Shown here: positions 1 through 64,000 of the stretch, piece after piece
How positions within the stretch are numbered: the first letter of the stretch is position 1
Layout: each line of letters begins with the position of its first letter
Assembly (NCBI RefSeq): GCF_030273315.1
Contig: NZ_CP127174.1
Span: 1,736,001 to 1,800,000, forward strand
Direction: 5' to 3'
DNA from: Natrialbaceae archaeon AArc-T1-2
Lineage (GTDB): Archaea; Halobacteriota; Halobacteria; Halobacteriales; Natrialbaceae
DNA: 64,000 bases
Position numbers and translations under genes: made by a program
The notes under the pieces: model-generated
What the model saw: only the letters and a program-made list of their open reading frames with translations
Told to the model about the DNA's origin: nothing
The model's database searches: none

Positions 1-1
1 G

Positions 2-298
2 ATCTGTTCGAACTGTAGCGTCCCCGGCCTCGTCGAGCGGACGCTCGAGCGCTCGCGGCTCGATTCCGGGGCCTTCGACGCGGTCGTAACGAGCGTCGAC
101 TGCGGCTGGCGAAAGCCCGCACCGGAGATCTTCGAGACGACGGCGGCGAGACTCGGCGTCGAGTCCCGAGATCTCGTTCACGTGGGTGACGACCCCCGCG
201 CCGACGGCGGTGTCGAGGCCCTCGGTGGGACGTACGTCTCGCTCGAGGACGTCACGCTCGCGTCCGTCCCAGTCGAACTGGAGGCGATCGACGGATGA
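2..298 (+). CDS. HAD-family hydrolase, 3' part only
   Basis: The reading frame is open from the window edge to a TGA at 296-298, giving the last 98 residues of a haloacid dehalogenase-like phosphatase. Visible motifs are motif II (ICSNCSVPGLVE, the first residues seen), the motif III lysine in GWRKPAPEIF, and the motif IV acidic pair in HVGDDPRADGG. The nucleophile motif I lies outside the window. The gene ends just before cbiB and shares its direction, so it is probably the first visible member of the cobalamin operon. HAD enzymes are usually phosphatases. A role in dephosphorylating alpha-ribazole phosphate or adenosylcobalamin 5'-phosphate is inferred from position only. Confidence 0.85.
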   Translation: MCSNCSVPGLVERTLERSRLDSGAFDAVVTSVDCGWRKPAPEIFETTAARLGVESRDLVHVGDDPRADGGVEALGGTYVSLEDVTLASVPVELEAIDG

Positions 299-350
299 CG
301 ACGGCCCAGGCTCGGACGCGGCGTCGACGGGTACTGATGGAGGTGTCGCG

Positions 351-1325
351 GTGTCAGTGACGATACTCGCGATCGTCGCGTTCGCGTTCGTGCTCGATCT
401 CGCAGTTGGCGAACCGCCAACCGCGGTCCATCCCGTCGCCTGGTTCGGCCGACTCGTCGGGACGATCGATCGCGAGTGGGTCGACGGTGAGCGTGGCCAG
501 CGACTCGCCGGCGTCGCGATCGCCGTCCTCGCGCCGGTACTCGCCGCGACGATCGCAGGGGTTGTCGTCGTCGCCGCTGGCACTGTCCACTCGATCGCGG
601 GTGTGCTCGTGGCAACGCTTGTCCTCTACGCGACGACGAGTTTACGGATGTTGCTCGAGCTCGCCCGGACGGTGATCGAGGAGAGCGAGGCCGACCTCGA
701 GACGGCTCGAGAACGGATCCGCGGGCTCGTTGGACGCGACGCGAGCGAGCTCTCGCCGGCCCAGCTTCGCAGCGCCGCCGTCGAGAGCGCGGGCGAGAAC
801 CTGGCCGACGGGCTGGTCGCGCCGCTTCTGGCGTTCGCGATCCTCGCGCCGGTCTCGCTGCCGGCGGCTGCGGCCGCCGCAGCGTGGGTCAAGGCCGTCA
901 ACACGCTCGATTCGATGCTTGGCTACCCCTCGAAACCGGTCGGGACCGCGAGCGCCCGGCTCGACGACCTGGTGATGTGGCTGCCGGCCCGCGTCGCCGC
1001 CGTTGCCGTCGCGCTCGCGGCCACCGATCCGCGCTCGCTCGTGCGGGCCCGGCGGGACGCCCGCGTCCCCGATTCGCCCAACAGCGGCTGGCCGATGGCG
1101 ACGCTTTCGGTCGCGCTCGAGGTTCGACTCGAGAAGCCGGGCGCGTACGTCCTGAACGAAGACGGCGAGTTGCCGACGCTCGCGGACGGCCAGCGTGCGG
1201 TCCGGCTCGTCGGGGTGGCCGGCGGGCTCGCGGTCGGTCTGTGCGGTGCGCTCGCAGTCGGCGTGGCGACGGTCGTCGCCGCCGAGAGCGCCGTCGTTCT
1301 CGCGACCGCGGGGGTGAGCCCGTGA
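351..1325 (+). CDS. cbiB: Adenosylcobinamide-phosphate synthase CbiB
   Basis: This 324-residue integral membrane protein attaches the aminopropanol (phosphate) arm to adenosylcobyric acid. The family signature is clear: an N-terminal hydrophobic segment followed by DLAVGEPPTAVHPVAWFG, then ENLADGLVAPLL and a central VKAVNTLDSMLGYP block. The frame is open upstream to position 186. The GTG at 351 was chosen because GGAGGTG at 339-345 is a good Shine-Dalgarno site five bases before it, and the upstream residues are low-complexity and unlike the family. It is followed by cobS with a 4-base overlap, which implies translational coupling. Confidence 0.93.
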   Translation: MSVTILAIVAFAFVLDLAVGEPPTAVHPVAWFGRLVGTIDREWVDGERGQRLAGVAIAVLAPVLAATIAGVVVVAAGTVHSIAGVLVATLVLYATTSLRMLLELARTVIEESEADLETARERIRGLVGRDASELSPAQLRSAAVESAGENLADGLVAPLLAFAILAPVSLPAAAAAAAWVKAVNTLDSMLGYPSKPVGTASARLDDLVMWLPARVAAVAVALAATDPRSLVRARRDARVPDSPNSGWPMATLSVALEVRLEKPGAYVLNEDGELPTLADGQRAVRLVGVAGGLAVGLCGALAVGVATVVAAESAVVLATAGVSP

Positions 1326-2077
1326 GCCGCCTCGCCGCGCTCCGGGGCGCACTCGCGTTCCTCACGCGGCTGCCGGCCGGGAGTCGCGAGGGCGATTGGG
1401 CGGCGTTCCGGACGACGCCGGCGGCGTTTCCGGTCGTCGGCTACGTCGTCGGCGCGCTCGCAGCGGTCCCGCTGCTCGCGGCAGGATCGGTACCGGCCCC
1501 GACGGTCGCGCTCGGATACCTGCTCGCGGTGTATCTCGTCACCGGGATCCACCACCTCGACGGGGTCGCGGACGTCGGCGACGCCGTCGTCGTCCACGGC
1601 GACGCCGACCGGCGACGCGAGGTCCTGAAGGACACGACGACCGGCGTCGGGGCCCTGCTCGCGGTGACGGCGACGGTCGCGGGCGTGGCGCTGGCGGGGC
1701 TCGGACTGGCCGGCCTGCCAATCGCCGTCGCCGTCGGCGTCGCCGTCGCCGCGGAAGTCGGCGCGAAAGTCGGCATGGCCGCGATGGCCTGTCTCGCGAG
1801 CGCGGGCTACGAGGGGATGGGCTCGAGCGTTACCGGTGCTGTCGGTCCCGTCGCGTTCGTCCCGGCTGCCGCGGTCGCCGTCCCGGCGGCCGCACTCACC
1901 TGGCCGTCGCCCGTCGGGGCCGTCGCTCTCGCCGGCGCGCTCGGCGGCGCGGCGATTCCGTGGCTGTGGGCGCGACGGCGACTCGGCGGCGTCACCGGCG
2001 ACGTCTTCGGCGCAGCGAACGAACTCGGCCGACTCGTCGGCGCACACGCGGGGGTGATCGCGTGGACGCTCTCCTGA
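1322..2077 (+). CDS. cobS: Adenosylcobinamide-GDP ribazoletransferase CobS
   Basis: The 251-residue membrane protein condenses adenosylcobinamide-GDP with alpha-ribazole (phosphate), closing the lower nucleotide loop of cobalamin. Family hallmarks are FLTRLPAG near the N terminus, FPVVGYVVGAL, the acidic HHLDGVADVGDAV motif and GVGALLAV. Hydrophobic helices alternate with Ala/Val/Gly-rich stretches along the chain. The GTG start at 1322 overlaps the cbiB stop (GTGA), and the 3' end overlaps cobY by 16 bases, so the genes are tightly coupled. Confidence 0.93.
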   Translation: MSRLAALRGALAFLTRLPAGSREGDWAAFRTTPAAFPVVGYVVGALAAVPLLAAGSVPAPTVALGYLLAVYLVTGIHHLDGVADVGDAVVVHGDADRRREVLKDTTTGVGALLAVTATVAGVALAGLGLAGLPIAVAVGVAVAAEVGAKVGMAAMACLASAGYEGMGSSVTGAVGPVAFVPAAAVAVPAAALTWPSPVGAVALAGALGGAAIPWLWARRRLGGVTGDVFGAANELGRLVGAHAGVIAWTLS

Positions 2078-2658
2078 TGTGTGGCGGACTGGGAACCCGC
2101 CTCGAGAGCGACCGCGAGAAACCCCTCCATCCAATCTGCGGGACGCCGATGGTCGAGCGAGTGCTCGCCGCCCTCGAGGGCAGCCGGATCGAGCGGATCT
2201 ACGCGGCGGTCTCCCCGCACGCGCCCGCGACCCGAGCCCACCTCGAGCGCGAGGTCGACGGGTCGGCCTCGATCCTCGAGACGCCCGGCGAGGGCTACGT
2301 CGCGGACCTGACCGCGGCCCTCGAGTCCGACGCCCTCGAGCCCCCCGTCCTCACCGTCGCGGCCGACCTCCCGCTGCTCGCATCCGCGGCCGTCGACCGG
2401 CTCCTCGCCCGTCACGAGACGGGATCGACGACGGTCTGTGTCCCGGTCGCGCTGAAACGACGCCTCGGGGTGAGCGTCGACACGACCCTCTCGCCCCACC
2501 TCGCACCGACCGGCGTCAACGTCGTCGGTGCACCGAACACGCAAGATATGACACACGTGAGCTACGACTCGAGACTGGCGATCAACGTGAACAGGATCGA
2601 AGACACACGGGTTGCAGAGAGACACCTGACGCGACAGGAGGGAGACGAATGCGCGTAA
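2062..2658 (+). CDS. cobY: Adenosylcobinamide-phosphate guanylyltransferase CobY
   Basis: This is the archaeal, non-orthologous replacement of the bacterial CobU guanylyltransferase. It transfers GMP to adenosylcobinamide phosphate to make the CobS substrate. The 198-residue product opens with the nucleotidyltransferase signature DALLMCGGLGTRL, followed by EKPLHPICGTPMVERVL and the metal-binding region VAADLPLL. The GTG at 2062 starts within the end of cobS, and the stop overlaps the next gene by 10 bases. A dedicated kinase domain is absent, as expected for CobY. Confidence 0.93.
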   Translation: MDALLMCGGLGTRLESDREKPLHPICGTPMVERVLAALEGSRIERIYAAVSPHAPATRAHLEREVDGSASILETPGEGYVADLTAALESDALEPPVLTVAADLPLLASAAVDRLLARHETGSTTVCVPVALKRRLGVSVDTTLSPHLAPTGVNVVGAPNTQDMTHVSYDSRLAINVNRIEDTRVAERHLTRQEGDECA

Positions 2659-3671
2659 TCCTCGCTGCCGGCACGACCGAGACGGCACTGATCGACGGCA
2701 TCTCCGCGGCCGGGGCCGCCCCCGAGCTGATGGCACACACGCCCTCGGCCGACGCCGAGATCGTCGCCTACGGCGAGCCCACCGCCGCGCCGGTCACGCC
2801 GGTGAGTCCGACGGGCTGTCCGACGCCCGCGGCGATCACCCGCGCGGTGCGGGAGGTGGTCGACTTCGAGTGGACGGTGCTAGACGCCGGGCTGGCCGAG
2901 CCGACGGCCGCGCCGACGGTCGACCTCGGCGCGGAGCCGGGCAGCGACGTCCGCGAGGCCGAGGCCGTCCCCGACGCCGGGGCGATCTTCGATCGCGCCC
3001 ACGACTTCGGCGCGAGCCTCCCCGACGAGGAGGTCCTGATCGGCGAGACGATCCCCGGCGGTACGACCACCGCACTCGGCGCGTTCACCGCCCTCGGGGA
3101 GCCGTTCGGCGTCTCCTCCTCGCTCCCGGCGAACCCCCTCGAGCAGAAACGCGCCGTCGTCGACGAGGCGCTCGCGGCCAGCGACCTCGCGCCCGGCGAC
3201 TGTGCCGGCGAGCCACTGGCGGCGATCCGGGCGGTCGGCGACCCGGTCCAGGCGGCCGTCGCGGGCGTCGCCGCCGGCGCGCTCGAGACCGGGACGTCGG
3301 TTCGACTCGGCGGCGGCACCCAGCTCGTGGCCGTCGCGGCGCTGCTTCGTCACGCCGACGTCTCCGCCTCCCTCGAGCTGGCGACGACCTCGTTCGTCGC
3401 CGACGATCCGGGCGCGGACCTCGAGACCGCCGCGGAGCGACTCGACCTCGACCTCGTCGCGACCGATCCCGGCTTCGACGGGGCAGACCACGTCGCGATG
3501 GAGCGCTACTGTGCCGGCGAGGCGAAAGAGGGCGTCGCGATGGGTGGGGCGCTCTCGCTCGCCTCCGACGGCGAACTGGCCGCGGTCCGGGACCGCCTCG
3601 AGGCAGTCTGTGACCGGCTGGGGATCGACGCCGACGACGGGCTCGCGGGCGGCCCCGACGATGGAGCCTGA
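2649..3671 (+). CDS. cobT: Nicotinate mononucleotide-dependent phosphoribosyltransferase (CobT-like)
   Basis: The 340-residue protein matches the archaeal CobT-like family, thought to activate the lower-ligand base as alpha-ribazole phosphate using nicotinate mononucleotide. Recognisable segments are the N-terminal ILAAGTTETALIDGISAAGA, the glycine-rich GETIPGGTTTALGAF and VRLGGGTQLVAVAALL. Function is assigned from family resemblance and from its place between cobY and cobD. It overlaps both neighbours (10 bases with cobY, 11 with cobD). The true base substrate in haloarchaea cannot be read from sequence. Confidence 0.85.
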   Translation: MRVILAAGTTETALIDGISAAGAAPELMAHTPSADAEIVAYGEPTAAPVTPVSPTGCPTPAAITRAVREVVDFEWTVLDAGLAEPTAAPTVDLGAEPGSDVREAEAVPDAGAIFDRAHDFGASLPDEEVLIGETIPGGTTTALGAFTALGEPFGVSSSLPANPLEQKRAVVDEALAASDLAPGDCAGEPLAAIRAVGDPVQAAVAGVAAGALETGTSVRLGGGTQLVAVAALLRHADVSASLELATTSFVADDPGADLETAAERLDLDLVATDPGFDGADHVAMERYCAGEAKEGVAMGGALSLASDGELAAVRDRLEAVCDRLGIDADDGLAGGPDDGA

Positions 3672-4677
3672 CGCGATCCGGTCGGCCGAGCGCGTGCCCC
3701 ACGGCGGGGAGACCGACCCGTCGGTGCTGGATTTCAGTGCCAACATCAACCCGCGCGTGCCGGCGGGTGTCGACGCGGTCTACGCGGACGCACTCGAGGC
3801 GTCCCGGCGCTATCCCGACGACGACTACCCCGACTACCGCCGGGCCGCCGCCGACTACGTCGGCTGTGAGCCCGAGGCGGTGATCCCCACCCCCGGCGGC
3901 CTCGCCGCGATCCGGCTCGCGCTCGAGACGATCCTCGAACCCGGCGACGACGTTCTGGTCCCCTACCCCAGTTTCGGCGAGTACGCCCGCGAGGTTCGCC
4001 TGCAGGGGGCCAGCCCGCGGTTCGTCCGCCACGACGACCTCCTCGACGCCGATCCCGCGCCCTACGCCGTGGCGATCGTCTGTACGCCGAACAACCCGAC
4101 GGGCGAGGCGGCCGACCCGGGTCGGCTCGCGGCGTTCGCCGATCGCTGTCTCGAGGCGGGGACGACGCTTTTGGTCGACGAGGCGTTTCTCGGCTTCACC
4201 GACCACGCCTCGATGGCGGGCCGGGAGGGCGTCGTCGTCGCTCGCTCGCTGACGAAGCTGTTCGGGCTGCCCGGGCTCCGGGCCGGCTTCGCCGTCGCGA
4301 CCGGCGACCGCCGCGACGACCTCGCCGTGTCCCGGCCGGCCTGGAACCTCGGGACGCCGGCCGCACGGGTCGGCGCCCACTGTCTGCGCCAGGACGGGTT
4401 CGTTTACGAGACGCGCAAGCGCGTCGCCCGGGAGCGCAAACGGATGCGCGATGCGCTCGAGGCGGCCGGTTTCGACGTCCATCCGTCGGACGCCCCCTAC
4501 CTGCTGTGTGCCGTCGACGGCGACGTCGACGCCTTGCTCGCCGACGCCCGCGAGCAGGGAATCGCGTTGCGGGACGCCCGGACGTTCCGCGGACTCGACG
4601 CCCACGTCCGCGTCGCCGTGAACGACCGCGCGGCGAACGACCGACTGCTCGAGGTGCTGTGCGATGGCCGGCCCTGA
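3661..4677 (+). CDS. cobD: Threonine-phosphate decarboxylase CobD (PLP, aminotransferase fold I)
   Basis: This makes (R)-1-amino-2-propanol O-2-phosphate from L-threonine O-3-phosphate for the cobinamide side chain. The 338-residue protein is a fold-type I PLP enzyme. It shows FSANINPRVP at the N terminus, the CTPNNPTG motif, VDEAFLGF holding the cofactor-contacting Asp, and SLTKLFGLPGLRAGF with the Schiff-base lysine near residue 199. Histidinol-phosphate aminotransferase is the close alternative, but the operon context and the N-terminal motif favour CobD. The ATG at 3661 overlaps the previous gene, and cbiZ starts inside its 3' end. Confidence 0.88.
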   Translation: MEPDAIRSAERVPHGGETDPSVLDFSANINPRVPAGVDAVYADALEASRRYPDDDYPDYRRAAADYVGCEPEAVIPTPGGLAAIRLALETILEPGDDVLVPYPSFGEYAREVRLQGASPRFVRHDDLLDADPAPYAVAIVCTPNNPTGEAADPGRLAAFADRCLEAGTTLLVDEAFLGFTDHASMAGREGVVVARSLTKLFGLPGLRAGFAVATGDRRDDLAVSRPAWNLGTPAARVGAHCLRQDGFVYETRKRVARERKRMRDALEAAGFDVHPSDAPYLLCAVDGDVDALLADAREQGIALRDARTFRGLDAHVRVAVNDRAANDRLLEVLCDGRP

Positions 4678-5437
4678 CGCGTACGCGGCGACCCGTACCG
4701 ACGGCGTCCTCCGGGTTCGCCGGCCGGGGACGGAGTGGCTCTCGACGGGCTGGAACGGCGGCCGGCAGGAGAGTGACTGTGTCTACAACGTCTCCGTCCC
4801 GGAGGGGTGGGACCGCGTCGACATCGCGGCGTACGTCCCCGAACGCCTCGAGCGGGCCGGCTTCGAGGGCGACGGGCCGGCCCTGTTGACCGGCGTCGAC
4901 CTCGAGCACGCCCGCGGGGCCCGCTGTGGGCCCGTCACGGTCTACGCGACCGCCGGCGTCTCGAACCCGGCCGGGCTCCCGATGGAGCCGGCAGGCGGGA
5001 CGTTGCCAGGGGGCGGGCTCGAGGGTGGGGACGGCGACGAGGCCGACGACCACGGGACAGCGCCCGTCGGCACCGTGAACCTGCTCGTCGGGACGACACG
5101 GGCGCTCGAGGCCGGCGCGCTCGCGAACCTGGTCGCCGTCGCCGCGGAGGCGAAGGCGACGACGCTGTTCGCCACGACCGGCTTCCCGGGAACGACGACG
5201 GACGCGATCGTCGTCGGTCACGATCCGACGGGGCCGGCCGCATCCTTCTCCGGCAGCGCCACGCCCGTCGGGGCGGCGACGCGGGCCTGCGTGCGAGAGG
5301 CGTTACAGGCCGCGGTCGCCTCGCGGTACGACGGATCGGCGACGATGCCCGACACCGTTTCCGACGCCGAGTACGGCGTCTCGACCGACGTGCGGGCCGA
5401 GGTGTTCCGCCCCCGGCTCGAGGGAAATGGCCGATAA
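4664..5437 (+). CDS. cbiZ: Adenosylcobinamide amidohydrolase CbiZ
   Basis: CbiZ removes the aminopropanol side chain from adenosylcobinamide so that salvaged precursors re-enter the pathway as adenosylcobyric acid. The 257-residue protein carries the family pattern: WLSTGWNGG near residue 25, TGVDLEHARGARCGPVTVYATAGVSNP, then GTVNLLVGTTRALEAGALANLV and ATTLFATTGFPGTTTDAIVVGH. Its presence as the last gene of the operon shows that the cell both assembles the nucleotide loop and salvages cobinamides. It overlaps cobD by 14 bases. Confidence 0.93.
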   Translation: MAGPDAYAATRTDGVLRVRRPGTEWLSTGWNGGRQESDCVYNVSVPEGWDRVDIAAYVPERLERAGFEGDGPALLTGVDLEHARGARCGPVTVYATAGVSNPAGLPMEPAGGTLPGGGLEGGDGDEADDHGTAPVGTVNLLVGTTRALEAGALANLVAVAAEAKATTLFATTGFPGTTTDAIVVGHDPTGPAASFSGSATPVGAATRACVREALQAAVASRYDGSATMPDTVSDAEYGVSTDVRAEVFRPRLEGNGR

Positions 5438-5525
5438 TCACGTTCGAAACCTGGTGACTGTTTCTACGACCGATGGCAACCGACCGTCACGGAACTTAAT
5501 GACGTCGCGAGCCACGTGTGAATCG

Positions 5526-5975
5526 ATGCCTACTGTTCTCGAGACCCACATCCAGAACCGCTTTCGCGTCCAGCCGAACCACGCGAACAACCTCGAGACG
5601 CTCCACGGCGGCAATCTCATGAAGTGGCTCGACGAGGTCGCGGCGATGTCGGCGATGCGATTCGCGGGCGAGACCTGCGTCACCGCCCGGGTCAACCAGC
5701 TCGATTTCAAGCGGCCGATCCCGATCGGCGAGACGGCGCTGGTCGAGTCCTACGTCTACGACGCCGGCCGGAAAAGCGTCGACGTCGCCTTGCGGGCCTG
5801 GCGCGAGAACCCCCGTAGCGGCGAGCGCGAGGAGACGACCGCCTCCTCGTTTACCTTCGTCGCCGTCGACGAGGACGGCTCGCCAATTCCTGTCCCCGAC
5901 CTCGACGTCGAGACCGACGAGGGGCGGGAACTGCGTGAACGTGCCCGCCGACTCGATGCGAACGCCGAGCGGTGA
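5526..5975 (+). CDS. Acyl-CoA thioesterase, hotdog fold
   Basis: The 149-residue protein belongs to the YciA/BACH-type acyl-CoA thioesterases, cytoplasmic hotdog enzymes that hydrolyse acyl-CoA to free acid and CoA. The active-site region is NNLETLHGGNLMKWLDEVAAMSA, with the general-base Asp in WLDE. It is followed by the strand VTARVNQLDFKRPIPIGE. Open frame continues upstream, but the ATG at 5526 begins directly at family-like sequence and follows the TTAATGA region at 5498, a possible promoter. Its native acyl chain cannot be inferred. Confidence 0.87.
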   Translation: MPTVLETHIQNRFRVQPNHANNLETLHGGNLMKWLDEVAAMSAMRFAGETCVTARVNQLDFKRPIPIGETALVESYVYDAGRKSVDVALRAWRENPRSGEREETTASSFTFVAVDEDGSPIPVPDLDVETDEGRELRERARRLDANAER

Positions 5976-6055
5976 CCTCGGGCTGTGAGCCTCCTCCAGC
6001 AGCGTTCCGTCGCGAGACGGGAATTATTAACCGCCTGGCGGGCACTACCCCGCGT

Positions 6056-6520
6056 ATGGCAATCGATACTATCGCCGTCGCCGTCGGACCGATGGACACC
6101 GTCCGTGCAGACGCGCTCGCCGAGACCGTCCTCGAGGTCGCGGAGCCGCTCGAGGCGACGGTCGTGCTCGCTCACGCCTTTACCGACGACGAGTACGAGG
6201 AGTTCCGGGAGGCCCTCGGGTTCGACGAGCGCGTCGAGGACGTCGACCCCGATGCGGTCGCCGCCGAGCGCGCGCCGATCCCCGACCTCGTCGACCGCCT
6301 CGAGGAGGCAGACGTCGACTACGAGATCTGCGGCGTCCGCGGCGATCACGGCACGGGCGTCGTCGAGGTCGCGACCGACGTCGACGCGGACCGGATCGTG
6401 GTCGGCGGACGACGTCGGACGGCTGCGGGCAAGGCCGTCTTCGGCTCGACCTCCCAGGAGGTCATGGAGTCTGCGCCGTGTCCGGTCACTTACGCCCGCG
6501 ACACCGACGTCCTCGAGTAG
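6056..6520 (+). CDS. Universal stress protein (UspA family)
   Basis: Single UspA domain of 154 residues. The N-terminal strand is DTIAVAVGPMD and the C-terminal nucleotide-binding loop reads DRIVVGGRRRTAAGKAVFGSTSQEVMESAPCPV. The loop approximates the ATP-binding G-2x-G-9x-G-(S/T) pattern, so nucleotide binding is plausible. It stands alone between a thioesterase and a convergent small gene whose stop lies 4 bases away. An AT-rich GAATTATTAACC stretch about 35 bases upstream of the ATG is a reasonable promoter. The physiological role of this paralogue is unknown. Confidence 0.9.
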   Translation: MAIDTIAVAVGPMDTVRADALAETVLEVAEPLEATVVLAHAFTDDEYEEFREALGFDERVEDVDPDAVAAERAPIPDLVDRLEEADVDYEICGVRGDHGTGVVEVATDVDADRIVVGGRRRTAAGKAVFGSTSQEVMESAPCPVTYARDTDVLE

Positions 6521-6523
6521 CGA

Positions 6524-6937
6524 TCAGGGTCGATTCGACTGGTCTTTCCACGCCCGTTCCTGTCGCCGTTCGGCGACGTGTCGCCGTCCGTCGGCGAGCT
6601 CTCGACGAACCCGACGCTCGAGAGACACGGCTTCGGCGAGCAACGTCCCCTGGAAGTCCTCGAGGACGTCGTACGACCACCGATCGCCGTCGACGACCCC
6701 GTGTGGTAAGAGTTCGTCTCGAATCGCGTTCGCGAGTTCGTCGTGACCGCCCTCGCGCAACAACGACTCGGCACAGTAGAGGTGATCCATCCCGTGGCCC
6801 GTCGCGTGGTGGAACTCGATCAGGCTGCCCTGTGCGCGCTGGAGCCACTCGAGGCCGAGCTCGACCTCGTGAAGCGCCTCGAGTTCCGCCTCCGTGAGCT
6901 GTTCGCCCGGATCGGCAGTGGAGTCGTCGGTAGCCAT
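6524..6937 (-). CDS. Conserved haloarchaeal protein of unknown function, helical
   Basis: The 137-residue protein (ATG at 6937) is predicted mostly alpha-helical and acidic. It contains EVELGLEWLQRAQGSLIEFHH, a GHGMDHLYCAESLLREGGH stretch and an Arg-rich C terminus. The His-rich FHHATGHGMDH segment could bind a metal, but that is speculation. An upstream in-frame ATG at 6964 would add nine residues. The chosen start gives a typical acidic haloarchaeal N terminus. It is convergent with the universal stress gene, three bases from its stop. I recognise no named family. Confidence 0.7.
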   Translation of the reverse strand: MATDDSTADPGEQLTEAELEALHEVELGLEWLQRAQGSLIEFHHATGHGMDHLYCAESLLREGGHDELANAIRDELLPHGVVDGDRWSYDVLEDFQGTLLAEAVSLERRVRRELADGRRHVAERRQERAWKDQSNRP

Positions 6938-7083
6938 GTCCGTGTATATGTGACAAAGTGACATACGACTGTCGACGGTATTCGTTATCCGACCCTGTCG
7001 CCGCCATCCGGATTCGAATCTGATACTCGTCCTCGAGTAAGGATGTGTGCAGTTAAGTGTGCTCGAGCCGTCAGTGCGGGCGG

Positions 7084-8061
7084 ATGCGCTACTACGCGGG
7101 CGTCGACCTCGGTGCGACGAACGTCCGAGCCGTCGTCGCCGATCCCGACGGGACGACGATCGGCTGGAGCGACAACGCCACGCCGCGCGGGCCGACGGGG
7201 ATCGACGTGACCGAAGGCGTCCTCGAGACGCTGCGTGAGGCGTGTGTCGACGGGGGGATCGACCCGGACCAGATACGGGCCGTCGGCGTCGGTTCGATCG
7301 GCCCGTTCGACCTCGCGGAGGGTGCGGTGATCGATCCCGCGAACCTCCCGGATACGATCGACCGGATCCCGCTGACGGGACCGATCGAGAAACTCGTCGG
7401 CGGCGAGGAGGTGTACCTGCACAACGACACCAACGCCGGCGTCATCGGCGAACGATTTCACGCCGATCGTAACCCCGACGATATGGTGTACGTCACCATC
7501 TCCTCGGGGATCGGCGCGGGCGTCTGCTGTGACGGCACCGTCCTCGGCGGCTGGGACGGCAACGCCGGCGAGGTCGGCCACTACGTCGTCGACCCGCGGG
7601 GACGGATGACCTGTGGCTGTGGCCGCGACGGCCACTGGGAGGCTTACTGTGCGGGCTCGAACATCCCCGACTACGCCCGCCTGCTCGCCGAGGACGATCC
7701 CACGATCTCGACGTCGTTGCCGCTCGAAGACCCCGGCCTCACGGCGAAAGACGTCTTCGAGCTCGCCGGCGAGGACGAACTCGCCGATTACACGATCGAC
7801 CAGCTGGCTCACTGGAACGCCATCGGCGTGACGAACGTCGTCCACGCGTTCGCGCCGCTTTCGATCTCCTTCGGCGGCGCGGTCGCGTTGAACAACGAGG
7901 AACTCGTCGTCGATCCCATCCGCGACCGTCTCGACGAGATGGTGATGACGAACGTTCCCGCGATCTCGGTGACCGACCTGGGCGACGACGTCGTCGTCGA
8001 GGGCGCGCTCGCGAGCGCGCTGACCGAGGGGACCGGCGACAGGAAACTGCTGGGTCCATGA
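7084..8061 (+). CDS. ROK-family glucokinase
   Basis: The 325-residue sugar kinase has the ROK architecture. The N-terminal phosphate loop is YAGVDLGATNVRAVV, followed by HNDTNAGVIGE with the catalytic Asp, SSGIGAGVCCDG, and the GGWDGNAGEVGHYVV substrate block. The ROK zinc motif appears as CGCGRDGHWEAYC, where the usual third Cys is His (H-W-E). An ATP-dependent glucokinase role is the best assignment; fructokinase or N-acetylmannosamine kinase activity is possible. Start at ATG 7084; an upstream in-frame ATG at 7057 would add nine unrelated residues. Confidence 0.87.
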   Translation: MRYYAGVDLGATNVRAVVADPDGTTIGWSDNATPRGPTGIDVTEGVLETLREACVDGGIDPDQIRAVGVGSIGPFDLAEGAVIDPANLPDTIDRIPLTGPIEKLVGGEEVYLHNDTNAGVIGERFHADRNPDDMVYVTISSGIGAGVCCDGTVLGGWDGNAGEVGHYVVDPRGRMTCGCGRDGHWEAYCAGSNIPDYARLLAEDDPTISTSLPLEDPGLTAKDVFELAGEDELADYTIDQLAHWNAIGVTNVVHAFAPLSISFGGAVALNNEELVVDPIRDRLDEMVMTNVPAISVTDLGDDVVVEGALASALTEGTGDRKLLGP

Positions 8062-8111
8062 CCCGACCGCCCAGCCGGGTGTTTTACTGCCGTCGTCACG
8101 AAGGACGCGGC

Positions 8112-9398
8112 ATGCACCGACGGGCGTTTCTCCGGCTCGGGACCGGCGCCGGCCTCGCGCTGTCGCTTGGCGGCTGTCTCACGCCGTCGGCGCTCGAACC
8201 AGAGGGCAGCGACGAACCCTACGAGCCGCTGGGGCGAGTCCCGGTCGAGGGTGCAGCCGAAGCCGTCGTCGGTGACGACAACGAGATCGTCTACCTCGCC
8301 GCGACCGACGGCTTTGCGACGGTCGACGCGAGCGATCCCACCGACCCGACGGTTCTCGCCGAGCGCCGGGACCTCGAGGTCGACGGCCGGTCGCTCACCG
8401 AAATCTTAGACGTCAAGGTTTCCGACGACCGGCTGGTCGTCCCCGGCCCGGCGAACCCCGGCGACGACGAGGCGTTCCACGGCTTCGTCTGCTACGACGT
8501 GAGCGATCCCGCCAACCCCGTCCCCGCGAGCGAGCCCTACGAGACCGGCTATCACATCCACAACTGCTTTCTCGACGGTGACACCCTCTATCTCGTCCGC
8601 AACGGTGCTGAGGGCAATCCGCTCGTCGTCTTCGACGTGGCCGACGACGAGCCGGAGGAACTCGCCCGCTGGTCGATCCTCGAGCGCGAGCCCGCCTGGG
8701 AGGACGTCGAGTGGCGACTCCAGTACCTCCACGACGTCACCGTCCACGACGACGTCGCCGTCCTCGCGTACTGGAACGCCGGCACCCACCTGCTCGACGT
8801 GAGCGATCCCGCCGATCCCCGACACCTCGGCGGCGTCGTCGACCCGGACGTCGAGATCGAAGACCAGCGCGACCTCGTCGGCGGGGCGGTCGACGACGCC
8901 TACTTCGGACTGCCGGGCAACGATCACTACTCGGCACTCGACGATCGGGGTGAACTGCTCGCAGTCGGTCGCGAGAGCTGGGAGAGGGGCTCCGACGACC
9001 CCGACGGCCCTGGCGGGATCGACCTCTACGACGCGAGCGATCTCACGGCACCCTCGCTCCGGGCGGCGATCGAGGCTCCGCCGGCGGACGACGCGACGTA
9101 CCACGGGGGGACGTGGACGACGGCGCACAACTTCGAACTCCGCGAAGGGCGGCTCTACTCGTCGTGGTACCAGGGCGGCGTCAAGATTCACGACGTGACC
9201 GACCCCGCCGATCCCGTCGAACTCGCGTGGTGGCGAGACCCCGACGAGGCGGGCTTTTGGACCGCTCGCGTCCTCGACGAGGACGTCTTCGTCGCCTCGA
9301 GTACGCCGATGATCCCGAACGCCTCGACAGAGGGAGCGCTGTATACGTTCCCGATCCGGGAGGGCGAACAGGCCGATCCGCCGTCGCTTGTTGATTGA
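8112..9398 (+). CDS. Tat-exported lipoprotein with LVIVD beta-propeller repeats
   Basis: The 428-residue product starts with a twin-arginine lipoprotein signal: MHRRAFLRLGTGAG, a hydrophobic run and the lipobox LGGC. The mature protein contains repeated DVSDPADP-type units (for example at ATVDASDPTDP, YDVSDPANP, LDVSDPADP and HDVTDPADP), the LVIVD repeat that forms beta-propellers on haloarchaeal cell surfaces. It should be anchored outside the membrane through a lipid-modified Cys. Ligand or partner is unknown. The in-frame region upstream of ATG 8112 lacks signal character, so that start is preferred. Confidence 0.9.
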   Translation: MHRRAFLRLGTGAGLALSLGGCLTPSALEPEGSDEPYEPLGRVPVEGAAEAVVGDDNEIVYLAATDGFATVDASDPTDPTVLAERRDLEVDGRSLTEILDVKVSDDRLVVPGPANPGDDEAFHGFVCYDVSDPANPVPASEPYETGYHIHNCFLDGDTLYLVRNGAEGNPLVVFDVADDEPEELARWSILEREPAWEDVEWRLQYLHDVTVHDDVAVLAYWNAGTHLLDVSDPADPRHLGGVVDPDVEIEDQRDLVGGAVDDAYFGLPGNDHYSALDDRGELLAVGRESWERGSDDPDGPGGIDLYDASDLTAPSLRAAIEAPPADDATYHGGTWTTAHNFELREGRLYSSWYQGGVKIHDVTDPADPVELAWWRDPDEAGFWTARVLDEDVFVASSTPMIPNASTEGALYTFPIREGEQADPPSLVD

Positions 9399-9491
9399 TA
9401 ACAGTGGTTGGTAATACGGTTTCTTTACGGCGCGACACCCCCATCCGCCACCTGGAGAGCGAAGATCGCGAGGCCGGGACGACGGGCGACG

Positions 9492-10307
9492 TCACAGGAG
9501 ACCCGTAACGAACGCCAGTCCCATGCCGACGAGGACGACGGCCGTGACCGTCGGGAGATAGGGCGTGTACCGTTCGACCGTCTCGCGGTGGCGCTCGTAG
9601 CCGGCGATCAGAAGCAGCGTCGGCGCGAGGATCGCGCCGATCACCGCGAGCGAGTAGAGCAGCATCAACTCGAGACAGTACGCCGTCCCGACACAGATCG
9701 CCAGGATCTGGATCGGCTCCTCGTGGGCGAAGCCGAGCAACAGGGCCGTCGTCCCGAGGGCGACGAGTCCCCGCTCGGCGTGTTCCTCCTCGAGGTGTGC
9801 GTGTCCGCCGCCGGGGAGATGCGACCGGAGTCGTTCGAGGCGGCCGACCTCGGTGTCTGTCCCGCCGTCGGCCCGTTCGGGGTCGCCGTGATGGTGGCTG
9901 TGGTCGTGATGCTCGTGGCTGTGGTCGCCGTGGTCGTGGTGGTCGTGACCGTCGCCGTGGTCGTTGCGATCACCGTGATCGTGCCCGTCGTCGTGGTCGT
10001 GCAGGTGCCCGTGTCCGCCGTGGCGGTACTCGTGAATCCCGAGCAGAATCAGGAGAGTCCCAGCGACGTACTGGAGCCACGGCCCCTCCGCGAACGCGGC
10101 GAATCGGCTGAACCAGACGTACGCGAACACGAGGGCGACGCTGCTGATCAGGTGACCGATCCCGAGAACCAGCGCCGCGACCGTCCCGTAGAACCACCGA
10201 CTCGAGCGATTGAGGGCGTACGTCGCCGCGATCGGCCAGCCGTGATCCGGCAAGACGCCGTGGACGATTCCGATCAGGACGACGCCGGCGACGAGCCCCG
10301 GTTCCAT
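9492..10307 (-). CDS. NicO/RcnA-like nickel or cobalt transporter with His-rich loop
   Basis: The 271-residue membrane protein has about six hydrophobic helices. After the third helix comes a long loop dominated by HDH, HGD and HHD units (roughly residues 95-145), typical of nickel/cobalt exporters and permeases of the NicO superfamily. The HGVLPDHGWPI segment near the N terminus fits the HX4D-type metal signature. The direction of transport (uptake or efflux) cannot be told from sequence. Nickel would fit the nearby larE, and cobalt the cobalamin operon 4 kb away. It is convergent with the LVIVD lipoprotein gene. Confidence 0.85.
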   Translation of the reverse strand: MEPGLVAGVVLIGIVHGVLPDHGWPIAATYALNRSSRWFYGTVAALVLGIGHLISSVALVFAYVWFSRFAAFAEGPWLQYVAGTLLILLGIHEYRHGGHGHLHDHDDGHDHGDRNDHGDGHDHHDHGDHSHEHHDHSHHHGDPERADGGTDTEVGRLERLRSHLPGGGHAHLEEEHAERGLVALGTTALLLGFAHEEPIQILAICVGTAYCLELMLLYSLAVIGAILAPTLLLIAGYERHRETVERYTPYLPTVTAVVLVGMGLAFVTGLL

Positions 10308-10539
10308 GAGAGACAGTGATGGACGCGACGGTTTACCGGTTGTTATGAACGAACCCGGCGATCCGTAATACGCATACCAAATCCGTCAAATTGGGTGTGG
10401 ACGTCCTCTCAGAAACGGCACCGATAGTGCCACCGTTCCGTACGCTCAGTAGACGAAGACTGTTTCCAACGGACGACGGTCCTCTTTATATCAATTTAAA
10501 TACCTTTAATAGCCTGCCCGAAGTGTTATTTGGTGTCAT
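10308..10539 (+). promoter_or_regulatory. Promoter region of the copper amine oxidase gene
   Basis: This AT-rich spacer separates the NicO gene from the amine oxidase gene. A TTTATATCAATTTAAATACC stretch at about 10485-10504 provides TATA-like hexamers 35-50 bases before the ATG at 10540, which would give a short leader. No further operator-like palindrome is evident. Confidence 0.5.
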
Positions 10540-12525
10540 ATGGCACAAGTGGAAGCTCCAGCGGTAGATCATCCACTCGATCCGCTGACCGAACAGGAGA
10601 TCGAAGCGACGACGACGATTCTCGAGGAGTCGGGGAGACTCGAGGGAGAGGTCGGCTGTTACAGCTATCAGCCGGTCGAGCCGTCGAAAGACGACCTCGC
10701 CGAGTGGGACGACGGCGACCCGATCGACCGGGAGGTGTTCGCCGTCCTCCGTGATCTGGACGATCGGGAGACCTACGAGGCGATCGTCTCGCTCTCCGAG
10801 AAGGAGGTCTCCTCCTGGGAGCACGTTCCCGGCGCGCAACCGCACATCATCGGCCAGGACGTCCTCGACGCCGAGCAGGCGGTCAAAGAGAGCGAGGAGT
10901 TCCGCGAGGCTGCCCGAAAACGCGGCGTCGAGAACGTCGATCTGGTGATCGTCGATCCGTGGCCGATCAACAGCAGCGAGTTCGTTCCGGACGGACTCGA
11001 GGATCGTCGCCTCGCCCGAGGGCTGTCCTGGGTCGCAACGAGCGAGGACGACAACGCCTACGCCCGGCCGATCGAGGGCGTCCACGCGTTCGTCGACTTA
11101 GACGAGATGGAGGTCCTCGAGGTCGTCGACAACGGCGTCGTCGACGAGGACAGCCCCCTGCCGCCCGAGGACGCGAACTACAAGCCACACCAGATCGACA
11201 CCCGGACCGATCGCGAACACCTCGACGTCGTCCAGCCCGACGGGGTGAGCTGGGAGGTCGACGGCCGGGAAGTCGAGTGGCAGGGCTGGAAATTCCGCGT
11301 CGGCTGGACCGATCGGGAGGGACTCGTCTTCCACGACGTTCGCTACGACGACGACGGCGACAGCCGGAAGGTGCTCCACCGGGCGTCCGTCTCGGCGATG
11401 GCCGTTCCCTACGGCGACGTCGACCCCAACCACAACTGGAAGAACGCCTTCGACATCAGCGAGTTCAACGTCGGCCGGATGGTGAACTCACTGACCGAGG
11501 GCTGTGACTGTCTCGGCGTGATGCACTACTTCGACGCGGTCACGAACGACCGCGACGGCGACGTCCTTCACGTGCCCAACGCGATCTGCATGCACGAGGA
11601 GGACGACGGCCTCATGTGGAAACACACCGAGTGGCGCAAGGACGACCAGACCGAAGTTCGTCGTCGCCGTCGGCTCGTCGTCTCCCAGATCGCCACCGTC
11701 TACAACTACGATTACGCCTTCTACTGGTACTTCTACCAGGACGGACGTATCGAGGCCGAAGTGCGACTCACCGGTATCGACTCCAACGGCGTCGTCCCCC
11801 AGGGAACGACGGCGGAGGACACCGGCGGCTTCTACGAAGTCGTTTCCCCCCAGGTAAAGGCGTCGATCCACCAGCACCAGTTCAACTTCCGGCTCGACTT
11901 CGAGGTCGACGGTGGGGACAACTGCGCCTACGAGGTCCACAACCAGCCCGTCGACGAGGTCGCCTGGAACCACGAGAACTCCGAGAACCCGGGCGGCCAG
12001 GGCTGGTACGCCAAGGAGACGCTACTCGAGACCGAACAGGAGGCCCGCCAGGACATCGACCCGCTCCGGGCGCGCTACTGGAAGATCGCCAACCCGAACG
12101 AGACGAACGCCTACGGCTATCCGACGGCCTACACGCTTCACCCGGGAACGAACGTCGAGTCGCCGATGCAGCCGGGCGCGCCCAGCCAGCGACGGGCGGG
12201 ATTCCTCGAGAACGGCTTCTGGGTCACGCCCTACGACGAGGACGAGCTGTACGCCGACGGCGAGTACCCGAACCAGAACGACCACCCACACGGCCTCCGG
12301 GAGTGGACCGCGGCGGATCGGGACATCGTCGAGGAGGACCTCGTGGTGTGGTACACCCTCGGCGTGAACCACCGCACCCGACCCGAGGACTGGCCGGTGT
12401 TGCCCGTCGAGATCGCCCACTTCGAACTCGAGCCGGAGGGCTTTTTCGACGAGAACCCCGCGATCGACGTGCCGCCGGAGCCGTCCGCGTGCGAGATGGA
12501 CGAGGCGAGTGCCGACGACGACTGA
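10540..12525 (+). CDS. Copper amine oxidase (topaquinone)
   Basis: The 661-residue enzyme oxidatively deaminates primary amines to aldehydes with release of ammonia and peroxide. The cofactor motif TVYNYDY is present, with the topaquinone-forming Tyr at about residue 390. Copper ligands are visible as HQH at about 444/446 and a late His in EIAHFELEP at about 627. The C-terminal catalytic domain follows two N-terminal domains. There is no signal peptide or twin-arginine motif, so the enzyme should be cytoplasmic, unlike many secreted relatives. The native amine is unknown. Length is normal for the family. Confidence 0.93.
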   Translation: MAQVEAPAVDHPLDPLTEQEIEATTTILEESGRLEGEVGCYSYQPVEPSKDDLAEWDDGDPIDREVFAVLRDLDDRETYEAIVSLSEKEVSSWEHVPGAQPHIIGQDVLDAEQAVKESEEFREAARKRGVENVDLVIVDPWPINSSEFVPDGLEDRRLARGLSWVATSEDDNAYARPIEGVHAFVDLDEMEVLEVVDNGVVDEDSPLPPEDANYKPHQIDTRTDREHLDVVQPDGVSWEVDGREVEWQGWKFRVGWTDREGLVFHDVRYDDDGDSRKVLHRASVSAMAVPYGDVDPNHNWKNAFDISEFNVGRMVNSLTEGCDCLGVMHYFDAVTNDRDGDVLHVPNAICMHEEDDGLMWKHTEWRKDDQTEVRRRRRLVVSQIATVYNYDYAFYWYFYQDGRIEAEVRLTGIDSNGVVPQGTTAEDTGGFYEVVSPQVKASIHQHQFNFRLDFEVDGGDNCAYEVHNQPVDEVAWNHENSENPGGQGWYAKETLLETEQEARQDIDPLRARYWKIANPNETNAYGYPTAYTLHPGTNVESPMQPGAPSQRRAGFLENGFWVTPYDEDELYADGEYPNQNDHPHGLREWTAADRDIVEEDLVVWYTLGVNHRTRPEDWPVLPVEIAHFELEPEGFFDENPAIDVPPEPSACEMDEASADDD

Positions 12526-12526
12526 G

Positions 12527-13075
12527 TCAGTTCCCGCCCTCGTACTCGTACTCTTCTTCGGGATCCTCGACGCCCTCCGTTCGCGAGCCGACCCAGGCTC
12601 CGAGCGAGAGCCCGTAGACGAGGTGGGCGGCGTGAAACAGCGCGAGTTCGTCCGCTTCGAGACGAACGTCGAGCAGTTCAGAGAGCATGAACTGGGAGCC
12701 AAACGCCGACAGCCCCATGCCGTAGACCGCCCCCCAGATGATCCCGCGCTGTTCGGCCTCGATCGAACGTTCGGCCTCGAGCAGGGCGAACAGGCCGCCG
12801 AAGACCGCACCTGCGCTCGTCCCATACAGCAGGTGCAAGACGAGCCCCGCGATCGGGTAGTCGTCGGGATCGCCGCCGCGTACGTATCTGGCCCAGAAGT
12901 TCGCCGACGGCGGCAGCGAGCGCATGATCGGGAGCCGAAACGCGGTCATGATGAGCGTCGCTACCAGCCCCGCCTGGAGACCGCGAACACTCGCGGCGAC
13001 GACGTGGGTAAGTCGGGACCGCCCTTCGGGACCGGTACCCGACCCAGTCGATTGCCCTCGAAGTCGACCCAGCAT
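12527..13075 (-). CDS. Conserved membrane protein of unknown function
   Basis: The 182-residue protein has about four hydrophobic helices: GLQAGLVATLIMTAF, PIAGLVLHLLYGTSAGAVFGGLFALL, GIIWGAVYGMGLSAFGS and a last one around AAHLVYGLSLGAWVGS. The C-terminal tail is highly acidic (EDPEEEYEYEGG). The ATG at 13075 begins a normal N terminus; the longer open frame upstream is low-complexity. It is convergent with the amine oxidase gene, one base from its stop, and divergent from larE. It resembles small haloarchaeal membrane proteins annotated without function. Confidence 0.72.
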   Translation of the reverse strand: MLGRLRGQSTGSGTGPEGRSRLTHVVAASVRGLQAGLVATLIMTAFRLPIMRSLPPSANFWARYVRGGDPDDYPIAGLVLHLLYGTSAGAVFGGLFALLEAERSIEAEQRGIIWGAVYGMGLSAFGSQFMLSELLDVRLEADELALFHAAHLVYGLSLGAWVGSRTEGVEDPEEEYEYEGGN

Positions 13076-13198
13076 TGCCGTTGTCGACGGGTGCCGGCGA
13101 CGTAAACGCCGTGCCGGACAGTGCCGGTTTCTCGACAGTTCGTCGACCTCGATCGGAACGACAACGTCCTTTTGCCCGTCGGCCTCGAACGCCGACCT

Positions 13199-14044
13199 AT
13201 GACCTCGGTCGAGGCAAAACTCGAGGCCGCCCGCGAGGACCTCGCGAGCCGCGACGGGGTCCTCGTCGCCTTCTCCGGCGGCGTCGACTCGAGCGTCGTC
13301 GCCGCGATCGCGGACGACGCACTCGGGGCCGACGCCGTCGCCTGTACCGCACGGAGTGAGACGCTGCCGGCGGCCGAACTCGAGGACGCGAGACGCGTCG
13401 CCGAGGAGATCGGCATCCGCCACGAGGTCGTCTCCTTCTCGGAGCTAGAAAGCGACGCATTCGTCGAAAACGACGACGAGCGCTGCTATCACTGCCGAAC
13501 GATGCGACTCGGCGAGATGCTCGAGACCGCCCGCGAGCTCGGGATCGAGACGGTCTGTGACGGGACGAACGCCGACGACCCCGGCGCGGGCCACCGGCCC
13601 GGACTGCGGGCCGTCGACGAACTGGACGTCCACTCGCCGCTTCTGGCCCACGGGATCACCAAAGCCGAGGTTCGCGAGATTGCCGACCGCTACGACCTGT
13701 CGGTCGCCGAGAAGCCGTCGATGGCCTGTCTCTCTTCGCGTATTCCCACCGGCCTCGAGGTGACCGACGATCGGCTCACCCGCGTCGAACGCGCCGAGGC
13801 CGTGCTCCGGCAGTGGGGGTTCGACCAGTTCCGCGTCCGCGACCACGACGGCCTCGCCCGCATCGAGGTCGCCCCCGAGGAACTCGAGCGCGCCCTGACC
13901 CTCGAGTTCGCCGAACCCGTTCGCGAGGAGCTGTCCCGGCTCGGATTCGAACACGTCACGCTCGATTTACACGGCTACCGGACCGGCAGCGTCAGCCCGG
14001 GCGAGGACCCGGCGGAGATTGCCGACGGAACGCTCGAGGATTGA
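13199..14044 (+). CDS. larE: ATP-dependent sacrificial sulfur transferase LarE
   Basis: The 281-residue protein is an ATP pyrophosphatase of the LarE family, which in bacteria donates sulfur to the nickel-pincer cofactor precursor of lactate racemase. The PP-loop SGGVDSS lies at residues 26-32. A CYHC pair is at 96/99, and KPSMACLSSRIPTG carries the Cys at 177, matching the position of the sacrificial cysteine in characterised LarE. All three Cys together would also permit an iron-sulfur-dependent variant. No larA, larB or larC is in the window, so the acceptor enzyme is not known. Confidence 0.88.
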   Translation: MTSVEAKLEAAREDLASRDGVLVAFSGGVDSSVVAAIADDALGADAVACTARSETLPAAELEDARRVAEEIGIRHEVVSFSELESDAFVENDDERCYHCRTMRLGEMLETARELGIETVCDGTNADDPGAGHRPGLRAVDELDVHSPLLAHGITKAEVREIADRYDLSVAEKPSMACLSSRIPTGLEVTDDRLTRVERAEAVLRQWGFDQFRVRDHDGLARIEVAPEELERALTLEFAEPVREELSRLGFEHVTLDLHGYRTGSVSPGEDPAEIADGTLED

Positions 14045-14200
14045 CGGTCGGTCAGTTTCACGACCGGTGCTACCTGGATGGTGACTGAATGTACTATACA
14101 GTGCGTGAAATAATTACATACCTCATACAATAACCATTACTTGTGGAGAATATTGTACTATTGTGGGTGCTACTATACGTACGGCCGATACTAACTGTCG
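14045..14200 (+). promoter_or_regulatory. AT-rich spacer with three TACTAT-containing repeats
   Basis: The spacer is strikingly AT-rich against its surroundings. It repeats GTACTATAC at 14091-14099, GTACTATTG at 14155-14163 and CTACTATACG at 14170-14179. The last copy lies about 25 bases before the ATG at 14201 and could serve as the TATA box of a leaderless transcript. The other two could be additional promoter or regulator sites. Confidence 0.4.
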
Positions 14201-14584
14201 ATGACGGGAGACCTTCCAGGTGCGTGGAGCCACGACCGAACCGACGTCTACAAGCCGACGCCCGACGCCACGACGCGACGATTTTTCACGTACGTCCACG
14301 ACTCCGGCGACGTCTCGCTTCGAATCGCCCCGACGACTCTCGAGGTGACCGAGCGACCGGGGTACGAACTCGTCGTTACGAGCTATCCCGGCCTCGAGCT
14401 AGAGCGACGAGACGTCGTCAGGACGGTCACGACCGCTACGAGCTGTGACCGGCTCGCTCGAGAGTTTATGTCGCTTTTCGAGGGGGTCTACGACGGACCG
14501 GGCGACCTCGAGACGGCCGTCGCGTACGCGACCGAACACGTCCAGCCGTCGGCGGCCAACGACGCGATCGTCGTCGACGAGTAG
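14201..14584 (+). CDS. Haloarchaeal hypothetical protein
   Basis: The 127-residue soluble protein shows alternating beta-strand patterns (VSLRIAPTTLEVT, YELVVTSYPGLELE) and then a helical C-terminal half with SCDRLAREFMSLFEGVYDGP. No transmembrane segment, signal or catalytic motif is visible. Codon use is normal for the chromosome. The start at ATG 14201 is consistent with a leaderless transcript from the TACTATAC box. It is convergent with tatC, ten bases from its stop. I do not recognise the family. Confidence 0.7.
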   Translation: MTGDLPGAWSHDRTDVYKPTPDATTRRFFTYVHDSGDVSLRIAPTTLEVTERPGYELVVTSYPGLELERRDVVRTVTTATSCDRLAREFMSLFEGVYDGPGDLETAVAYATEHVQPSAANDAIVVDE

Positions 14585-14593
14585 TCGGACGCG

Positions 14594-15565
14594 TTACTCC
14601 CGCCCGGTCCACTTAAGCAGGAGGAGCGTCCCCTCGAACAGGAGAATCATGACGATCGCGACGATGACGGGTGCCATCATCGTCGGGTCGACGGTGAACA
14701 TGAACGAGAGGCCGAAGAAGGCCGCCCAGAAGTACAGTCGTTTCTGGGCGAGCCAGCGTCTGGTCGTCACGCCCATCATGATCGCGAGCATGATAAAGAG
14801 CGGAATCTGGAAGACGATCGCGAGAAAGCCAGTCAGCGTGATGATCAGGTTGAACGTCTCGCCGAGTGCGTAGGCGATATCGGCGCTGCCCTCCGCGTAG
14901 AACGTGAAATACCGGAACAACACGGGCAGGACGAGGAAAAACGAAAAGAGCATTCCCATCCCCGCGAGGACGACGCTCGTCGGGACGGCTGCGAGGTAGT
15001 ACTTTCGTTCGTTGGGATACAGCCCCGGCCGCATGAACAGGTAACACTCGTAGACGAACATCGGCAGGGCGGCCATGATCCCGAGCAGACCGGCGACTTT
15101 GATCCTGGTCAGCCACAGCTCGAGCGGGTGATAGACGTGCGGCGGCGGGACCTCTCCCGTCGGACCGGGGAAGATGTTCAGCCAGATGTATTCGATCGCC
15201 GGCGACGCCCCAAGGAGCCCGATCGCGGTCGCGGCGGCGCCGACGAGGAACACCCGGGCGAGGCGCATGATCATCTCCTCGATGTGATCCGCAAGCGGCA
15301 TCTCCTGGTCGTCCGGCGGCGCCTCGATTCCGCCGACGTCGTCGTCGGGGTCGGGATACGACGGCTCCTCGCGTTCGTGTTCGGGCAGGTCGTCGACGAC
15401 GCCGCCTTCGCCGTCGGTTTTCGCCTCTCGTGGCGGCTCTGACCCGTCGCTGGCGTTGGATGTAGAGTCGGCACTCTCACTTCCCGGAGCCGTTTCGTCG
15501 GAAGCCGATTCGCGTCGCTTTTCGGCCTCGCCGACGTCGACACCCTCGTCCGGCTCGTCCGCCAT
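14594..15565 (-). CDS. tatC: Twin-arginine translocase subunit TatC (single domain)
   Basis: The 323-residue protein begins with an acidic, disordered extension of about 90 residues. A six-helix TatC core follows, containing PLADHIEEMIMRL and, later, YECYLFMRPGLYPNERKYY, the conserved motif of the first cytoplasmic loop. It recognises twin-arginine signal peptides and, with TatA, exports folded proteins, the dominant secretion route in haloarchaea. It diverges from a second, fused tatC across 149 bases. The start codon lies within a hairpin (see findings). Its expected clients in this window include the lipoproteins at 8.1 and 51.7 kb. Confidence 0.93.
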   Translation of the reverse strand: MADEPDEGVDVGEAEKRRESASDETAPGSESADSTSNASDGSEPPREAKTDGEGGVVDDLPEHEREEPSYPDPDDDVGGIEAPPDDQEMPLADHIEEMIMRLARVFLVGAAATAIGLLGASPAIEYIWLNIFPGPTGEVPPPHVYHPLELWLTRIKVAGLLGIMAALPMFVYECYLFMRPGLYPNERKYYLAAVPTSVVLAGMGMLFSFFLVLPVLFRYFTFYAEGSADIAYALGETFNLIITLTGFLAIVFQIPLFIMLAIMMGVTTRRWLAQKRLYFWAAFFGLSFMFTVDPTMMAPVIVAIVMILLFEGTLLLLKWTGRE

Positions 15566-15581
15566 CTATCGAGAGATAGAT
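15564..15581 (-). promoter_or_regulatory. Inverted repeat enclosing the tatC start codon
   Basis: Two perfect 7-base arms, ATCTATC at 15564-15570 and GATAGAT at 15575-15581, are separated by GAGA. On the tatC transcript the start codon's first two bases belong to one arm, so the hairpin could mask initiation. A protein-binding operator is the alternative. A CCTATAACC TATA-like box lies about 30 bases upstream. Confidence 0.5.
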
Positions 15582-15714
15582 AGGCCGCCGGTTATAGGCC
15601 TTTTTCTTACGTTCACCCGCCGACAGTGAGAAGCGACGAGCGGACGGCCGTCGCCTCGAGCGAATGCGCCCTCGAAAGGTTGATAACTGGCTGTAAGTTA
15701 CCCTCGTACACTCA

Positions 15715-18060
15715 ATGAGTTCTGCCGTCGACGAGGACACGGCCCGAGCTATCAACTCCGGTCGGGAGACGCTCGGGGCCATCTTCTCGAGTGCCCAGAC
15801 GCACCTCCAGAAGGTCTTTATCGTCTTCGTGATCGGCTTCATCGGCTCGTTCTACGCGCTTCGAATCTGGATCTGGGACTTCCTCGAGGAGACGGCGAAA
15901 GCCGAGATGGGCCCCGAAGTGGCCGCCTCGACCGACCTCATCACCCGGACGCCGTTCGAGGTGATCCTCCTGCAGGCGAAGATCGGAATGCTCGTCGGGC
16001 TCGTCGTCGCCATCCCTGCCTTGCTTTATTTCTCGCGGGACGCGCTCCGTCGTCGCGGGTTCCAGTCTGCGATCCCGATCTCGCGACGGTACGTGGCTGG
16101 CTTCGTCGCGACCTCGCTCGTCCTCTTCTGGGGCGGCATCGTCTACGCCTACAGCATCTTCTTTCCGTACGCCTTCGACTTCCTCGCGTCGAACGCCGTG
16201 GCCGCTGGCGTCAAACCGAGTTTCGGGATCACGGAGTTCACCGAGTTCATCGCGTTGCTGACGCTGTCGTTCGGGCTGGCCGCCCAGCTTCCCTTGCTCA
16301 TGGGCGTGCTCTCCTACACCGAGATCGTCCCCTACGAGACGTTCCGTGACAAGTGGCGTCATGCGATCGTCGGGATCACCGTCTTCGGTGCGCTCTTTTC
16401 GCCGCCGGATCCGTTTACGCTACTCATGTGGGCGATGCCGCTTGTCGCCCTCTACGTGTTCAGCCTCGGACTCGCAAAGCTCGTCACCAACATCCGCCGT
16501 CGCGGAGCGGCCGAAGGTCCCGGGAAAGGCACCGGACTCCTGAAAAAACGCGTTCTCCAGTTCGGCGGTGCGGTCGGCATCGTCTTCGCCGTCGCCTCGG
16601 CGTTCATCAACCAGGGCGGGCTCGACCTGCTTGAGGATGACGCCTATCCGCTTTTGCCCGAGTACCTCCAGCCCGGCGGCCCGACGACGCTCGAGGTCCT
16701 CGCCGTCGAACACGGCCTGCTAGGTGAGCTCGCTGGCGGACTGTTGGTCGCCATCGGCATCGGATTCGTCGTCTTGCTCGCGTACACCATCGCCGTCCTC
16801 CGAAGTCCGGTCTACCCGCGCGAGGAGGTGCTTCGCGCCGGCGATCCCGACGAGATCGACTTCGACGTCCTCGACGCGGCGGACGTCGAGAAAGTCTCGG
16901 CGCAGGTCTTCCTCGAGATGGAAGAGGAGACGGCCATGGAACACGCCCGCGAAGCGATGCACGCCGAGGATCGCGAGAAAGCCCAGGCGATTCTCGATCG
17001 CTACGACTCGCTGCACGCCGAGGCGGGCGGAGGCGACGGCGGAGACGGTTCGCCTTCGACCGCCGGCTCCGCGTCGGCGGCCACAGCGGACAGTGCCGGG
17101 GCCGGCGAGGAAGAAGAGGGCAGTTTCCTCTCGAGCACCGCCGCCGGGATGGTCGATCCGTTCACCGAGGAGGAGACGACCGAAGACGACATCGGCGGCT
17201 ACGCCTACGATCTCGCGTTTATCCTCAACAGCCTCACCTCGAAGATGTTCCGCATCGTCGCGGTGTTCATGATCGTCCTCGGGGGATCCTTTTTCTGGCT
17301 CTACCAGGGTGGACTCGGCGACGTCCTCGAGTTGTTCCTCGATCGCGTGCCCGACGACGTCCTCTACCAGGTGGCGGTCCGCAACGAGGTCGACCCGGCT
17401 GGGATGGACCTCCAGAACCTCATCCAGCAGATGGACATCGTCATCGCGCTTCACCCAGTCGAGGTGTTGATCTTCATGGTGAAGGTGAGTACGATCGCCG
17501 CGATCGTCTCGATTCTGCCGATGGTGCTCTACTACGGCTGGCCCGCAGCCAAAGAACGCGGGCTGGTTCGTGGCGATCGACGCGTGTTCGTCGTCTGGGG
17601 CGGCACCTTGCTCGCCGGCTTCGCCGTGGGAACGTACCTCGGGTTCTTCTGGGTCGCTCCCGCCGTCATCTCCTATCTCGTCTCCGATGCGATCTCTAAC
17701 GGGATGGTCGTCTCCTTCCGGATCCGGAGTTTCTTCTGGCTCGTGATATTCACCACTGTCGGCATCGGCTTCCTCTTTAACATGATCGTCACGATGGCGC
17801 TGTTTCACGCCGGCAACATCGTCTCCTACCGGACGATGCTGCGAGGCTGGCGGCCGATCGTCGTCGCCATCTTCACGGTCGCCGCCTTCGCCAGTCCGAA
17901 GGGCATCCTGACGATGATCGCACTCGCGACGCCGGTCGCGCTCACGTACCTGCTCGGACTGGCCGTCCTCTACGTACTCACCGGCGGCGGACGGCTGTTC
18001 GGCGGCGGTGGCGGGAGCGAGGCCGAGGTCGATCCGGACGGGACCGCCGCGACGGACTGA
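15715..18060 (+). CDS. tatC: Fused double TatC protein (TatCt type)
   Basis: The 781-residue protein contains two TatC domains in tandem. The first runs about residues 20-270 and the second about 500-760. They are joined by extra helices and an acidic, Gly/Ser-rich linker (AGGGDGGDGSPSTAG region). Haloarchaea are known to carry such a fused protein, called TatCt in Haloferax volcanii, beside a single-domain TatC. The second domain is shorter in its periplasmic features. The adjacent divergent tatC supports a joint locus for Tat export. The ATG at 15715 follows an AT-richer GTTGATAACTGGCTGTAAG stretch. Confidence 0.93.
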   Translation: MSSAVDEDTARAINSGRETLGAIFSSAQTHLQKVFIVFVIGFIGSFYALRIWIWDFLEETAKAEMGPEVAASTDLITRTPFEVILLQAKIGMLVGLVVAIPALLYFSRDALRRRGFQSAIPISRRYVAGFVATSLVLFWGGIVYAYSIFFPYAFDFLASNAVAAGVKPSFGITEFTEFIALLTLSFGLAAQLPLLMGVLSYTEIVPYETFRDKWRHAIVGITVFGALFSPPDPFTLLMWAMPLVALYVFSLGLAKLVTNIRRRGAAEGPGKGTGLLKKRVLQFGGAVGIVFAVASAFINQGGLDLLEDDAYPLLPEYLQPGGPTTLEVLAVEHGLLGELAGGLLVAIGIGFVVLLAYTIAVLRSPVYPREEVLRAGDPDEIDFDVLDAADVEKVSAQVFLEMEEETAMEHAREAMHAEDREKAQAILDRYDSLHAEAGGGDGGDGSPSTAGSASAATADSAGAGEEEEGSFLSSTAAGMVDPFTEEETTEDDIGGYAYDLAFILNSLTSKMFRIVAVFMIVLGGSFFWLYQGGLGDVLELFLDRVPDDVLYQVAVRNEVDPAGMDLQNLIQQMDIVIALHPVEVLIFMVKVSTIAAIVSILPMVLYYGWPAAKERGLVRGDRRVFVVWGGTLLAGFAVGTYLGFFWVAPAVISYLVSDAISNGMVVSFRIRSFFWLVIFTTVGIGFLFNMIVTMALFHAGNIVSYRTMLRGWRPIVVAIFTVAAFASPKGILTMIALATPVALTYLLGLAVLYVLTGGGRLFGGGGGSEAEVDPDGTAATD

Positions 18061-18101
18061 TCGTCCGACGGCTTAAGGACCCCCCATCCGAACGCACCGG
18101 T

Positions 18102-18278
18102 ATGCCGAAGATCAGCGTCGAAATCCCACAGGAACTGCTCGATGACCTCGACGAACACGTCGGCGACGACGGCAAGTACGTCAACCGCAGCGACGCTATT
18201 CGCGCATCGATACGGAAGAATCTCGATATCTTAGACGAGATCGACGAACGACACGGCCGCCTCGAGGACGAAGCTTAA
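18102..18278 (+). CDS. Ribbon-helix-helix transcription factor (CopG/NikR-like N domain)
   Basis: This 58-residue protein is the whole of a ribbon-helix-helix domain. A short beta strand, PKISVEIPQELLDDLDEHV, is followed by GKYVNRSDAIRASIRKNLD, which forms the two helices. It should bind DNA as a dimer. The ATG at 18102 is 42 bases after the tatC stop, and the TAA overlaps the convergent rlmE stop by four bases. Target genes cannot be deduced. An antitoxin role is possible, but no toxin gene accompanies it. Confidence 0.82.
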   Translation: MPKISVEIPQELLDDLDEHVGDDGKYVNRSDAIRASIRKNLDILDEIDERHGRLEDEA

Positions 18279-19048
18279 CCGTCGATCCGCTCGGCGAACC
18301 CGAAGTTCGGTTTGACGTCTTCGACGCGAACGCACACCTCGTCGCCGGGCTCGGTTCCGGAAACGAACAGCCGGTAGCCCTCGACGCTTGCGATCCCGTC
18401 GCCCTCGCTGCCGACGTCTTCGATCGCGACCTCGAGTTCGTCGCCGGGCCGGACCGGTGCGGTGAGTCGTCCCTTCCCGACGAAGTAGATCTCGGAGGAT
18501 TCGTCCCGCGAGGCGTCGGGACTCGTGGCACGAACGTACTGGAACTCCTCGCCGACGTCCTCGCGAAACGCTTCGACGTCTGGACCCTGGAACACCTTCA
18601 CGACGAAGTCGCCGCCGGACTCGAGTAGTTCCAAGGCTGTCTCGAACGCCTGGCGGGCCAGGTGCAGGGATCGGGCCTGATCGAGCGAGTACTCGCCGGA
18701 CATGTTCGGGGCCATATCGGAGAGGACGACGTCGACCTCCCCGTCGGCGGCGTCGCTGATGCGGTCGCGGGTTCGCTCTTCGGTCATGTCACCGCGGACC
18801 GTCTCGACGTTGTCGTACTCTTCGAAGTCGTCGATTCGCTGGAGGTCGACCCCGATCACCGTACCGTCGGGCCCGACTTCCTCGGCGGCGACCTCGAGCC
18901 AGCCCCCCGGTGCGGCCCCGAGGTCGACGACGGTGTCGCCGCGGGAGAGGACGTTCTCGAGGTCGTCGAGCTGTTTGAGCTTGTAGGCCGCTCGGGAGCG
19001 ATACCCCTCCTGTTTGGCCTTGTTGTAGTAGTGGTCTCGTCGTGTCAT
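18275..19048 (-). CDS. rlmE: 23S rRNA 2'-O-methyltransferase RlmE with TRAM domain
   Basis: The 257-residue protein joins an FtsJ/RrmJ methyltransferase (about residues 1-190) to a C-terminal TRAM RNA-binding domain (about 195-255). Features are the N-terminal RSRAAYKLKQLDD, the S-adenosylmethionine loop VDLGAAPGGWLEV, SDMAPNMSG with a catalytic Asp, and VKVFQG with a catalytic Lys. It would methylate a 23S rRNA uridine; the archaeal fusion to TRAM is common in haloarchaea. A degenerate copy of its first codons and upstream region occurs at 20198-20326. Confidence 0.93.
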   Translation of the reverse strand: MTRRDHYYNKAKQEGYRSRAAYKLKQLDDLENVLSRGDTVVDLGAAPGGWLEVAAEEVGPDGTVIGVDLQRIDDFEEYDNVETVRGDMTEERTRDRISDAADGEVDVVLSDMAPNMSGEYSLDQARSLHLARQAFETALELLESGGDFVVKVFQGPDVEAFREDVGEEFQYVRATSPDASRDESSEIYFVGKGRLTAPVRPGDELEVAIEDVGSEGDGIASVEGYRLFVSGTEPGDEVCVRVEDVKPNFGFAERIDG

Positions 19049-19150
19049 AGGTACCTCACCGAACTCCGTGAACCGTTCCGTGTGAAAACGGTCGGCCGAT
19101 TTGTGTTCATACGGAATGAGACGCCCCCAGCTCGGAAAGGCACATCGGAT
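19022..19150. repeat. Direct repeat, copy A: rlmE 5' end and upstream region
   Basis: These 129 bases cover the first nine codons of rlmE and about 100 bases upstream. They align without gaps to 20198-20326 in the same orientation, at roughly 70 percent identity by eye. The best-conserved blocks are GTTGTAGTAGTG, ACCTCACCGA, GTTCATAC and CTCGGAAAGGC. The bases from 19151 to 19352 hold no gene I can support. Confidence 0.8.
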
Positions 19151-19352
19151 AGTATCGGCAGCCGTCGGGCTCTACGAAGTCTCCCGTCACTAAGGGAAAC
19201 GCAGACCCCGCGAACTCAGCGAGAGCGGGACTCTCGCCGAATCACGAAATCGACAGTTTTCGAACCACTTTACCTCGAGGCGATTCGCTATTCGAAGTGC
19301 TGGACGGGGCCCGTTACATCTATTGCGTATCGTAACGTAGTAGATCGTAACG

Positions 19353-19646
19353 ATGAAAACAGTCACCACACGCATCCCGGAGGATGACGAGGAAGCTCTC
19401 GCCGAACTCGAGACGGAGTTGAGCGCCGATCGGTCGGAGGTGCTTCGCCGCCTGATCCGACAGGGTCTCTCCGACTGGCGCAAGGAGCAGGCACTCGACC
19501 AGCTCCGTGACCACCGCATTACGCTGCGGAAGGCGGCGGAGCTGGCGGACGTCCCGTACGTCGAGATGTTGTCCCTCGCCGCCGAAGAGGGGATCGACAT
19601 CGGGTACACGACGGACGACCTCGAACGCGATCTCGATCGCGTCTAA
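19353..19646 (+). CDS. UPF0175-family antitoxin
   Basis: The 97-residue protein has an N-terminal ribbon-helix-helix-like DNA-binding half (TTRIPEDDEEALAELETELSADRSEVLRRLIRQGLSDW) and a C-terminal UPF0175 domain with LRDHRITLRKAAELADVPYVEMLSLAAEEGI. Such proteins are the antitoxins of PIN-domain pairs. The stop codon shares one base with the next gene's ATG (TAATG), so the two are a coupled operon. Autoregulation at the spacer upstream (GATCGTAACG region at 19340-19352) is likely by analogy only. Confidence 0.85.
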   Translation: MKTVTTRIPEDDEEALAELETELSADRSEVLRRLIRQGLSDWRKEQALDQLRDHRITLRKAAELADVPYVEMLSLAAEEGIDIGYTTDDLERDLDRV

Positions 19647-20134
19647 TGGTTGTCGTCGATTCCTCCGCGCTGATCCCGCTCGCATGGGTCGGTCGACTCG
19701 ACCTCGTCTCGACTTCCTTTGACGATATTCGGACGACAGAAGAAGTTCGGGAGGAAGTCCTCACCGAAGGAAAGCGTGGTACCGCGACGCTCGACGAGTT
19801 TCTGGCGGACGTAGCTGTTCGTGGGATGCCGGACGCAGCCGACGAGGTAGCGTCGATGGAGGGGATTGCGGTGGCCGACGCGTCGGTGATCCTGCTGGCA
19901 GAGACTGACGAGGAGATTCTTCTCGCTAACGACAATGGACTGATCGAGGTTGCTCAGAGCCACGGCGTCGAGTGCTGGTGGGTGACGACGTTGTTGCTCA
20001 GATGTGCGAAAGAGGGTGACTTGACGGCGGAGGAGGTAACCGATATCCTCTACGACCTCGTGGACGAGGGAATGAACCTGCATCCGAAAGTCTACACACA
20101 GGTGCAAAAGAAGCTCCGAGAACTGGGGAATTGA
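19646..20134 (+). CDS. PIN-like toxin (DUF3368 family)
   Basis: The 162-residue protein begins VVVDSSALIPLAWVGRLDL, a PIN-fold first strand with the conserved Asp. Further acidic residues occur in ADASVILLAE and LLANDNGLIEVA, and the DUF3368 C-terminal helical region follows (LTAEEVTDILYDLVDEGM). DUF3368 proteins pair with UPF0175 antitoxins and are expected RNases. The start shares a base with the antitoxin stop. The catalytic acidic quartet appears complete, so the toxin may be active. The module lies between two copies of the rlmE 5' region. Confidence 0.85.
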   Translation: MVVVDSSALIPLAWVGRLDLVSTSFDDIRTTEEVREEVLTEGKRGTATLDEFLADVAVRGMPDAADEVASMEGIAVADASVILLAETDEEILLANDNGLIEVAQSHGVECWWVTTLLLRCAKEGDLTAEEVTDILYDLVDEGMNLHPKVYTQVQKKLRELGN

Positions 20135-20197
20135 ACCAGAGTACGCGGTCGTATCGAGACGTGTTCAGTTAGTAGGTACAACAGACCGAGAAGAGTA

Positions 20198-20326
20198 GTT
20201 GTAGTAGTGATCCCGTCGTGTCAGGGGCACCTCACCGAGTTCCGTGATACGTATCGGCCGCGAGTCGCGGACGAATTCGCGTTCATACACGGTCTGACGC
20301 GGTCGACTCGGAAAGGCCCGTCGGAT
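20198..20326. repeat. Direct repeat, copy B: degenerate rlmE 5' end
   Basis: On the minus strand this copy still encodes TRRDHYYN, the first residues of RlmE, then diverges within a few codons; the ATG is replaced by CTG. The sequence upstream of those codons is also shared with copy A. The rest of 20135-20525 holds no convincing gene. A minus-strand frame 20221-20439 starting MAERGEVVWGPDLF recalls the first residues of PemK/MazF-like proteins but lacks the rest of such a domain. Confidence 0.75.
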
Positions 20327-20439
20327 GTGAAACCGGCCGGCTCGAGGTACGAGCGGAGAGCGGCCGTGGTGCGATCTGCAAACTCGTCCGATCGTATGAA
20401 CAGGTCGGGACCCCACACGACTTCGCCTCGTTCGGCCAT
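20221..20439 (-). pseudogene. Possible remnant of a PemK/MazF-like gene
   Basis: The frame starts MAERGEVVWGPDLF, which looks like the opening strand of PemK/MazF-type toxins. It then reads into sequence that is shared with the rlmE upstream repeat and contains no such domain. A full-length toxin of this family would need about 100-120 residues of conserved fold; only about 14 residues look right. It is listed as a remnant, at low confidence. Confidence 0.25.
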
Positions 20440-20525
20440 TGCTTACGTATTTTCGAGGGTGACTTGTTATACTGTTAATTCAGTAGAGCCTATATTTCTC
20501 TACTCGAAATGCGTCAGTATTCAAG

Positions 20526-21113
20526 ATGGAATCGAAGAATGACTCCACTGGAGAGCCAGCTCGGACCGCTCTATTAACGCAGTATCGAGAGGTCCGATCA
20601 GAATTAAGAGAGATTTTAGGACGGCTTCGACAACGAGCGCTCGCAGGGGTTGGTGTTGTCGGAGCGATTATTGGCTACGCACTCAGTACGGACACTCATT
20701 TATTACTGCTCACAATCCCGTTCCTTATTGGATATGTGTATGCAGCTAGCATCCATTCTGGAATAGTTATGATGTATTTAGCGAAACACGCCAGAGATAT
20801 CGAGGATTCGATCACCGAAGACAAATTCTCATGGGAGAGTAAGTACGGTGGTATCTGGGAAGATACTGACCGAGATGTACCAGCGAACGATTCAGTTAAT
20901 TGGAATGAGATACCAAAGTTCGCTGTTTACGGCTTTTTCATTGTCGGATACCTTGCTTCGATCGGAGTCGCATTGTTCATCGCAGCTACCGAGCTCGCGT
21001 CGGATCTGTTGATAGCATTTTGTATTCTCACGTATCTCATACTGACACTGATAGTGCTCGCTGTCACGTACTCGTATTATCAAGTCGCAGTAACCCTCAA
21101 CGACAGAGTGTGA
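20526..21113 (+). CDS. Membrane protein of unknown function, AT-rich
   Basis: The 195-residue protein has two pairs of hydrophobic helices: [13 protein letters not shown] with [18 protein letters not shown], and [21 protein letters not shown] with [25 protein letters not shown] polar loop of about 50 residues lies between them. Its codons end in A or T far more often than neighbouring genes (ttattactgctc, attggatat), pointing to recent acquisition. The N-terminal part is predicted coiled ([19 protein letters not shown]). No family was recognised. The position right after a toxin-antitoxin module suggests a small accessory island. Confidence 0.72.
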
Positions 21114-21237
21114 CATCCTTCGCGCCATGGACGGTGGGGTTCTCTCGCTGAATCAGATAGACCTCGCCTCGGCTGCATCGTACGCGGTCGCGCACAAAGG
21201 GTGGCTTTTTATGCCGACCGTCCGTACCCCGACCCAT

Positions 21238-21981
21238 ATGTTCAAGGCCATCGTGAGCGCGGACACGCTCTCCAGCGCGCTCGATTCGGTCAGCGTGCTG
21301 GTCGACGAGTGCAAGATCCACCTCGAGGAAGAGGGCCTCGAGATTCGTGCCGTCGACCCCGCAAACGTCGGGATGGTCGACCTCTCGCTCGATGCGGCCG
21401 CGTTCGAATCGTACGAGGCCGACGGCGGGCTCATCGGCGTCGACCTCTCGCGACTCGAGGACATCGCGGGCATGGCCGAATCCGGCCAGCTCGTCCAGCT
21501 CGAACTCGACGAGGAGACCCGGAAACTCCACATCCAGATCGACGGCCTGGAGTACACCCTCGCGCTCATCGACCCGGACTCGATCCGACAGGAGCCGGAC
21601 ATCCCCGACCTCGACCTCCCTGCGGAGGTCGTCCTCGAGGGGAAAGACGTCAACCGGTCGGTGACGGCGGCGGACATGGTCTCCGATCACATCGCGTTGG
21701 GCGTCGACGAGGGCGAGGGATACTTCTACGTCGACGCGGAGGGTGATACCGACGACGTCCACTTAGAGCTCACCGCCGAGGACCTGATCGACATCCAGCT
21801 CGGGCCGGCACACTCGCTGTTTTCACTCGAGTATCTCAAGGACATGAACAAGGCAATTCCAGGTGACACCGAGGTGACGCTCGAACTCGGCGAGGAGTTC
21901 CCGATCAAGACACACTTCGGATTCGCCGAGGGACACGGTCAGGTCACGTACATGCTGGCACCGCGTATCCAGAGCGACTGA
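21238..21981 (+). CDS. pcn: DNA polymerase sliding clamp PCNA
   Basis: The 247-residue clamp forms a homotrimeric ring that tethers DNA polymerases and other replication factors. Family features are [25 protein letters not shown] at the N terminus, [17 protein letters not shown], the interdomain connector region around [11 protein letters not shown], and the C-terminal YMLAPRIQ. Acidic composition is typical of haloarchaea. The ATG at 21238 matches the family start, and longer in-frame sequence is not homologous. Its TGA stop is the first three bases of a palindromic 3' element. Confidence 0.95.
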
Positions 21982-22040
21982 TACGGATTGCTGTACCGAT
22001 GTCCCGGTGCAACCGCAGAACGGTCGCGGTTGCGCCGGTA
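21979..22040 (+). repeat. Stop-codon palindromic element, type A copy 1 (pcn)
   Basis: The element starts TGATACGGATTGCTGT; its first three bases are the pcn stop codon. It continues into a 13-base stem (CCGGTGCAACCGC / GCGGTTGCGCCGG, one wobble pair) around the loop AGAACGGTC. The far terminal repeat seen in the other copies is missing here. It lies between convergent genes and could end both transcripts. Confidence 0.8.
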
Positions 22041-22153
22041 ACGACTTCCGACCGAGTGATGCTGCAGGAGGGCACCGTTCACACACCGATCGCGCTCGAG
22101 ACACCGTCAGCTGGTCGCTGACCGTCGTCCGGTCGTACGAAACGCGGCCCGGC

Positions 22154-23014
22154 TCACGTCTGTTCCGCGAGGAACGTTCGGATCGCCTCGTTGACCTGCG
22201 ACGCGTCCTCGAGGAAACAGAAGTGTGATCCTCCCTCGACGCGCTCGAGGCGGGCGTTCGACAGTGTGTCCGCGAGCAGCGTCGCGTTCTCGAACGGAAG
22301 CACGCGATCGTCGGTCCCGTGAACCACGAGCGTCGGGACGCGGATTCGATGGAGGTGATCGGTCGCGTCGAAACTCGCCACGGCGGCCGCCTGGGCCGTG
22401 CGGGCGGGATCGGATGCGTCCTGCTCCAGTCGCCACTCGACGATCCGATCCATCAGGTGGGGGTTCCGGCTGGTGAACCGCTCGGTGAACGCGGGTCGTA
22501 TCCGGTGACGGAGCCGTTCGCGTTCGGACGCATCCGCCGGTACGTCAGTGAACTGTGCTCGCGTCTCCTCGGGCACGGAAGCGACGTCGGGACCGCCTGC
22601 ACTCGTCGACAGAAGCGAGAGGGTCTTCACACGGTCGTACTCGAGAGCGTACTGCTGGGCGATCATCCCGCCCATGCTCGCACCCACGAGGTGGGCCTCG
22701 GAGACGCCGGCGTCCTCGAGGACGGCCTCGAGGTCGGCGGCTAGCCCCGACATCGAGTAGCCGGCGAGTTTGAAGAGGAGAGGCGTTCGAATCCGTCCGG
22801 GAAGCGTTTTGACGACCGCCGAGAGGCCGTCCGCCGACCGCCCGGTTCCCCGGTTGTCCGGGGCGACGACCTCGTACGCGCCCCGAACCGCCTCGCGTTG
22901 CCATCGCCACATCCAGCGGCCATAACCCAGCCCCTGGACGAACGCGACCGGATCGCCGTCGCCCTCGTCGTGTTCGTAGTAGATCGACACGCCGTCGCTG
23001 TTCGCCCGTGGCAT
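22154..23014 (-). CDS. Alpha/beta hydrolase
   Basis: The 286-residue enzyme has the alpha/beta hydrolase fold with an oxyanion region GLGYGRWMW and the nucleophile elbow GASMGG. A late acid is in HGTDDRVLPF and the catalytic His in VEGGSHFCFLE. It resembles esterases and C-C hydrolases of the 3-oxoadipate enol-lactonase type, but the substrate cannot be assigned. No signal peptide is present, so it is cytoplasmic. It is convergent with pcn and divergent from the SHOCT-domain gene. The ATG at 23014 directly precedes the first conserved strand. Confidence 0.87.
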   Translation of the reverse strand: MPRANSDGVSIYYEHDEGDGDPVAFVQGLGYGRWMWRWQREAVRGAYEVVAPDNRGTGRSADGLSAVVKTLPGRIRTPLLFKLAGYSMSGLAADLEAVLEDAGVSEAHLVGASMGGMIAQQYALEYDRVKTLSLLSTSAGGPDVASVPEETRAQFTDVPADASERERLRHRIRPAFTERFTSRNPHLMDRIVEWRLEQDASDPARTAQAAAVASFDATDHLHRIRVPTLVVHGTDDRVLPFENATLLADTLSNARLERVEGGSHFCFLEDASQVNEAIRTFLAEQT

Positions 23015-23160
23015 ACGCCGAGTGACACGCTGCAGTCCCTTGAAATCGAGCGTCGCGCCGACGTTCGGACCCGACGCTTGTCCGGACTGTCGCGACCGAC
23101 GAACAGTCCAAAATGGTCATACGAGTAAGGTATTTGCGCGCACCGATCCCACGTCTGGAT

Positions 23161-23571
23161 ATGACCCTGCGAACGATCGCACTCGCGACGCTGGCGGCGA
23201 TCGGTCTGTTCGTCGTCTTGAGTGTCGTGTTGACGCTCGTCTCGATCGTCGTCGGCTTGCTCACCACGCTCGTCGTGACCGTCGTTGCGCTCGCCGTCCT
23301 CGTACTCGCCGCCGTCGGTCTCTACCGCATCGTCAGCTGGTCGCTGGACGGATCGTCGACCGGACGAGAACGCGACTCGAGTCGGGACGACGTCGGGACG
23401 GATGGTGACTCGCTTGAACAACTGCAGGACCGGTACGTCGAGGGTGGGCTCTCCGAAGCGGAGTACGAACGCGAACTCGAGCGCCTCATGGAGAACGACC
23501 CGGCCGGCCGGGACAGACTGGACCTGGATCGCGATCGCGACCTCGAGGACTCGTTCTCGAGCCGGAACTGA
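23161..23571 (+). CDS. Small membrane protein with SHOCT domain
   Basis: The 136-residue protein has two hydrophobic helices in residues 1-60 (TIALATLAAIGLFVVLSVVLTL, then LLTTLVVTVVALAVLVLAAVGLY). A charged linker follows, then a SHOCT module, LEQLQDRYVEGGLSEAEYERELERLME. SHOCT is a short C-terminal oligomerisation motif found in many haloarchaeal membrane proteins. Function is unknown. The start at ATG 23161 is preferred because it opens directly with the signal-anchor-like helix. It lies just upstream of priL, in the same direction, 68 bases away. Confidence 0.8.
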   Translation: MTLRTIALATLAAIGLFVVLSVVLTLVSIVVGLLTTLVVTVVALAVLVLAAVGLYRIVSWSLDGSSTGRERDSSRDDVGTDGDSLEQLQDRYVEGGLSEAEYERELERLMENDPAGRDRLDLDRDRDLEDSFSSRN

Positions 23572-23639
23572 CTCGCACAACCGGGAACGATCGTCGGCGA
23601 CCGTCGCGCTTAACCCTTCCCAGCAGAATCCTACGAGCG

Positions 23640-24707
23640 ATGCAGCGACTGCACGCCCGGTACCCGTTTCTCGAGGGAGCTCGCGAGGCCGTCGCCACGG
23701 AGGCCGTCGACCTCGCGACCGTCGTCGAGCGGGACGGGGCGGTCGTCGACAGGGCCTGTGAGCGGGTGCTGGCCGCCCTCGAAGACGGCGACACGGGCGA
23801 GCCACGGCGGGACGTCCGCACCGAGTTGCTCTCGTACCCGGTCGCGCGGGTGCTCGTCTCGCTGGTCGACGAACGAGTGCTCGTCCGCAAGTACGCCTGG
23901 GCGGAAGCCACCGTGGCGTACGACCGCATCACCGACGACCTCGAGGACACGACGGAGCTCAAAAGCGTCGCGTCAGCCGGCATCGACCTCGAGACGCTGC
24001 TCGCCGAGTTCGACCTCGAGGCGTCGGCCAGGGAGACGGGAGACGGCTACCGGATCGAGGACGCGACGTACCTGTCGCTTGCGGCTACCCTGCGAGACGA
24101 CGAGTGGCGACTCGTCAATCGCGCACTCGCCAACGGCGAGGTTCCCGTCTCGGAGAGCGAACTCCTCGTCTTGCTCCGGGAGGCGATCCGCGGGCGCGTC
24201 GCGGACGGACTGCCCTTCGACGTCCCCGAGGCGATCGCGGCCGAACTCGAGGACGAGGTCGCGACGATCCGGGACGCGCTCGCGGACCTCGAGTTGACAC
24301 GCGAGATCGACACCGTCGTTCCCGAGCTGTTCCCGCCGTGTATGAAGGCGCTGCTCGATGCCATCCAGCAGGGCGAACACCTGCCACATCACTCCCGATT
24401 TGCGATCACCGCGTTTCTCACCAGCATCGGGATGGATACCGACGAGATCGTCGAGCTCTACCGGGTCAACTCCGCGTTTGGCGAGGAAATGACTCGCTAC
24501 CAGACCGACCACATCCGCGGGGAGACCTCGCCGACTGAGTACTCCGCCCCTTCGTGTGCGACGATGCAGTCCTACGGCGACTGTGTCAACAAAGACGATC
24601 GCTGTGAACGGATCGCCCATCCGATGGCCTACTACGAGAGCCGCCTCGACGAGACGGACGAAGACGACCTCGAGGACTGGCGGGAGGCGACGGCCGAGGA
24701 TTCCTGA
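23640..24707 (+). CDS. priL: DNA primase large subunit PriL
   Basis: The 355-residue subunit partners the catalytic PriS subunit to make RNA or DNA primers at replication forks. The N-terminal half is helical; the C-terminal half holds the iron-sulfur domain. The four cluster cysteines appear to be at about residues 234 (FPPCMKAL), 306 (SCATMQSYGDC), 315 and 322 (DDRCERIAHPMAYY). The PriS gene is not in the window. Its TGA stop is the first three bases of a type B palindromic element. Confidence 0.93.
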   Translation: MQRLHARYPFLEGAREAVATEAVDLATVVERDGAVVDRACERVLAALEDGDTGEPRRDVRTELLSYPVARVLVSLVDERVLVRKYAWAEATVAYDRITDDLEDTTELKSVASAGIDLETLLAEFDLEASARETGDGYRIEDATYLSLAATLRDDEWRLVNRALANGEVPVSESELLVLLREAIRGRVADGLPFDVPEAIAAELEDEVATIRDALADLELTREIDTVVPELFPPCMKALLDAIQQGEHLPHHSRFAITAFLTSIGMDTDEIVELYRVNSAFGEEMTRYQTDHIRGETSPTEYSAPSCATMQSYGDCVNKDDRCERIAHPMAYYESRLDETDEDDLEDWREATAEDS

Positions 24708-24811
24708 TACTGTCGGTCATACAGACGTGAACGCGACGAGCGACACCAGATACACGTTCACCGGCCGGCTCACCCGGACGTCAATTTCCAGGTCCATGAC
24801 CGACAGTATGA
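24705..24811 (+). repeat. Stop-codon palindromic element, type B (priL)
   Basis: The element opens with TGATACTGTCGGTCAT and closes with ATGACCGACAGTATGA. The arms 24707-24720 and 24796-24809 are exact 14-base reverse complements. The first TGA is the priL stop. The interior has secondary palindromes such as CGGCCGG. It fills most of the gap to the convergent EamA gene. Confidence 0.75.
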
Positions 24812-24855
24812 CCGTCCGCGAACGCTTCGAGTGTCTTCGTCGACTGCGCCGACGC

Positions 24856-25836
24856 TCAATCGCTTTTGCACTCGAAGCCGCCGCTGTGGCCGTCCTCGCT
24901 GCTTGCCGGTATTCCGAGCCGACGCGAGCCGAGGCGGCGAAGCGCCGGTAGGAGCGTCTCGTGGCCGAGTACTGCGAAACCGAGGACGATCGTGGCGAAG
25001 CCGGCGACCGTGACGGCGGTGATCGACTCGCCGAGAAACAGCCAGCCCCCAAGCGCCGCGACGATCGGGCTGGCGTAGAAGGTCAGACTCGAGTGGATGA
25101 CGCCGACGTCCTCGAGCAACGCGAAGTAGGCGATGTACGCGAGCGCGCCGGCGAAGACGGTGACGTAGGCAAGCGAGACGATCGCGGTCGTGGTCCACTC
25201 GATCGCCGCGACCGACTCGCCGGCGGCGGCACTCATCCCGTGAAGCAAGAGCGCACTTAGTGGCAGCCCCCACGCGACCCGGGCCGTACTCGAGATCGTC
25301 GACGGCGAGCGACGGATCAACACGGCTCCGAGTGCGGCGCTGAACGCGCCGATCAGGACGATGACCGCGCCACCCTCGAGCGTCGCCAGCAGGTTGCCGG
25401 GGTCGATCCCGACCACCATCCCGACGCCGGCCAGCCCGACGAGCGAGCCGACCGCGCCGACCGGGGAGAGCCGTTCGTCCGAGAGCAAGACGGCGGCGAG
25501 CACTGGCGAGAAAATGGGAACGAGGCTGAACGCGATCGCACCCACCGCGCTCGTCACGTAGCCCTGCCCGACGAACAGCAAGGCGTTCGCCAGCCCGATC
25601 GTCAACACGCCAGCGGCGACGATGCCGACGAGGTCGCCACGGGTCCGGGGAACGAACTCGTCGCCGATTGCGGTGTGGTAGGCGTACGCGAGCAACAGGA
25701 TCGCCGCGAGGTCGAACCGGATCGCGACGAAAAGCAGCGGCGGGATGTACGCCTGGCCGGCCCTGGCGGCGACGAACGTGCCGCCGAAGAAGACACTCGC
25801 AAGCAGGAAGTAGGCGATCGTTCGCGTCCGGCTCAT
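24856..25836 (-). CDS. EamA/DMT-family transporter
   Basis: The 326-residue protein has about ten transmembrane helices arranged as two EamA repeats, roughly residues 5-145 and 155-290. Signatures include FFGGTFVAARAGQAYIPPLLFVAIRFDLAAILLL, typical of the first repeat, and AGALAYIAYFALLEDVGV in the second. Such drug/metabolite transporters usually export amino acids or other metabolites. The C terminus is a hydrophilic tail. The ATG at 25836 begins the first helix; 36 further in-frame residues upstream are unlike a transporter. Divergent transcription from an HTH gene with palindromes between suggests regulation. Confidence 0.87.
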   Translation of the reverse strand: MSRTRTIAYFLLASVFFGGTFVAARAGQAYIPPLLFVAIRFDLAAILLLAYAYHTAIGDEFVPRTRGDLVGIVAAGVLTIGLANALLFVGQGYVTSAVGAIAFSLVPIFSPVLAAVLLSDERLSPVGAVGSLVGLAGVGMVVGIDPGNLLATLEGGAVIVLIGAFSAALGAVLIRRSPSTISSTARVAWGLPLSALLLHGMSAAAGESVAAIEWTTTAIVSLAYVTVFAGALAYIAYFALLEDVGVIHSSLTFYASPIVAALGGWLFLGESITAVTVAGFATIVLGFAVLGHETLLPALRRLGSRRLGIPASSEDGHSGGFECKSD

Positions 25837-25870
25837 CGAGACGCCAACACCCCATCGTGGACGCCGGCCC

Positions 25871-25886
25871 CACTCCCGCAGGAGTG
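25871..25886. promoter_or_regulatory. Perfect hairpin upstream of the EamA gene
   Basis: CACTCC and GGAGTG form perfect 6-base arms around CGCA, 35 bases upstream of the EamA start on its transcribed side. It may be an operator or a leader hairpin. Confidence 0.45.
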
Positions 25887-25906
25887 GACGATCGTCGTCG
25901 TTCCTG

Positions 25907-25929
25907 GTTCTATCATTACTGGATAGAAC
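25907..25929. promoter_or_regulatory. Operator-like palindrome between EamA and HTH genes
   Basis: GTTCTATC (25907-25914) and GATAGAAC (25922-25929) are perfect 8-base inverted arms with a 7-base spacer, the size of a dimeric regulator site. It lies in the 245-base intergenic region shared by the divergent EamA transporter and HTH regulator genes, so both promoters are within reach. Confidence 0.55.
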
Positions 25930-26081
25930 GTGCTGAACACACATAAGTTAATTCGGAAAATAATTCACGGTAAGAAATGTGGCGACGCCGTGACGAACGT
26001 TCGCGGATCGACACGCGACTCACGACGTGAAAGATATTCACGCTCCGTAACTCACTTTTCCGCCCGGCCGAAACGTCGACC

Positions 26082-26876
26082 ATGGACCCCGCACTCGAGG
26101 AGGTCGAGTTTCTCGCTCGTTCTACGAACCGCGTCGAGGTGCTGGCAGCGCTTGCCGACCAGCCACGGACGCGGCGCGACCTCGAGTCGGTGACTGGAGC
26201 CTCACAGCCGACCCTCGGGCGGATCCTCCGGGACTTCGAGGATCGACGGTGGGTCGAGCGGACCGACGAGGGGTATACGGCGACGGCAACCGGTCGGCTC
26301 GTCGCCGAGGGGATCGTGGACTTACGCGAGACCGTCGAGACGGAGCTGAAACTCCGGGACGTGATCGAGTGGCTGCCGACGGCGGAGATGGACGTCGATC
26401 TGCGTCGGTTCCGGGACGCGACGATCACTGTCCCGACCGAGACGCGCCCGAGCGCGCCGGTCGGACGATCGCTCGAGCTCGTCCGGGACGCCGACTGCGT
26501 CCGGTCGGTCTCACACGCGTTCAACGATCGCAGCCTGGACCTACTGCGCCGGCGGACGACCGAGGGCGAGGCCACCTTCGAGGGCGTCTTCGCGGCAAGT
26601 GCGATCGAGGCGGTCACCGACGACGCGGTGCTCTGTCGGCGCTTCCGGGAGCTGGTCGACTCGGAGAACGCGACGATCCGGGTCTACGACGGCGCGGTCC
26701 CGCTCGCGGTGACGATCGCCGACGACGTCGTGAGCCTGCTCGTACGCGACGACGACGGCGTCCTCCAGGCGGCAGTGGACACCGACGACGAGGCGGTCCG
26801 TGAGTGGGCCCGGGAGACCCACGAGCGCTACTGGACCGATTCGCGGCCGCTCGAGGTGGCCGATCTCGAGGAGTGA
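26082..26876 (+). CDS. Winged-helix transcriptional regulator with C-terminal ligand-binding region
   Basis: The 264-residue protein has an N-terminal winged helix: SRTNRVEVLAALADQPRTRRDLESVTGASQPTLGRILRDFEDRRWVER (split across helices 2 and 3 at residues about 15-65). A large C-terminal region follows whose SHAFNDRSLDLLRR and VTIADDVVSLLVRDDDG segments resemble the DUF1724-type regulators common in haloarchaea. The first residues actually read ARSTNRVEVL. It diverges from the EamA transporter gene and is its likely regulator, an inference from position. The ligand is unknown. Confidence 0.85.
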   Translation: MDPALEEVEFLARSTNRVEVLAALADQPRTRRDLESVTGASQPTLGRILRDFEDRRWVERTDEGYTATATGRLVAEGIVDLRETVETELKLRDVIEWLPTAEMDVDLRRFRDATITVPTETRPSAPVGRSLELVRDADCVRSVSHAFNDRSLDLLRRRTTEGEATFEGVFAASAIEAVTDDAVLCRRFRELVDSENATIRVYDGAVPLAVTIADDVVSLLVRDDDGVLQAAVDTDDEAVREWARETHERYWTDSRPLEVADLEE

Positions 26877-26926
26877 TCGCCCGAACGCGTCGCTCGACGT
26901 CGGAAAATCGGCGGCAAAACGGCGTG

Positions 26927-26996
26927 TCATACTGACTGCTGTACGTCCGTCCCGGGACAACCGCAAGACGGGACGGACGTACAGCAATCCGTATCA
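26927..26996 (-). repeat. Stop-codon palindromic element, type A copy 2 (aIF-1A)
   Basis: Read on the minus strand it begins TGATACGGATTGCTGT, the TGA being the aIF-1A stop codon, and ends ACAGCAGTCAGTATGA. The arms form an 18-base perfect stem (26937-26954 with 26969-26986) around a 14-base loop containing GCGGTTG on that strand. It is the strongest hairpin of the family and lies between convergent genes. Confidence 0.85.
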
Positions 26997-27284
26997 GTCG
27001 ATGTGACCTTCGCGTCGCAGCTGGGCGGCGTCCTGACCGGTGTAGCGCCACTCGATGTTCGCTTTCTCGTCCTGGAAGTCCCACGGTTCGACGAGTACGA
27101 CGTCGTCCTCGTTGATCCAGGTCCGGTACTTCATGCGGCCGGGGATCCGTCCCATTCGGTTCTTGCCGTCCTCGCAGCGGACGCGGACGTGGTTGCCGCC
27201 GTTGTGTTCGGTCACGACGGCGAAAAGCTCGTCGTCGGAGGGCATGCGGAGATTGCGACTCTCGCGTTCGGGTTCGTTACTCAT
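26994..27284 (-). CDS. eif1A: Translation initiation factor aIF-1A
   Basis: The 96-residue S1/OB-fold factor helps place the initiator tRNA on the small ribosomal subunit. The N-terminal region is acidic and Arg-rich, then [14 protein letters not shown] and [26 protein letters not shown], a signature of archaeal IF-1A, and [26 protein letters not shown] near the end (short extracts of the chain). The ATG at 27284 matches the family length. A weak TATA-like TATAAGTT is 23-30 bases upstream. The stop codon belongs to a palindromic element. Confidence 0.95.
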
Positions 27285-27404
27285 ACCACCACTACGAGCG
27301 ATACACGTATAAGTTGTTGGAGACGAACGGTACCGCGTCACACACCTGCCGTCGGTGTGGATCATGAACTTTTATTATGGATGCGCGAATAGCAGGAGGT
27401 ACAG

Positions 27405-27434
27405 ATGTCGGTCGTACGCGTAGTAGGCTCGTGA
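27405..27434 (+). other. Nine-codon leader ORF with strong Shine-Dalgarno
   Basis: An AT-rich TTTTATTATGG box at 27370-27380 is followed by GGAGGT at 27395-27400 and an ATG at 27405, giving MSVVRVVGS and a TGA. The next credible gene starts at 27489. The mini-ORF sits in its long leader and may couple or modulate translation, or may be fortuitous. Confidence 0.35.
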
Positions 27435-27488
27435 ACTTCTTGACAGGGCACCGTCCGACGAACGAACGACGATATCACGCGACCGACA

Positions 27489-27668
27489 ATGAGCATCCGA
27501 CACTCCCACACCCAGACCGAACCGACACCGACCCCCCAGTCTCCGACAGTCGCCGCCCGATCGGCGATCGACCGTGCACCCGTGACGTTTACCTATCACA
27601 ACACCCAGCGGCTGCGAAACCTCATCGACGACCGGAACGAGGCGTTCGTCACGATCGAACTCGAGTGA
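27489..27668 (+). CDS. Small haloarchaeal protein, 59 residues
   Basis: The product is 59 residues: a Thr/Pro-rich first half (HTQTEPTPTPQSP) and a second half, APVTFTYHNTQRLRNLIDDRNEAFVTIELE, that has a plausible strand-helix-strand pattern. Third-position bases are mostly G or C, as in real genes here. The ATG at 27489 is the only reasonable start. It is convergent with the Glu/Leu dehydrogenase gene, 51 bases from its stop. No family or function is recognised. Confidence 0.5.
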   Translation: MSIRHSHTQTEPTPTPQSPTVAARSAIDRAPVTFTYHNTQRLRNLIDDRNEAFVTIELE

Positions 27669-27689
27669 GACGGTGTCTTCCCCGCCGTA

Positions 27690-27722
27690 TCATACACAAT
27701 ACGTCCACGACCGACAGTATCA
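27690..27722 (-). repeat. Stop-codon element, type B, short copy (Glu/Leu dehydrogenase)
   Basis: On the minus strand the Glu/Leu dehydrogenase stop codon is followed by TACTGTCGGTCGTGG, so the stop and following bases match the priL element start (TGATACTGTCGGTC) over 14 bases. A GTATGA motif 27 bases on resembles the closing end of the other copies, giving a shortened element of about 33 bases. Confidence 0.6.
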
Positions 27723-28802
27723 CGTCTCCGCCGGAGACGGCGTCGGCTCGGTCGCAGTCTCGATCCGTTCTCTGGCGTAGGCATCGGCAGCGTCGAGGAC
27801 CGTCGTCCCCCGGCCGTCGGCGCGTTCGATCAACGCGAGCAGTCGGTCGCCGATCCGGTCGGCCGCCTCGAGGGCGTCGGCTCTCGTGTCGCCTGCGTAC
27901 TCGGTGGCGACGGTGATTAGCCCGCCGGCGTTTATCACGTAGTCGGGTGCGTACAGGATTCCCCGCTCGCGTAACGCCTCGGCGTGGCGACGCTCGGCGA
28001 GGACGTTGTTCGCCGCACCGGCGACGACGTCGCACTCGAGTCGTGGAATCGTCTCGTCGTCGACGACGCCACCGACGGCACACGGCGCGAAGACGTCACA
28101 GGGCTCGTCGTAGACGTCCCCGTGGGCGACCGCCTCGACGTCGCGGCCGTCGGTGAACGACGCGACAGCCGCCGGGTCGACGTCGCTTACTTTCACCGCC
28201 GCACCGGCCTCGAGCAGTCGCTTTGCGAGCCGGCTCCCGACCTTGCCGAGTCCCTGGACGAGCACGGTTCGATCGTCGAGACCGTCGCTTCCGTACGTGG
28301 CTTCGACGCACGCACGGATCCCGGCGACGACCCCGCGGGCGGTCACCGGCGAGGGATCGCCGAGGCCGTCGCTCGTTCCGACGACGTGGTCGGTCTCCTC
28401 GGCGACGACGTCCATGTCCGCGACGGTGGTGTTCACGTCGACGCTCGTGACGTACTGGCCGTCGAGTCGGTCGACGATCCGGCCGTACGCTCGCATCGTG
28501 GCCTCGTCTTTCGCGTCCGGCTCGGCGACGATTACCGCCTTTCCCCCGCCGAGGTCGAGTTCCGCCGCGGCCGCCTTGTAGGTCATCGCCCGCGAGAGTC
28601 GAAGGACGTCCTGCAGGGCTTCGTCTTCGGTCTCGTAGGGGAGCAACCGCGTCCCGCCCAGAGCTGGCCCGAGCGTCGTGTCGTGGATCGCGACGATCGC
28701 CCGCAGTCCGACGTCGTCCTCGAGGGCGTACGTCACCTGGTCGTGTCCGAACTCGGCCATCTCGCGGTGTACCATGTCGGACCATCTCACCTGGACGGAC
28801 AA
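27720..28802 (-). CDS. Glu/Leu/Phe/Val dehydrogenase (leucine dehydrogenase-like)
   Basis: The 360-residue NAD(P)-dependent enzyme would interconvert branched-chain amino acids and 2-oxo acids with release of ammonia. The N-terminal dimerisation domain contains GPALGGTRLLPY and the catalytic Lys in LDLGGGKAVI. The Rossmann fingerprint VLVQGLGKVGSRLAKRLLEAG starts near residue 180. PDYVINAGGLI closes the active site. The overall length and GGTR pattern favour leucine/valine over glutamate dehydrogenase. A second ATG nine codons in (28775) is an alternative start. Confidence 0.9.
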   Translation of the reverse strand: MSVQVRWSDMVHREMAEFGHDQVTYALEDDVGLRAIVAIHDTTLGPALGGTRLLPYETEDEALQDVLRLSRAMTYKAAAAELDLGGGKAVIVAEPDAKDEATMRAYGRIVDRLDGQYVTSVDVNTTVADMDVVAEETDHVVGTSDGLGDPSPVTARGVVAGIRACVEATYGSDGLDDRTVLVQGLGKVGSRLAKRLLEAGAAVKVSDVDPAAVASFTDGRDVEAVAHGDVYDEPCDVFAPCAVGGVVDDETIPRLECDVVAGAANNVLAERRHAEALRERGILYAPDYVINAGGLITVATEYAGDTRADALEAADRIGDRLLALIERADGRGTTVLDAADAYARERIETATEPTPSPAET

Positions 28803-28941
28803 ATATTCAATGTACCCTGTTCACAGTACGAAAACCCCGAACTATCGGTCGGTACGATCTCTGGACGTCTCGGACTGGTGTCTACTTCCGACCGCCCGTA
28901 GATATCGAAGCTCGCCGTTCCGGGCCCAGCTCGAGATGACT

Positions 28942-29775
28942 CTACGACGTCTGTTCGACCCGCCCCTCGAGCGCGAGATCTCCGGCGACCGCTGGCGTCA
29001 GCCCGTAGACGGCGTCGAGGAAGTTGATTCGGTAGCTCGCCGGCCCGTCGTACGCGCGTTCGGCCGCTCGTTCGCCGGCGATGCCGTAGGCGAGGGTGCC
29101 ATGGAGTGTGGCCGTGAGCTCGTCCTCGAGGCTCCCACAGAAGGCGGCGAGCGAGGCCCCGAGCATACAGCCGGTGCCGACGACCTCGCTTAGCATCTCG
29201 TGGCCTGCCGCCACCCGGTACGCCGCGTCGGCGTCGGCCACGACGTCCTCGACGCCGGAGGCGACGACAATCGCGCCGGTCGACTCCGCGAGTGCCCGGG
29301 CCGTCTCGCCGATCTCGTCGTAGTCGCCGATCGATTCGACGCCTTTGACCTCCGCCTCGACGCCAGCGAGGTGACTGATCTCGCCGTGGTTGCCCTTGAT
29401 GGCGGCGAAGTCGACCTCGGCGAGGAGACTCTCGTGGACCTCCTCACGGGTCGGCGTTGCACCCGCCCCGACGGGGTCGAGCACGACCGGAACGCCGAGG
29501 TCGTTCGCCGCTTGCCCCGCCGCGTGCAACGCCTCGACGTTCGAGTCGGTCATGCGGCCGGTGTTGAGCAGTATCGCGCCGGCCAGTTCGGCCATCTCGG
29601 GCGCTTCGCCCGGGGCGTCTGCCATCACCGGCAACGCGCCCCAGTGTAACGTAATGTTCGCCAGATCGTTTTTCGTCACCTCGTTCGTGAGCTGTTGGAC
29701 GAGCGGCTCCGTCTCCTCGATCGCCTGTAGCGACGTCGCGAGCGCCTCGCCGGTGACCGTGTGCTCGTCAGTCAT
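28942..29775 (-). CDS. thiM: Hydroxyethylthiazole kinase ThiM
   Basis: The 277-residue ribokinase-fold enzyme phosphorylates 5-(2-hydroxyethyl)-4-methylthiazole, a salvage step in thiamine synthesis. Key segments are PLVQQLTNEVTKNDLANITL, GAILLNTGRM, VLDPVGAGATPTREEV, IKGNHGEIS and the catalytic VVGTGCMLGASLAAF. Its 5' end overlaps thiE by 8 bases, so the two form a co-translated operon. ThiM supplies the thiazole phosphate that ThiE joins to the pyrimidine. Confidence 0.93.
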   Translation of the reverse strand: MTDEHTVTGEALATSLQAIEETEPLVQQLTNEVTKNDLANITLHWGALPVMADAPGEAPEMAELAGAILLNTGRMTDSNVEALHAAGQAANDLGVPVVLDPVGAGATPTREEVHESLLAEVDFAAIKGNHGEISHLAGVEAEVKGVESIGDYDEIGETARALAESTGAIVVASGVEDVVADADAAYRVAAGHEMLSEVVGTGCMLGASLAAFCGSLEDELTATLHGTLAYGIAGERAAERAYDGPASYRINFLDAVYGLTPAVAGDLALEGRVEQTS

Positions 29776-30403
29776 GCGTCACCCCCTCACACAGCGCGGC
29801 GGTTGCCGCTTTCGGATCGTCGGCCGCCGTGATCTCGCTGATGACCGCGACGCCGGTCGCACCCGCCTCGCGGACTGACGCGGCGTTGTCGGCCGTGACG
29901 CCGCCGATTCCGATCACGGGGACGTCGACCGCCTCGGCGACTGCGCTCACCTGCTCGAGTCCGATGCCGTCTTTCGGGTCGTCGACGTCCTTCGAGTCCG
30001 TTCCGTAGACGGCACCGACGCCGAGGTAGTCCGCGCCGGCTTCCTGGGCCTGTCTGGCTTCTGCCGGATCGGCCGTCGAGTAGCCGATTATGGCGTCGGG
30101 ACCGAGCAGCTCTCGGGCGACCGAAACCGGCAGATCCGCCGATCCCAGGTGGACGCCGTCGGCGGCTACCGCCTGGGCGATGTCGACCCGGTCGTTGACG
30201 AGCACGTCGACGTCGGTCCCGGCGGCGAGGTCGCACACTTCCTGTCCGAGTTCGTACCGCCAGCGTGCGCTCGTCTCCTTCTCGCGGAGCTGTACGACGT
30301 CGACGCCGCCGTCGATGGCCGCCTCGACGACCTCGAGCGTCGACCGACCTGCCGAGAGCGACTCCTGGGTGACGAGATACGTCCGCCACTCTTCGGGATT
30401 CAT
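29768..30403 (-). CDS. thiE: Thiamine-phosphate synthase ThiE
   Basis: The 211-residue TIM-barrel enzyme condenses hydroxymethylpyrimidine pyrophosphate with thiazole phosphate. Recognised motifs are VVQLREKETSARW, VLVNDRVDIAQAVAADGVHLGSADLP, IGYSTADPAEARQAQEAGADYLGVGAVYGT and VIGIGGVTADN. The ATG at 30403 fits the family; upstream frame is non-homologous. It overlaps thiM and with it makes a two-gene thiamine salvage operon. No thiamine riboswitch was recognised in front of it, though one cannot be excluded by eye. Confidence 0.93.
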   Translation of the reverse strand: MNPEEWRTYLVTQESLSAGRSTLEVVEAAIDGGVDVVQLREKETSARWRYELGQEVCDLAAGTDVDVLVNDRVDIAQAVAADGVHLGSADLPVSVARELLGPDAIIGYSTADPAEARQAQEAGADYLGVGAVYGTDSKDVDDPKDGIGLEQVSAVAEAVDVPVIGIGGVTADNAASVREAGATGVAVISEITAADDPKAATAALCEGVTHD

Positions 30404-30554
30404 GGGTGATACTACTCTGGACTCGTCATAGCCGCTTCGGTCCCGCGGCGGCGGGTGCACTGTCCGAGCGACCGTTTCGCCCGTTCGACGTGATAAATGG
30501 AATACTGGTATACAGAATTCCCCTGCGCGGTTTCCTCGGTCGGGCCTCGCCCGG

Positions 30555-30983
30555 TCACGCCTCGAGCAACGCCAGATACCCCACGTAGACGAGCGCCGAG
30601 AGCACGAGCGCGGCCGCAAAGACCGTCACGCCGACGTAGCCCTCGAGCGCCGCGTCGGGGTTCGACCAGAGGTATGCGCCGCCCTCGACGGCGACGACGA
30701 ACAGCGCACCGTAGACGGCGGTGAAGGCGATGGCGCGAGCGAAGCCGACGACGCCGAGTCCGCGGCTGTTGAACAGCTCGAGGACGAACAGGACGGCGAA
30801 CGCGAGCAGGTAGAACGGTTCGGGGACGGCGCTGCCGAGCTCTCCCACGTCGTCGATGGCGACGACGCCGTAGTACGCAAGCGCGAGCAAGATCGCACCG
30901 ATCAGGGTGATCGTGAGCCCGTAGCCGGTCGCGTCGTCGGGGCTCGGGGCCGCGGTCGGCGCGCTCGAGGCGTCCTCGGCCAT
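30555..30983 (-). CDS. Conserved membrane protein, four helices
   Basis: The 142-residue protein has an Ala/Ser/Pro-rich N terminus and four hydrophobic helices (GLTITLIGAILLALAYYGVVAI, PFYLLAFAVLFVLELFN, FARAIAFTAVYGALFVVAVEG, GVTVFAAALVLSALVYVGYLALL). No catalytic or transport signature was seen. The ATG at 30983 is chosen; a longer frame begins at 31064 but lacks a membrane-protein start. It lies 77 bases downstream of a palindromic element that follows trpB on the same strand. Function is unknown. Confidence 0.7.
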   Translation of the reverse strand: MAEDASSAPTAAPSPDDATGYGLTITLIGAILLALAYYGVVAIDDVGELGSAVPEPFYLLAFAVLFVLELFNSRGLGVVGFARAIAFTAVYGALFVVAVEGGAYLWSNPDAALEGYVGVTVFAAALVLSALVYVGYLALLEA

Positions 30984-31060
30984 GAGGCCAACTCGAACGT
31001 GTGGCACCTTCGTTATGGGTGGCGTATCGGCGCTGCCGGCCGGTTGTGGCCGGACGTCTC

Positions 31061-31144
31061 TCACACTGACTGCTGTCGTCCTCCGGGGGCAACCGCGCTC
31101 CCATCTGGCGAGTGTCCCGGAGATCGGGACAGCAATCCGTATCA
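31061..31144 (-). repeat. Stop-codon palindromic element, type A copy 3 (trpB)
   Basis: The minus strand reads TGATACGGATTGCTGT at the trpB stop codon, with GCGGTTG in the middle, and ends ACAGCAGTCAGTGTGA. The ends pair imperfectly, and the inner CCCGGAGGAC region can pair with GTCCCGATCTCCGGG. It is the only copy placed between two genes on the same strand. Confidence 0.8.
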
Positions 31145-32296
31145 GGACAGATCGAACTGCTCGGCTGCGGTCTCCATATCCTTGTCGCCGCGCCCGGAGA
31201 GGTTGACGAGGATCGTCTCGTGGTCGCTCTCCTCCGCGAGCTGGAGGGCACGCGCCACGCCGTGGCTGGATTCCAGCGCGGGGACGATCCCTTCGGCCTC
31301 CGAGAGCTCGCGGAAGGCGGCGAGTGCCTCGTCGTCGGTAATGCCGGTGTACTCACAGCGCCCGACGGCACGGTACATGGCGTGTTCGGGGCCGACGCCG
31401 GGGTAGTCGAGTCCCGCCGACACCGAGTGAACCTCGACGTCCTCGTCGATGACCCGCGTTTTCATCCCGTGGATGACGTCGTCTGTCCCCTCCGCGAGCG
31501 GGGCGGCGTGTTTCTCGGTGTCGGCTCCCTTGCCGCCGCCCTCGGCACCGTAGAAGGCGACGTCGTCGTCCCGGAAGGCGTGGAAGAGTCCGATCGCGTT
31601 CGAGCCGCCGCCGACGCAGGCGACCGCGGCGTCGGGCAGCTCGCCAGTCCGTTCGATGAACTGCTCGCGGGCCTCCTCGCCGATGACGCTCTGGAAGTCC
31701 CGGACCATCCGCGGGAACGGGTCCGGGCCGACGACGCTGCCCACTAGGTAGTGGGTATCGTCGACGTTTTCGGCGAAGTCCTCTAAGGCGGCGTCGACGG
31801 CGTCGGCCAGTCCCTCGCCGCCACGGGTGACCTCGTTGACCTCCGCACCCATCAGTCGCATCCGGAAGACGTTCATCTCCTGGCGCTGCACGTCTTTCTT
31901 CCCCATGTAAACTTCCGTCTCGAGGTCGAGCAACGCGCCGGCCATCGCGGTCGCGACACCGTGTTGTCCCGCGCCCGTCTCGGCGATCAGCCGGGTTCGA
32001 CCGGCCTTCTTTGCGAGCAGGCCCTGCCCGAGTACGTTGTTGATCTTGTGTGCACCACCGTGGAGGAGGTCCTCGCGTTTGAGGTAGATTTCCGCGCCGT
32101 AGCGCTCGCTCAGGTTGCGCGCGTGGTAGATCGGGGTCGGCCGCCCGGCGAACTCCTCGAGCAGCGCCCGGAGTTCGGTCTGGAACTCGTCGGTCTCGCT
32201 TACCTCGTCGTAGGCCTCGGCCAGTTGCTCGAGGGGCTCGCGTAACGGCTCCGGTACGTGTCGTCCCCCATAATCGCCGAACTCTTCCTGTGTCAT
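31142..32296 (-). CDS. trpB: Tryptophan synthase beta chain TrpB
   Basis: The 384-residue PLP enzyme joins indole and serine to make tryptophan. Motifs are [12 protein letters not shown] at the start, [16 protein letters not shown] with the PLP lysine, [11 protein letters not shown], the phosphate loop [10 protein letters not shown] and [11 protein letters not shown] near the C terminus. This is the TrpB1 type that normally partners TrpA. No trpA or other trp gene lies beside it here, so it is either a separated gene or a second copy. An upstream in-frame extension of 42 residues is not homologous, so ATG 32296 is used. Confidence 0.93.
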
Positions 32297-32429
32297 ACCC
32301 TCTCCTTGCCGGGGACGGTAAAAATACGTTCTGACGTGCAGCGTCGGGGACTCGTGATCGACTCCGTGCGTCGTCACCCGCCTCCCCGCGGTCCCGGTCC
32401 ACGGCAGTTGGAAGGGACCCAAATCCGTC

Positions 32430-34601
32430 TCAGGCGTGACCGGGATAATCCCGCTCGAACCGGTCCTCGAGTTCGCCCTCGTCGATTTCGACGAGCACGG
32501 GCCGGCCGTGTGGACAGGCGTAGGGGTTCTCGCAGTCGTCCAGGGCCTCGAGTAACTCGAGGACCGACCCTTCCGTGAGCGAGGTGTTGCCCGTGATCGA
32601 GGGATAACAGGCGAGGTCGGCGAGGAACTCGTCGGCCAGCGCGTCGACCGTCTCCGCGCCGGACTCGCGGTCGCCCTCGAGGACGGAGGCGAGGACGTCC
32701 CGCAGCCGGTCGGGCGCGATGGTCTCCTCGAACACCGCCGGCACGGTCGTCACCGAGACGGTCCGGTTGTCGACGCGGTCGGCGTAGAAGCCGAGCCGGG
32801 AGAGCGCCTCGCGATAGCCCTCGAACGCTTCGGCCTCGGCGGCGGTGAGCTCGAGGGAGACGGGCGAGGCGAGCGTCTGTGCGGTCGCGTCCGACTCGAA
32901 CGCCGCCTGCAGGCGCTCGTAGTTGATCCGCTCGTCGGCGGCGTGTTGGTCGACGAGCACGAGTCCCTCGGGTCCCGCACAGACGACGTAGGTGTCCTGT
33001 AGCTGGCCGAGCACCCGCAACGGCGGCAGCGAGTCGAACGTGGCCTCGTCGGTCGCGGTCTCGCCCGTGAGGGTGCGCTGTTCGGTCGCCGCGGCGAACT
33101 TGCGGTCGGGGTCGGGGTTGCGATCGCGCCCGCTGCCAGCCGAGTCGGCCCCGGCGTCCGCCCCGGTCGCCGACCGTCCCGGCGTCGACGCGCTCTCTCC
33201 GGTCGACGGCGGCGGACTCGAGGGTTCGGCTGCACGCGAGGTATCTGCCGTCTCCGACCCGGACGACGGCTGGTCGGTCCGCCCGTCCGGGCCCGCGCGT
33301 GACCGCGCCGCGTTCGATACGGATTCGTCGCCCGACCCGGGGCCTGCACCGGAGCCGTCGTCGGTGTCGAACCCGGGTTCGGCAACGGTCTCGGTCTCGG
33401 TCTCGAGCTCGCTGTCGATGTCGGCCGTCGTGCTCGAGTCCGTCGACGGGTCGCTGTCTGTCGACGCTGCAGGGCCGCCCGTCCCGGGCTCGATCCGGGC
33501 CTCGCCCGGTGCCGACCGCCCGCGGGGGGCCCGCGAGCGAAGCAAGCCGTCCTCGAGCAGCGCCGACTCGACGGCGGCGTCGACCTGCCGGCGCACCGCA
33601 TCGTCGTCGTCGAACCGGACCTCGCGCTTTCGCGGGTGGACGTTGACGTCGACGGCCTCGCCGGGGACCGTAAGGAAGCAGACGACGAAGGGGTAGCGGT
33701 CGCTCCCGAGCTGGTCGCCGTAGGCCCCCATGATCCCCTCCCTGATCGCCTCGGCGGCGACGGCCCGGCCGTTGACGTACGTCGCGAGGTACTCCCGACT
33801 CGAGCGGTTCGTCTCCGGATGTGAGACCAGCCCCGAGATGGAGTCGACCGGCCCCGGCGGTAGCTCTCCGTCGTCGGTCTCGAGGGGAATCATCGAGGCG
33901 GCGACCTCGCGTCCGTAGACCGCCATCACGGCTGCCTGCAGGTCGCCCTGCCCCGTCGTCGAGAACACCTCCCGGCCGTCGTGAGAGAGCGAGACGGCGA
34001 CCTCGGGGTTTGCGAGCGCGTAGCGGGTGACGACGCGATTGACGTGGGAAAACTCCGTTGCCGTCGTCTTGAGGAACTTCCGGCGGGCCGGCGTGTTGTA
34101 GAACAGGTCCGTAACCTCGACGGTCGTTCCCTCGGGACAGCCGACGGGTTCGACGCTCGTCACCTCGCCGCCCTCGTAGCGCAGTTCCGTGCCCGCAGTC
34201 GGGGCGTTCTCGACAGTATCCGCCCGCGGTCGGGTTCGGATCGAAAGCCGTGAGACCGACCCGATCGTGTGCAAGGCCTCCCCACGGAACCCCAGGGTGG
34301 CGACGCCGTCCTCGAGGTCCTCGAGGCCGCCGATCTTGCTCGTCGTGTGCTGGCGGACGGCCGCCCGGACGTCGGCTTCGGTCATCCCGCGGCCGTCGTC
34401 TCCGACCCGGATCAGTTCGGTGCCACCTTCCTCGACGTCGACGTCGATCCGGGAGGCGTCGGCGTCGAGACTGTTCTCGACGAGCTCTTTGACCGCCGAG
34501 GCCGGTCGCTCGACGACCTCGCCGGCGGCGATGCGGGCGACGGTGTCCTCGTCGAGAGAGCGGATGTCGGTCTCCCCCGCGTTCGGGTCCTTCTCGCTCA
34601 T
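32430..34601 (-). CDS. mutL: DNA mismatch repair protein MutL (endonuclease type)
   Basis: The 723-residue protein has an N-terminal GHKL ATPase ([27 protein letters not shown], then GDDGRGM and TLGFRGEAL). A long acidic, Ser/Thr/Gly-rich linker (about residues 350-515) precedes a C-terminal dimerisation domain. That domain contains [12 protein letters not shown] at about 551-562, the DQHA(X)2E(X)4E endonuclease motif, and later ACPHGRP, a metal-site motif. It should therefore nick the error strand during mismatch repair. No mutS lies in the window. GTG at 34616 is an alternative start. Confidence 0.95.
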
Positions 34602-34786
34602 CCTATCGTGTGTCACGAGGGTGTCCCAATAGGTCTTGCGTCGATAGCGGTCTGATCTTTGGGCTCCAGTCGAACTGTCCCGGTCGACACCGTGGCCGTC
34701 GGCGTCTCGTGTCCCGAGCCGACGCCGATCACGTCGTACCCAGACCCGATACGGGAGCCACGCTATGCAAAAATGAAATCGAACCG

Positions 34787-34933
34787 TCAGCTATCGTTCT
34801 TTTTCTTGGACCTCGATGCCTTGTTCGCGTACCGTATCCCGGTTATCGCAAGTCCGACGCCGGGAAGGGCCGCATCGACGGCACGCTCGGCGACCTGGCA
34901 TGCACCCTCTTCCGTGAGTTCTTCCTCGACCAT
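34787..34933 (-). CDS. Small protein of 48 residues with perfect Shine-Dalgarno
   Basis: On the minus strand GGAGGTGA (34941-34948) stands 7 bases before an ATG. It opens a 48-residue product: an acidic start (MVEEELTEEGACQ), a short amphipathic or hydrophobic centre (ALPGVGLAITGIRY) and a basic tail (KASRSKKKNDS). TTATTAA lies about 45 bases upstream as a promoter. Third-position composition is less extreme than in long genes. No homologue family is recognised. A secreted microcin-like or membrane-associated peptide is conceivable but unsupported. Confidence 0.5.
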   Translation of the reverse strand: MVEEELTEEGACQVAERAVDAALPGVGLAITGIRYANKASRSKKKNDS

Positions 34934-34989
34934 TCGTTTGTCACCTCCGTTGCATCCTGTCGTAGGGACGGTGATGACTTAATAATTAC

Positions 34990-35240
34990 AAGAATACATA
35001 TGGGAAATAAATGCACGGTTCAGTGTCGATTCCGAACCACTCGACGGGGTCTACTGGCAGCTTGAAGAGTACCAGGATGTTCTCGATTCCACAGTCGTGT
35101 ACAGAGTCTACAGGCGGATGTCGAATCCGTACCCAGGAGAACGTGGCCGTAGATTTATATTAGTTGAACAGAGTGTTACAGGCAGCCCCCTTCTGGTGAC
35201 GGTCTCTGGTCACCACACCGGGAACGGGCGGGGACAATCA
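34990..35240 (+). pseudogene. Possible remnant coding fragment
   Basis: A plus-strand frame without an evident start encodes about 80 residues, including DGVYWQLEEYQDVLDSTVVY and YPGERGRRFILVEQ, before a TGA near 35240. The aromatic, protein-like composition suggests a degraded gene. There is no start codon, ribosome-binding site or recognised domain. The rest of 34934-35394 is unassigned, with local AT-rich blocks. Confidence 0.25.
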
Positions 35241-35394
35241 TGAGTACATCTTAAACAGGCAGCCTGATCGTCGGGTTGTCAAAAATCGGTGTCGGCGAGT
35301 CTGGCACAGTCGTCGACGCTGCGTGATGATCAGCCTGTACAGTCATACCGATCGTAGACCGTGTGCTGTACCATTTCCAGCCTACGCCCACAGC

Positions 35395-36096
35395 ATGACC
35401 CGAACCACACTACACGCATTCAACCCCCGGTCACCACAGAACAGCACGGAGAGCGTCAAGTTTACACCGCCACCTGAACTCTACGAACTCGGCCTCCTCG
35501 AGCCGAACTGCGACGTGTTCTGGGGGTTCGATCCGGTTGCACACCTCGCGGTCGTCTCGACGAGCTACGCGCGCGTTCGCGACATCTACGGTGACGACCG
35601 GGCGGGAAAAGGCTCGCGAGTCGTCCCGATGAAAATCGAGGAGACGCGTGTGATGACGATCCCGAAGTGTTTGACCCCGTATCTAGAACACGGGACTCCC
35701 GTCGACGTCGTCAACATCCGGCGGGACGATCAGTTGGTGTTTTTCGCCTTCGATTCGATGCTCCGGGCCGATCACAATACGTTCTACGTGGGAACGGTGG
35801 CGGAATACTACGAGATGCTGGAGAACCCGCTGAACCGGCTCCAGTTCGCTCCGACCGCGTCACCCGAACTCGAGAACACCTACATTCCGGTCGTCTGGGA
35901 AGGGAAGAAAACATTGAGCAGACTTCGGCCGGAGGTCGACGACGGGCAAACGGAAGTCTGGGAACTCTTCGTTCCGGAGACAGACGACGGGCTATCCACG
36001 ACGTTCGATATCCCGGCAGCGGAGGCCGATGCGCTCCTGTTCGGTTACGAACCGGCAACGGAAGTCATCCCCGAGCGGGCGATGAGCCAGCTGTAA
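35395..36096 (+). CDS. Haloarchaeal hypothetical protein
   Basis: The 233-residue soluble protein begins TRTTLHAFNPRSPQNSTES. It then has alternating strands such as ELYELGLLEPNCDVFWGF, RVMTIPKCLTPYLEHG and DQLVFFAFDSMLRADHNTFYVGT. No membrane segment or recognised domain is present. Codon choice is a little less GC-biased than in neighbours. ATG 35395 was preferred over the longer open frame from 35323, whose first 24 residues look unrelated. It is convergent with the ornithine cyclodeaminase-family gene and separated from it by a palindromic element. Confidence 0.65.
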   Translation: MTRTTLHAFNPRSPQNSTESVKFTPPPELYELGLLEPNCDVFWGFDPVAHLAVVSTSYARVRDIYGDDRAGKGSRVVPMKIEETRVMTIPKCLTPYLEHGTPVDVVNIRRDDQLVFFAFDSMLRADHNTFYVGTVAEYYEMLENPLNRLQFAPTASPELENTYIPVVWEGKKTLSRLRPEVDDGQTEVWELFVPETDDGLSTTFDIPAAEADALLFGYEPATEVIPERAMSQL

Positions 36097-36099
36097 CCT

Positions 36100-36180
36100 T
36101 CATACGGACCGTTGTCTGTACCGGCACAACCGCGACCGTTCTGCGGTTGCACCGGGACATTGGTACAGCAATCCGTATCA
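36100..36180 (-). repeat. Palindromic element, type A copy 4
   Basis: The minus strand begins TGATACGGATTGCTGT at 36180 and closes with GGTCCGTATGA at 36100. Internally it repeats copy 1 almost exactly (CGGTGCAACCGCAGAACGGT then GCGGTTG), including the 13-base stem. Here the TGA is not a stop codon: the dehydrogenase-like gene on that strand ends 48 bases earlier. Confidence 0.85.
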
Positions 36181-36228
36181 CACTACGTCTCCAGCGCTGC
36201 CAAGCGAGACGGCGGTGACCGACTATGC

Positions 36229-37245
36229 CTACCCCTTACGGCCGATCATATCCAGTTGCGTCCCCGCTTCGGCCTCGACTGCCCGCTCGTAGACGACGTG
36301 GGCGGCGGCGACGTCCTGGATCGCCAGCCCGGTCGAATCGAAGACCGTGACGCCGGTCTCGTCGGTACGGCCCTCGTGAGTCCCGACGGCGAGTTCGCCG
36401 ATCTCGGCGTCGATGTCCGCGTCCGTAAGCGTTCCCTCGCTGTAGGGGACGTTGATCTCCCCGGAGTGGGTACACTGCTCGTGGTCGTCGATGACGATGG
36501 TCGCCTCGAGCAGGAGGTCGTCCGTGAGTTCGTGTTTGCCCGCGGCGTCGGCTCCCATCGCGTTGATGTGGGTGTGCTCCCCGACGTCCTCGAGGTCGAC
36601 GATCGGCTCCTCGACTGGCGTCACCGTCGAGCAGACGTCACACTGTCCCGCCTCCGAGACCGATCCCTCGCGGACGTCGAACTCCTCGCCGAAGGTCTCT
36701 TCGAACCGTCTGACGTGCTGGCTGATGACGTCGCTGACGACGACCTCCTCGATCGGACGGACGGCGCTGATCGCCTCGAGTTGGGTGTACGACTGAACGC
36801 CGGCCCCGACGATCCCGAGGCTGGTGGCGTCCTCGACTGCGAGGTGGTCGGTGGCGACGGCAGCGGCCGCACCCGTTCGTTTCATCGTGAGCTCGGTGCC
36901 GTCTATCACCGCCAGCGGGAACGCAGTCTCGGGATCGGAGTAGATCATCGTCCCCATCACGGTCGGCAGATCGTGATCGACAGGGTTGTCCGGGTGAACG
37001 TTGACCCACTTCAGCCCCGCGGCGTCCCACTCGCCCGTATCGAGGTAGGCGGGCATCGACCGAAAGTCGCCGTTGTACTGGGGCAGGTCGATGTAGGACT
37101 TCGGTGGCATCGTGGCGTCGCCGCGTTCGTAGGCGGCAAACGCCTCCTCGACAGCCCGGACGACCTCGGGCATCCGGGCGTTCTCGTCGACATCGTCGCT
37201 GTCCAGCATGACCGTGTGCATGCCCGGAAATTTTTCCAGGGGCAT
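36229..37245 (-). CDS. Ornithine cyclodeaminase/mu-crystallin family (alanine dehydrogenase-like)
   Basis: The 338-residue protein has the family's N-terminal region (DGDATMPPKSYIDLP-like segment, here RGDATMPPKSYIDLP), KWVNVHPDNP, an MIYSDPETAFPLAVIDGTELTMKRTGA core and a Rossmann segment LGIVGAGVQSYTQLEAI. Members act as NAD-dependent alanine dehydrogenase (archaeal type), ornithine cyclodeaminase or ketimine reductase. The archaeal alanine dehydrogenase type is the closest match by eye, so the exact reaction is provisional. Possible later starts exist at the nearby Met codons. It lies upstream of, and on the same strand as, element copy 4. Confidence 0.85.
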   Translation of the reverse strand: MPLEKFPGMHTVMLDSDDVDENARMPEVVRAVEEAFAAYERGDATMPPKSYIDLPQYNGDFRSMPAYLDTGEWDAAGLKWVNVHPDNPVDHDLPTVMGTMIYSDPETAFPLAVIDGTELTMKRTGAAAAVATDHLAVEDATSLGIVGAGVQSYTQLEAISAVRPIEEVVVSDVISQHVRRFEETFGEEFDVREGSVSEAGQCDVCSTVTPVEEPIVDLEDVGEHTHINAMGADAAGKHELTDDLLLEATIVIDDHEQCTHSGEINVPYSEGTLTDADIDAEIGELAVGTHEGRTDETGVTVFDSTGLAIQDVAAAHVVYERAVEAEAGTQLDMIGRKG

Positions 37246-37290
37246 ACTTAACTCGGCGGGTGTCCGTCGAGTGACGACACTCGTACCTGA

Positions 37291-38286
37291 TCACCGGTCA
37301 GCGTAGTCCAGCGCAGCCAGAACCCGGTTCTCGTCGTCTCTGCATGGACCCTGTCCACGTCCGTCGCGGCCGCTCTCGAGGTGTTCGGCGACGGTGCGGT
37401 CGATCGCCGTCGACAGCGGCGTCGACTCCCAGCCGAGCTCCGCGAGCTTCGCCGTCGATACGATGTGGGGGTGATCGCGGTACAGTGGGTAGTCCTCGAG
37501 CTCGATACCGCCGGCTGCGAGTTCGCGGGAGCCGGCGTAGACGACCTCGACGTCCGTTTCGAGTGTGTCTGCGAGCCGTTCGATCATCCTCTCCAGCGTG
37601 ACGATGCGTCGGTCGCCGACGTTGTACGCCTCGCCGGGCTCGCCGCGTTCGGCGACGACGCGAAGCGCACTGGCGACATCTTCGACGTAGACGCGGTGCC
37701 AGACGTTCGTCCCGTCACCGGGAACGACGATCCGATCGAAGCGGCGCACCCGATCGACCCAGAAGGCGAACCGTTCGGTGTAGTCGTGTGGGCCGTAGAC
37801 GATCGGTGGTCGAACGGCCATGGCGTTGACGCCGTCGTCGGCAGCCGCAAAGACCACACGGTCGCCTTCTGCTTTCCGGTTCCCGTAGCTGTCCCGCGAG
37901 TCGTTGGTCGCCTGCTCGGCCGTACAGGAGGCAAGCGGCGTCTCGTCTTCCCGCTTGGGGATGTCCTCGCGGCCGTAGGCTGCGCCGCTCGAGACGTAGA
38001 CGTACGCCTCGCAGTCTTCGAAGACCCGTGTCGCTGCCCGGACGTCTGCCGGATGGTAGGCGACGCAGTCGAAGACCGCATCGGGATCGACCGTGCGTGC
38101 GGCCGCCTCGAGGGCGTCGTCGTCCGTTCGATCGCCCTCGACGTGGTCGACGCGGCCGTCCTCGGCGAACGGATTGTCGTGGTTTCCGCGGTTGAACAGC
38201 GTTACGTCGTACTCGTGTGCGAGCAGTTCCGCGACGAGGTGGCGACCGATAAACCGCGTGCCGCCGACGACGAGTGCGTCGTCCAT
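37291..38286 (-). CDS. NAD-dependent epimerase/dehydratase (extended SDR)
   Basis: The 331-residue protein is an extended short-chain dehydrogenase. The dinucleotide motif is VVGGTRFIGRHLVAELL at residues about 5-21; the active-site serine region is YVSSGAAYG and the catalytic Tyr-Lys pair is YGNRK. The C-terminal half resembles sugar-nucleotide epimerases (GEAYNVGDRRIVTLERMIERL). The substrate is probably a nucleotide sugar, but the gene stands alone, so no pathway can be named. It is divergent from rtcA across 127 bases. Confidence 0.87.
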   Translation of the reverse strand: MDDALVVGGTRFIGRHLVAELLAHEYDVTLFNRGNHDNPFAEDGRVDHVEGDRTDDDALEAAARTVDPDAVFDCVAYHPADVRAATRVFEDCEAYVYVSSGAAYGREDIPKREDETPLASCTAEQATNDSRDSYGNRKAEGDRVVFAAADDGVNAMAVRPPIVYGPHDYTERFAFWVDRVRRFDRIVVPGDGTNVWHRVYVEDVASALRVVAERGEPGEAYNVGDRRIVTLERMIERLADTLETDVEVVYAGSRELAAGGIELEDYPLYRDHPHIVSTAKLAELGWESTPLSTAIDRTVAEHLESGRDGRGQGPCRDDENRVLAALDYADR

Positions 38287-38413
38287 GCTCGGTGGTCGTC
38301 ACTTCGGGGGGAAAACGATGACGGAGGGAAGCGATACGTACGACCGTCTCCACCCAACCGATTGCCACCGTCGTGGACGACCGATATACGGTCCTCGAGC
38401 ACGACGATCACCT

Positions 38414-39439
38414 ATGCGAGAACTGGATGGCTCTGAGGCGGGTGGACAGTTCGTCAGGTCGGCGCTCGCACTCGCTGCCCTCGAGGACGACCCGGTCCGG
38501 ATCGAAAACGTCCGCGGAAACCGCTCGACGCCGGGGCTGCGACCTCAACACCTCGCGGCGCTCGAGACGATGGCGTCAGTCTGTGACGCGGACGTCACGG
38601 GTGCGGAGGTCGGCGCGGAGGCGATCACGTTCGAGCCCGACCCCGGCTCGATTCCCGGCGGCGAGTACGCGGTCGACATCGGTACCGCGGGCAGTATCAC
38701 GCTGTTGTTCCAGACACTCGTGCCGCTCGCGACGCGACTCGATACCCCGCTGTCGGTGACGGTCACCGGCGGGACGGACGTGAAGTGGTCGCCACCGCTG
38801 GATTACGTCCGATACGTCACACTCCCGCTTCTCGCTCGCTACGGCATCGAGGCCGAGGTCGAACTCGAACGCCGCGGCTTCTACCCCGCCGGCGGCGGCG
38901 AGGCGACGCTGCACCTCTCGCCGTCGTCGCTCGCGCCGATCGAACTCGAGGAGCGCGACGAACTCGAGGCCGTCCGGGTGTACTCGACCGAAGCGAACGC
39001 CCTCGAGGACAGCGACGTCGCGAAACGGCAGACCGAGGGCGCACTCGAGCGACTTGCGACCGACGAGTACGGCCTCGAGGTTCGCGACCGCGTCGAGACG
39101 ACGGCCGCAAGCGACTGCCCGGGCTCGGCGCTCGTGGTCGTCATCGAGGGCGGACGAACCCGGGCCGGTTTTACGGCGCTCGGCGAGCGGGGAAAACCCG
39201 CCGAACGCGTCGGTGAGGACGTGGCCGACGCCGCGAACCGCTTTCTCGAGGGCGACGCGCCGGTCGATCGACACATGGGCGACCAGCTGCTCGTCTTTCT
39301 CGCGCTCGCAGGCGGTCGTCTAACGGTGCCGGCGATCACCGATCACGTCGAGACGAGTCTCGAGTTGCTCGCGTCGTTCGAGTACGACGTCGGCCTCGAG
39401 GACGAGACGACGGTCGTCGCTCGCGACCGCCCCGAGTGA
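38414..39439 (+). CDS. rtcA: RNA 3'-terminal phosphate cyclase RtcA
   Basis: The 341-residue enzyme converts RNA 3'-phosphate to 2',3'-cyclic phosphate through an adenylated histidine. Its N terminus is EAGGQFVRSALALAAL, followed by GNRSTPGLRPQHLAALE, a central GTAGSITLLFQTLVPLA and PAGGGEATL. The adenylation His lies in DRHMGDQL at about residue 287. The ATG at 38414 begins at the family N terminus. Partner genes such as rtcB are not in the window. A TATA-like GATATACGG is about 35 bases upstream. Confidence 0.93.
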   Translation: MRELDGSEAGGQFVRSALALAALEDDPVRIENVRGNRSTPGLRPQHLAALETMASVCDADVTGAEVGAEAITFEPDPGSIPGGEYAVDIGTAGSITLLFQTLVPLATRLDTPLSVTVTGGTDVKWSPPLDYVRYVTLPLLARYGIEAEVELERRGFYPAGGGEATLHLSPSSLAPIELEERDELEAVRVYSTEANALEDSDVAKRQTEGALERLATDEYGLEVRDRVETTAASDCPGSALVVVIEGGRTRAGFTALGERGKPAERVGEDVADAANRFLEGDAPVDRHMGDQLLVFLALAGGRLTVPAITDHVETSLELLASFEYDVGLEDETTVVARDRPE

Positions 39440-39465
39440 CAGACGTGTGGGAGAAACGGCGACGC

Positions 39466-39470
39466 TTATA
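39466..39470 (+). promoter_or_regulatory. TATA box of the kdgK leader transcript
   Basis: TTATA at 39466-39470 is 25 bases before the ATG of the leader ORF at 39495. That spacing fits a leaderless haloarchaeal transcript starting at or beside that ATG. Confidence 0.5.
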
Positions 39471-39494
39471 CCCCAGCCTGTTCTTGTTCGAATC

Positions 39495-39554
39495 ATGATC
39501 GTGATCCGAACGGTCGCCGTCCGGCTGTCCTGGTCCTCTGGGTGGTCGCCGTGA
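39495..39554 (+). CDS. Leader peptide ORF coupled to kdgK
   Basis: A 19-codon ORF (MIVIRTVAVRLSWSSGWSP) begins 25 bases after a TATA-like box, and its TGA overlaps the GTG of kdgK (GTGA at 39551-39554). The overlap suggests that the ribosome finishing the leader re-initiates on kdgK. The peptide holds two Trp and three Arg residues, so attenuation-like control is conceivable. The sequence is short, and homology has not been tested. Confidence 0.5.
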   Translation: MIVIRTVAVRLSWSSGWSP

Positions 39555-40504
39555 CCGATCTCGTCACCTTCGGCGAGACGATGTTACGCCTCTCCCCGCC
39601 GGGGAACGAACGCATCGAGTCGACGAGTGCGTTCGACGTTCACGCTGCCGGCGCAGAGAGCAACGTCGCCGTCGCCGCGAACCGACTCGGCGCGGACGCG
39701 ACGTGGCTCTCGAAACTCCCCGACTCGCCGCTTGGCCGACGCGTCGTCGGCGAGCTCGAGCAGTACGGCATCGATACGGAAGTCGTCTGGAGTCAGACGG
39801 GACGACAGGGCGTCTACTACCTCGAGACCGGCACCAGCCCCCGCGGGACGACTGTCATCTACGATCGCGAGGACGCTGCAGTCACGACGGCCGAGCCGAC
39901 GGAGTTCGACGCCGGCCTGATCAAAGACGCCGGGATCTTCTTCACCTCGGGGATTACGCCCGCCCTCTCTGAGACGCTCCGGGAGACGACGCTCACGATG
40001 CTGAAAACGGCCCGGAACGCGGGGACGACGACGGCGATGGACGTCAACTATCGGGAGAAACTTTGGTCGCCCGCGAAAGCCAGAGAGACGCTGACGACGC
40101 TGTTTCCCGGCCTCGACGTTCTCGTCATCGCCGCGCGGGATGCGGAGACGATTCTCGAGTACGAGGGCGATCCGCGACAGCTCGCCCACCAGCTGGGATC
40201 GCAGTACGATCTCGAGACGGTGATCGTCACCCAGGGCGAACGCGGCGCACTCGCCTGGCACGACAACGTCGTTCACGACCAGGACGCCTACGAGGCGGAG
40301 ACGGTCAACCCGGTCGGCTCAGGCGACGCCTTCACCGGCGCGTTTCTGGCCCGTCGACTCGCCGGTGACGACGTCGGACGCGCACTCGAGTACGGAGCCG
40401 CGACGGCGGCACTCAAGCGAACGCTTCCGGGCGACGTCGCGCTCGTCACGGCGTCTGACGTCGAGAATATCCTCTCGGAACGGAACGTGCTGATCGATCG
40501 GTGA
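39551..40504 (+). CDS. kdgK: 2-keto-3-deoxygluconate kinase (PfkB family)
   Basis: The 317-residue sugar kinase phosphorylates 2-keto-3-deoxygluconate, and probably the galactonate analogue, in the semi-phosphorylative Entner-Doudoroff pathway of haloarchaea. Family markers are TDLVTFGETMLRLSPPGNERI, AGAESNVAVAANRLG, and the PfkB catalytic block NPVGSGDAFTGAFLA with its base Asp. The GTG at 39551 starts the conserved N terminus and overlaps the leader ORF stop. GTG 39542 would add three residues. Pyruvate kinase in this window acts further down the same pathway. Confidence 0.9.
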   Translation: MTDLVTFGETMLRLSPPGNERIESTSAFDVHAAGAESNVAVAANRLGADATWLSKLPDSPLGRRVVGELEQYGIDTEVVWSQTGRQGVYYLETGTSPRGTTVIYDREDAAVTTAEPTEFDAGLIKDAGIFFTSGITPALSETLRETTLTMLKTARNAGTTTAMDVNYREKLWSPAKARETLTTLFPGLDVLVIAARDAETILEYEGDPRQLAHQLGSQYDLETVIVTQGERGALAWHDNVVHDQDAYEAETVNPVGSGDAFTGAFLARRLAGDDVGRALEYGAATAALKRTLPGDVALVTASDVENILSERNVLIDR

Positions 40505-40580
40505 GGCCATCGCCTTCCCCGTGCCGTTCGCGTCGGCCGGTACCGAATCAGTAAAGGCAAGCGGGGTCTTCGTCGGGCAT

Positions 40581-41540
40581 ATGACGACGACGCTCGGAAC
40601 GGCGAGCGCAGCCCCGGGGGAACGCGATACGGGGCGGCTCGAGGTCGGCGAGACCCGCGACGGCAGCCCGATCGGGCTTCCCGTCGCCGTGATCAACGGC
40701 ACGAAGCCGGGGAAGACCCTCTACGTGCAGGCGGTAAGCGACGGCGACGAACTGAACGGTCTCGGCGTCGTCCGACGATTCGTCCCCCAGATCGACCCCG
40801 CCGAACTCGCGGGAACGATCCTCGTCGTAGGGATCGTCAACTACCACGCCTTCCAGGTCGCCGAACACCGGAACCCGATCGACGACACGAAGATGAACCG
40901 CGCCTACCCCGGCGACGAGAGCGGGACCTCGAGCGAACGCATCGCGGCTGTGACGTTCGACGTGGCGACGCGAGCGGATCTCGCGCTCGATCTCCACCAG
41001 GCCTCGACGAGCCGGATGATAAACGAGGCCCGCGTCCGCTGTGGCACGCGCCACCGGCTGCACGACCGGTGTCTCGAACTCGCGAAGGTCTTCGGCTGTG
41101 GACACGTCCTCGACCAGAAGGGACCGGACGGCCAACTCGCCCGGGCCGCCCCGGACGAGGGGATCCCGACGATCGATCCCGAACTCGGCGGCTGCGTCGG
41201 CTGGGACGAACGGAGCATCCGCATCGGCGTCCAGGGCGTGTTCAACGTACTCACGTACTACGGTTTCCTCGAGGGCGAACTCGACCCCGAGCCCCAGACC
41301 CGAGCCTCCGGCTTCGAGCAGTACGGTGCGCCGGCGGGTGGGCTCGTCACCTTGCACAAAGACCTCGGTGACGAGGTCAGCGCCGGCGAAGCTCTCTTCG
41401 AGGTGACGACGCCGTTTGGTGATCCGAAGACGACGGTGACGGCGGACAGCGACGGTATCCTCTGGCGATCGCGTCGATTACCCCAGGTCGCGACTGGCGA
41501 GTACGTCTGCTCGGTCGGGACCAACGTCGACACCATCTAG
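40581..41540 (+). CDS. Succinylglutamate desuccinylase/aspartoacylase-like protein
   Basis: The 319-residue protein resembles the AstE/AspA branch of M14-type zinc amidohydrolases. It has GDELNGLGVVRRFVPQ, HRNPIDDTKMNRAYPGDE and ALDLHQAS, where later His and Arg residues of the family are kept. The first metal ligand motif, usually HGDE, reads SDGDE, so the His is missing (see findings). A C-terminal biotinyl-like beta domain (VTLHKDLGDEVSAGEALFEV) is visible. It precedes a threonine synthase-like gene by one base, suggesting an operon. The substrate is unknown. Confidence 0.78.
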   Translation: MTTTLGTASAAPGERDTGRLEVGETRDGSPIGLPVAVINGTKPGKTLYVQAVSDGDELNGLGVVRRFVPQIDPAELAGTILVVGIVNYHAFQVAEHRNPIDDTKMNRAYPGDESGTSSERIAAVTFDVATRADLALDLHQASTSRMINEARVRCGTRHRLHDRCLELAKVFGCGHVLDQKGPDGQLARAAPDEGIPTIDPELGGCVGWDERSIRIGVQGVFNVLTYYGFLEGELDPEPQTRASGFEQYGAPAGGLVTLHKDLGDEVSAGEALFEVTTPFGDPKTTVTADSDGILWRSRRLPQVATGEYVCSVGTNVDTI

Positions 41541-41541
41541 G

Positions 41542-42738
41542 ATGGCCACCGATCTGTACTGTCCCGCCTGTGAGACGACGTACGACGCGGGGGCGGACGA
41601 ACCCTGGCGGTGTGGCTGTGGTCACGCCCTCGAGTTCGCTGACCGGCCCCTCCCGAGTGGGACGCCGCGTCCGCTCTCACGACTCGATACGAGCGCCGGC
41701 CTGTGGACGTTCTTCGAGTTCATTCCGATCGAGCCACACGTCACGTACAACGAGGGCTTTACGCCGCTTGTCGACGCACCCGAGTGGAACGCCGCGTTCA
41801 AACTCGAGTACGTCTTCCCGACGGGGTCGTTCAAGGACCGCGGGGCGACGACGACGCTCTCACGGGCCGTCTCCCTCGGCGTCGAGACGGTCATCGAGGA
41901 CTCTTCGGGCAACGCCGGCTCGTCGATCGCGACCTACGCCGCCCGGGCGGGGCTCGACGCCGAGATCTACGTGCCGGCGGACGTCTCCCAGTCGAAACTG
42001 GTGACGATCCAGCGTGCTGGCGCACGTCCGGTCCGGATCGAGGGAAGTCGAGCGGACGTCACGGCGGCCTGTCTCGAGGCGGTCGAGGGCGATGGGGACG
42101 GAGATACCGCCCCTCCACGACAGTCCGGCGAGGGCTGGTACGCGAGCCACGCCTGGAACCCCGCGTTCTACGCCGGGACGATGACGTTCGCTCTCGAGGT
42201 CGCCGCCCAACGCGGTTGGACCGTCCCCGACGCCGTCGTGTTGCCGATCGGTCACGGTACGCTCTTTCTCGGGGCCTACCGCGGCTTCTCGCTTTTGAAC
42301 GAGGCTGGGATCGTCTCCGAGATGCCCCGACTGCTCGGGGCACAGGCCGCCGGCTACGCTCCCATCGCCGACGAGTACGGCGGTACGGTCGACGACGTAC
42401 CGTCCGATCTCGACTCCGCTACCGACGTCGGGTTCGGACTCTCGAAACGCGACGACGAACCCACGGTCAACGACCTCGCAGACGGCATTCAGATCCGCGA
42501 TCCCGCTCGCGAGGCGCAGATCCACGAGGCGATCGACGCGACCGACGGCGACGCCGTCGCGCTTGGAGAGGACCGTCTCGAGACCGAACTCGATCGACTC
42601 CACCGCAACGGTTTCTACGTCGAGCCGACCTGTGCGGTCGCACCCGCCGCGCTCAGGGCCTATCGCGAACGGGGAGCGCTCGCCGAAGACGACGACGTCG
42701 TCGTCCCGCTGACCGGCAGTGGACTGAAGACCCTCTAG
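41542..42738 (+). CDS. Threonine synthase-like PLP enzyme
   Basis: The 398-residue fold-type II PLP protein starts with a zinc-ribbon-like segment, YCPACETTYDAG and RCGCGHALEF. The PLP lysine is in FPTGSFKDRGATTTL, the substrate loop in DSSGNAGSSIATYAARAG, and PTCAVAPAALRAY is near the end. The glycine-rich phosphate loop is less typical (LPIGHGTLFLG). Archaeal threonine synthases have this layout, but paralogues with other lyase activities exist. It follows the M14-like gene directly and converges on a universal stress gene with a 4-base overlap. No gene symbol is given because the paralogue is uncertain. Confidence 0.82.
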   Translation: MATDLYCPACETTYDAGADEPWRCGCGHALEFADRPLPSGTPRPLSRLDTSAGLWTFFEFIPIEPHVTYNEGFTPLVDAPEWNAAFKLEYVFPTGSFKDRGATTTLSRAVSLGVETVIEDSSGNAGSSIATYAARAGLDAEIYVPADVSQSKLVTIQRAGARPVRIEGSRADVTAACLEAVEGDGDGDTAPPRQSGEGWYASHAWNPAFYAGTMTFALEVAAQRGWTVPDAVVLPIGHGTLFLGAYRGFSLLNEAGIVSEMPRLLGAQAAGYAPIADEYGGTVDDVPSDLDSATDVGFGLSKRDDEPTVNDLADGIQIRDPAREAQIHEAIDATDGDAVALGEDRLETELDRLHRNGFYVEPTCAVAPAALRAYRERGALAEDDDVVVPLTGSGLKTL

Positions 42739-43616
42739 TCGGGCCGTCCCCGGACGAGCGTCACCGTGATCGACGATCGTCGCGTCACCGTCTCCGCGAC
42801 CGTCCCGGTTACGAGCCGGGCGGCCAGCGAGCGCCCGTGTCCACCCATGACGATCTGATCGCACTCGGCCTCGAGGGCGTACTCGACGATCTCGCTCTTT
42901 GGATCGCCGTAGATGCTCGCCGTCTCGACCGATCGACCCTGCTCGTCGGCGATGGTCTCCGCCGAGGCGAGGATCTCGTCTGCGCGTTCGTCGAACTCGT
43001 CGCGGATCGACTCGAGGTAAGTGCCACCGACCTCGTCGTGGCCCGTCTCGAACGGCAGGTCGACGACGTGGACGACCGCAATCGTGGCGTCGGGAAACGC
43101 CTCGAGGGCGTACTCGAGTGCGGCATCCGCCTGTTCGGAGCCGTCGACCGGGACGAGGATCCGTCCGGGCAGGTCCCGCTGTGTGAGATCGGCCGGCGGC
43201 TCGGAGACGACGCTCGTCGAGACGGGCGCACGCCGGACGACGGCCTCGCTGACGTGGCCGAGAAACGGCCGCGTGATCGGCGACTCGCCGTGGCTCCCCA
43301 TGACGACGTGGTCGACGTCTTCGGCGACGACGTGTTCTAAGATCTCGGTCTGGGGCGAGCCCGTTCTGACCGCAGTCTCGAGCTCGTGGCCGCGGTCGTC
43401 GGCTCGCGTCCGTGCCCGATCCAGGATCCGATCGGCGGCCGCTTGTGCCCGATCCTCGATCGATTCGCGCTCGCCGACGCTCGCGTAGTTGTCGTAGCCG
43501 GGATCGACGACGTACAACGCGGTGATCGTCGCGTCCGGAAACGACGCGAAACAGTACTCGAGGCCGGCTATGGCCTGCTCGGAACCGTCGATGGGAACGA
43601 GAACGTTCGATGGCAT
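42735..43616 (-). CDS. Tandem universal stress protein
   Basis: The 293-residue protein has two UspA domains, at about 1-140 and 150-290. Each starts with ILVPVDGSEQ (the first as VLVPIDGSEQ) and ends with an ATP-binding pattern: VMGSHGESPITRPFLGHVSEAVVRRA and VMGGHGRSLAARLVTGTVAETVTRRS. The two copies are alike, so the gene arose by internal duplication. The ATG at 43616 begins the first strand; 59 in-frame residues upstream are unrelated. It converges on the threonine synthase-like gene and diverges from ferredoxin. Confidence 0.92.
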   Translation of the reverse strand: MPSNVLVPIDGSEQAIAGLEYCFASFPDATITALYVVDPGYDNYASVGERESIEDRAQAAADRILDRARTRADDRGHELETAVRTGSPQTEILEHVVAEDVDHVVMGSHGESPITRPFLGHVSEAVVRRAPVSTSVVSEPPADLTQRDLPGRILVPVDGSEQADAALEYALEAFPDATIAVVHVVDLPFETGHDEVGGTYLESIRDEFDERADEILASAETIADEQGRSVETASIYGDPKSEIVEYALEAECDQIVMGGHGRSLAARLVTGTVAETVTRRSSITVTLVRGRPD

Positions 43617-43780
43617 CGTGTCGTGTGTCTCCGTCTCCGGCAGCTGTGTGCCGGTTCGATCGCAGTTCGGCGAGCGTATCAATAAAAGAACCGCCGAATC
43701 CGAACTCGCCGTCGCTGGCTTCCGGACCGAGACGACCGGATCGGTCGATTCATAGCCGACGACGACACTCTCTCGATCAC

Positions 43781-43790
43781 GATATATAAT
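43781..43790 (+). promoter_or_regulatory. TATA box of the ferredoxin gene
   Basis: GATATATAAT at 43781-43790 is a strong TATA-like element 50 bases before the ferredoxin ATG, giving a leader of roughly 25-30 bases. Confidence 0.6.
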
Positions 43791-43840
43791 CAAAATCGGA
43801 ACAGCAAGCTATACCAGTCCGGCCATCGAATCGGCACACG

Positions 43841-44230
43841 ATGCCCACGGTAGAATACCTCAACTACGAAGTGCTAGACGACCAGGGCTGGGAGATGGAC
43901 GACGACGACCTCTTCGAGAAGGCTGCCGACGCCGGCCTCGGCGATGAGGATTACGGCACCCTCGATGTCGCCGAAGGCGAGTACATCCTCGAGGCCGCCG
44001 AGGCTCAGGGCTATGACTGGCCGTTCTCGTGTCGTGCCGGCGCGTGTGCGAACTGTGCATCCATCGTGAAAGAAGGTGAGATCGAGATGGACATGCAACA
44101 GATCCTCTCGGACGAGGAAGTCGAGGAACGACAGGTTCGACTGACCTGTATCGGCCACCCCGTCGCCGACGAGGTCAAGATCGTCTACAACGCGAAACAC
44201 CTCGACTACCTCCAGAACCGCGTCATCTAG
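43841..44230 (+). CDS. [2Fe-2S] ferredoxin, halophilic plant type
   Basis: The 129-residue ferredoxin transfers electrons for 2-oxoacid:ferredoxin oxidoreductases and related enzymes. The cluster cysteines are at 64, 69, 72 and 103 (CRAGACANC, then LTC): a C-X4-C-X2-C-X30-C pattern. The acidic N-terminal insert of about 25 residues ([16 protein letters not shown]) is the haloarchaeal adaptation known from Halobacterium and Haloarcula ferredoxins. The ATG at 43841 is supported by an upstream TATA box. Confidence 0.97.
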
Positions 44231-44384
44231 ACGCCGGCAGAACGACCCGATTTGACACGACCCCACATTGGGGAACCGTTTTTGACGGCACTCACGTAGC
44301 CGCGTCTCCACCGAGCGTTTGCACTCGCGTTCGAATTCTTAGTAGACGCGACACTCCAAGCACTGGATTCGATTCGAGGTGTCG

Positions 44385-45002
44385 TCAGCCCGAGTACGTG
44401 ACAAGCGAGTCGGCTTCCGTGGCCAGCTCGGTCGCACCCTCTCCGAAGGAGTCGGCGTACCGAACGAGCAACACGAGTACAGTCTCGGGACGTTCGACCG
44501 CGTAGCCGTCCTCTCGCGAGAGCAGCCCCGCCTCCTCGAGTTCGCCTGCGTACTTGCTCACGGTCGGGGCCGAGACCTCGAGGGCATCGGCGAGCTCGCC
44601 CGCAGTCGCGTCCGGATCCCGGAGGAGTTCGACCAGCATCCCCCGCGGCGTTTCCCGCCGGAGGTAGCCGAGTGCCGTCTTCTCGAAGTCGTCGAAGCGA
44701 CCGGCGGGGACGAACCGCTTGTAATCGCCGTCGCTGTAGCGTTCGACGGCACCACGCTCCTCGAGCTGGCGGATGTGATGTTGGGTCTCGCCGGTCCCGA
44801 GCTGGAGGTCGTCTCTGACCTTCGAGAAGTGTGCACCGGGCGTCGTCGAGAGGTAGCCGACGATGGCGTCTCGAGCGTCGCTGTCGCCCGTCTCGGCCGT
44901 GGCCGACTCCGAGAAGCCGACGAGGGGTGCAACGGCACCGAGGGCGGCGAATCGGCGCAACGTCGCCCGTTTTTCCTCGTCGACGCCGTCGTTCGTTTCC
45001 AT
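44385..45002 (-). CDS. Two-domain winged-helix regulator with N-terminal signal-like segment
   Basis: The 205-residue protein has two winged helices, roughly residues 45-100 (RDAIVGYLSTTPGAHFSKVRDDL, then TQHHIRQLEERGAVER) and 108-175 (GMLVELLRDPDATAGELADALEVSAPTVSKYAGELEEAGLL). Before them, residues 14-40 read LRRFAALGAVAPLVGFSESATAE, which looks like a twin-arginine signal or membrane anchor. That is odd for a DNA-binding protein. It diverges from nothing nearby and precedes no operon. Target genes are unknown. Confidence 0.8.
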   Translation of the reverse strand: METNDGVDEEKRATLRRFAALGAVAPLVGFSESATAETGDSDARDAIVGYLSTTPGAHFSKVRDDLQLGTGETQHHIRQLEERGAVERYSDGDYKRFVPAGRFDDFEKTALGYLRRETPRGMLVELLRDPDATAGELADALEVSAPTVSKYAGELEEAGLLSREDGYAVERPETVLVLLVRYADSFGEGATELATEADSLVTYSG

Positions 45003-45086
45003 GCGTTACCTACGGACCGAAACGCGACGAGGCCTAAAACGCGTTTCGCTCCGTCTCGTTCTCCGAACCGTGAGTGTCTGGTCGTT

Positions 45087-46241
45087 CTAGGTGTTCTTCG
45101 TCGACTCGTTCCCGCCGTCGCTTTTGAACTCCTGGTCCATCTCCTCGATGACCTCGTCGGGGTCGGAGATGTCTTTCGGATCGCGTCCCTCCTTGATCGC
45201 CTGTGCCTGCTGTTCCATCTCCTCGAGGTTCATCTCGGCTTCTTCGTCGATTTCGCCGATGATCTCGGCGATGTCGTCTAAGCCGATCAGTTCGCGAGTC
45301 TCATCGTCGAACTCGAGGCTCTCGAGCTGGTCGCCGTCTTCTTTGACGTCGCTGCCGGTGAGGTGTTTGCCGTACCGGCCGACCAGCGAGGACAGCTCCT
45401 GTGGCAGGACGAACGTCGTCGATTCGCCCTTGCCGATCTCCTCGAGCGTTTCCATCCCCTTGTCGATGACGGCGCGTTCGCCCATCGATTCGGCGGAGCG
45501 AGCACGCAGCACGGTCGAGATGGAATCACCCTGGGCTTCTAAGATCTGGCTCTGTTTCTCACCCTGGGCGCGGATGATCTGACTCTGTTTGTCACCTTCG
45601 GCTTTCTCGATTTCGCTGCGTCGTTCACCCTGTGCCTCGAGAATCATGGCACGCCGTTTGCGCTCGGCGGAGGTCTGTTGTTCCATCGCCTGCTGGACGT
45701 CCCGCGAGGGGTTGACCTCCCGGACCTCGACCGACTCGACGCGGATCCCCCACTCGTCTGTCGGCTCGTCGAGTTCCTTGCGGATCTTGGCGTTGATCTC
45801 CTGGCGTTTGTTGAGCGTATCGTCGAGTTCCATATCACCCAACACGGCACGCAGCGTCGTCTGGGCGAGGTTCGAGACGGCGCGTTTGTAGTCGTCGACC
45901 TCCAGAAACGCCTTCTTCGGATCCATCACCTTGATGTAGACGACGGCGTCGGCGGTCACCGGCGAGTTGTCCCGCGTGATCGCTTCCTGTCGGGGGACGT
46001 CTAACGTCTGGGTCCGCATGTCGAAGCGGTACGTCTTCGAGACGAACGGCGGCACGAAGCTGATCCCCGGCTCGAGCATCTTCCGGTACTCGCCGAGCAC
46101 CGTCAACGCGCGCTTCTCGTAGGCGTCAACGATCTCGATGGCGCTGAACAACGCGGCGAGCACCACGATGAGAACCAACGCACCGATGAGCAACCCGATC
46201 GTTCCGGCGTCGGCTTGCAGTACGATAGTTTCGAGGGCCAT
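45087..46241 (-). CDS. SPFH/band 7 (stomatin-like) membrane protein
   Basis: The 384-residue protein has an N-terminal anchor (TIGLLIGALVLIVVLAALFSAIEIV) and the SPFH domain from about 35-200, including VLGEYRKMLEPGISFVPPFV and MRTQTLDVPRQEAITRDNSPVTADAVVYIKV. A long coiled coil with repeated EKQSQI-type units follows to about residue 270. SPFH proteins scaffold membrane microdomains and often work with NfeD. The nfeD gene is 79 bases upstream on the same strand, so they form a pair. Confidence 0.92.
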   Translation of the reverse strand: MALETIVLQADAGTIGLLIGALVLIVVLAALFSAIEIVDAYEKRALTVLGEYRKMLEPGISFVPPFVSKTYRFDMRTQTLDVPRQEAITRDNSPVTADAVVYIKVMDPKKAFLEVDDYKRAVSNLAQTTLRAVLGDMELDDTLNKRQEINAKIRKELDEPTDEWGIRVESVEVREVNPSRDVQQAMEQQTSAERKRRAMILEAQGERRSEIEKAEGDKQSQIIRAQGEKQSQILEAQGDSISTVLRARSAESMGERAVIDKGMETLEEIGKGESTTFVLPQELSSLVGRYGKHLTGSDVKEDGDQLESLEFDDETRELIGLDDIAEIIGEIDEEAEMNLEEMEQQAQAIKEGRDPKDISDPDEVIEEMDQEFKSDGGNESTKNT

Positions 46242-46320
46242 ACTGTGGCTTACGGCGGTGAGGTGAAAAACGTTCCCGTGGGTTCCAGACAGGTATTCTC
46301 TCGTGACGGCAGGTCGGCCG

Positions 46321-46935
46321 TCACGTTCGTTCCGATTCAGTTTCGGTCGTGCGATCGTCGTCGGTCGAGTCCGTGCGTTCTTGGCCCGTCTCCGTCGACC
46401 GCTCCTCGTCCGTCTCTCCTGTCGTCTCCCGAGCGAGCGCGCGATCGATCTCGTCTTCCTCGAGCGCGCCGAAGGGAACGACGGTGAGGACGTTTCCGCC
46501 GCCGGGGTCGAGGACGATCACCTCGGTTTCTTCCTCGATCTCGCCGACGTCGGCGGTCGTCCGCGCGCTGTAGTACGGGTTGAAGCCGCCGTCGTCGAGC
46601 TTTATCTCGCCGCTTCGAGGCGTGACGGTGTCGGTGACGTACCCGGTCCGGCCCGGCAGCGAACTCGAGTCACTCGTCTGGGCCTGGCCTTTGCCGCCGT
46701 AGAAGTCGAACTCCCGGTAGACCCAGGCCGCACCGACGCCGAAGACGAGTGCGAGCCCCGCGAGGACAAGCGGCGCGGCGGCCGGCGGAAACAGGAGTCC
46801 GATCGCGCCCGCACCGATCAGCGCGACGCCGACGACGATGAAGTGTGCGCCGGGAGAGACGGCCTCGAGCGCCATGAGCACGAGTCCTGCCGCCAGCAAC
46901 ACGAGCGGCACGTTGTCGAAGAGCAGCTCAAGCAT
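46321..46935 (-). CDS. NfeD-family membrane protein
   Basis: The 204-residue protein has three to four hydrophobic helices in the first 95 residues (LFDNVPLVLLAAGLVLMALEA, FIVVGVALIGAGAIGLL, PLVLAGLALVFGVGAAWVY). A C-terminal OB-fold-like domain follows (GRTGYVTDTVTPRSGEIKLDDGGFNPYYSART, then EEETEVIVLDPGGGNVLTV). NfeD proteins pair with SPFH proteins, as here. A low-complexity Glu/Thr/Asp-rich tail ends the chain. The start codon follows an AT-richer spacer. The substrate or role of the pair is not established. Confidence 0.9.
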   Translation of the reverse strand: MLELLFDNVPLVLLAAGLVLMALEAVSPGAHFIVVGVALIGAGAIGLLFPPAAAPLVLAGLALVFGVGAAWVYREFDFYGGKGQAQTSDSSSLPGRTGYVTDTVTPRSGEIKLDDGGFNPYYSARTTADVGEIEEETEVIVLDPGGGNVLTVVPFGALEEDEIDRALARETTGETDEERSTETGQERTDSTDDDRTTETESERT

Positions 46936-46991
46936 GGATCGGACTAGGGTCTCGCCCCGATTAAGTGTTTACAGAGCGAGGAAAACCAGTC

Positions 46992-47333
46992 TCACACCAC
47001 GAGAAACAGGACCCGAACCAGCACGACCGTCATCGCGATCGCCCCGAGCAACACGAACAGCGCGTTCTCGAGGCTCGGGTCCCCCGGTTCGACGACCGCG
47101 GAGTTCGGCTCGGGACCGACGGCATCGTCCGCTTCGTCGTCCGTGTCGTCCTCGAGATCGACCGGAAACCGGTCGGTGTCGTCGTCGTCGTCGAATCGAT
47201 CGCGAGCGGACTTGCCGGCGTCGGTCGGCGACGGATCCACGGGCTCTCGGATACTCGAGTCCGCTGTCGGCCCGTCGGGGTCGGCCCGACCGCCGTTTCG
47301 TCCCTCGTCCGACCCGGACGCATCTCCTGCCAT
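46992..47333 (-). CDS. Small acidic protein with C-terminal membrane helix
   Basis: The 113-residue protein consists of an acidic disordered region (DRFDDDDDTDRFPVDLEDDTDDEADD) and one C-terminal helix, NALFVLLGAIAMTVVLVRVLFLVV, so it is a tail-anchored protein. Such short proteins occur beside NfeD/SPFH pairs in haloarchaea, as this one does (56 bases upstream of nfeD). The ATG at 47333 was preferred; a longer frame starts at 47360. No function is known. Confidence 0.7.
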   Translation of the reverse strand: MAGDASGSDEGRNGGRADPDGPTADSSIREPVDPSPTDAGKSARDRFDDDDDTDRFPVDLEDDTDDEADDAVGPEPNSAVVEPGDPSLENALFVLLGAIAMTVVLVRVLFLVV

Positions 47334-47405
47334 GTGACTCTGTAGTGTCCCGTCACGCAAAAACCCGCCGTCTACCGACGGTCCGACGAACGGACGTCTG
47401 CCGAG

Positions 47406-49166
47406 TCAGCTTGTGGTCACCGATCGCTCGAGGATGCCGTCGTAGACGACGCCTCGTTCGGCGTCGATCGTCACAGCCGTCCCCGCCTCGAGCTCCGAGA
47501 GATCTACGCCGCTTACCATGGGAACCTCCAGCTCGCGAGCGATAAGCGCCGGATATCCCGTCATGCCGCGCTGAGGGTCGACGATACCTGCAATCTTCGA
47601 GAGGTCGCCGTCGAACTGGTCGTCGAACGACGGGGCTAGCGCGAGGATCGCACCGTCGGGGACGTCCGAGAGGTCGCCGTCGGAGACGTGAACGATCGAT
47701 CCCGAGACTCGTCCCTCGACGACCGGCCGGCCAGTCGCGAGCTCCTCGGCGGCGACGTGGACTTTCAGCATGTTCGTCGTGTTCGCGCCCTCGAGGTGAG
47801 TCATCATGCCACAGAGGACGACGACGGTGTCGCCGCTGTCGGCGATACCAGCGTCGAGTGCCGACTGGACCGCCCGCTCGATGACGGCGTCGGCGCTTTG
47901 GTCGGCCACGTCGGCGTACAGCGGCGTGATCCCCCACGAGAGCGCGAGTCGACGGCGAATCTCGTCGTTCGGTGTCGATGCGACCACGGGGACTGTCGGT
48001 CGGTACTTCGCGGTCTTCAACGCCGTGTACCCGGAGTCGGTCGCCACGACGACGGCGTCGGCCGCGACGTCGTGTGCGAGATATCGGGCAGCCCGCGCCA
48101 GCGCGCCCGTCCGGGCCTCGCCCGGTTCCGGGACCCACTGTTCGAGCGCCTCGTCGTACTCGCTCGAGGCTTCGACCTGTTTGACGATGCGGTCCATCGC
48201 CTCGACGACCGCGACCGGGTGGTCGCCGACGGCGGTCTCCGCCGAGAGCATCACCGCGTCGGTGCCGTCGAGAACGGCGTTTGCTACGTCCGAAGCCTCC
48301 GCTCGCGTCGGCCGAGGGGATTCGACCATCGAGTCGAGCATCTCCGTCGCCGTGATCACCGGCACGCCCGCGTCCCGACAGAGACGGATGAGTCGCTTTT
48401 GGATCACCGGGACGTCCTCGAGCGGACACTCCACGCCGAGATCACCGCGGGCGACCATGGTCCCGTAGGCGGCCTCGACGATCTCGTCGATGTTCTCGAT
48501 CGCGCCGGATCGTTCGATCTTCGCGACGACCGGAATCTCTACGCCCTGTTCTTCGAGCGTCTCGCTGACCGCGTAGACGTCCTCGGCGTCTCGGACGAAA
48601 CTCGCCGCCACGAAGTCGACATCGTGGTCAGCGGCGAACTCGAGTTCTGCGCGGTCGGCCTCGGTGACGGCCTCGAGGTCGAGGTCGACGCCCGGGACGT
48701 TGACGCCCTGTCGGCCGGCGAGTTCGCCGCCGCTGTCGACGCGGGCGCGGACGCCGCCGTCGGCCTCGGTGTCGGTGACCGTCGTCTCGATCAGCCCGTC
48801 GGACAGTAACATTCGGTCGCCGGGTTCGACGCCGTCGATCGACGTCGAGAGCCCGATCTCATCTGGCGTCGCTCGCTCGCCCTCGACGAACCGGATCGTC
48901 GAGTCGCTCTCGAGACGAACCGTCTCGCCGTCGGGCAGTGGAGCCGTCCGGATCTCGGGGCCTTGCAGGTCGAGCATGACCGCGACCGGTTCGGCCCGGG
49001 TCTCGTCGACCCGACGGACGCGCTCGCAGAGCTCGGCCCGGTCCGCGGTCGTCCCATGGCTCGCGTTCAGCCTGGCGACTGCCATCCCGGCGTCGGCGAG
49101 TGCCTCGATAGTCTCCCTGTCGCTCGAGGCCGGCCCGAGCGTACAGACGATCTTCGCGTTTCTCAT
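47406..49166 (-). CDS. pyk: Pyruvate kinase with C-terminal PEP-utilising-like domain
   Basis: The 586-residue enzyme makes pyruvate and ATP from phosphoenolpyruvate. Standard segments are KIVCTLGPASSDRETIEALADAGM, LDLQGPEIR, KIERSGAIENIDEIV, ARGDLGVECPLEDVPVIQK and ETAVGDHPVAVVEAM. Beyond the usual 470 residues there is a C-terminal extension of about 115, including GRVSGSIVHVSDGDLSDVPDGAI and PALIARELEVPMVSG, similar to the mobile PEP-synthase/PPDK domain. This layout occurs in other archaea and bacilli. The ATG at 49166 is at the family start. Confidence 0.93.
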   Translation of the reverse strand: MRNAKIVCTLGPASSDRETIEALADAGMAVARLNASHGTTADRAELCERVRRVDETRAEPVAVMLDLQGPEIRTAPLPDGETVRLESDSTIRFVEGERATPDEIGLSTSIDGVEPGDRMLLSDGLIETTVTDTEADGGVRARVDSGGELAGRQGVNVPGVDLDLEAVTEADRAELEFAADHDVDFVAASFVRDAEDVYAVSETLEEQGVEIPVVAKIERSGAIENIDEIVEAAYGTMVARGDLGVECPLEDVPVIQKRLIRLCRDAGVPVITATEMLDSMVESPRPTRAEASDVANAVLDGTDAVMLSAETAVGDHPVAVVEAMDRIVKQVEASSEYDEALEQWVPEPGEARTGALARAARYLAHDVAADAVVVATDSGYTALKTAKYRPTVPVVASTPNDEIRRRLALSWGITPLYADVADQSADAVIERAVQSALDAGIADSGDTVVVLCGMMTHLEGANTTNMLKVHVAAEELATGRPVVEGRVSGSIVHVSDGDLSDVPDGAILALAPSFDDQFDGDLSKIAGIVDPQRGMTGYPALIARELEVPMVSGVDLSELEAGTAVTIDAERGVVYDGILERSVTTS

Positions 49167-49233
49167 GGCTGGACGTAGCGGCGACGAGCGCAAAAAGGTG
49201 GGTGAGGGATTCGGTGCCGAGTCAGGTTGACGC

Positions 49234-49410
49234 ATGCGTATGTCACACTCGAGCGTTGCACGTTGTGTTACCCTCGTCGAAGAACTGAACGACGCGCTCC
49301 CGCCGTCGACGATGGGCGAGCTGACGCTCCGGAAGCCCCATCCGAACGACGCCTCGGACGCCGACGCCTACCTCGTCTTTCAGCCACAGGGACAGTGGGT
49401 CGTCGAGTGA
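49234..49410 (+). CDS. Small protein of 58 residues
   Basis: The 58-residue product reads MRMSHSSVARCVTLVEELND, then a Pro-rich centre and LTLRKPHPNDASDADAYLVF, ending QGQWVVE. Its third codon positions are strongly GC, like genuine genes here. An internal ATG at 49240 is an equally good start. It is divergent from pyruvate kinase across 67 bases and precedes the next gene by 65 bases on the same strand. Small haloarchaeal proteins of this size are common, and no family was recognised. Confidence 0.55.
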   Translation: MRMSHSSVARCVTLVEELNDALPPSTMGELTLRKPHPNDASDADAYLVFQPQGQWVVE

Positions 49411-49475
49411 CCGCCGCCCGGGCGGCCGTCTCGGATCCGGTACTTCGATGTGAGTCGCGACACAACCCTCTGCCG

Positions 49476-50153
49476 ATGGGTTCGGACAAGAAGGCGGTAC
49501 ACGAGGAGCTGGTCGATGCCGTCGAGACCGTCGTCGACCGGACGGTCGGAACGGGCGTCGTCGAGTTCGGACAGGACAACTGGTACGTCACGGTCGCGCC
49601 GCGTCAGGACGCGCTCGTTCCGTCCGAGGGGGACGCCGTCGTCCGCGTCGCCTCGGAGGAGCAGGCGGACATCGAGGAAGAGATCGGCGACAGCCACTAC
49701 TACTACCGGCACGTACCGGACGTCGTCGAAACCCTCGAGACGGCACTGACCGAAGACGGGTTTGCCGCCAAATCCTACCGATCCCGGGACGGCCAGGCCG
49801 TACGGGTGCTCGGCTGGGACCGCGATCCATCGTGGTTTCGAGACGGCGACTACGTCAAGCTCTACCGGTGGCGAACGCCGCTCGAGGTCGTCGCGGTCGC
49901 CGGGATCGGCGAGCGGCCGCCGGCCGAGTTCCCGACGCCGGTTGACGAGAACGGCGACTACGTCGGCGCGGACTCGATCCACCTCTGTCTCCGGGGGAAT
50001 CGCGGCGGGGAGTACCTCGTCGACGCCGTCGGCGGTGAAACGGCGCTATACCACCGCGAGGACAGCGACGCCGACGTCCTCGAGAAGGCGAGCGAGATCA
50101 CCAGGACGATCTTCGTCGGCAACCCCGAGACCGGCCCGCGCCTCGAGGGGTGA
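49476..50153 (+). CDS. Haloarchaeal hypothetical protein
   Basis: The 225-residue protein begins MGSDKKAVHEELVDAVETVVDRTVGTG. It has strand-rich segments (NWYVTVAPRQDALVP, DGDYVKLYRWRTPLEVVAVAG) and a Tyr-rich DSHYYYRHVPDVVETLETALTEDG. No transmembrane helix or known catalytic motif is visible. A longer in-frame region upstream overlaps the 58-residue gene in another frame and was rejected in favour of the ATG at 49476. The product is likely cytoplasmic. It converges on the 474-residue gene, 23 bases away. Confidence 0.68.
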   Translation: MGSDKKAVHEELVDAVETVVDRTVGTGVVEFGQDNWYVTVAPRQDALVPSEGDAVVRVASEEQADIEEEIGDSHYYYRHVPDVVETLETALTEDGFAAKSYRSRDGQAVRVLGWDRDPSWFRDGDYVKLYRWRTPLEVVAVAGIGERPPAEFPTPVDENGDYVGADSIHLCLRGNRGGEYLVDAVGGETALYHREDSDADVLEKASEITRTIFVGNPETGPRLEG

Positions 50154-50176
50154 CCGATCGGCTCGAGACCGGGAGC

Positions 50177-51601
50177 TCAGGGATCGTAGTGATAGACGTA
50201 GGGGTGATCGACTTTCCCGTCCGGCATGATCGCCTCGAGCGTTTCCCGGAGGTCATCCGCCGTCGGCGCGGTCGCGACAACCTGTTCGTCGTAGATGGCG
50301 ACGTGGGCCTCGTCCAGCCCGTACTCGCGGAACTGCCGGCCGAGGCTACGCGCCCGTGCCTTGCCGACCTGTTCGTGGTAGATCCGCTCGAGGTCTTCGC
50401 TTCGCTCCCGGAGATCGGCGATCTCGTCCGCGTATCGTTCGCGGTTGTCCCTGTTTTTCGTGTAGAACCGGAGCCGTTCGGCGTCGGTCCGTTCGGGCTC
50501 GCCCGACGGGGGAAGCGAGTCGGCGATCCCGTACCGGTGTTTCGCCTCCTCGTACGCGGCCTCGATGTCGGTGTTCATCACGTCCCACACCATCGACGCG
50601 ATGAGGTCGGGCCGGAACCAGCCGTCGGTCACGATCTCTCCCTCGAACGGGAGCAAAGCGGCGTCGGACACCGTCGTCGGAAGGTCGTCCTGGCTCCACC
50701 GGTCGGTAAACGGGATCGCGACCGCCGTCACGGCGTACGCTCGCGGTTCCTCGGGATCGAGAAAGACGGCGTCCTCGTCGCGATGCTCGACGACGGCGAA
50801 CTCGCCGCTCTCGTAGTCAGTCCACGCCGCGACCTGCTCGAGGTCATCGTCGTCGAGACCGGCAGGGTTTTCCTCGACGAACGCCCCGACGAGTGCGGCC
50901 GTGTCCTCGCGGTAGAGCGTGTCACGGAGCGGGAGCAACTCGTCCCTGAAGTGACTCTCGAGAGCCGCGAGCGAGTCGATCCCCTCGATGACGTCGAAGC
51001 GATCGTTGACGTACACCAGCAAGTGGCCGTACAGCTCGAGGAACCGATCCGCGCTCTCGCTCTCGAGGACTCGTGGGCTCGTGCCGGGATCGAGTTCGAT
51101 CTCGTTCGCACCGGATTCCTCGAGGAGACTCTCGACCTCCTCGACGTCGAGGTCGCCGACGTTGACGCCATGCTCTTCTGCGGCTTCCATCACCATCGAC
51201 TTGGCCGGTCCCCAGCTGTCGGGGTCGGCCGCACCCTCGCGGATCTCGTCGTCGAGTTCCGCCACCCGATCGGCGAGTTCGTCCGCGTTCTCGAGGTAGC
51301 CGCGGTCGTCGAGGAACGCGAAGAAGGCCTCGAGCACCGGCGCGACGTTCGCGAAGAACTCCTCGCCCGCGCTGATCTTCGCTGGGTAGAGCTCGGTACA
51401 GACGCGCTCGAGGACGTCAACGTTCCACGCCGCCGGTGGACTGTCCTCGTACTCGTAGGCGAGTTCCGTAAACGTCGTCACGATCAGATCCGACTGCTCC
51501 CACTCCTCGTCGGACAGCCTGCCCGCGTACGCACTCGCGTCGAACTCGACTCCCCACTCTCCGACCGTCGCGCGAACGTCCTCGAAAGATGTCGCTGTCA
51601 T
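50177..51601 (-). CDS. Large haloarchaeal hypothetical protein
   Basis: The 474-residue acidic protein has a helical N-terminal half. The residues SPPAAWNVDVLERVCTELYP and EEFFANVAPVLEAFFAFLDDRGYL are typical of it. A more mixed C-terminal half holds WSQDDLPTTVSDAALLPFEGEIVTDGWFRPDLIAS and a charged coiled segment (NRERYADEIADLRERSEDLERIYHEQVG). The ATG at 51601 follows a good start context. No domain was recognised, and no catalytic motif is evident. Neighbours give no hint of function. Confidence 0.65.
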   Translation of the reverse strand: MTATSFEDVRATVGEWGVEFDASAYAGRLSDEEWEQSDLIVTTFTELAYEYEDSPPAAWNVDVLERVCTELYPAKISAGEEFFANVAPVLEAFFAFLDDRGYLENADELADRVAELDDEIREGAADPDSWGPAKSMVMEAAEEHGVNVGDLDVEEVESLLEESGANEIELDPGTSPRVLESESADRFLELYGHLLVYVNDRFDVIEGIDSLAALESHFRDELLPLRDTLYREDTAALVGAFVEENPAGLDDDDLEQVAAWTDYESGEFAVVEHRDEDAVFLDPEEPRAYAVTAVAIPFTDRWSQDDLPTTVSDAALLPFEGEIVTDGWFRPDLIASMVWDVMNTDIEAAYEEAKHRYGIADSLPPSGEPERTDAERLRFYTKNRDNRERYADEIADLRERSEDLERIYHEQVGKARARSLGRQFREYGLDEAHVAIYDEQVVATAPTADDLRETLEAIMPDGKVDHPYVYHYDP

Positions 51602-51708
51602 CGACCGTGGCTACTCGAGGTTCCACTAAAAAAACGACCGTCGCAATCCCGCTCGGATCCTGCGGTCGCGGGCAGACCGGGTAACTCGGCTCGCCCCGTG
51701 GCTGTCTC

Positions 51709-53244
51709 TCACTCGGCGTCGAGGGAAACCGTCTCGAGTCCGTAGCTGATCTCCGTCGGGTGCGGTTCGTAGCCGCTGACCTCGGAAGCCGTGGCGACGA
51801 CGTTCGTGTAACTCGTCAGGACGGCGATCGGGGCGTCCTCGAGCACCGTCCGCTGGACCTCGTGGTAGCGTTCCGTTCGTTCTTCGGGGTCCTCGAGTTC
51901 GCGGGCTTCCTCGAGCAAGGCGTCGACCCCCTCGTTCTCGTAGCCGTGGTGGAGGTCTCCCTCGGAGTGGAACATGTCGGCGAGCCGGTCGGGGTCGGGA
52001 TACCACAGCGTCCCCCAGGAGGTGAGGTAGGCGTCGAAGGCGTCCTGGGAGACCTGATCGAGCATCGTGCCGTACTCGACGACGGAGATCTCGAGGTCGA
52101 TGCCGACCTCGGCGAGCTGTCCCTGGAGCACCTCGGCGATCAGCGGGAGGCTCCGGGCGTTGAAGGTGACGACCTCGATCGAGAACTCTTCGCCGTCGCG
52201 GGTCCGGACCTCCTCTGAACCGGTCGTCCAGCCGACATCCTCGAGTAACTGGCGGGCCCGGTCGGGGTCGTACAGCGACTCCTCGAGGTCGGGGTCGGCC
52301 CAGTCGGTCATCTCCGGGGAGATGGGACCGACGGCGGAGTCGTCGACGCCCTCGAGGACGGATTCAGTGAGTTCCTGCCGGTCGACGGCATAGTTCACCG
52401 CCTGCCGCACCCGCCGGTCGTCGAACGGTTCGGTGGTCGTATCGAAGGTCAGGAAGCGAATCCGGGGGATCTCCGGCGTGTATACGTCGATCCCCTCCGT
52501 CTCCTCGAGGTCGCTTACGGTCTCCTGGGGGAGGATGCGGGCCATCTCGAGTTCGCCGTTCTCGAGGGTCATTCGGCGGGTCTGGTCGTCCTCGACGACT
52601 TCGTAGCGGACGGTCTCGAAATTCGGGGTCTCGCCGTAGTAGTCGTCGCTCCTGACCGCCCGGAGCTCTACGCCCGTCTGCATCGACTCGAAGACGAACG
52701 GGCCGGTACCGATCGGCTCGACGAGCTCGCCGTCCTCGAACGAGCCAGGGCTCAGGATGACCGCCTCGTGGCGGGAGAGGTGGGCCGGCAGCGGAGCAAA
52801 GGCCGACTCGGTCTCGACGGCGACCGTCGCGTCGTCGACGGCTTCGACCGCCGTGATCGGCACGCCGGCGAACGCCTCCGACTCGACGGTGCGCTCGAGG
52901 GAGTCGACGACGACGGCGGCCGTGAGCTCCTCGCCGTCGTGGAAGACGACGTCCTCGCGCAGCGAGAACTCCCAGCGGGTGTCCTCGACGCGCTCCCAGT
53001 CGGTCGCCAGTCCCGGGGCGGGTTCGGCGTCGTAATCGACGCTCACGAGCGCCTCGGTGATACCGAGTCGCCTGAGCGCGTGGCCGTCCTCGAGCGGGTC
53101 ACGGCCGACGTCCCACGGCGAGCCGATGCGGAACTCGTCCTCGTCGCCGCCGGCGAGACAGCCCGCGAGCGCGAGCGTGCCAGCGCCGAGGGTGGTTTTC
53201 AGTGCGGTGCGTCGATCCATCGTGAAGGCTGCTTCGTCTGTCAT
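51709..53244 (-). CDS. ABC importer substrate-binding lipoprotein (peptide/nickel family)
   Basis: The 511-residue protein belongs to extracellular solute-binding family 5. Its N terminus, DRRTALKTTLGAGTLALAGC, is a twin-arginine lipoprotein signal ending in a lipobox, so it is anchored outside the membrane. Family segments include LRRLGITEALVSVDYDAEPAPGLATDWER, VETESAFAPLPAHLS and RQAVNYAVDRQELTESVLEG. It is the last gene of a four-gene importer operon, 12 bases after the ATPase stop. ATG at 53220 is an alternative start. The ligand (oligopeptide, dipeptide or nickel chelate) cannot be decided. Confidence 0.9.
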   Translation of the reverse strand: MTDEAAFTMDRRTALKTTLGAGTLALAGCLAGGDEDEFRIGSPWDVGRDPLEDGHALRRLGITEALVSVDYDAEPAPGLATDWERVEDTRWEFSLREDVVFHDGEELTAAVVVDSLERTVESEAFAGVPITAVEAVDDATVAVETESAFAPLPAHLSRHEAVILSPGSFEDGELVEPIGTGPFVFESMQTGVELRAVRSDDYYGETPNFETVRYEVVEDDQTRRMTLENGELEMARILPQETVSDLEETEGIDVYTPEIPRIRFLTFDTTTEPFDDRRVRQAVNYAVDRQELTESVLEGVDDSAVGPISPEMTDWADPDLEESLYDPDRARQLLEDVGWTTGSEEVRTRDGEEFSIEVVTFNARSLPLIAEVLQGQLAEVGIDLEISVVEYGTMLDQVSQDAFDAYLTSWGTLWYPDPDRLADMFHSEGDLHHGYENEGVDALLEEARELEDPEERTERYHEVQRTVLEDAPIAVLTSYTNVVATASEVSGYEPHPTEISYGLETVSLDAE

Positions 53245-53256
53245 GGTGAGTATCGA

Positions 53257-55404
53257 TTAGTTCTCGTCGTGTTCGTCAGCGAAGTCGTCCGCGTAGTGAC
53301 ACCGGGAGCTGGCGTCCCCGACGGTCTCCCAGGCCGGCTCGCTCGTTGCGCAGTCGTCGTCGGCCATCGGACACCGCGGGTGGAACGCACAGCCCGACGG
53401 CGGATCGGTCGGGCTCGGCGGCTCGCCCGCCAGCCCGGCCCCGCCGGCCGTTGCCTCCCCGTCCGGGATCGCCTCGAGCAACGCCGCCGTGTAGGGATGG
53501 GCCGGCTCCGAGAGCACCTGGCTCGCCGGGCCGACCTCCAGCAGTCGACCCAGGTACATCGTCGCGACGCGATCTGCGACGTGGCGGACGACCTCGAGGT
53601 CGTGGGAGACGAACAGGTACGCCAGATCGAGCTCGGCCTGGAGCCGTGCGAGCAGGTTGAGGACGGTCGCCTGGACCGAGACGTCCAGGGCGGCCGTCGG
53701 CTCGTCGAGCACCAAAACGGCGGGGGAAACGGCCAGCGCCCGGGCGATCGCCACCCGCTGGAGCTGTCCCCCCGAGAGCTGGCGGGGGTACCGGTCGGCG
53801 AACTCCGGTGGGAGTTCGACCAGCGAGAGCAACTCCTCGACGCGCTCGTTCCGACGGCGCTCCCCCCAGCCGGCCTCGAGGAGCGGTTCGGCGAGTGACT
53901 CCCCCACCGTTCGCTTCGGGTTGAGACTCGTTCCCGGGTTCTGGAAGACGACGCCGACGTCCGCGAGCTGGTCGTCCCGCCTCGAGTCGACGTCGCCGAC
54001 CGCCTCGCCGTCGAGCCTGACCGTACCCGCGGTCGGCGACTCGAGGCCGGCGATCACGCGGGCGAGCGTCGACTTCCCACAGCCCGATTCGCCGACCAGT
54101 CCGAGCGTCTCGCCGGCCCGGAGCTCGAGGCTGACGTCGTCGACCGCCGTCAGCCGCTCGTCCGTTCCGAGAATCCGATCGAGCACGGCGTCGGTGGTAC
54201 GGAAGGACTTGGTGACGCCCTCGAGTTCGAGGACGGGTCGGTCGACGGTGCTCCCGGACGGGCCGGGCGTGGGGGCCGTCGACGAGTCCGCCTGGACGCC
54301 GCCGTCGACCGCCACAGCGGCCTTTCGTCCCCCGGCGTCAGGCCCCTCGGCTACGTCGGCGATCGTGGCCTCACGCATGGCCTCGAGGTCGGCCCCTCGA
54401 GCCTCGGACACGTCACAGCGAACGGTTCGTTCACCCTCGAGCTCGAGAGCCGGCTGGTCGCCCTCCCGACAGCCCTCGCGGGCGAACGGACACCGATCGG
54501 CGAAGACACAGCCGGCTGGTGGCGGGGAGCCGTCTGGTGGGCTCCCGCCGACCGTCGGCAGCGTCTCGCCCGGTTCGGATCGGCCGGGGAGACAGCCGAG
54601 CAACGCCTTCGTGTAGGGGTGGGCTGGCCTCGAGAGCAGTTCTCGAGTCGGCCCGGACTCGACGACGACCCCGTCGTACATGACGACGATCCGGTCACAC
54701 AGCTGGGAGACGACGTCCAGGTCGTGGCTGATGAGCAAGAGGCCCATCCCGTACTCGTCGTTGAGCGTCGCGAGTCGCTCTAAAATCGCCGCCTGCGTGG
54801 TCGTATCGAGTGCCGTGGTCGGCTCGTCGGCGATCAACAATGAGGGGCGACGAGCGAGCGCGATCGCGAGCATCACCCGCTGGCGCATGCCCCCGCTGAA
54901 CTGGTGGGGGTAGTCGTCGATCCGCTCTTCGGGACGAGGGATGCCGACCTCGCGGAGTAACTCGAGGACTCGCTTCCGGGTGCGCTTCGAACCGACCCGT
55001 GAGCGCACGCCAGCGAGCAGTTCCCGGAGGAACGGCTGGTCGTCGGGATCGCGACGGACCCGCAGCGCCTCGGCGATCTGCTCGCCGACGGTGTAGGTCG
55101 GGTTGAGCGTCGTCTCGGGGTCCTGGAAGACCATCGCGAGTTCGCGCCCGCGCAGCCGCTGGAGCGTCCGGTCGTCGGCACTCGTCAGGTCCGTCCCGCC
55201 GAACTCGATACTGCCGCCTGTGATCTCGCCCGGATCCTCGAGGCGAATGATCGAGCGGGCCGTGACGGATTTGCCACAGCCGCTCTCGCCCACTAGCCCG
55301 ACGATCTCGCCCGAATCGACCGCAAAGGAGGCCCCGTTGACCGCGTGGACGGGGCCCGAACGAGTGCGAAACCGGACGTGGAGGTCCGAGACGTCCAGAC
55401 GCAT
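53257..55404 (-). CDS. Fused ABC transporter ATP-binding protein (DppD-DppF type)
   Basis: The 715-residue protein fuses both nucleotide-binding subunits of a peptide/nickel importer. Walker A motifs GESGCGKSVTARSI and GESGCGKSTLARVI mark two domains, roughly residues 1-320 and 390-700. Signature motifs are FSGGMRQRVMLA and LSGGQLQRVAIA, and each half ends with the oligopeptide C-terminal cysteine region (CVFADRCPFA, CAFHPRCPMA). Separate genes are usual, so the fusion ensures equal stoichiometry. It ends 12 bases before the binding protein gene and abuts the permease gene. Confidence 0.95.
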   Translation of the reverse strand: MRLDVSDLHVRFRTRSGPVHAVNGASFAVDSGEIVGLVGESGCGKSVTARSIIRLEDPGEITGGSIEFGGTDLTSADDRTLQRLRGRELAMVFQDPETTLNPTYTVGEQIAEALRVRRDPDDQPFLRELLAGVRSRVGSKRTRKRVLELLREVGIPRPEERIDDYPHQFSGGMRQRVMLAIALARRPSLLIADEPTTALDTTTQAAILERLATLNDEYGMGLLLISHDLDVVSQLCDRIVVMYDGVVVESGPTRELLSRPAHPYTKALLGCLPGRSEPGETLPTVGGSPPDGSPPPAGCVFADRCPFAREGCREGDQPALELEGERTVRCDVSEARGADLEAMREATIADVAEGPDAGGRKAAVAVDGGVQADSSTAPTPGPSGSTVDRPVLELEGVTKSFRTTDAVLDRILGTDERLTAVDDVSLELRAGETLGLVGESGCGKSTLARVIAGLESPTAGTVRLDGEAVGDVDSRRDDQLADVGVVFQNPGTSLNPKRTVGESLAEPLLEAGWGERRRNERVEELLSLVELPPEFADRYPRQLSGGQLQRVAIARALAVSPAVLVLDEPTAALDVSVQATVLNLLARLQAELDLAYLFVSHDLEVVRHVADRVATMYLGRLLEVGPASQVLSEPAHPYTAALLEAIPDGEATAGGAGLAGEPPSPTDPPSGCAFHPRCPMADDDCATSEPAWETVGDASSRCHYADDFADEHDEN

Positions 55405-56331
55405 TCAGGACCGCCTCCGTTCGCGTTCCTCGAGGTGGTCGGGGTCTAAGACGTTCCGCAGGCCGTCGCCGAGGACGTTGAAGCCGATGACGGTGGCCAT
55501 GATGGCGATCCCCGGCGCGGTGACGAGCCACGGGGCCGAGCGCAAGTAGTCCCGCCCGCCCGCGATCATCGTCCCCCACTCGGGCGTGGGTGGCTGTGCG
55601 CCCAGCCCGAGAAAGGAGAGGCCGGCGGCGGTGAGCACGATCGTCCCGAGGTTCATCGTCGCCAGCACCACGACGGGGTTGATCACGTTCGGCAACAGGT
55701 GCCGCCGGGCGATCCGCCGTCGCGGCGTGCCATAGAGGCGGGCGGCCTCGACGAACGGCCGGTCTTTCACCTCGAGGACGTTCCCCCGCACGACGCGTGC
55801 GTAGGAGGCCCAGCCGACGACCGAGAGCGCGAGCGTTACGTTCCGAAGGCTTGGCCCGAGAACACCCGCGATCACGAGTGCGAGCACGAGGCCCGGGAAC
55901 GCAAGTTGCACGTCGACCAGCCGCATCAACGCGGCGTCGACGAGTCCGCCGAGGTAGCCCGCGAGCAGCCCGATCGTCGTCCCGATGACGACGCGGACGG
56001 CGGTCGCGGCGACCGCCAGCGCGAGCGAGACCCGCGCACCGTGGACGATCCGGGTCGCCACGTCGCGCCCGAGCGCGTCGGTCCCGAGCGGGTGAGCGAG
56101 CGAGGGCCCCTCGAGGCGGGCCTCGAGTGCCTGTGCCGTCGGATCGTACGGGGAAAGGAGTGGGCCGAAGACGGCGACGACGGCGAGCAGGCAGACGAGC
56201 GTCCCGCCGAAGCGAACCCCCGGGTTCGTCCGGAGTGCCCACGCGAACTGTGAGCGGGTTCGCTCGCGGAGCCACTCGAGGGCGGCGTCCGGGGACCGCC
56301 ACGTGCATTCGTTGGCGTGGCGCTCGCTCAC
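55405..56331 (-). CDS. ABC transporter permease (DppC type)
   Basis: The 308-residue permease has an N-terminal cytoplasmic segment and six helices. Its BPD_transp_1 core contains HPLGTDALGRDVATRIVHGARVSL, VVIGTTIGLLAGYLGG and a late EAARLYGTPRRRIARRHLLPNVINP. The last is the EAA loop that contacts the ATPase. A DUF-like N-terminal OppC region precedes the first helix. It overlaps the DppB-type gene by 4 bases and touches the ATPase gene. With these it forms the importer channel. Confidence 0.93.
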   Translation of the reverse strand: MSERHANECTWRSPDAALEWLRERTRSQFAWALRTNPGVRFGGTLVCLLAVVAVFGPLLSPYDPTAQALEARLEGPSLAHPLGTDALGRDVATRIVHGARVSLALAVAATAVRVVIGTTIGLLAGYLGGLVDAALMRLVDVQLAFPGLVLALVIAGVLGPSLRNVTLALSVVGWASYARVVRGNVLEVKDRPFVEAARLYGTPRRRIARRHLLPNVINPVVVLATMNLGTIVLTAAGLSFLGLGAQPPTPEWGTMIAGGRDYLRSAPWLVTAPGIAIMATVIGFNVLGDGLRNVLDPDHLEERERRRS

Positions 56332-57269
56332 GCGCGCTCACCCCGTTCGATCCGCGGATCGAGGGCGACGTAGGCCAGGTCGACCAGCTGGTTCGTAATC
56401 ACGAACGCGACGGCCGTCACGAGCACGACACCCTGTACGACCGGGTAGTCCCGGGCGAAGACGGCGTCCACCAGCAGGGTCCCGAGCCCGGGTCGCTGGA
56501 AGACGACCTCCACGACGACCGCGCCGCTGAGGACGAAGCCGAACTGGAGGCCGACGATCGTCACGACCGGGATCAGGGCATTTCGCAGGGCGTGTTTGGA
56601 CACCACGAGCCGTTCGCGCACGCCTTTCGAACGGGCAGTGTCGACGTAGGCAGTGTCGAGGACCTCGAGCATCGACGTCCGGACGAGTCGGGTGACGATC
56701 GCCGCCAGGCCGGTGCCGAGGGTGACCGCCGGTAGCACGAGGTGGGCGAGTGTGCCCGATCCCGACGTGGGAGTGAGCCCGAGGTGCAACGAGACGAGGA
56801 GGATCAGCAGGTAGCCGAGCCAGAAGTTCGGCATCGAGACGCCAAGCAGGGCGGCGAACTGGCTCGTCCGGTCGATCCAGGTGTCCTGGTGGACGGCACT
56901 CACCACGCCGACGGGGATCGCGAGCGCGAGCGAAACGGCCATCGCCGCGAGCGCGAGTTCTACGGTGTTCGGGAGGTGCTGGATGAGAAGCGTCGTCACG
57001 GATTCGGAACTGGTGTAGGAGGTCCCGAGATCGCCCCGAAAGACGTCGGTGAGCCACCCGACGTACTGGACCACGAACGGCTCGTCGAGGCCGTGTTCGG
57101 CCCGGAACGCGGCGACTTCGGCCTCGGATGGTGGACTCCCGCGTCGCTCGTGGAGGATCGTATGGGCCGGATCGCCCGGGGTGAGATAGATCAACCCGTA
57201 GGTGATAAGCGAGACGCCCGCCATCACGATCGTCAGCGAGCCCAGCCGGGCGACGAGCGCGCGCAACAT
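56328..57269 (-). CDS. ABC transporter permease (DppB type)
   Basis: The 313-residue permease starts with MLRALVARLGSLTIVMAG and has six helices. The DppB family pattern follows: LTPGDPAHTIL, AEHGLDEPFVVQYVGWLTDVFRGDLGTSYTS and the EAA-loop region DTARSKGVRERLVVSKHALRNALIPVVTIVG. The ATG at 57269 was chosen because 39 additional in-frame residues upstream are charged and not permease-like. It is the first gene of the operon and overlaps dppC by 4 bases. A palindromic AT-rich region lies about 140 bases upstream. Confidence 0.92.
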   Translation of the reverse strand: MLRALVARLGSLTIVMAGVSLITYGLIYLTPGDPAHTILHERRGSPPSEAEVAAFRAEHGLDEPFVVQYVGWLTDVFRGDLGTSYTSSESVTTLLIQHLPNTVELALAAMAVSLALAIPVGVVSAVHQDTWIDRTSQFAALLGVSMPNFWLGYLLILLVSLHLGLTPTSGSGTLAHLVLPAVTLGTGLAAIVTRLVRTSMLEVLDTAYVDTARSKGVRERLVVSKHALRNALIPVVTIVGLQFGFVLSGAVVVEVVFQRPGLGTLLVDAVFARDYPVVQGVVLVTAVAFVITNQLVDLAYVALDPRIERGERA

Positions 57270-57400
57270 GGCTACCGGATCAGCCCCGACCGACGGCGTG
57301 GACACCTGGTCTCGTCCGTCGAGCTCTTCGAGGCCGTGAGACGCCGCTGCTCTCTTCGTTCGCTCGCGTTCGAACGCACCCTCCAACCCATGAAAACTGA

Positions 57401-57423
57401 GTTTGAATATTGAAACCTAGGTT
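57401..57423 (-). promoter_or_regulatory. Palindromic promoter/operator region of the ABC operon
   Basis: GTTTGAATATTGAAAC (57401-57416) is an imperfect inverted repeat, and AACCTAGGTT (57414-57423) is a perfect palindrome overlapping it. Both sit in an AT-rich block between the ABC operon and the IS element, about 140 bases before the DppB-type start. They could bind a dimeric metal- or nutrient-responsive repressor. The rest of 57270-57550 contains nothing that I recognise. Confidence 0.5.
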
Positions 57424-57570
57424 GTAAAACTTCGGATTTCGGCGGACGGCAGGCTCGGTCTGTGGACGTCCTCGAGGTGTCACGCCGTTCGTGACTCCGG
57501 TTTCCCCACTGTTATGAATTCAGACGTTCTTCTTAATAACTTCGTCGCTATCTTTAAACAGCGAGAGAAT

Positions 57571-57588
57571 CCCGCCGTTCACGGCGGG
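57571..57588 (+). repeat. Left-end subterminal hairpin of the IS element
   Basis: CCCGCCG TTCA CGGCGGG forms a perfect 7-base stem with a 4-base loop, the expected recognition hairpin of the left end. Confidence 0.7.
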
Positions 57589-57682
57589 CGTGAATCGCGT
57601 CACTCGACTACTCAATCCACAGTCTACAGCAGTCCGAATACCGAACGAAAGCTATTAGTACCAAAATAACGTACAAAATATT

Positions 57683-57826
57683 GTGCGAACTGAAATCGAT
57701 ATGGAGCGGGGGGGCGACCTCCACGAACGGGTGAAAGAGTACGCCCGTGACAATGGCATCCGCCATCCTCGAGCCTACGCTGAACTAATCGAGAAGGGAT
57801 TAGACGCCAGTGACAACGATAACTAA
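57683..57826 (+). CDS. Small ribbon-helix-helix-like ORF upstream of tnpB
   Basis: GTG at 57683 (or ATG at 57701) opens a 47- or 41-residue product with HERVKEYARDNGIRHPRAYAELIEKGLDAS, like the two helices of a ribbon-helix-helix domain. Its 3' end overlaps the tnpB start by 17 bases. Small ORFs of this kind precede tnpB in many haloarchaeal IS1341 elements; here the sequence itself is the only support for a regulatory role. Confidence 0.6.
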   Translation: MRTEIDMERGGDLHERVKEYARDNGIRHPRAYAELIEKGLDASDNDN

Positions 57827-59069
57827 GACGCTTCAAGCGACGTTCGCCCCACCGACGGCCCACAAGCAGTCGAAACTCAACGACCTCCTCGAAACGTACC
57901 GTGACGGTCTGCAAGAGGCGTTTGACGCCGGGGCAAGTACCATGTCGGCGGTGAGCGACATCGTGACGCCCTACGACCTGCCGTATCAGGCCAAAGCAGC
58001 CCTCTGCAACTACGTCCCGAAACTCCGCAAGACGTACCACGCCAAGGAGTTGGACGACGAACACCCGATACGGCTCACCAACCAAGCCGCCAAGTTCGAC
58101 CACTCCGCCGAACGCGACTACGAGTTCACGTGGTGGGTTCCTCGTCCCGGTCGGGGAACGAACTTCTGGATACCGCTCCGTATCAATCCCGAACAGGAAG
58201 ACCTCTGGCACGACCTCGTTTCGGAGGACGCGAAGGCGGGCGAGATACGCCTTCAGAAGCATCGGAAGAACTGGGTACTGCACGTCACCGTCGAGTACTC
58301 AGTTGAAGAACCGGCGACTGACGGTGACGCCACGCACATCGGCTTAGATATCGGAGAAACCGGTCTCATCACGGGCTGTGCCCTCAAGGACGGTTCTCCG
58401 ACTGACCCGTTCGTGTGTAGCGGAAGCAGAGCGAAACATCTCCGCAAAGAGATGCACACGACCCTGAAACGCCTCCAAGAGCGTGACGCATCCGGGTGGC
58501 GGATTGAAGACCGCTTCTCGCACTACCAGAACGCGCTCACCGACATCGTGGAGAAGGCGTCTCGGCAAGCCGTCGAGTACGCCAAGCAGTACGAGAATCC
58601 GGTGTTGGTGATGGAGGACTTGACGTACATCCGTGAGCGTCTCGACTACGGGAAGTACATGAACCGTCGCCTTCACTCGTGGGCGTTCGCCCGACTCCAA
58701 GGGCACATCGAGGACAAGGCGACGGAAGCAGGCATCCCGGTCGAGTACGTGAATCCGGCGTACACCTCGCAGACGTGCCACTCGTGCCACCGCATCGGTC
58801 GGCGGGATTCACAAGCCGAGTTCCGGTGTCCGCACGACGACTGCCACGTTTCGACGTTTCAGGCCGACATCAACGCTTCCGCGAATATCGCACGACGGGT
58901 TGACCCGTGGGGAGAGAGCGTCCCGCTTGACAAGGCGGAACGCGATGACTCGCCTCGGGATGGGCGCGGTTGTGACACCGCCACGACTCACCGTGAGACG
59001 AGCGAGACACCCTCGCAGATGACGCTCACGGCCTACGAAGAGTCGGAACCCTCTGCCAGCGACGACTGA
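57810..59069 (+). CDS. tnpB: RNA-guided nuclease TnpB
   Basis: The 419-residue protein is the TnpB nuclease of the IS element. It cuts donor sites under guidance of its own right-end RNA, favouring element retention. The RuvC-like catalytic residues are intact: D180 in GLDIGE, E269 in VMEDLTY and D353 in ADINAS. The zinc finger is CHSCHRIGRRDSQAEFRCPHDDC (split here as CHSCHR and RCPHDDC). The start is GTG 57810 inside the small upstream ORF. Length is ordinary for the family. Confidence 0.93.
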   Translation: MTTITKTLQATFAPPTAHKQSKLNDLLETYRDGLQEAFDAGASTMSAVSDIVTPYDLPYQAKAALCNYVPKLRKTYHAKELDDEHPIRLTNQAAKFDHSAERDYEFTWWVPRPGRGTNFWIPLRINPEQEDLWHDLVSEDAKAGEIRLQKHRKNWVLHVTVEYSVEEPATDGDATHIGLDIGETGLITGCALKDGSPTDPFVCSGSRAKHLRKEMHTTLKRLQERDASGWRIEDRFSHYQNALTDIVEKASRQAVEYAKQYENPVLVMEDLTYIRERLDYGKYMNRRLHSWAFARLQGHIEDKATEAGIPVEYVNPAYTSQTCHSCHRIGRRDSQAEFRCPHDDCHVSTFQADINASANIARRVDPWGESVPLDKAERDDSPRDGRGCDTATTHRETSETPSQMTLTAYEESEPSASDD

Positions 59070-59121
59070 CTGGTATTCCCCATGCGTGGGAAGCCTCGCC
59101 GTTTACGGCGAGGAGGATGTC
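58960..59121 (+). ncRNA. Putative omega/reRNA at the right end of the IS element
   Basis: TnpB proteins use an RNA made from the 3' end of tnpB through the right end; in haloarchaea such sense-overlapping transcripts of IS1341-type genes have been observed. Here the region would contain a hairpin TTCCC...GGGAA near 59076-59092 and the CCTCGCC/GGCGAGG hairpin, ending at GATGTCAC. The guide would be the flanking bases following about 59121. The 5' end is estimated. Confidence 0.55.
59094..59113 (+). repeat. Right-end subterminal hairpin of the IS element
   Basis: CCTCGCC and GGCGAGG are perfect 7-base arms around GTTTAC, close to the presumed cleavage point after GATGTCAC. Confidence 0.7.
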
Positions 59122-59150
59122 ACGAGAAAGTCAGTTTCGACGTACACAGT

Positions 59151-59417
59151 TCACTCCGCATCGTCTCGAGATCGGTCTTGAGATTCCTCTCGAACCTCCC
59201 GGGAGATCCCCTCGCGTGCGTCCGCTTTCAACTCGTCGGCCTCCGTCTCTACAAATGCATCGCCAACGGCAGCTTGGAGTCCCTCTAGCGGGTCCTCGTC
59301 GACGGGGAAGAGCGCGACGTGGCTCGGGAGTTCGACGATCCGATACTGGTCACCGAACCGCTCTCGGACGTCCTTGGGGAGGTAGATCCGCCCCCGTTCG
59401 TCCGTCGACTTTGACAT
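59151..59417 (-). CDS. AbrB/MazE-family antitoxin or regulator
   Basis: The 88-residue protein has an N-terminal SpoVT/AbrB swapped-hairpin domain (DERGRIYLPKDVRERFGDQYRIVEL) and a helical tail rich in Glu and Asp. In haloarchaea such proteins usually precede a PIN-domain toxin gene. Here the IS element right end lies about 30 bases after its stop, and no PIN gene follows. The stop overlaps an ATG that opens only 13 codons. GGGAA motifs upstream may be its operator. Confidence 0.8.
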   Translation of the reverse strand: MSKSTDERGRIYLPKDVRERFGDQYRIVELPSHVALFPVDEDPLEGLQAAVGDAFVETEADELKADAREGISREVREESQDRSRDDAE

Positions 59418-59436
59418 GGTATGATTACCTGTTGTA

Positions 59437-59460
59437 CGGGAAGATTCAAAAGTATTCCCG
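59437..59460 (-). promoter_or_regulatory. Operator-like inverted repeat upstream of abrB-like gene
   Basis: CGGGAA (59437-59442) and TTCCCG (59455-59460) form an inverted repeat 20 bases upstream of the antitoxin start. A further TTTCCC occurs near 59475, and the direct repeat GAAGATT occurs at 59440 and 59461. Autorepression by the antitoxin is a reasonable reading. Confidence 0.4.
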
Positions 59461-59510
59461 AAGATTTAGTATATTTCCCACCCATCTTACAGTGATAGCG
59501 AGGCGAAAGC

Positions 59511-60425
59511 TCATCCCTCGGTCGCTCGAGTGTCCTCGAGGTCGTCCCGAACCAGCGAAATAAACGCCTCGACAAAGCCCTCGAGGGCATCCTCCTCCCG
59601 AGCGAGTCCGAGATACGGCTCGATGAGTTCCAGTTCCATGACAGAGACCGTCCCGTCGCGTTCGACGTAGTCGACGCGGGCGTAGGGCAGATCCGCGGGA
59701 GGACACTCGAGGATCTCACAGGCCGTCTCGAGTGTCGACTCGGCCACCTCGAGAACTCCCTCGTCGGGCTCGTAGGAGAGCTCCGGCTCCACGAAGTCGC
59801 TGAAGTCGTCGGCTTTTGTGGGGTCGTTCCAGGCGTGGCTGTACGCCCCGCGGACGAACACGATCGAGCGTTCGCCCCGTTCGATCGCCGGGGTAAACGC
59901 CTGGACCACGACGTCACCGTCCGCACAGGCGGCGTCGAACCGCTCCTGGTCGTCCGCGGCGTCCTCGAGTGACGTCTTCCAGACGCCCGCCGAACCCGCG
60001 CCGACGGCGGGTTTGACCACGGCCTCGGCCCAGCCCTGTTCGTGCAGGATCGACTCGAGTGACGTCTCTGTCCCGGCCTCGAGGCATACCGACGACGGAA
60101 TGGGAACGCCCGCGGCCGCGAGCTCTCGGTAGTAGGACTTGTGGGCGTTCCACCGGATCACCGCGGGTGGGTTGTAGACGGCGACGCCGGCTCCCTCGAG
60201 ATCTTCGAGGAAGGAAAGAAACGCCTCGGCGTCGGTGTGGTAGTCCCAACAGGAGCGAACCACGGCGGCGTCGTAGGCGGCGAGGGTGTCCACCTCGGAC
60301 CAGACGATCGGCTCGACCCGGACCCCGCGGTCCTCGAGTGCGGCGGCGATCGCCCGCCCGTCCTCGGCCAGGTCGGCGTACTCCTCGCTCGTGAGTATCC
60401 CGACCCGGGGCTGGTCAGCTGTCAT
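59511..60425 (-). CDS. ATP-grasp ligase (RimK/glutathione synthetase-like)
   Basis: The 304-residue protein has an ATP-grasp domain. Segments are VVRSCWDYHTDAEAFLSFL, the ATP-binding lysine region WAEAVVKPAVGAGSAGVWK, and the late ARVDYVERDGTVSVMELELIEPYLGL with metal-binding Glu residues. Relatives ligate amino acids or build small peptides, and some make cycloserine-like products. The substrate is unknown. It begins 10 bases after metG ends and probably shares its transcript. The start ATG 60425 fits a normal N-terminal strand (RVGILTSEEY). Confidence 0.85.
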   Translation of the reverse strand: MTADQPRVGILTSEEYADLAEDGRAIAAALEDRGVRVEPIVWSEVDTLAAYDAAVVRSCWDYHTDAEAFLSFLEDLEGAGVAVYNPPAVIRWNAHKSYYRELAAAGVPIPSSVCLEAGTETSLESILHEQGWAEAVVKPAVGAGSAGVWKTSLEDAADDQERFDAACADGDVVVQAFTPAIERGERSIVFVRGAYSHAWNDPTKADDFSDFVEPELSYEPDEGVLEVAESTLETACEILECPPADLPYARVDYVERDGTVSVMELELIEPYLGLAREEDALEGFVEAFISLVRDDLEDTRATEG

Positions 60426-60435
60426 CCGTCGGCCG

Positions 60436-62526
60436 TCACTTGATCTTCTCGCCGAGGTCGGCGTCGTCGTGGGTCGTCAGCAGGTCCGCCTCCTCGCCCG
60501 CCGCGAGGATCATGCCGTTGGACTCGACGCCGAACAGTTCGGCCGGCTCCATGTTCGCCAGCAGGATTACTTTCGTCCCCGGAAGCTCCTCGAGGTCGTG
60601 CAGCTGTTTGATGCCGGCGACGACCTGGCGGCTCTCGAGGCCGATGTCGACCTCCAGCCGGGCGAGGTCGTCTGCGCCCTCGATGCCCTCGGCCTCCTCG
60701 ATCCGGCCGACCCGGATGTCGAGTTCCTGGAACTGTTCGAAACTGATGCGGTCCTCGAGCAGGGGCTCGAGGTCGTCGGTGGCTGTCACGTCCTCGCGTT
60801 CGTCGGCGTCGGTGTCGTCGCTTTCGGTTTCGTCGTCCTCGTCGTCGGCCGCCTCCGCGACCCGCTGTTCGAGTTTCTCGTTGAGTTCGGCGACGCGATC
60901 GTCTTCGATCTTCGCGAAGAGTTCGCCGGGTTCGTCGAAGCTCCGGGGCGGGGACTCGAGTGCGTCCTCGAGGGTGGCGTCGGCGACGTCGCCGTCCTCG
61001 CCGATCTGGTCCCACAGCGCCTGGGCCTTGTCGGGGGCGATGGGGTCAAGCAAGACGCCGACGGCTTTCGCGATCTGGACGCAGTCGCGGATGACCTGGG
61101 CCGCCTCCTCGGGGTCGTCGTCGGTGAGCTTCCAGGGCTCGTTGCGCTGGATGTACTCGTTGCCAAAGCGTGCGAGATCGGTGGCTGCCGCCCCGACGCC
61201 ACGCAGCGAGTAGTCGTTGACCGCCTCGCGGAACTGCTCGAGCGCACCGTTGATGCGGCTTTCGACGTCCGAAGAGACGTCGACCTCGGGCGTTCCCTCG
61301 TAGTTCCGGTAGGCAAAGAGCAGCGACCGGTACCAGAAGTTGCCGACGACGCCGACGAGGTCGCCGTTGACCGTCTCCTGGAAGGCGTCCCAGGAGAAGT
61401 CGACGTCCTGCTGGAGGCCGCCGGTGGTCATCAGGTAGTACCGCAGGAGGTCGGGGTGAAAGCCCTCCTCGAGATACTCCGTCGCCCAGATCGCCCGGTT
61501 GCGGCTGGTCGAGAGCCCCTTGCCGTTGATCGTGATGAAGCCGGTTGCGGCGACCGCCCGTGGCGTGTTGTAGCCCGCTCCCTCGAGCATCGCCGGCCAG
61601 AAGATCGTGTGGTGCTGGATGATGTCACGGCCGATGACGTGGACGATGTCGCCCTCGCCTTTCCAGACCTGCTCCCAGTCGTAGGTCTCGTCGCCGACGC
61701 GGTCGGTGTACTGTTTCGTCGAGGAGATGTACTCGATCGGGGCGTCGACCCAGACGTAGAGCACGAGGTCGTCGTCGGCTTCACCCGGATAATCGATCCC
61801 CCAGTCCATATCGCGGGTGATACACCAGTCCTGCAGCCCCTCTTCGATCCACTGGCGGGGCTGGTTGCGGGCGTTCGAGGTACCTTCGAGGTCGTCTAAG
61901 AAGTCGGTGAGGAACTCTTCGAACGCAGAGACGCGGAAGAATTTGTGGGCGCGCTCGCGGTACTCCGCGGGGTTGCCCGTGATCGAACTGCGCGGGTCCT
62001 CGACTTCGCCCGGCTCGAGGTGTCGCTGACACCCCTCGTCACACTCGTCGCCGCGGGCTTTCGCGCCACAGTACGGACAGGTCCCTTCGACGTAGCGGTC
62101 GGGGAGGTACTGGTCGGCTTCCGGATCGTACGCCACCTGGATCTCTTTCTCGTAGATGTATCCCTCCTCGTCTAACGTGCGGACGATCTCTGTGGTCGTC
62201 TCGGTGTTCGCCTCGTCGTGCGTGTGACCGTAGTTGTCGAACTCGACGTTGAACCGCGGAAACGTCTCCTCGTACTGTTCGTGCCAGCGTAATGCGAACT
62301 CCTCGGGCTCGACGCCCTCTTTTTCGGCGTTGACGGCGACGGGGGTGCCGTGCATGTCCGACCCACAGACGTAGGCCGATTGCTGGCCGAGGGTCCGTAA
62401 CGCACGGTCGAATGCGTCTGCGCCGATGTATCCGCGGAGGTGACCGATGTGTAAGTCGCCGTTGGCGTAGGGCAACCCACAGGTCACCACCGCCGGACGG
62501 TCCGTCGGGAACTCGTCGGTGCTCAT
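60436..62526 (-). CDS. metG: Methionyl-tRNA synthetase MetG
   Basis: The 696-residue enzyme charges tRNA-Met. The HIGH motif is in LPYANGDLHIGHLRG at the N terminus; zinc knuckle cysteines occur in GTCPYCGAKARGDECDEGC; and the KMSKS-like loop is KGLSTSRNRAIW. A C-terminal tRNA-binding OB domain (FEQFQELDIRVGRIEEAEG, then KVILLANMEPAELFGVESNGMILA) is joined by an acidic linker around residues 540-575. The ATG at 62526 begins at the family start. Its stop is 10 bases upstream of the ATP-grasp gene. Confidence 0.95.
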   Translation of the reverse strand: MSTDEFPTDRPAVVTCGLPYANGDLHIGHLRGYIGADAFDRALRTLGQQSAYVCGSDMHGTPVAVNAEKEGVEPEEFALRWHEQYEETFPRFNVEFDNYGHTHDEANTETTTEIVRTLDEEGYIYEKEIQVAYDPEADQYLPDRYVEGTCPYCGAKARGDECDEGCQRHLEPGEVEDPRSSITGNPAEYRERAHKFFRVSAFEEFLTDFLDDLEGTSNARNQPRQWIEEGLQDWCITRDMDWGIDYPGEADDDLVLYVWVDAPIEYISSTKQYTDRVGDETYDWEQVWKGEGDIVHVIGRDIIQHHTIFWPAMLEGAGYNTPRAVAATGFITINGKGLSTSRNRAIWATEYLEEGFHPDLLRYYLMTTGGLQQDVDFSWDAFQETVNGDLVGVVGNFWYRSLLFAYRNYEGTPEVDVSSDVESRINGALEQFREAVNDYSLRGVGAAATDLARFGNEYIQRNEPWKLTDDDPEEAAQVIRDCVQIAKAVGVLLDPIAPDKAQALWDQIGEDGDVADATLEDALESPPRSFDEPGELFAKIEDDRVAELNEKLEQRVAEAADDEDDETESDDTDADEREDVTATDDLEPLLEDRISFEQFQELDIRVGRIEEAEGIEGADDLARLEVDIGLESRQVVAGIKQLHDLEELPGTKVILLANMEPAELFGVESNGMILAAGEEADLLTTHDDADLGEKIK

Positions 62527-62744
62527 ACGCGTGATAACTGGGTGGCGGGCGTAAAACCCGCCGGTTTCGCTCCGTCGTCTCTCGCCGTTCCCGTCGGCAC
62601 GCGACGGACTCGAGGACGGTGTCGAACGCACCGAAAAACACGTAGCGACGCCACCGTCGTACACGTGTCAGAGCCAAGATCTGTTCGAACCACCCTCTAG
62701 CAGCCGGCTTAGCCGGTTTCTGTCCGGACTGTGGTACCCGTGGG

Positions 62745-62751
62745 TTTTTTT
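62745..62751 (+). promoter_or_regulatory. T-run/TATA-like promoter of the transporter gene
   Basis: A run of seven T followed by ATGA at 62745-62755 sits 24-30 bases before the transporter ATG at 62775, the position of a TATA box for a leaderless transcript. A small hairpin, CCGGC TTA GCCGG at 62704-62716, precedes it. The rest of 62527-62774 shows no gene. Confidence 0.45.
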
Positions 62752-62774
62752 ATGAGTCGTGGTGACATTCAACT

Positions 62775-64000
62775 ATGGCATCTTCAATCGACGTACCTCG
62801 CGAACAGTGGGCGACCCGTCTCGGGTTCATCCTCGCAGCGGTCGGGAGTGCCGTCGGCCTCGGGAACATCTGGCGGTTTCCGTTCCAGGTCGGACAGGAA
62901 GGCGGCGGGGCCTTTCTGTTGATCTATCTGCTTTTTATCGTCCTGATCGGCTTTCCGGCGATGCTCGTCGAGTTCGTCGTCGGTCGCCGAACCGAGCGTA
63001 ACCCGGTCGGCGCGTTGCGGGCACTCGGCGGCGACATCTGGAAGTACGTCGGCGGGATCTTCATCGTCACCGGATTCGTAATTCTTTCCTACTACAGCGT
63101 CGTCGCCGGCTGGACGCTCCGGTACTTCATCGTCGGATTGCAGGACGGATACGTCGCCGACGTCGAGGGCGCCGAGGGTCAGTTCGTCGACCTCGCGACC
63201 GGACTGGATGCGATCGTCTTCCACGCCATCTTCATGGCCGCCGTGGTCATCATCGTCGCGTTCGGAATCAGACAGGGGATCGAACTCGCCGTGAAGGTAA
63301 TGGTGCCGACGATCATCGTCATCACGGTCGGGATGGCCGCGTACGCGTTCACGCTCGAGGGCGCGAGCGACGCCTACGCGTATTACCTCTCGCCCGACCT
63401 CGGCGTCATCGCCGCCGAGTGGCAGAGCATCCTCCCCGCCGCGGCGGGACAGGCGTTCTTTACCCTCTCGCTTGGAATGGGCGTGATGATCACCTACGCC
63501 TCCTACCTCGGCGAGGATCGCAACCTCGCAGAGGACGGGGCGATCATCATCGGCCTCGACACCCTGATCGCCTTTATCACGGGACTTATCGTCTTCCCGA
63601 TTCTCTTCACCGCCGGCGTCGCCCCCGGCGATCCGGGCGCTGGCGCGATCTTCGTCACCCTCGCCGCCGCCTTCGCCGACATCACGCTCGGCTGGCTGCT
63701 CGGGGCGATCTTCTTTGCGACCGTCGCGATCGCCGCGCTCTCGAGTGCCATTTCCATCATGGAGGTCGTCGTCTCCTACCTGATCGACGAACACGACGTC
63801 GACCGTACGCGCGCGACGGTGCTCATCGGTCTCAGCCTGTTCGTCCTCGGTATTCCCTCGGCGATCGATCTCGTCTTGCTCGATCTCTTCGATGGCTTCG
63901 CCGACCAGATTCTACTCGTACTCGGCGGGCTGTTGCTCGCGATCTTCGTCGGCTGGATCGCCGTCGACTTCGGCGTCGACGAACTCCGGAAGGGAATCGG
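62775..64000 (+). CDS. Sodium-dependent transporter (SNF/NSS family), 5' part
   Basis: The frame runs off the window after 408 codons. It has the neurotransmitter:sodium symporter fold. The signature GFILAAVGSAVGLGNIWRFP and, after it, GGGAFLLIYLLF match the first unwound helix and sodium sites. About ten helices are visible. Substrates in this family are mostly amino acids such as tryptophan or tyrosine. The ATG at 62775 is the only start with a conserved N terminus. Family length is about 440-500 residues, so up to 90 residues are missing. Confidence 0.92.
   Translation, partial: MASSIDVPREQWATRLGFILAAVGSAVGLGNIWRFPFQVGQEGGGAFLLIYLLFIVLIGFPAMLVEFVVGRRTERNPVGALRALGGDIWKYVGGIFIVTGFVILSYYSVVAGWTLRYFIVGLQDGYVADVEGAEGQFVDLATGLDAIVFHAIFMAAVVIIVAFGIRQGIELAVKVMVPTIIVITVGMAAYAFTLEGASDAYAYYLSPDLGVIAAEWQSILPAAAGQAFFTLSLGMGVMITYASYLGEDRNLAEDGAIIIGLDTLIAFITGLIVFPILFTAGVAPGDPGAGAIFVTLAAAFADITLGWLLGAIFFATVAIAALSSAISIMEVVVSYLIDEHDVDRTRATVLIGLSLFVLGIPSAIDLVLLDLFDGFADQILLVLGGLLLAIFVGWIAVDFGVDELRKGI

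Follow-up and report, generated by a model that had tools for sequence, protein, structure and literature searches.

A conserved, leaderless-spaced micro-ORF overlaps the kdgK start in Natrialbaceae and probably acts as a ribosome-loading fore-cistron

The kdgK locus

The window analyzed here, a stretch of 64,000 nucleotides from the 3.36 Mb genome of Natrialbaceae archaeon AArc-T1-2, contains kdgK, the gene for 2-keto-3-deoxygluconate (KDG) kinase, and immediately upstream of it a short open reading frame whose stop codon overlaps the first codon of the kinase. In the best-studied haloarchaeal species, mRNAs are mostly leaderless, and the ATG of this short frame follows a TATA box at the spacing expected of a leaderless start. 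The features of the locus are as follows.

39465 to 39470, + strand: TATA box CTTATA, beginning 30 nt before the ATG of the micro-ORF.
39477 to 39486, + strand: promoter spacer element, CCTGTTCTTG here, identical at 5 of 10 positions to the consensus of the relatives, CCGTCCGTTG (positions −18 to −9 of the ATG; column profile of 118 loci).
39495 to 39554, + strand: leaderless-spaced micro-ORF (putative fore-cistron) of 19 codons, translated as MIVIRTVAVRLSWSSGWSP and a stop; ATG at 39495-39497, TGA at 39552-39554.
39540 to 39545, + strand: SD-like GGGTGG inside the micro-ORF, with a 4-nt match, GGTG, at 39541-39544.
39551 to 39554, + strand: GTGA, in which the micro-ORF stop overlaps the kdgK start, as read from the sequence.
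39551 to 40504, + strand: kdgK, KDG kinase, 317 aa (NCBIfam NF041332, Pfam PfkB).

The identity of the kinase is well supported, with a score of 518.9 bits against the NCBIfam equivalog NF041332 (cut-off 440) and a PfkB match in Pfam, and its start can be placed at GTG 39551, the codon homologous to the starts of its relatives. Among the best 80 of 249 matches in named genomes, the closest named relatives are Natrialbaceae and other haloarchaea. The element upstream measures 60 nt and reads ATG ATC GTG ATC CGA ACG GTC GCC GTC CGG CTG TCC TGG TCC TCT GGG TGG TCG CCG TGA. The original prediction for this locus had described a TATA-like box, a leaderless-spaced ATG, a 19-codon ORF and a GTGA overlap with the kdgK start, all of which are present; it had also counted two Trp and three Arg in the peptide, and the translation holds the two Trp and only two Arg.

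The same genome carries a second kdgK outside the window (G000:C1:1721847-1722791), which is 63% identical to the first. This copy lacks a micro-ORF; its TATA-like box lies roughly 30 nt ahead of the kdgK ATG itself, and it is of the direct kind described below.

Conservation of the start, the box and the overlap

We searched for kdgK in 125 genomes of the family, all of which gave a match, in 24 genomes from other families of the order and in named genomes (best 80 of 249 matches). In total, 238 loci were fetched, 234 of which had a readable start, and these represented 198 distinct loci; the four that were dropped either lacked the N-terminal motif (L220 and L235) or failed a tighter version of it (L221 and L223). 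Each locus was classed by a simple hexamer count, which asked whether a TATA hexamer lies 27 to 32 nt ahead of an upstream ATG or ahead of the kdgK start itself; stop codons were ignored. By this measure, 118 of the 198 distinct loci have an upstream ATG with a full 6/6 hexamer (the strict set) and 23 have one with 5/6, while the box precedes the kdgK start itself, a direct leaderless arrangement, in 34 loci at 6/6 and 15 at 5/6. Neither was found in the remaining 8. The direct leaderless loci (n = 49) serve as the comparison set in what follows.

The micro-ORF arrangement was found in 125 of 125 family genomes, each represented by its best locus, with a strict box in 109 and a 5/6 box in 16. 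Counted from the first base of the kdgK start, the frame ends at +3 in 117 of these loci and at +7 in the other eight, in which a second stop is used that still overlaps the kdgK start. A similar distribution was observed in the strict set, in which the frame ends at +3 (NTGA) in 109 loci, at +7 in 6, at +10 in 2 and at 0 in 1, and in the 23 loci with a 5/6 box (+3 in 19, +7 in 2, +10 in 1 and +15 in 1). In all 118 distinct strict loci, picked by TATA spacing alone, the frame opened by the ATG stops between −2 and +11 of the kdgK start, against 1 and 5 of 118 for the two shifted frames.

The spacing of the box also varies little. In a clade of 131 loci described below, 113 have a hexamer of the form [CT]TTAT[AGT] between −130 and −50, and the ATG lies 29 to 31 nt after the first base of this hexamer in 111 of the 113, and exactly 30 nt after it in 103. 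The element between the box and the ATG is also kept at the kdgK of relatives, with C at −17 in 96% and C at −13 in 89% of 118 loci. We looked for CCGTCCGTTG-like elements as operators of a multigene regulon with two pattern searches, one of which gave 2 matches in 2 of 61 genomes, both at kdgK. The other matched 12 sites in 10 of 31 genomes, and by their position 6 of these sites belong to kdgK, so that no regulon emerged from either search; this negative result is weak because the patterns were narrow and most kdgK promoters were missed by them. The micro-ORF arrangement itself is confirmed as real and conserved, well beyond chance, and at kdgK in this family it is the rule.

A conserved frame and a variable peptide

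In the strict set, the ATG and the kdgK start are 29 to 65 nt apart and the micro-ORFs have 9 to 22 codons (9 to 28 codons overall). A FastTree phylogeny of the 198 kdgK proteins requires a minimum of 45 changes in this distance and only 5 in its remainder modulo 3, while about 30 frame changes would be expected if length changes ignored the frame (binomial P 1.4e-14). A second tree (IQ-TREE, quick mode, 139 micro-ORF loci) gave 42 length changes and 5 changes of frame class, and among 28 pairs of unequal length on disjoint tree paths, 23 show a difference divisible by 3 (P 1.5e-7). The doubtful loci L227 and L231 were excluded from both the second tree and the pair test. All eight strict loci in the other frame class still end, at +7 or +10, with a stop that overlaps the kdgK start.

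The residues behave quite differently from the frame. In 55 pairs of equal-length micro-ORFs, differences are spread almost evenly across codon positions, and pN/pS is 0.97, against 0.12 for the 60 codons near the kdgK start in the same pairs, which share no member and exclude identical micro-ORFs but were not required to follow disjoint tree paths. Neither the peptide sequence nor its Trp and Arg content is conserved among relatives, and we found no common sequence or residue run other than a C-terminal tendency that follows the letters of the SD-like stretch. Judged by these comparisons, the peptide looks unconstrained, and selection probably acts to keep the start codon, a continuous frame in register, the SD-like stretch and the stop-start overlap rather than the peptide.

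These results bear on the control by a leader peptide that had been envisaged originally. The leaderless-spaced frame and the stop-start overlap are kept in relatives, and the frameshifts or losses that would have spoken against them were absent, given that the eight shifted frames of the family still overlap the kdgK start. The expectation of a conserved ORF among orthologs holds for the arrangement (125 of 125) and fails for the length of the ORF, which varies, and for its residues, as the pN/pS of 0.97 indicates; a controlling peptide sequence is not supported, since neither the peptide nor its Trp and Arg content is conserved, and signal-responsive switching of kdgK is hypothetical. The expected rarity in haloarchaea applies within a single genome, where we found four to five strict cases in 864 kb, and not to kdgK in this family.

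The SD-like stretch and the kdgK start codon

Upstream of kdgK, the strict micro-ORF loci are rich in G, with 61 to 85% G in columns −13 to −8. An SD match of at least 5 nt, scored against AGGAGGTGATC, is present at 62 of the 118 strict micro-ORF loci but at only 4 of the 49 direct leaderless ones; the other 56 strict loci have matches shorter than 5 nt. The window belongs to the latter group, as its match of 4 nt (GGTG) is weaker than the GGAGG that is frequent in relatives. The start codon of the kinase also differs between the two kinds of loci: GTG is used in 89 of the 118 strict loci with a micro-ORF, but in just 1 of the 49 with a direct arrangement.

Distribution among haloarchaeal kdgK genes

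Most micro-ORF loci fall into a single clade of 131 kdgK genes (support 98) from Natrialbaceae, Halostella, Salinarchaeum and their relatives, in which 130 loci have the micro-ORF and one (L217) is of the direct leaderless kind. Outside this clade, micro-ORFs were found in Halorubrum and two neighbours (5 loci), in second copies of kdgK from three Haloferax and in Natronocalculus, all of which sit among relatives that are direct or coupled to a gene, and also in the doubtful loci L227 and L231. For this comparison, six tip labels of the tree were set by hand, five as coupled to a gene and one as a micro-ORF without a box. In the first copies of Haloferax, and in Haloarcula and Halorussus, the box lies mostly 27 to 30 nt before kdgK itself, and the absence of the micro-ORF arrangement from these genes indicates that it is not needed for kdgK as such.

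The three Haloferax second copies (L077, L093 and L100) have micro-ORFs of 13 codons that end at +10 of the kdgK start, with a Cys near the end in all three and two Cys in one of them. In five further loci (L069, L070, L071, L109 and L065), kdgK appears by eye to lie directly behind the end of another gene, with an ATGA overlap or a stop just before the kdgK start. This apparent gene end seems to resemble the tail of a KDPG aldolase.

Other genes with a similar arrangement

A scan of 864 kb of the genome of the window found the strict arrangement 5 times, compared with 3 matches for six control spacings together; when a gap upstream was required, 4 cases remained, while 12 control TATA spacings gave 0.25 on average. 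With a 5/6 box, the excess is weak (13 matches against a control mean of 5.25, range 2 to 9). The strict matches of the two scans comprise, in addition to kdgK, an rpa-like gene, cydA, a gene for an EamA-family transporter and two others. The EamA gene, a match of the first scan, lies within the window and provides its second instance.

25833 to 25916, − strand: micro-ORF of 27 codons ending in ATGA at the start of the EamA-family transporter gene (strict genome scan).
24856 to 25836, − strand: EamA-family transporter gene behind this micro-ORF, start at 25836.

In relatives, an ATG opens a frame of 18 to 40 codons that ends on or beside the EamA gene start, between −2 and +9, in 21 of 21 anchored loci, the copy in the window included; a further 3 of the 24 loci had no anchor, and the ATGs were chosen without regard to TATA. 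As a control, 27 of 47 ATGs in these stretches open such a frame, against 476 among 2386 sense triplets of other kinds; the best of these with a similar count does so in 13 of the 21 loci. The leaderless start is less certain here than at kdgK because the TATA scores are mostly 4 to 5 of 6.

A different picture was obtained for the gene at G000:C1:1480527 (L273:527-565), which we take to encode an rpa-like single-strand-binding protein and whose product had no match in a Pfam search. It has a 37-nt leader with GAGGAGG and an ATG frame of 10 codons, and we rejected it as a case of the same kind: of 28 anchored loci, 7 leave the frame unclosed ahead of the gene and 2 have GTG in place of the ATG (2 of 30 loci had no anchor). 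The leader sequence itself is conserved despite the loss of the frame.

For cydA (cytochrome bd oxidase subunit I, by Pfam), a micro-ORF of 24 codons lies ahead of the gene in the genome of the window (L278:4199-4273) and, by eye, recurs in one more copy (L345), while three close copies (L322-L324) follow the apparent end of another frame. In this set, 9 of 30 loci had no anchor.

Proposed function of the micro-ORF

The anatomy of the locus, taken together with published work on coupling in Haloferax volcanii and E. coli, leads us to propose that this stretch of 60 nt works as a leaderless fore-cistron and supplies kdgK with ribosomes, which we regard as the probable explanation. The TATA box at 39465 would set the start of transcription at or beside the A of the ATG at 39495, so that the mRNA would begin with AUG. 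A ribosome would initiate on this 5′-terminal AUG, synthesize a disposable peptide of 19 residues and terminate at the UGA at 39552-39554. With this UGA sharing bases with the GUG of kdgK, and with a G-rich SD-like stretch 6 to 11 nt 5′, the post-termination ribosome could then slip back by one base and reinitiate on GUG 39551 to produce KDG kinase. We infer the transcription start, the translation of the micro-ORF and the dependence of kdgK on it. The constancy of the start, frame and overlap while the peptide varies suggests that ribosomes are loaded at the micro-ORF and then pass to the kinase.

Several reports make such a passage plausible. Huber et al. (2019, PMC6728339) reported for four overlapping gene pairs of H. 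volcanii that downstream translation depended absolutely on upstream translation, with no de novo initiation at the SD. Other results of that paper speak against the proposal: in the H. volcanii pairs tested, SD removal had effects ranging from a strong reduction to, in one pair, an increase, and never abolished reinitiation, and one adjacent, nonoverlapping pair from Sulfolobus was not coupled. Further points against it are the short SD match of the window, the 5/6 boxes of 16 of the 125 family loci and the direct kdgK of clade member L217. Kramer et al. (2014, PMC3986360) described the SD as unused at 5′-UTRs in H. volcanii. Huber et al. (2023, PMC10666635) reported a steep dependence on the distance between stop and start and, for two gene pairs of E. 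coli, that coupling needs no more than the last 15 nt of the upstream gene. The stop-start overlap by which termination-reinitiation coupled pairs are recognized is present at the kdgK of the window as GTGA at 39551-39554.

Other explanations have to be weighed against the fore-cistron. A short ORF immediately 5′ of a metabolic gene, with two Trp codons in the window, is reminiscent of leader-peptide attenuators, in which the progress of the ribosome through Trp or Arg codons would sense an amino acid or another signal and set kdgK expression. However, the peptides of relatives share nothing beyond the SD-linked tendency at their C-termini, pN/pS in the micro-ORF is close to 1, lengths range widely among strict loci and KDG kinase is not an enzyme of amino acid biosynthesis; moreover, no terminator-like site was found between 39300 and 40700 (by a bacterial model) and no Rfam match at E 1 between 39380 and 39700. 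On the fore-cistron reading, it is the act of translation that is conserved and not its product, which argues against an amino-acid-sensing leader peptide, and we consider an attenuator very unlikely. The same substitution pattern, found in 55 pairs that share no member, makes it extremely unlikely that the micro-ORF codes for a functional small protein whose only link to kdgK is a shared operon: an open frame with a conserved start and promoter in all 125 family genomes would fit such a protein, but we see no purifying selection on its residues, its length varies and its frame ends on the kdgK start in every family locus.

It is also conceivable that the region is a plain 5′-UTR with an SD, that initiation occurs de novo at the kdgK GTG and that the ATG is incidental. 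The SD-like stretch does lie at a normal distance from kdgK, and the leader of the rpa-like gene, with its unclosed frames, its two ATG to GTG replacements and its conserved leader sequence, shows by contrast what such a region looks like. A plain 5′-UTR would nevertheless leave unexplained both the ATG at 29 to 31 nt from the box in nearly all clade loci and the frame-keeping through length changes, and the SD did not drive de novo initiation in the H. volcanii experiments cited above (PMC6728339, PMC3986360); for these reasons, we find this explanation unlikely. The micro-ORF could instead be the shortened end of a lost upstream gene, whose overlap has been kept with no present role, as some kdgK genes of Haloferax, Halogranum and Natronomonas appear by eye to lie directly behind the end of another gene and the copies of cydA include upstream frames as well as a micro-ORF. 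A piece with no role would not be expected to keep its frame over 42 to 45 length changes or to reappear in Halorubrum, which makes this possibility highly improbable, although a remnant of this kind may be how the micro-ORF originated.

Relation to known systems

If the micro-ORF is a fore-cistron, it has relatives in bacteria. Shell et al. (2015, PMC4633059) reported that mycobacterial leaderless small ORFs whose RTGA end overlaps the following gene are overrepresented and sometimes conserved in placement without conservation of sequence. The micro-ORF of the window, with 19 codons and GTGA, falls within the size and ending given for these coupled ORFs, which have a leaderless RTG start, 5 to 50 codons and an RTGA overlap, and in both systems placement and coupling are kept while the peptide diverges (the example in their Figure 6B compares two species). 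Unlike the kdgK case, the mycobacterial system is bacterial and based on TSS mapping and ribosome profiling, whereas we traced a single gene across 125 genomes, applied tests of frame and substitution to it and took TATA spacing as a proxy for the transcription start. Another close parallel is a synthetic cassette for Corynebacterium glutamicum (PMC10367133) that combines a leaderless promoter, a short fore-cistron and an SD motif with a target gene behind them, and for which the fore-cistron start and the SD are reported to be required for full strength. This design is engineered and bacterial, and kdgK would be a natural archaeal version of it.

In archaea, the H. volcanii termination-reinitiation pairs described in PMC6728339 and PMC10666635 have an annotated gene as the upstream partner (a urease subunit, ribosomal proteins and others), while at kdgK the upstream partner is a frame of 9 to 28 codons with no detectable constraint on its product. 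The H. volcanii uORFs reported in PMC4983044 are likewise short ORFs (15 to 31 aa) before normal genes in a haloarchaeon, but they were sought in 5′-UTRs of 150 to 250 nt, and kdgK is not among the entries of Table 2 of that paper. A search of titles and abstract openings, with subscription papers and preprints mostly outside its scope, found no report of an element of this kind at haloarchaeal kdgK or of an archaeal equivalent. The element is most likely an archaeal, product-free form of known leaderless coupling, maintained at one gene throughout a family.

Whether the same device is used more widely is, in our estimation, an even question. Haloarchaea might possess a class of disposable leaderless fore-cistrons that serve to load ribosomes, and in which a minimal AUG-first ORF ending on a gene start would rescue a displaced promoter or a weak GTG start (if the H. 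volcanii SD result holds generally). Such devices would have arisen several times at kdgK, would also have been kept at the EamA transporter gene, and may set or regulate output through the efficiency of reinitiation. If the fore-cistron reading of the locus is right, kdgK would provide a natural archaeal counterpart of the engineered leaderless bicistronic cassette and a case in which selection on the act of translation is cleanly split from selection on its product, as well as a testable statement of how haloarchaea translate a gene with a promoter set apart from the start codon.

The arrangement also carries a warning for annotation. In the mechanical longest-frame ORF list of the window, kdgK starts at an in-frame GTG at 39542, which falls within the micro-ORF.
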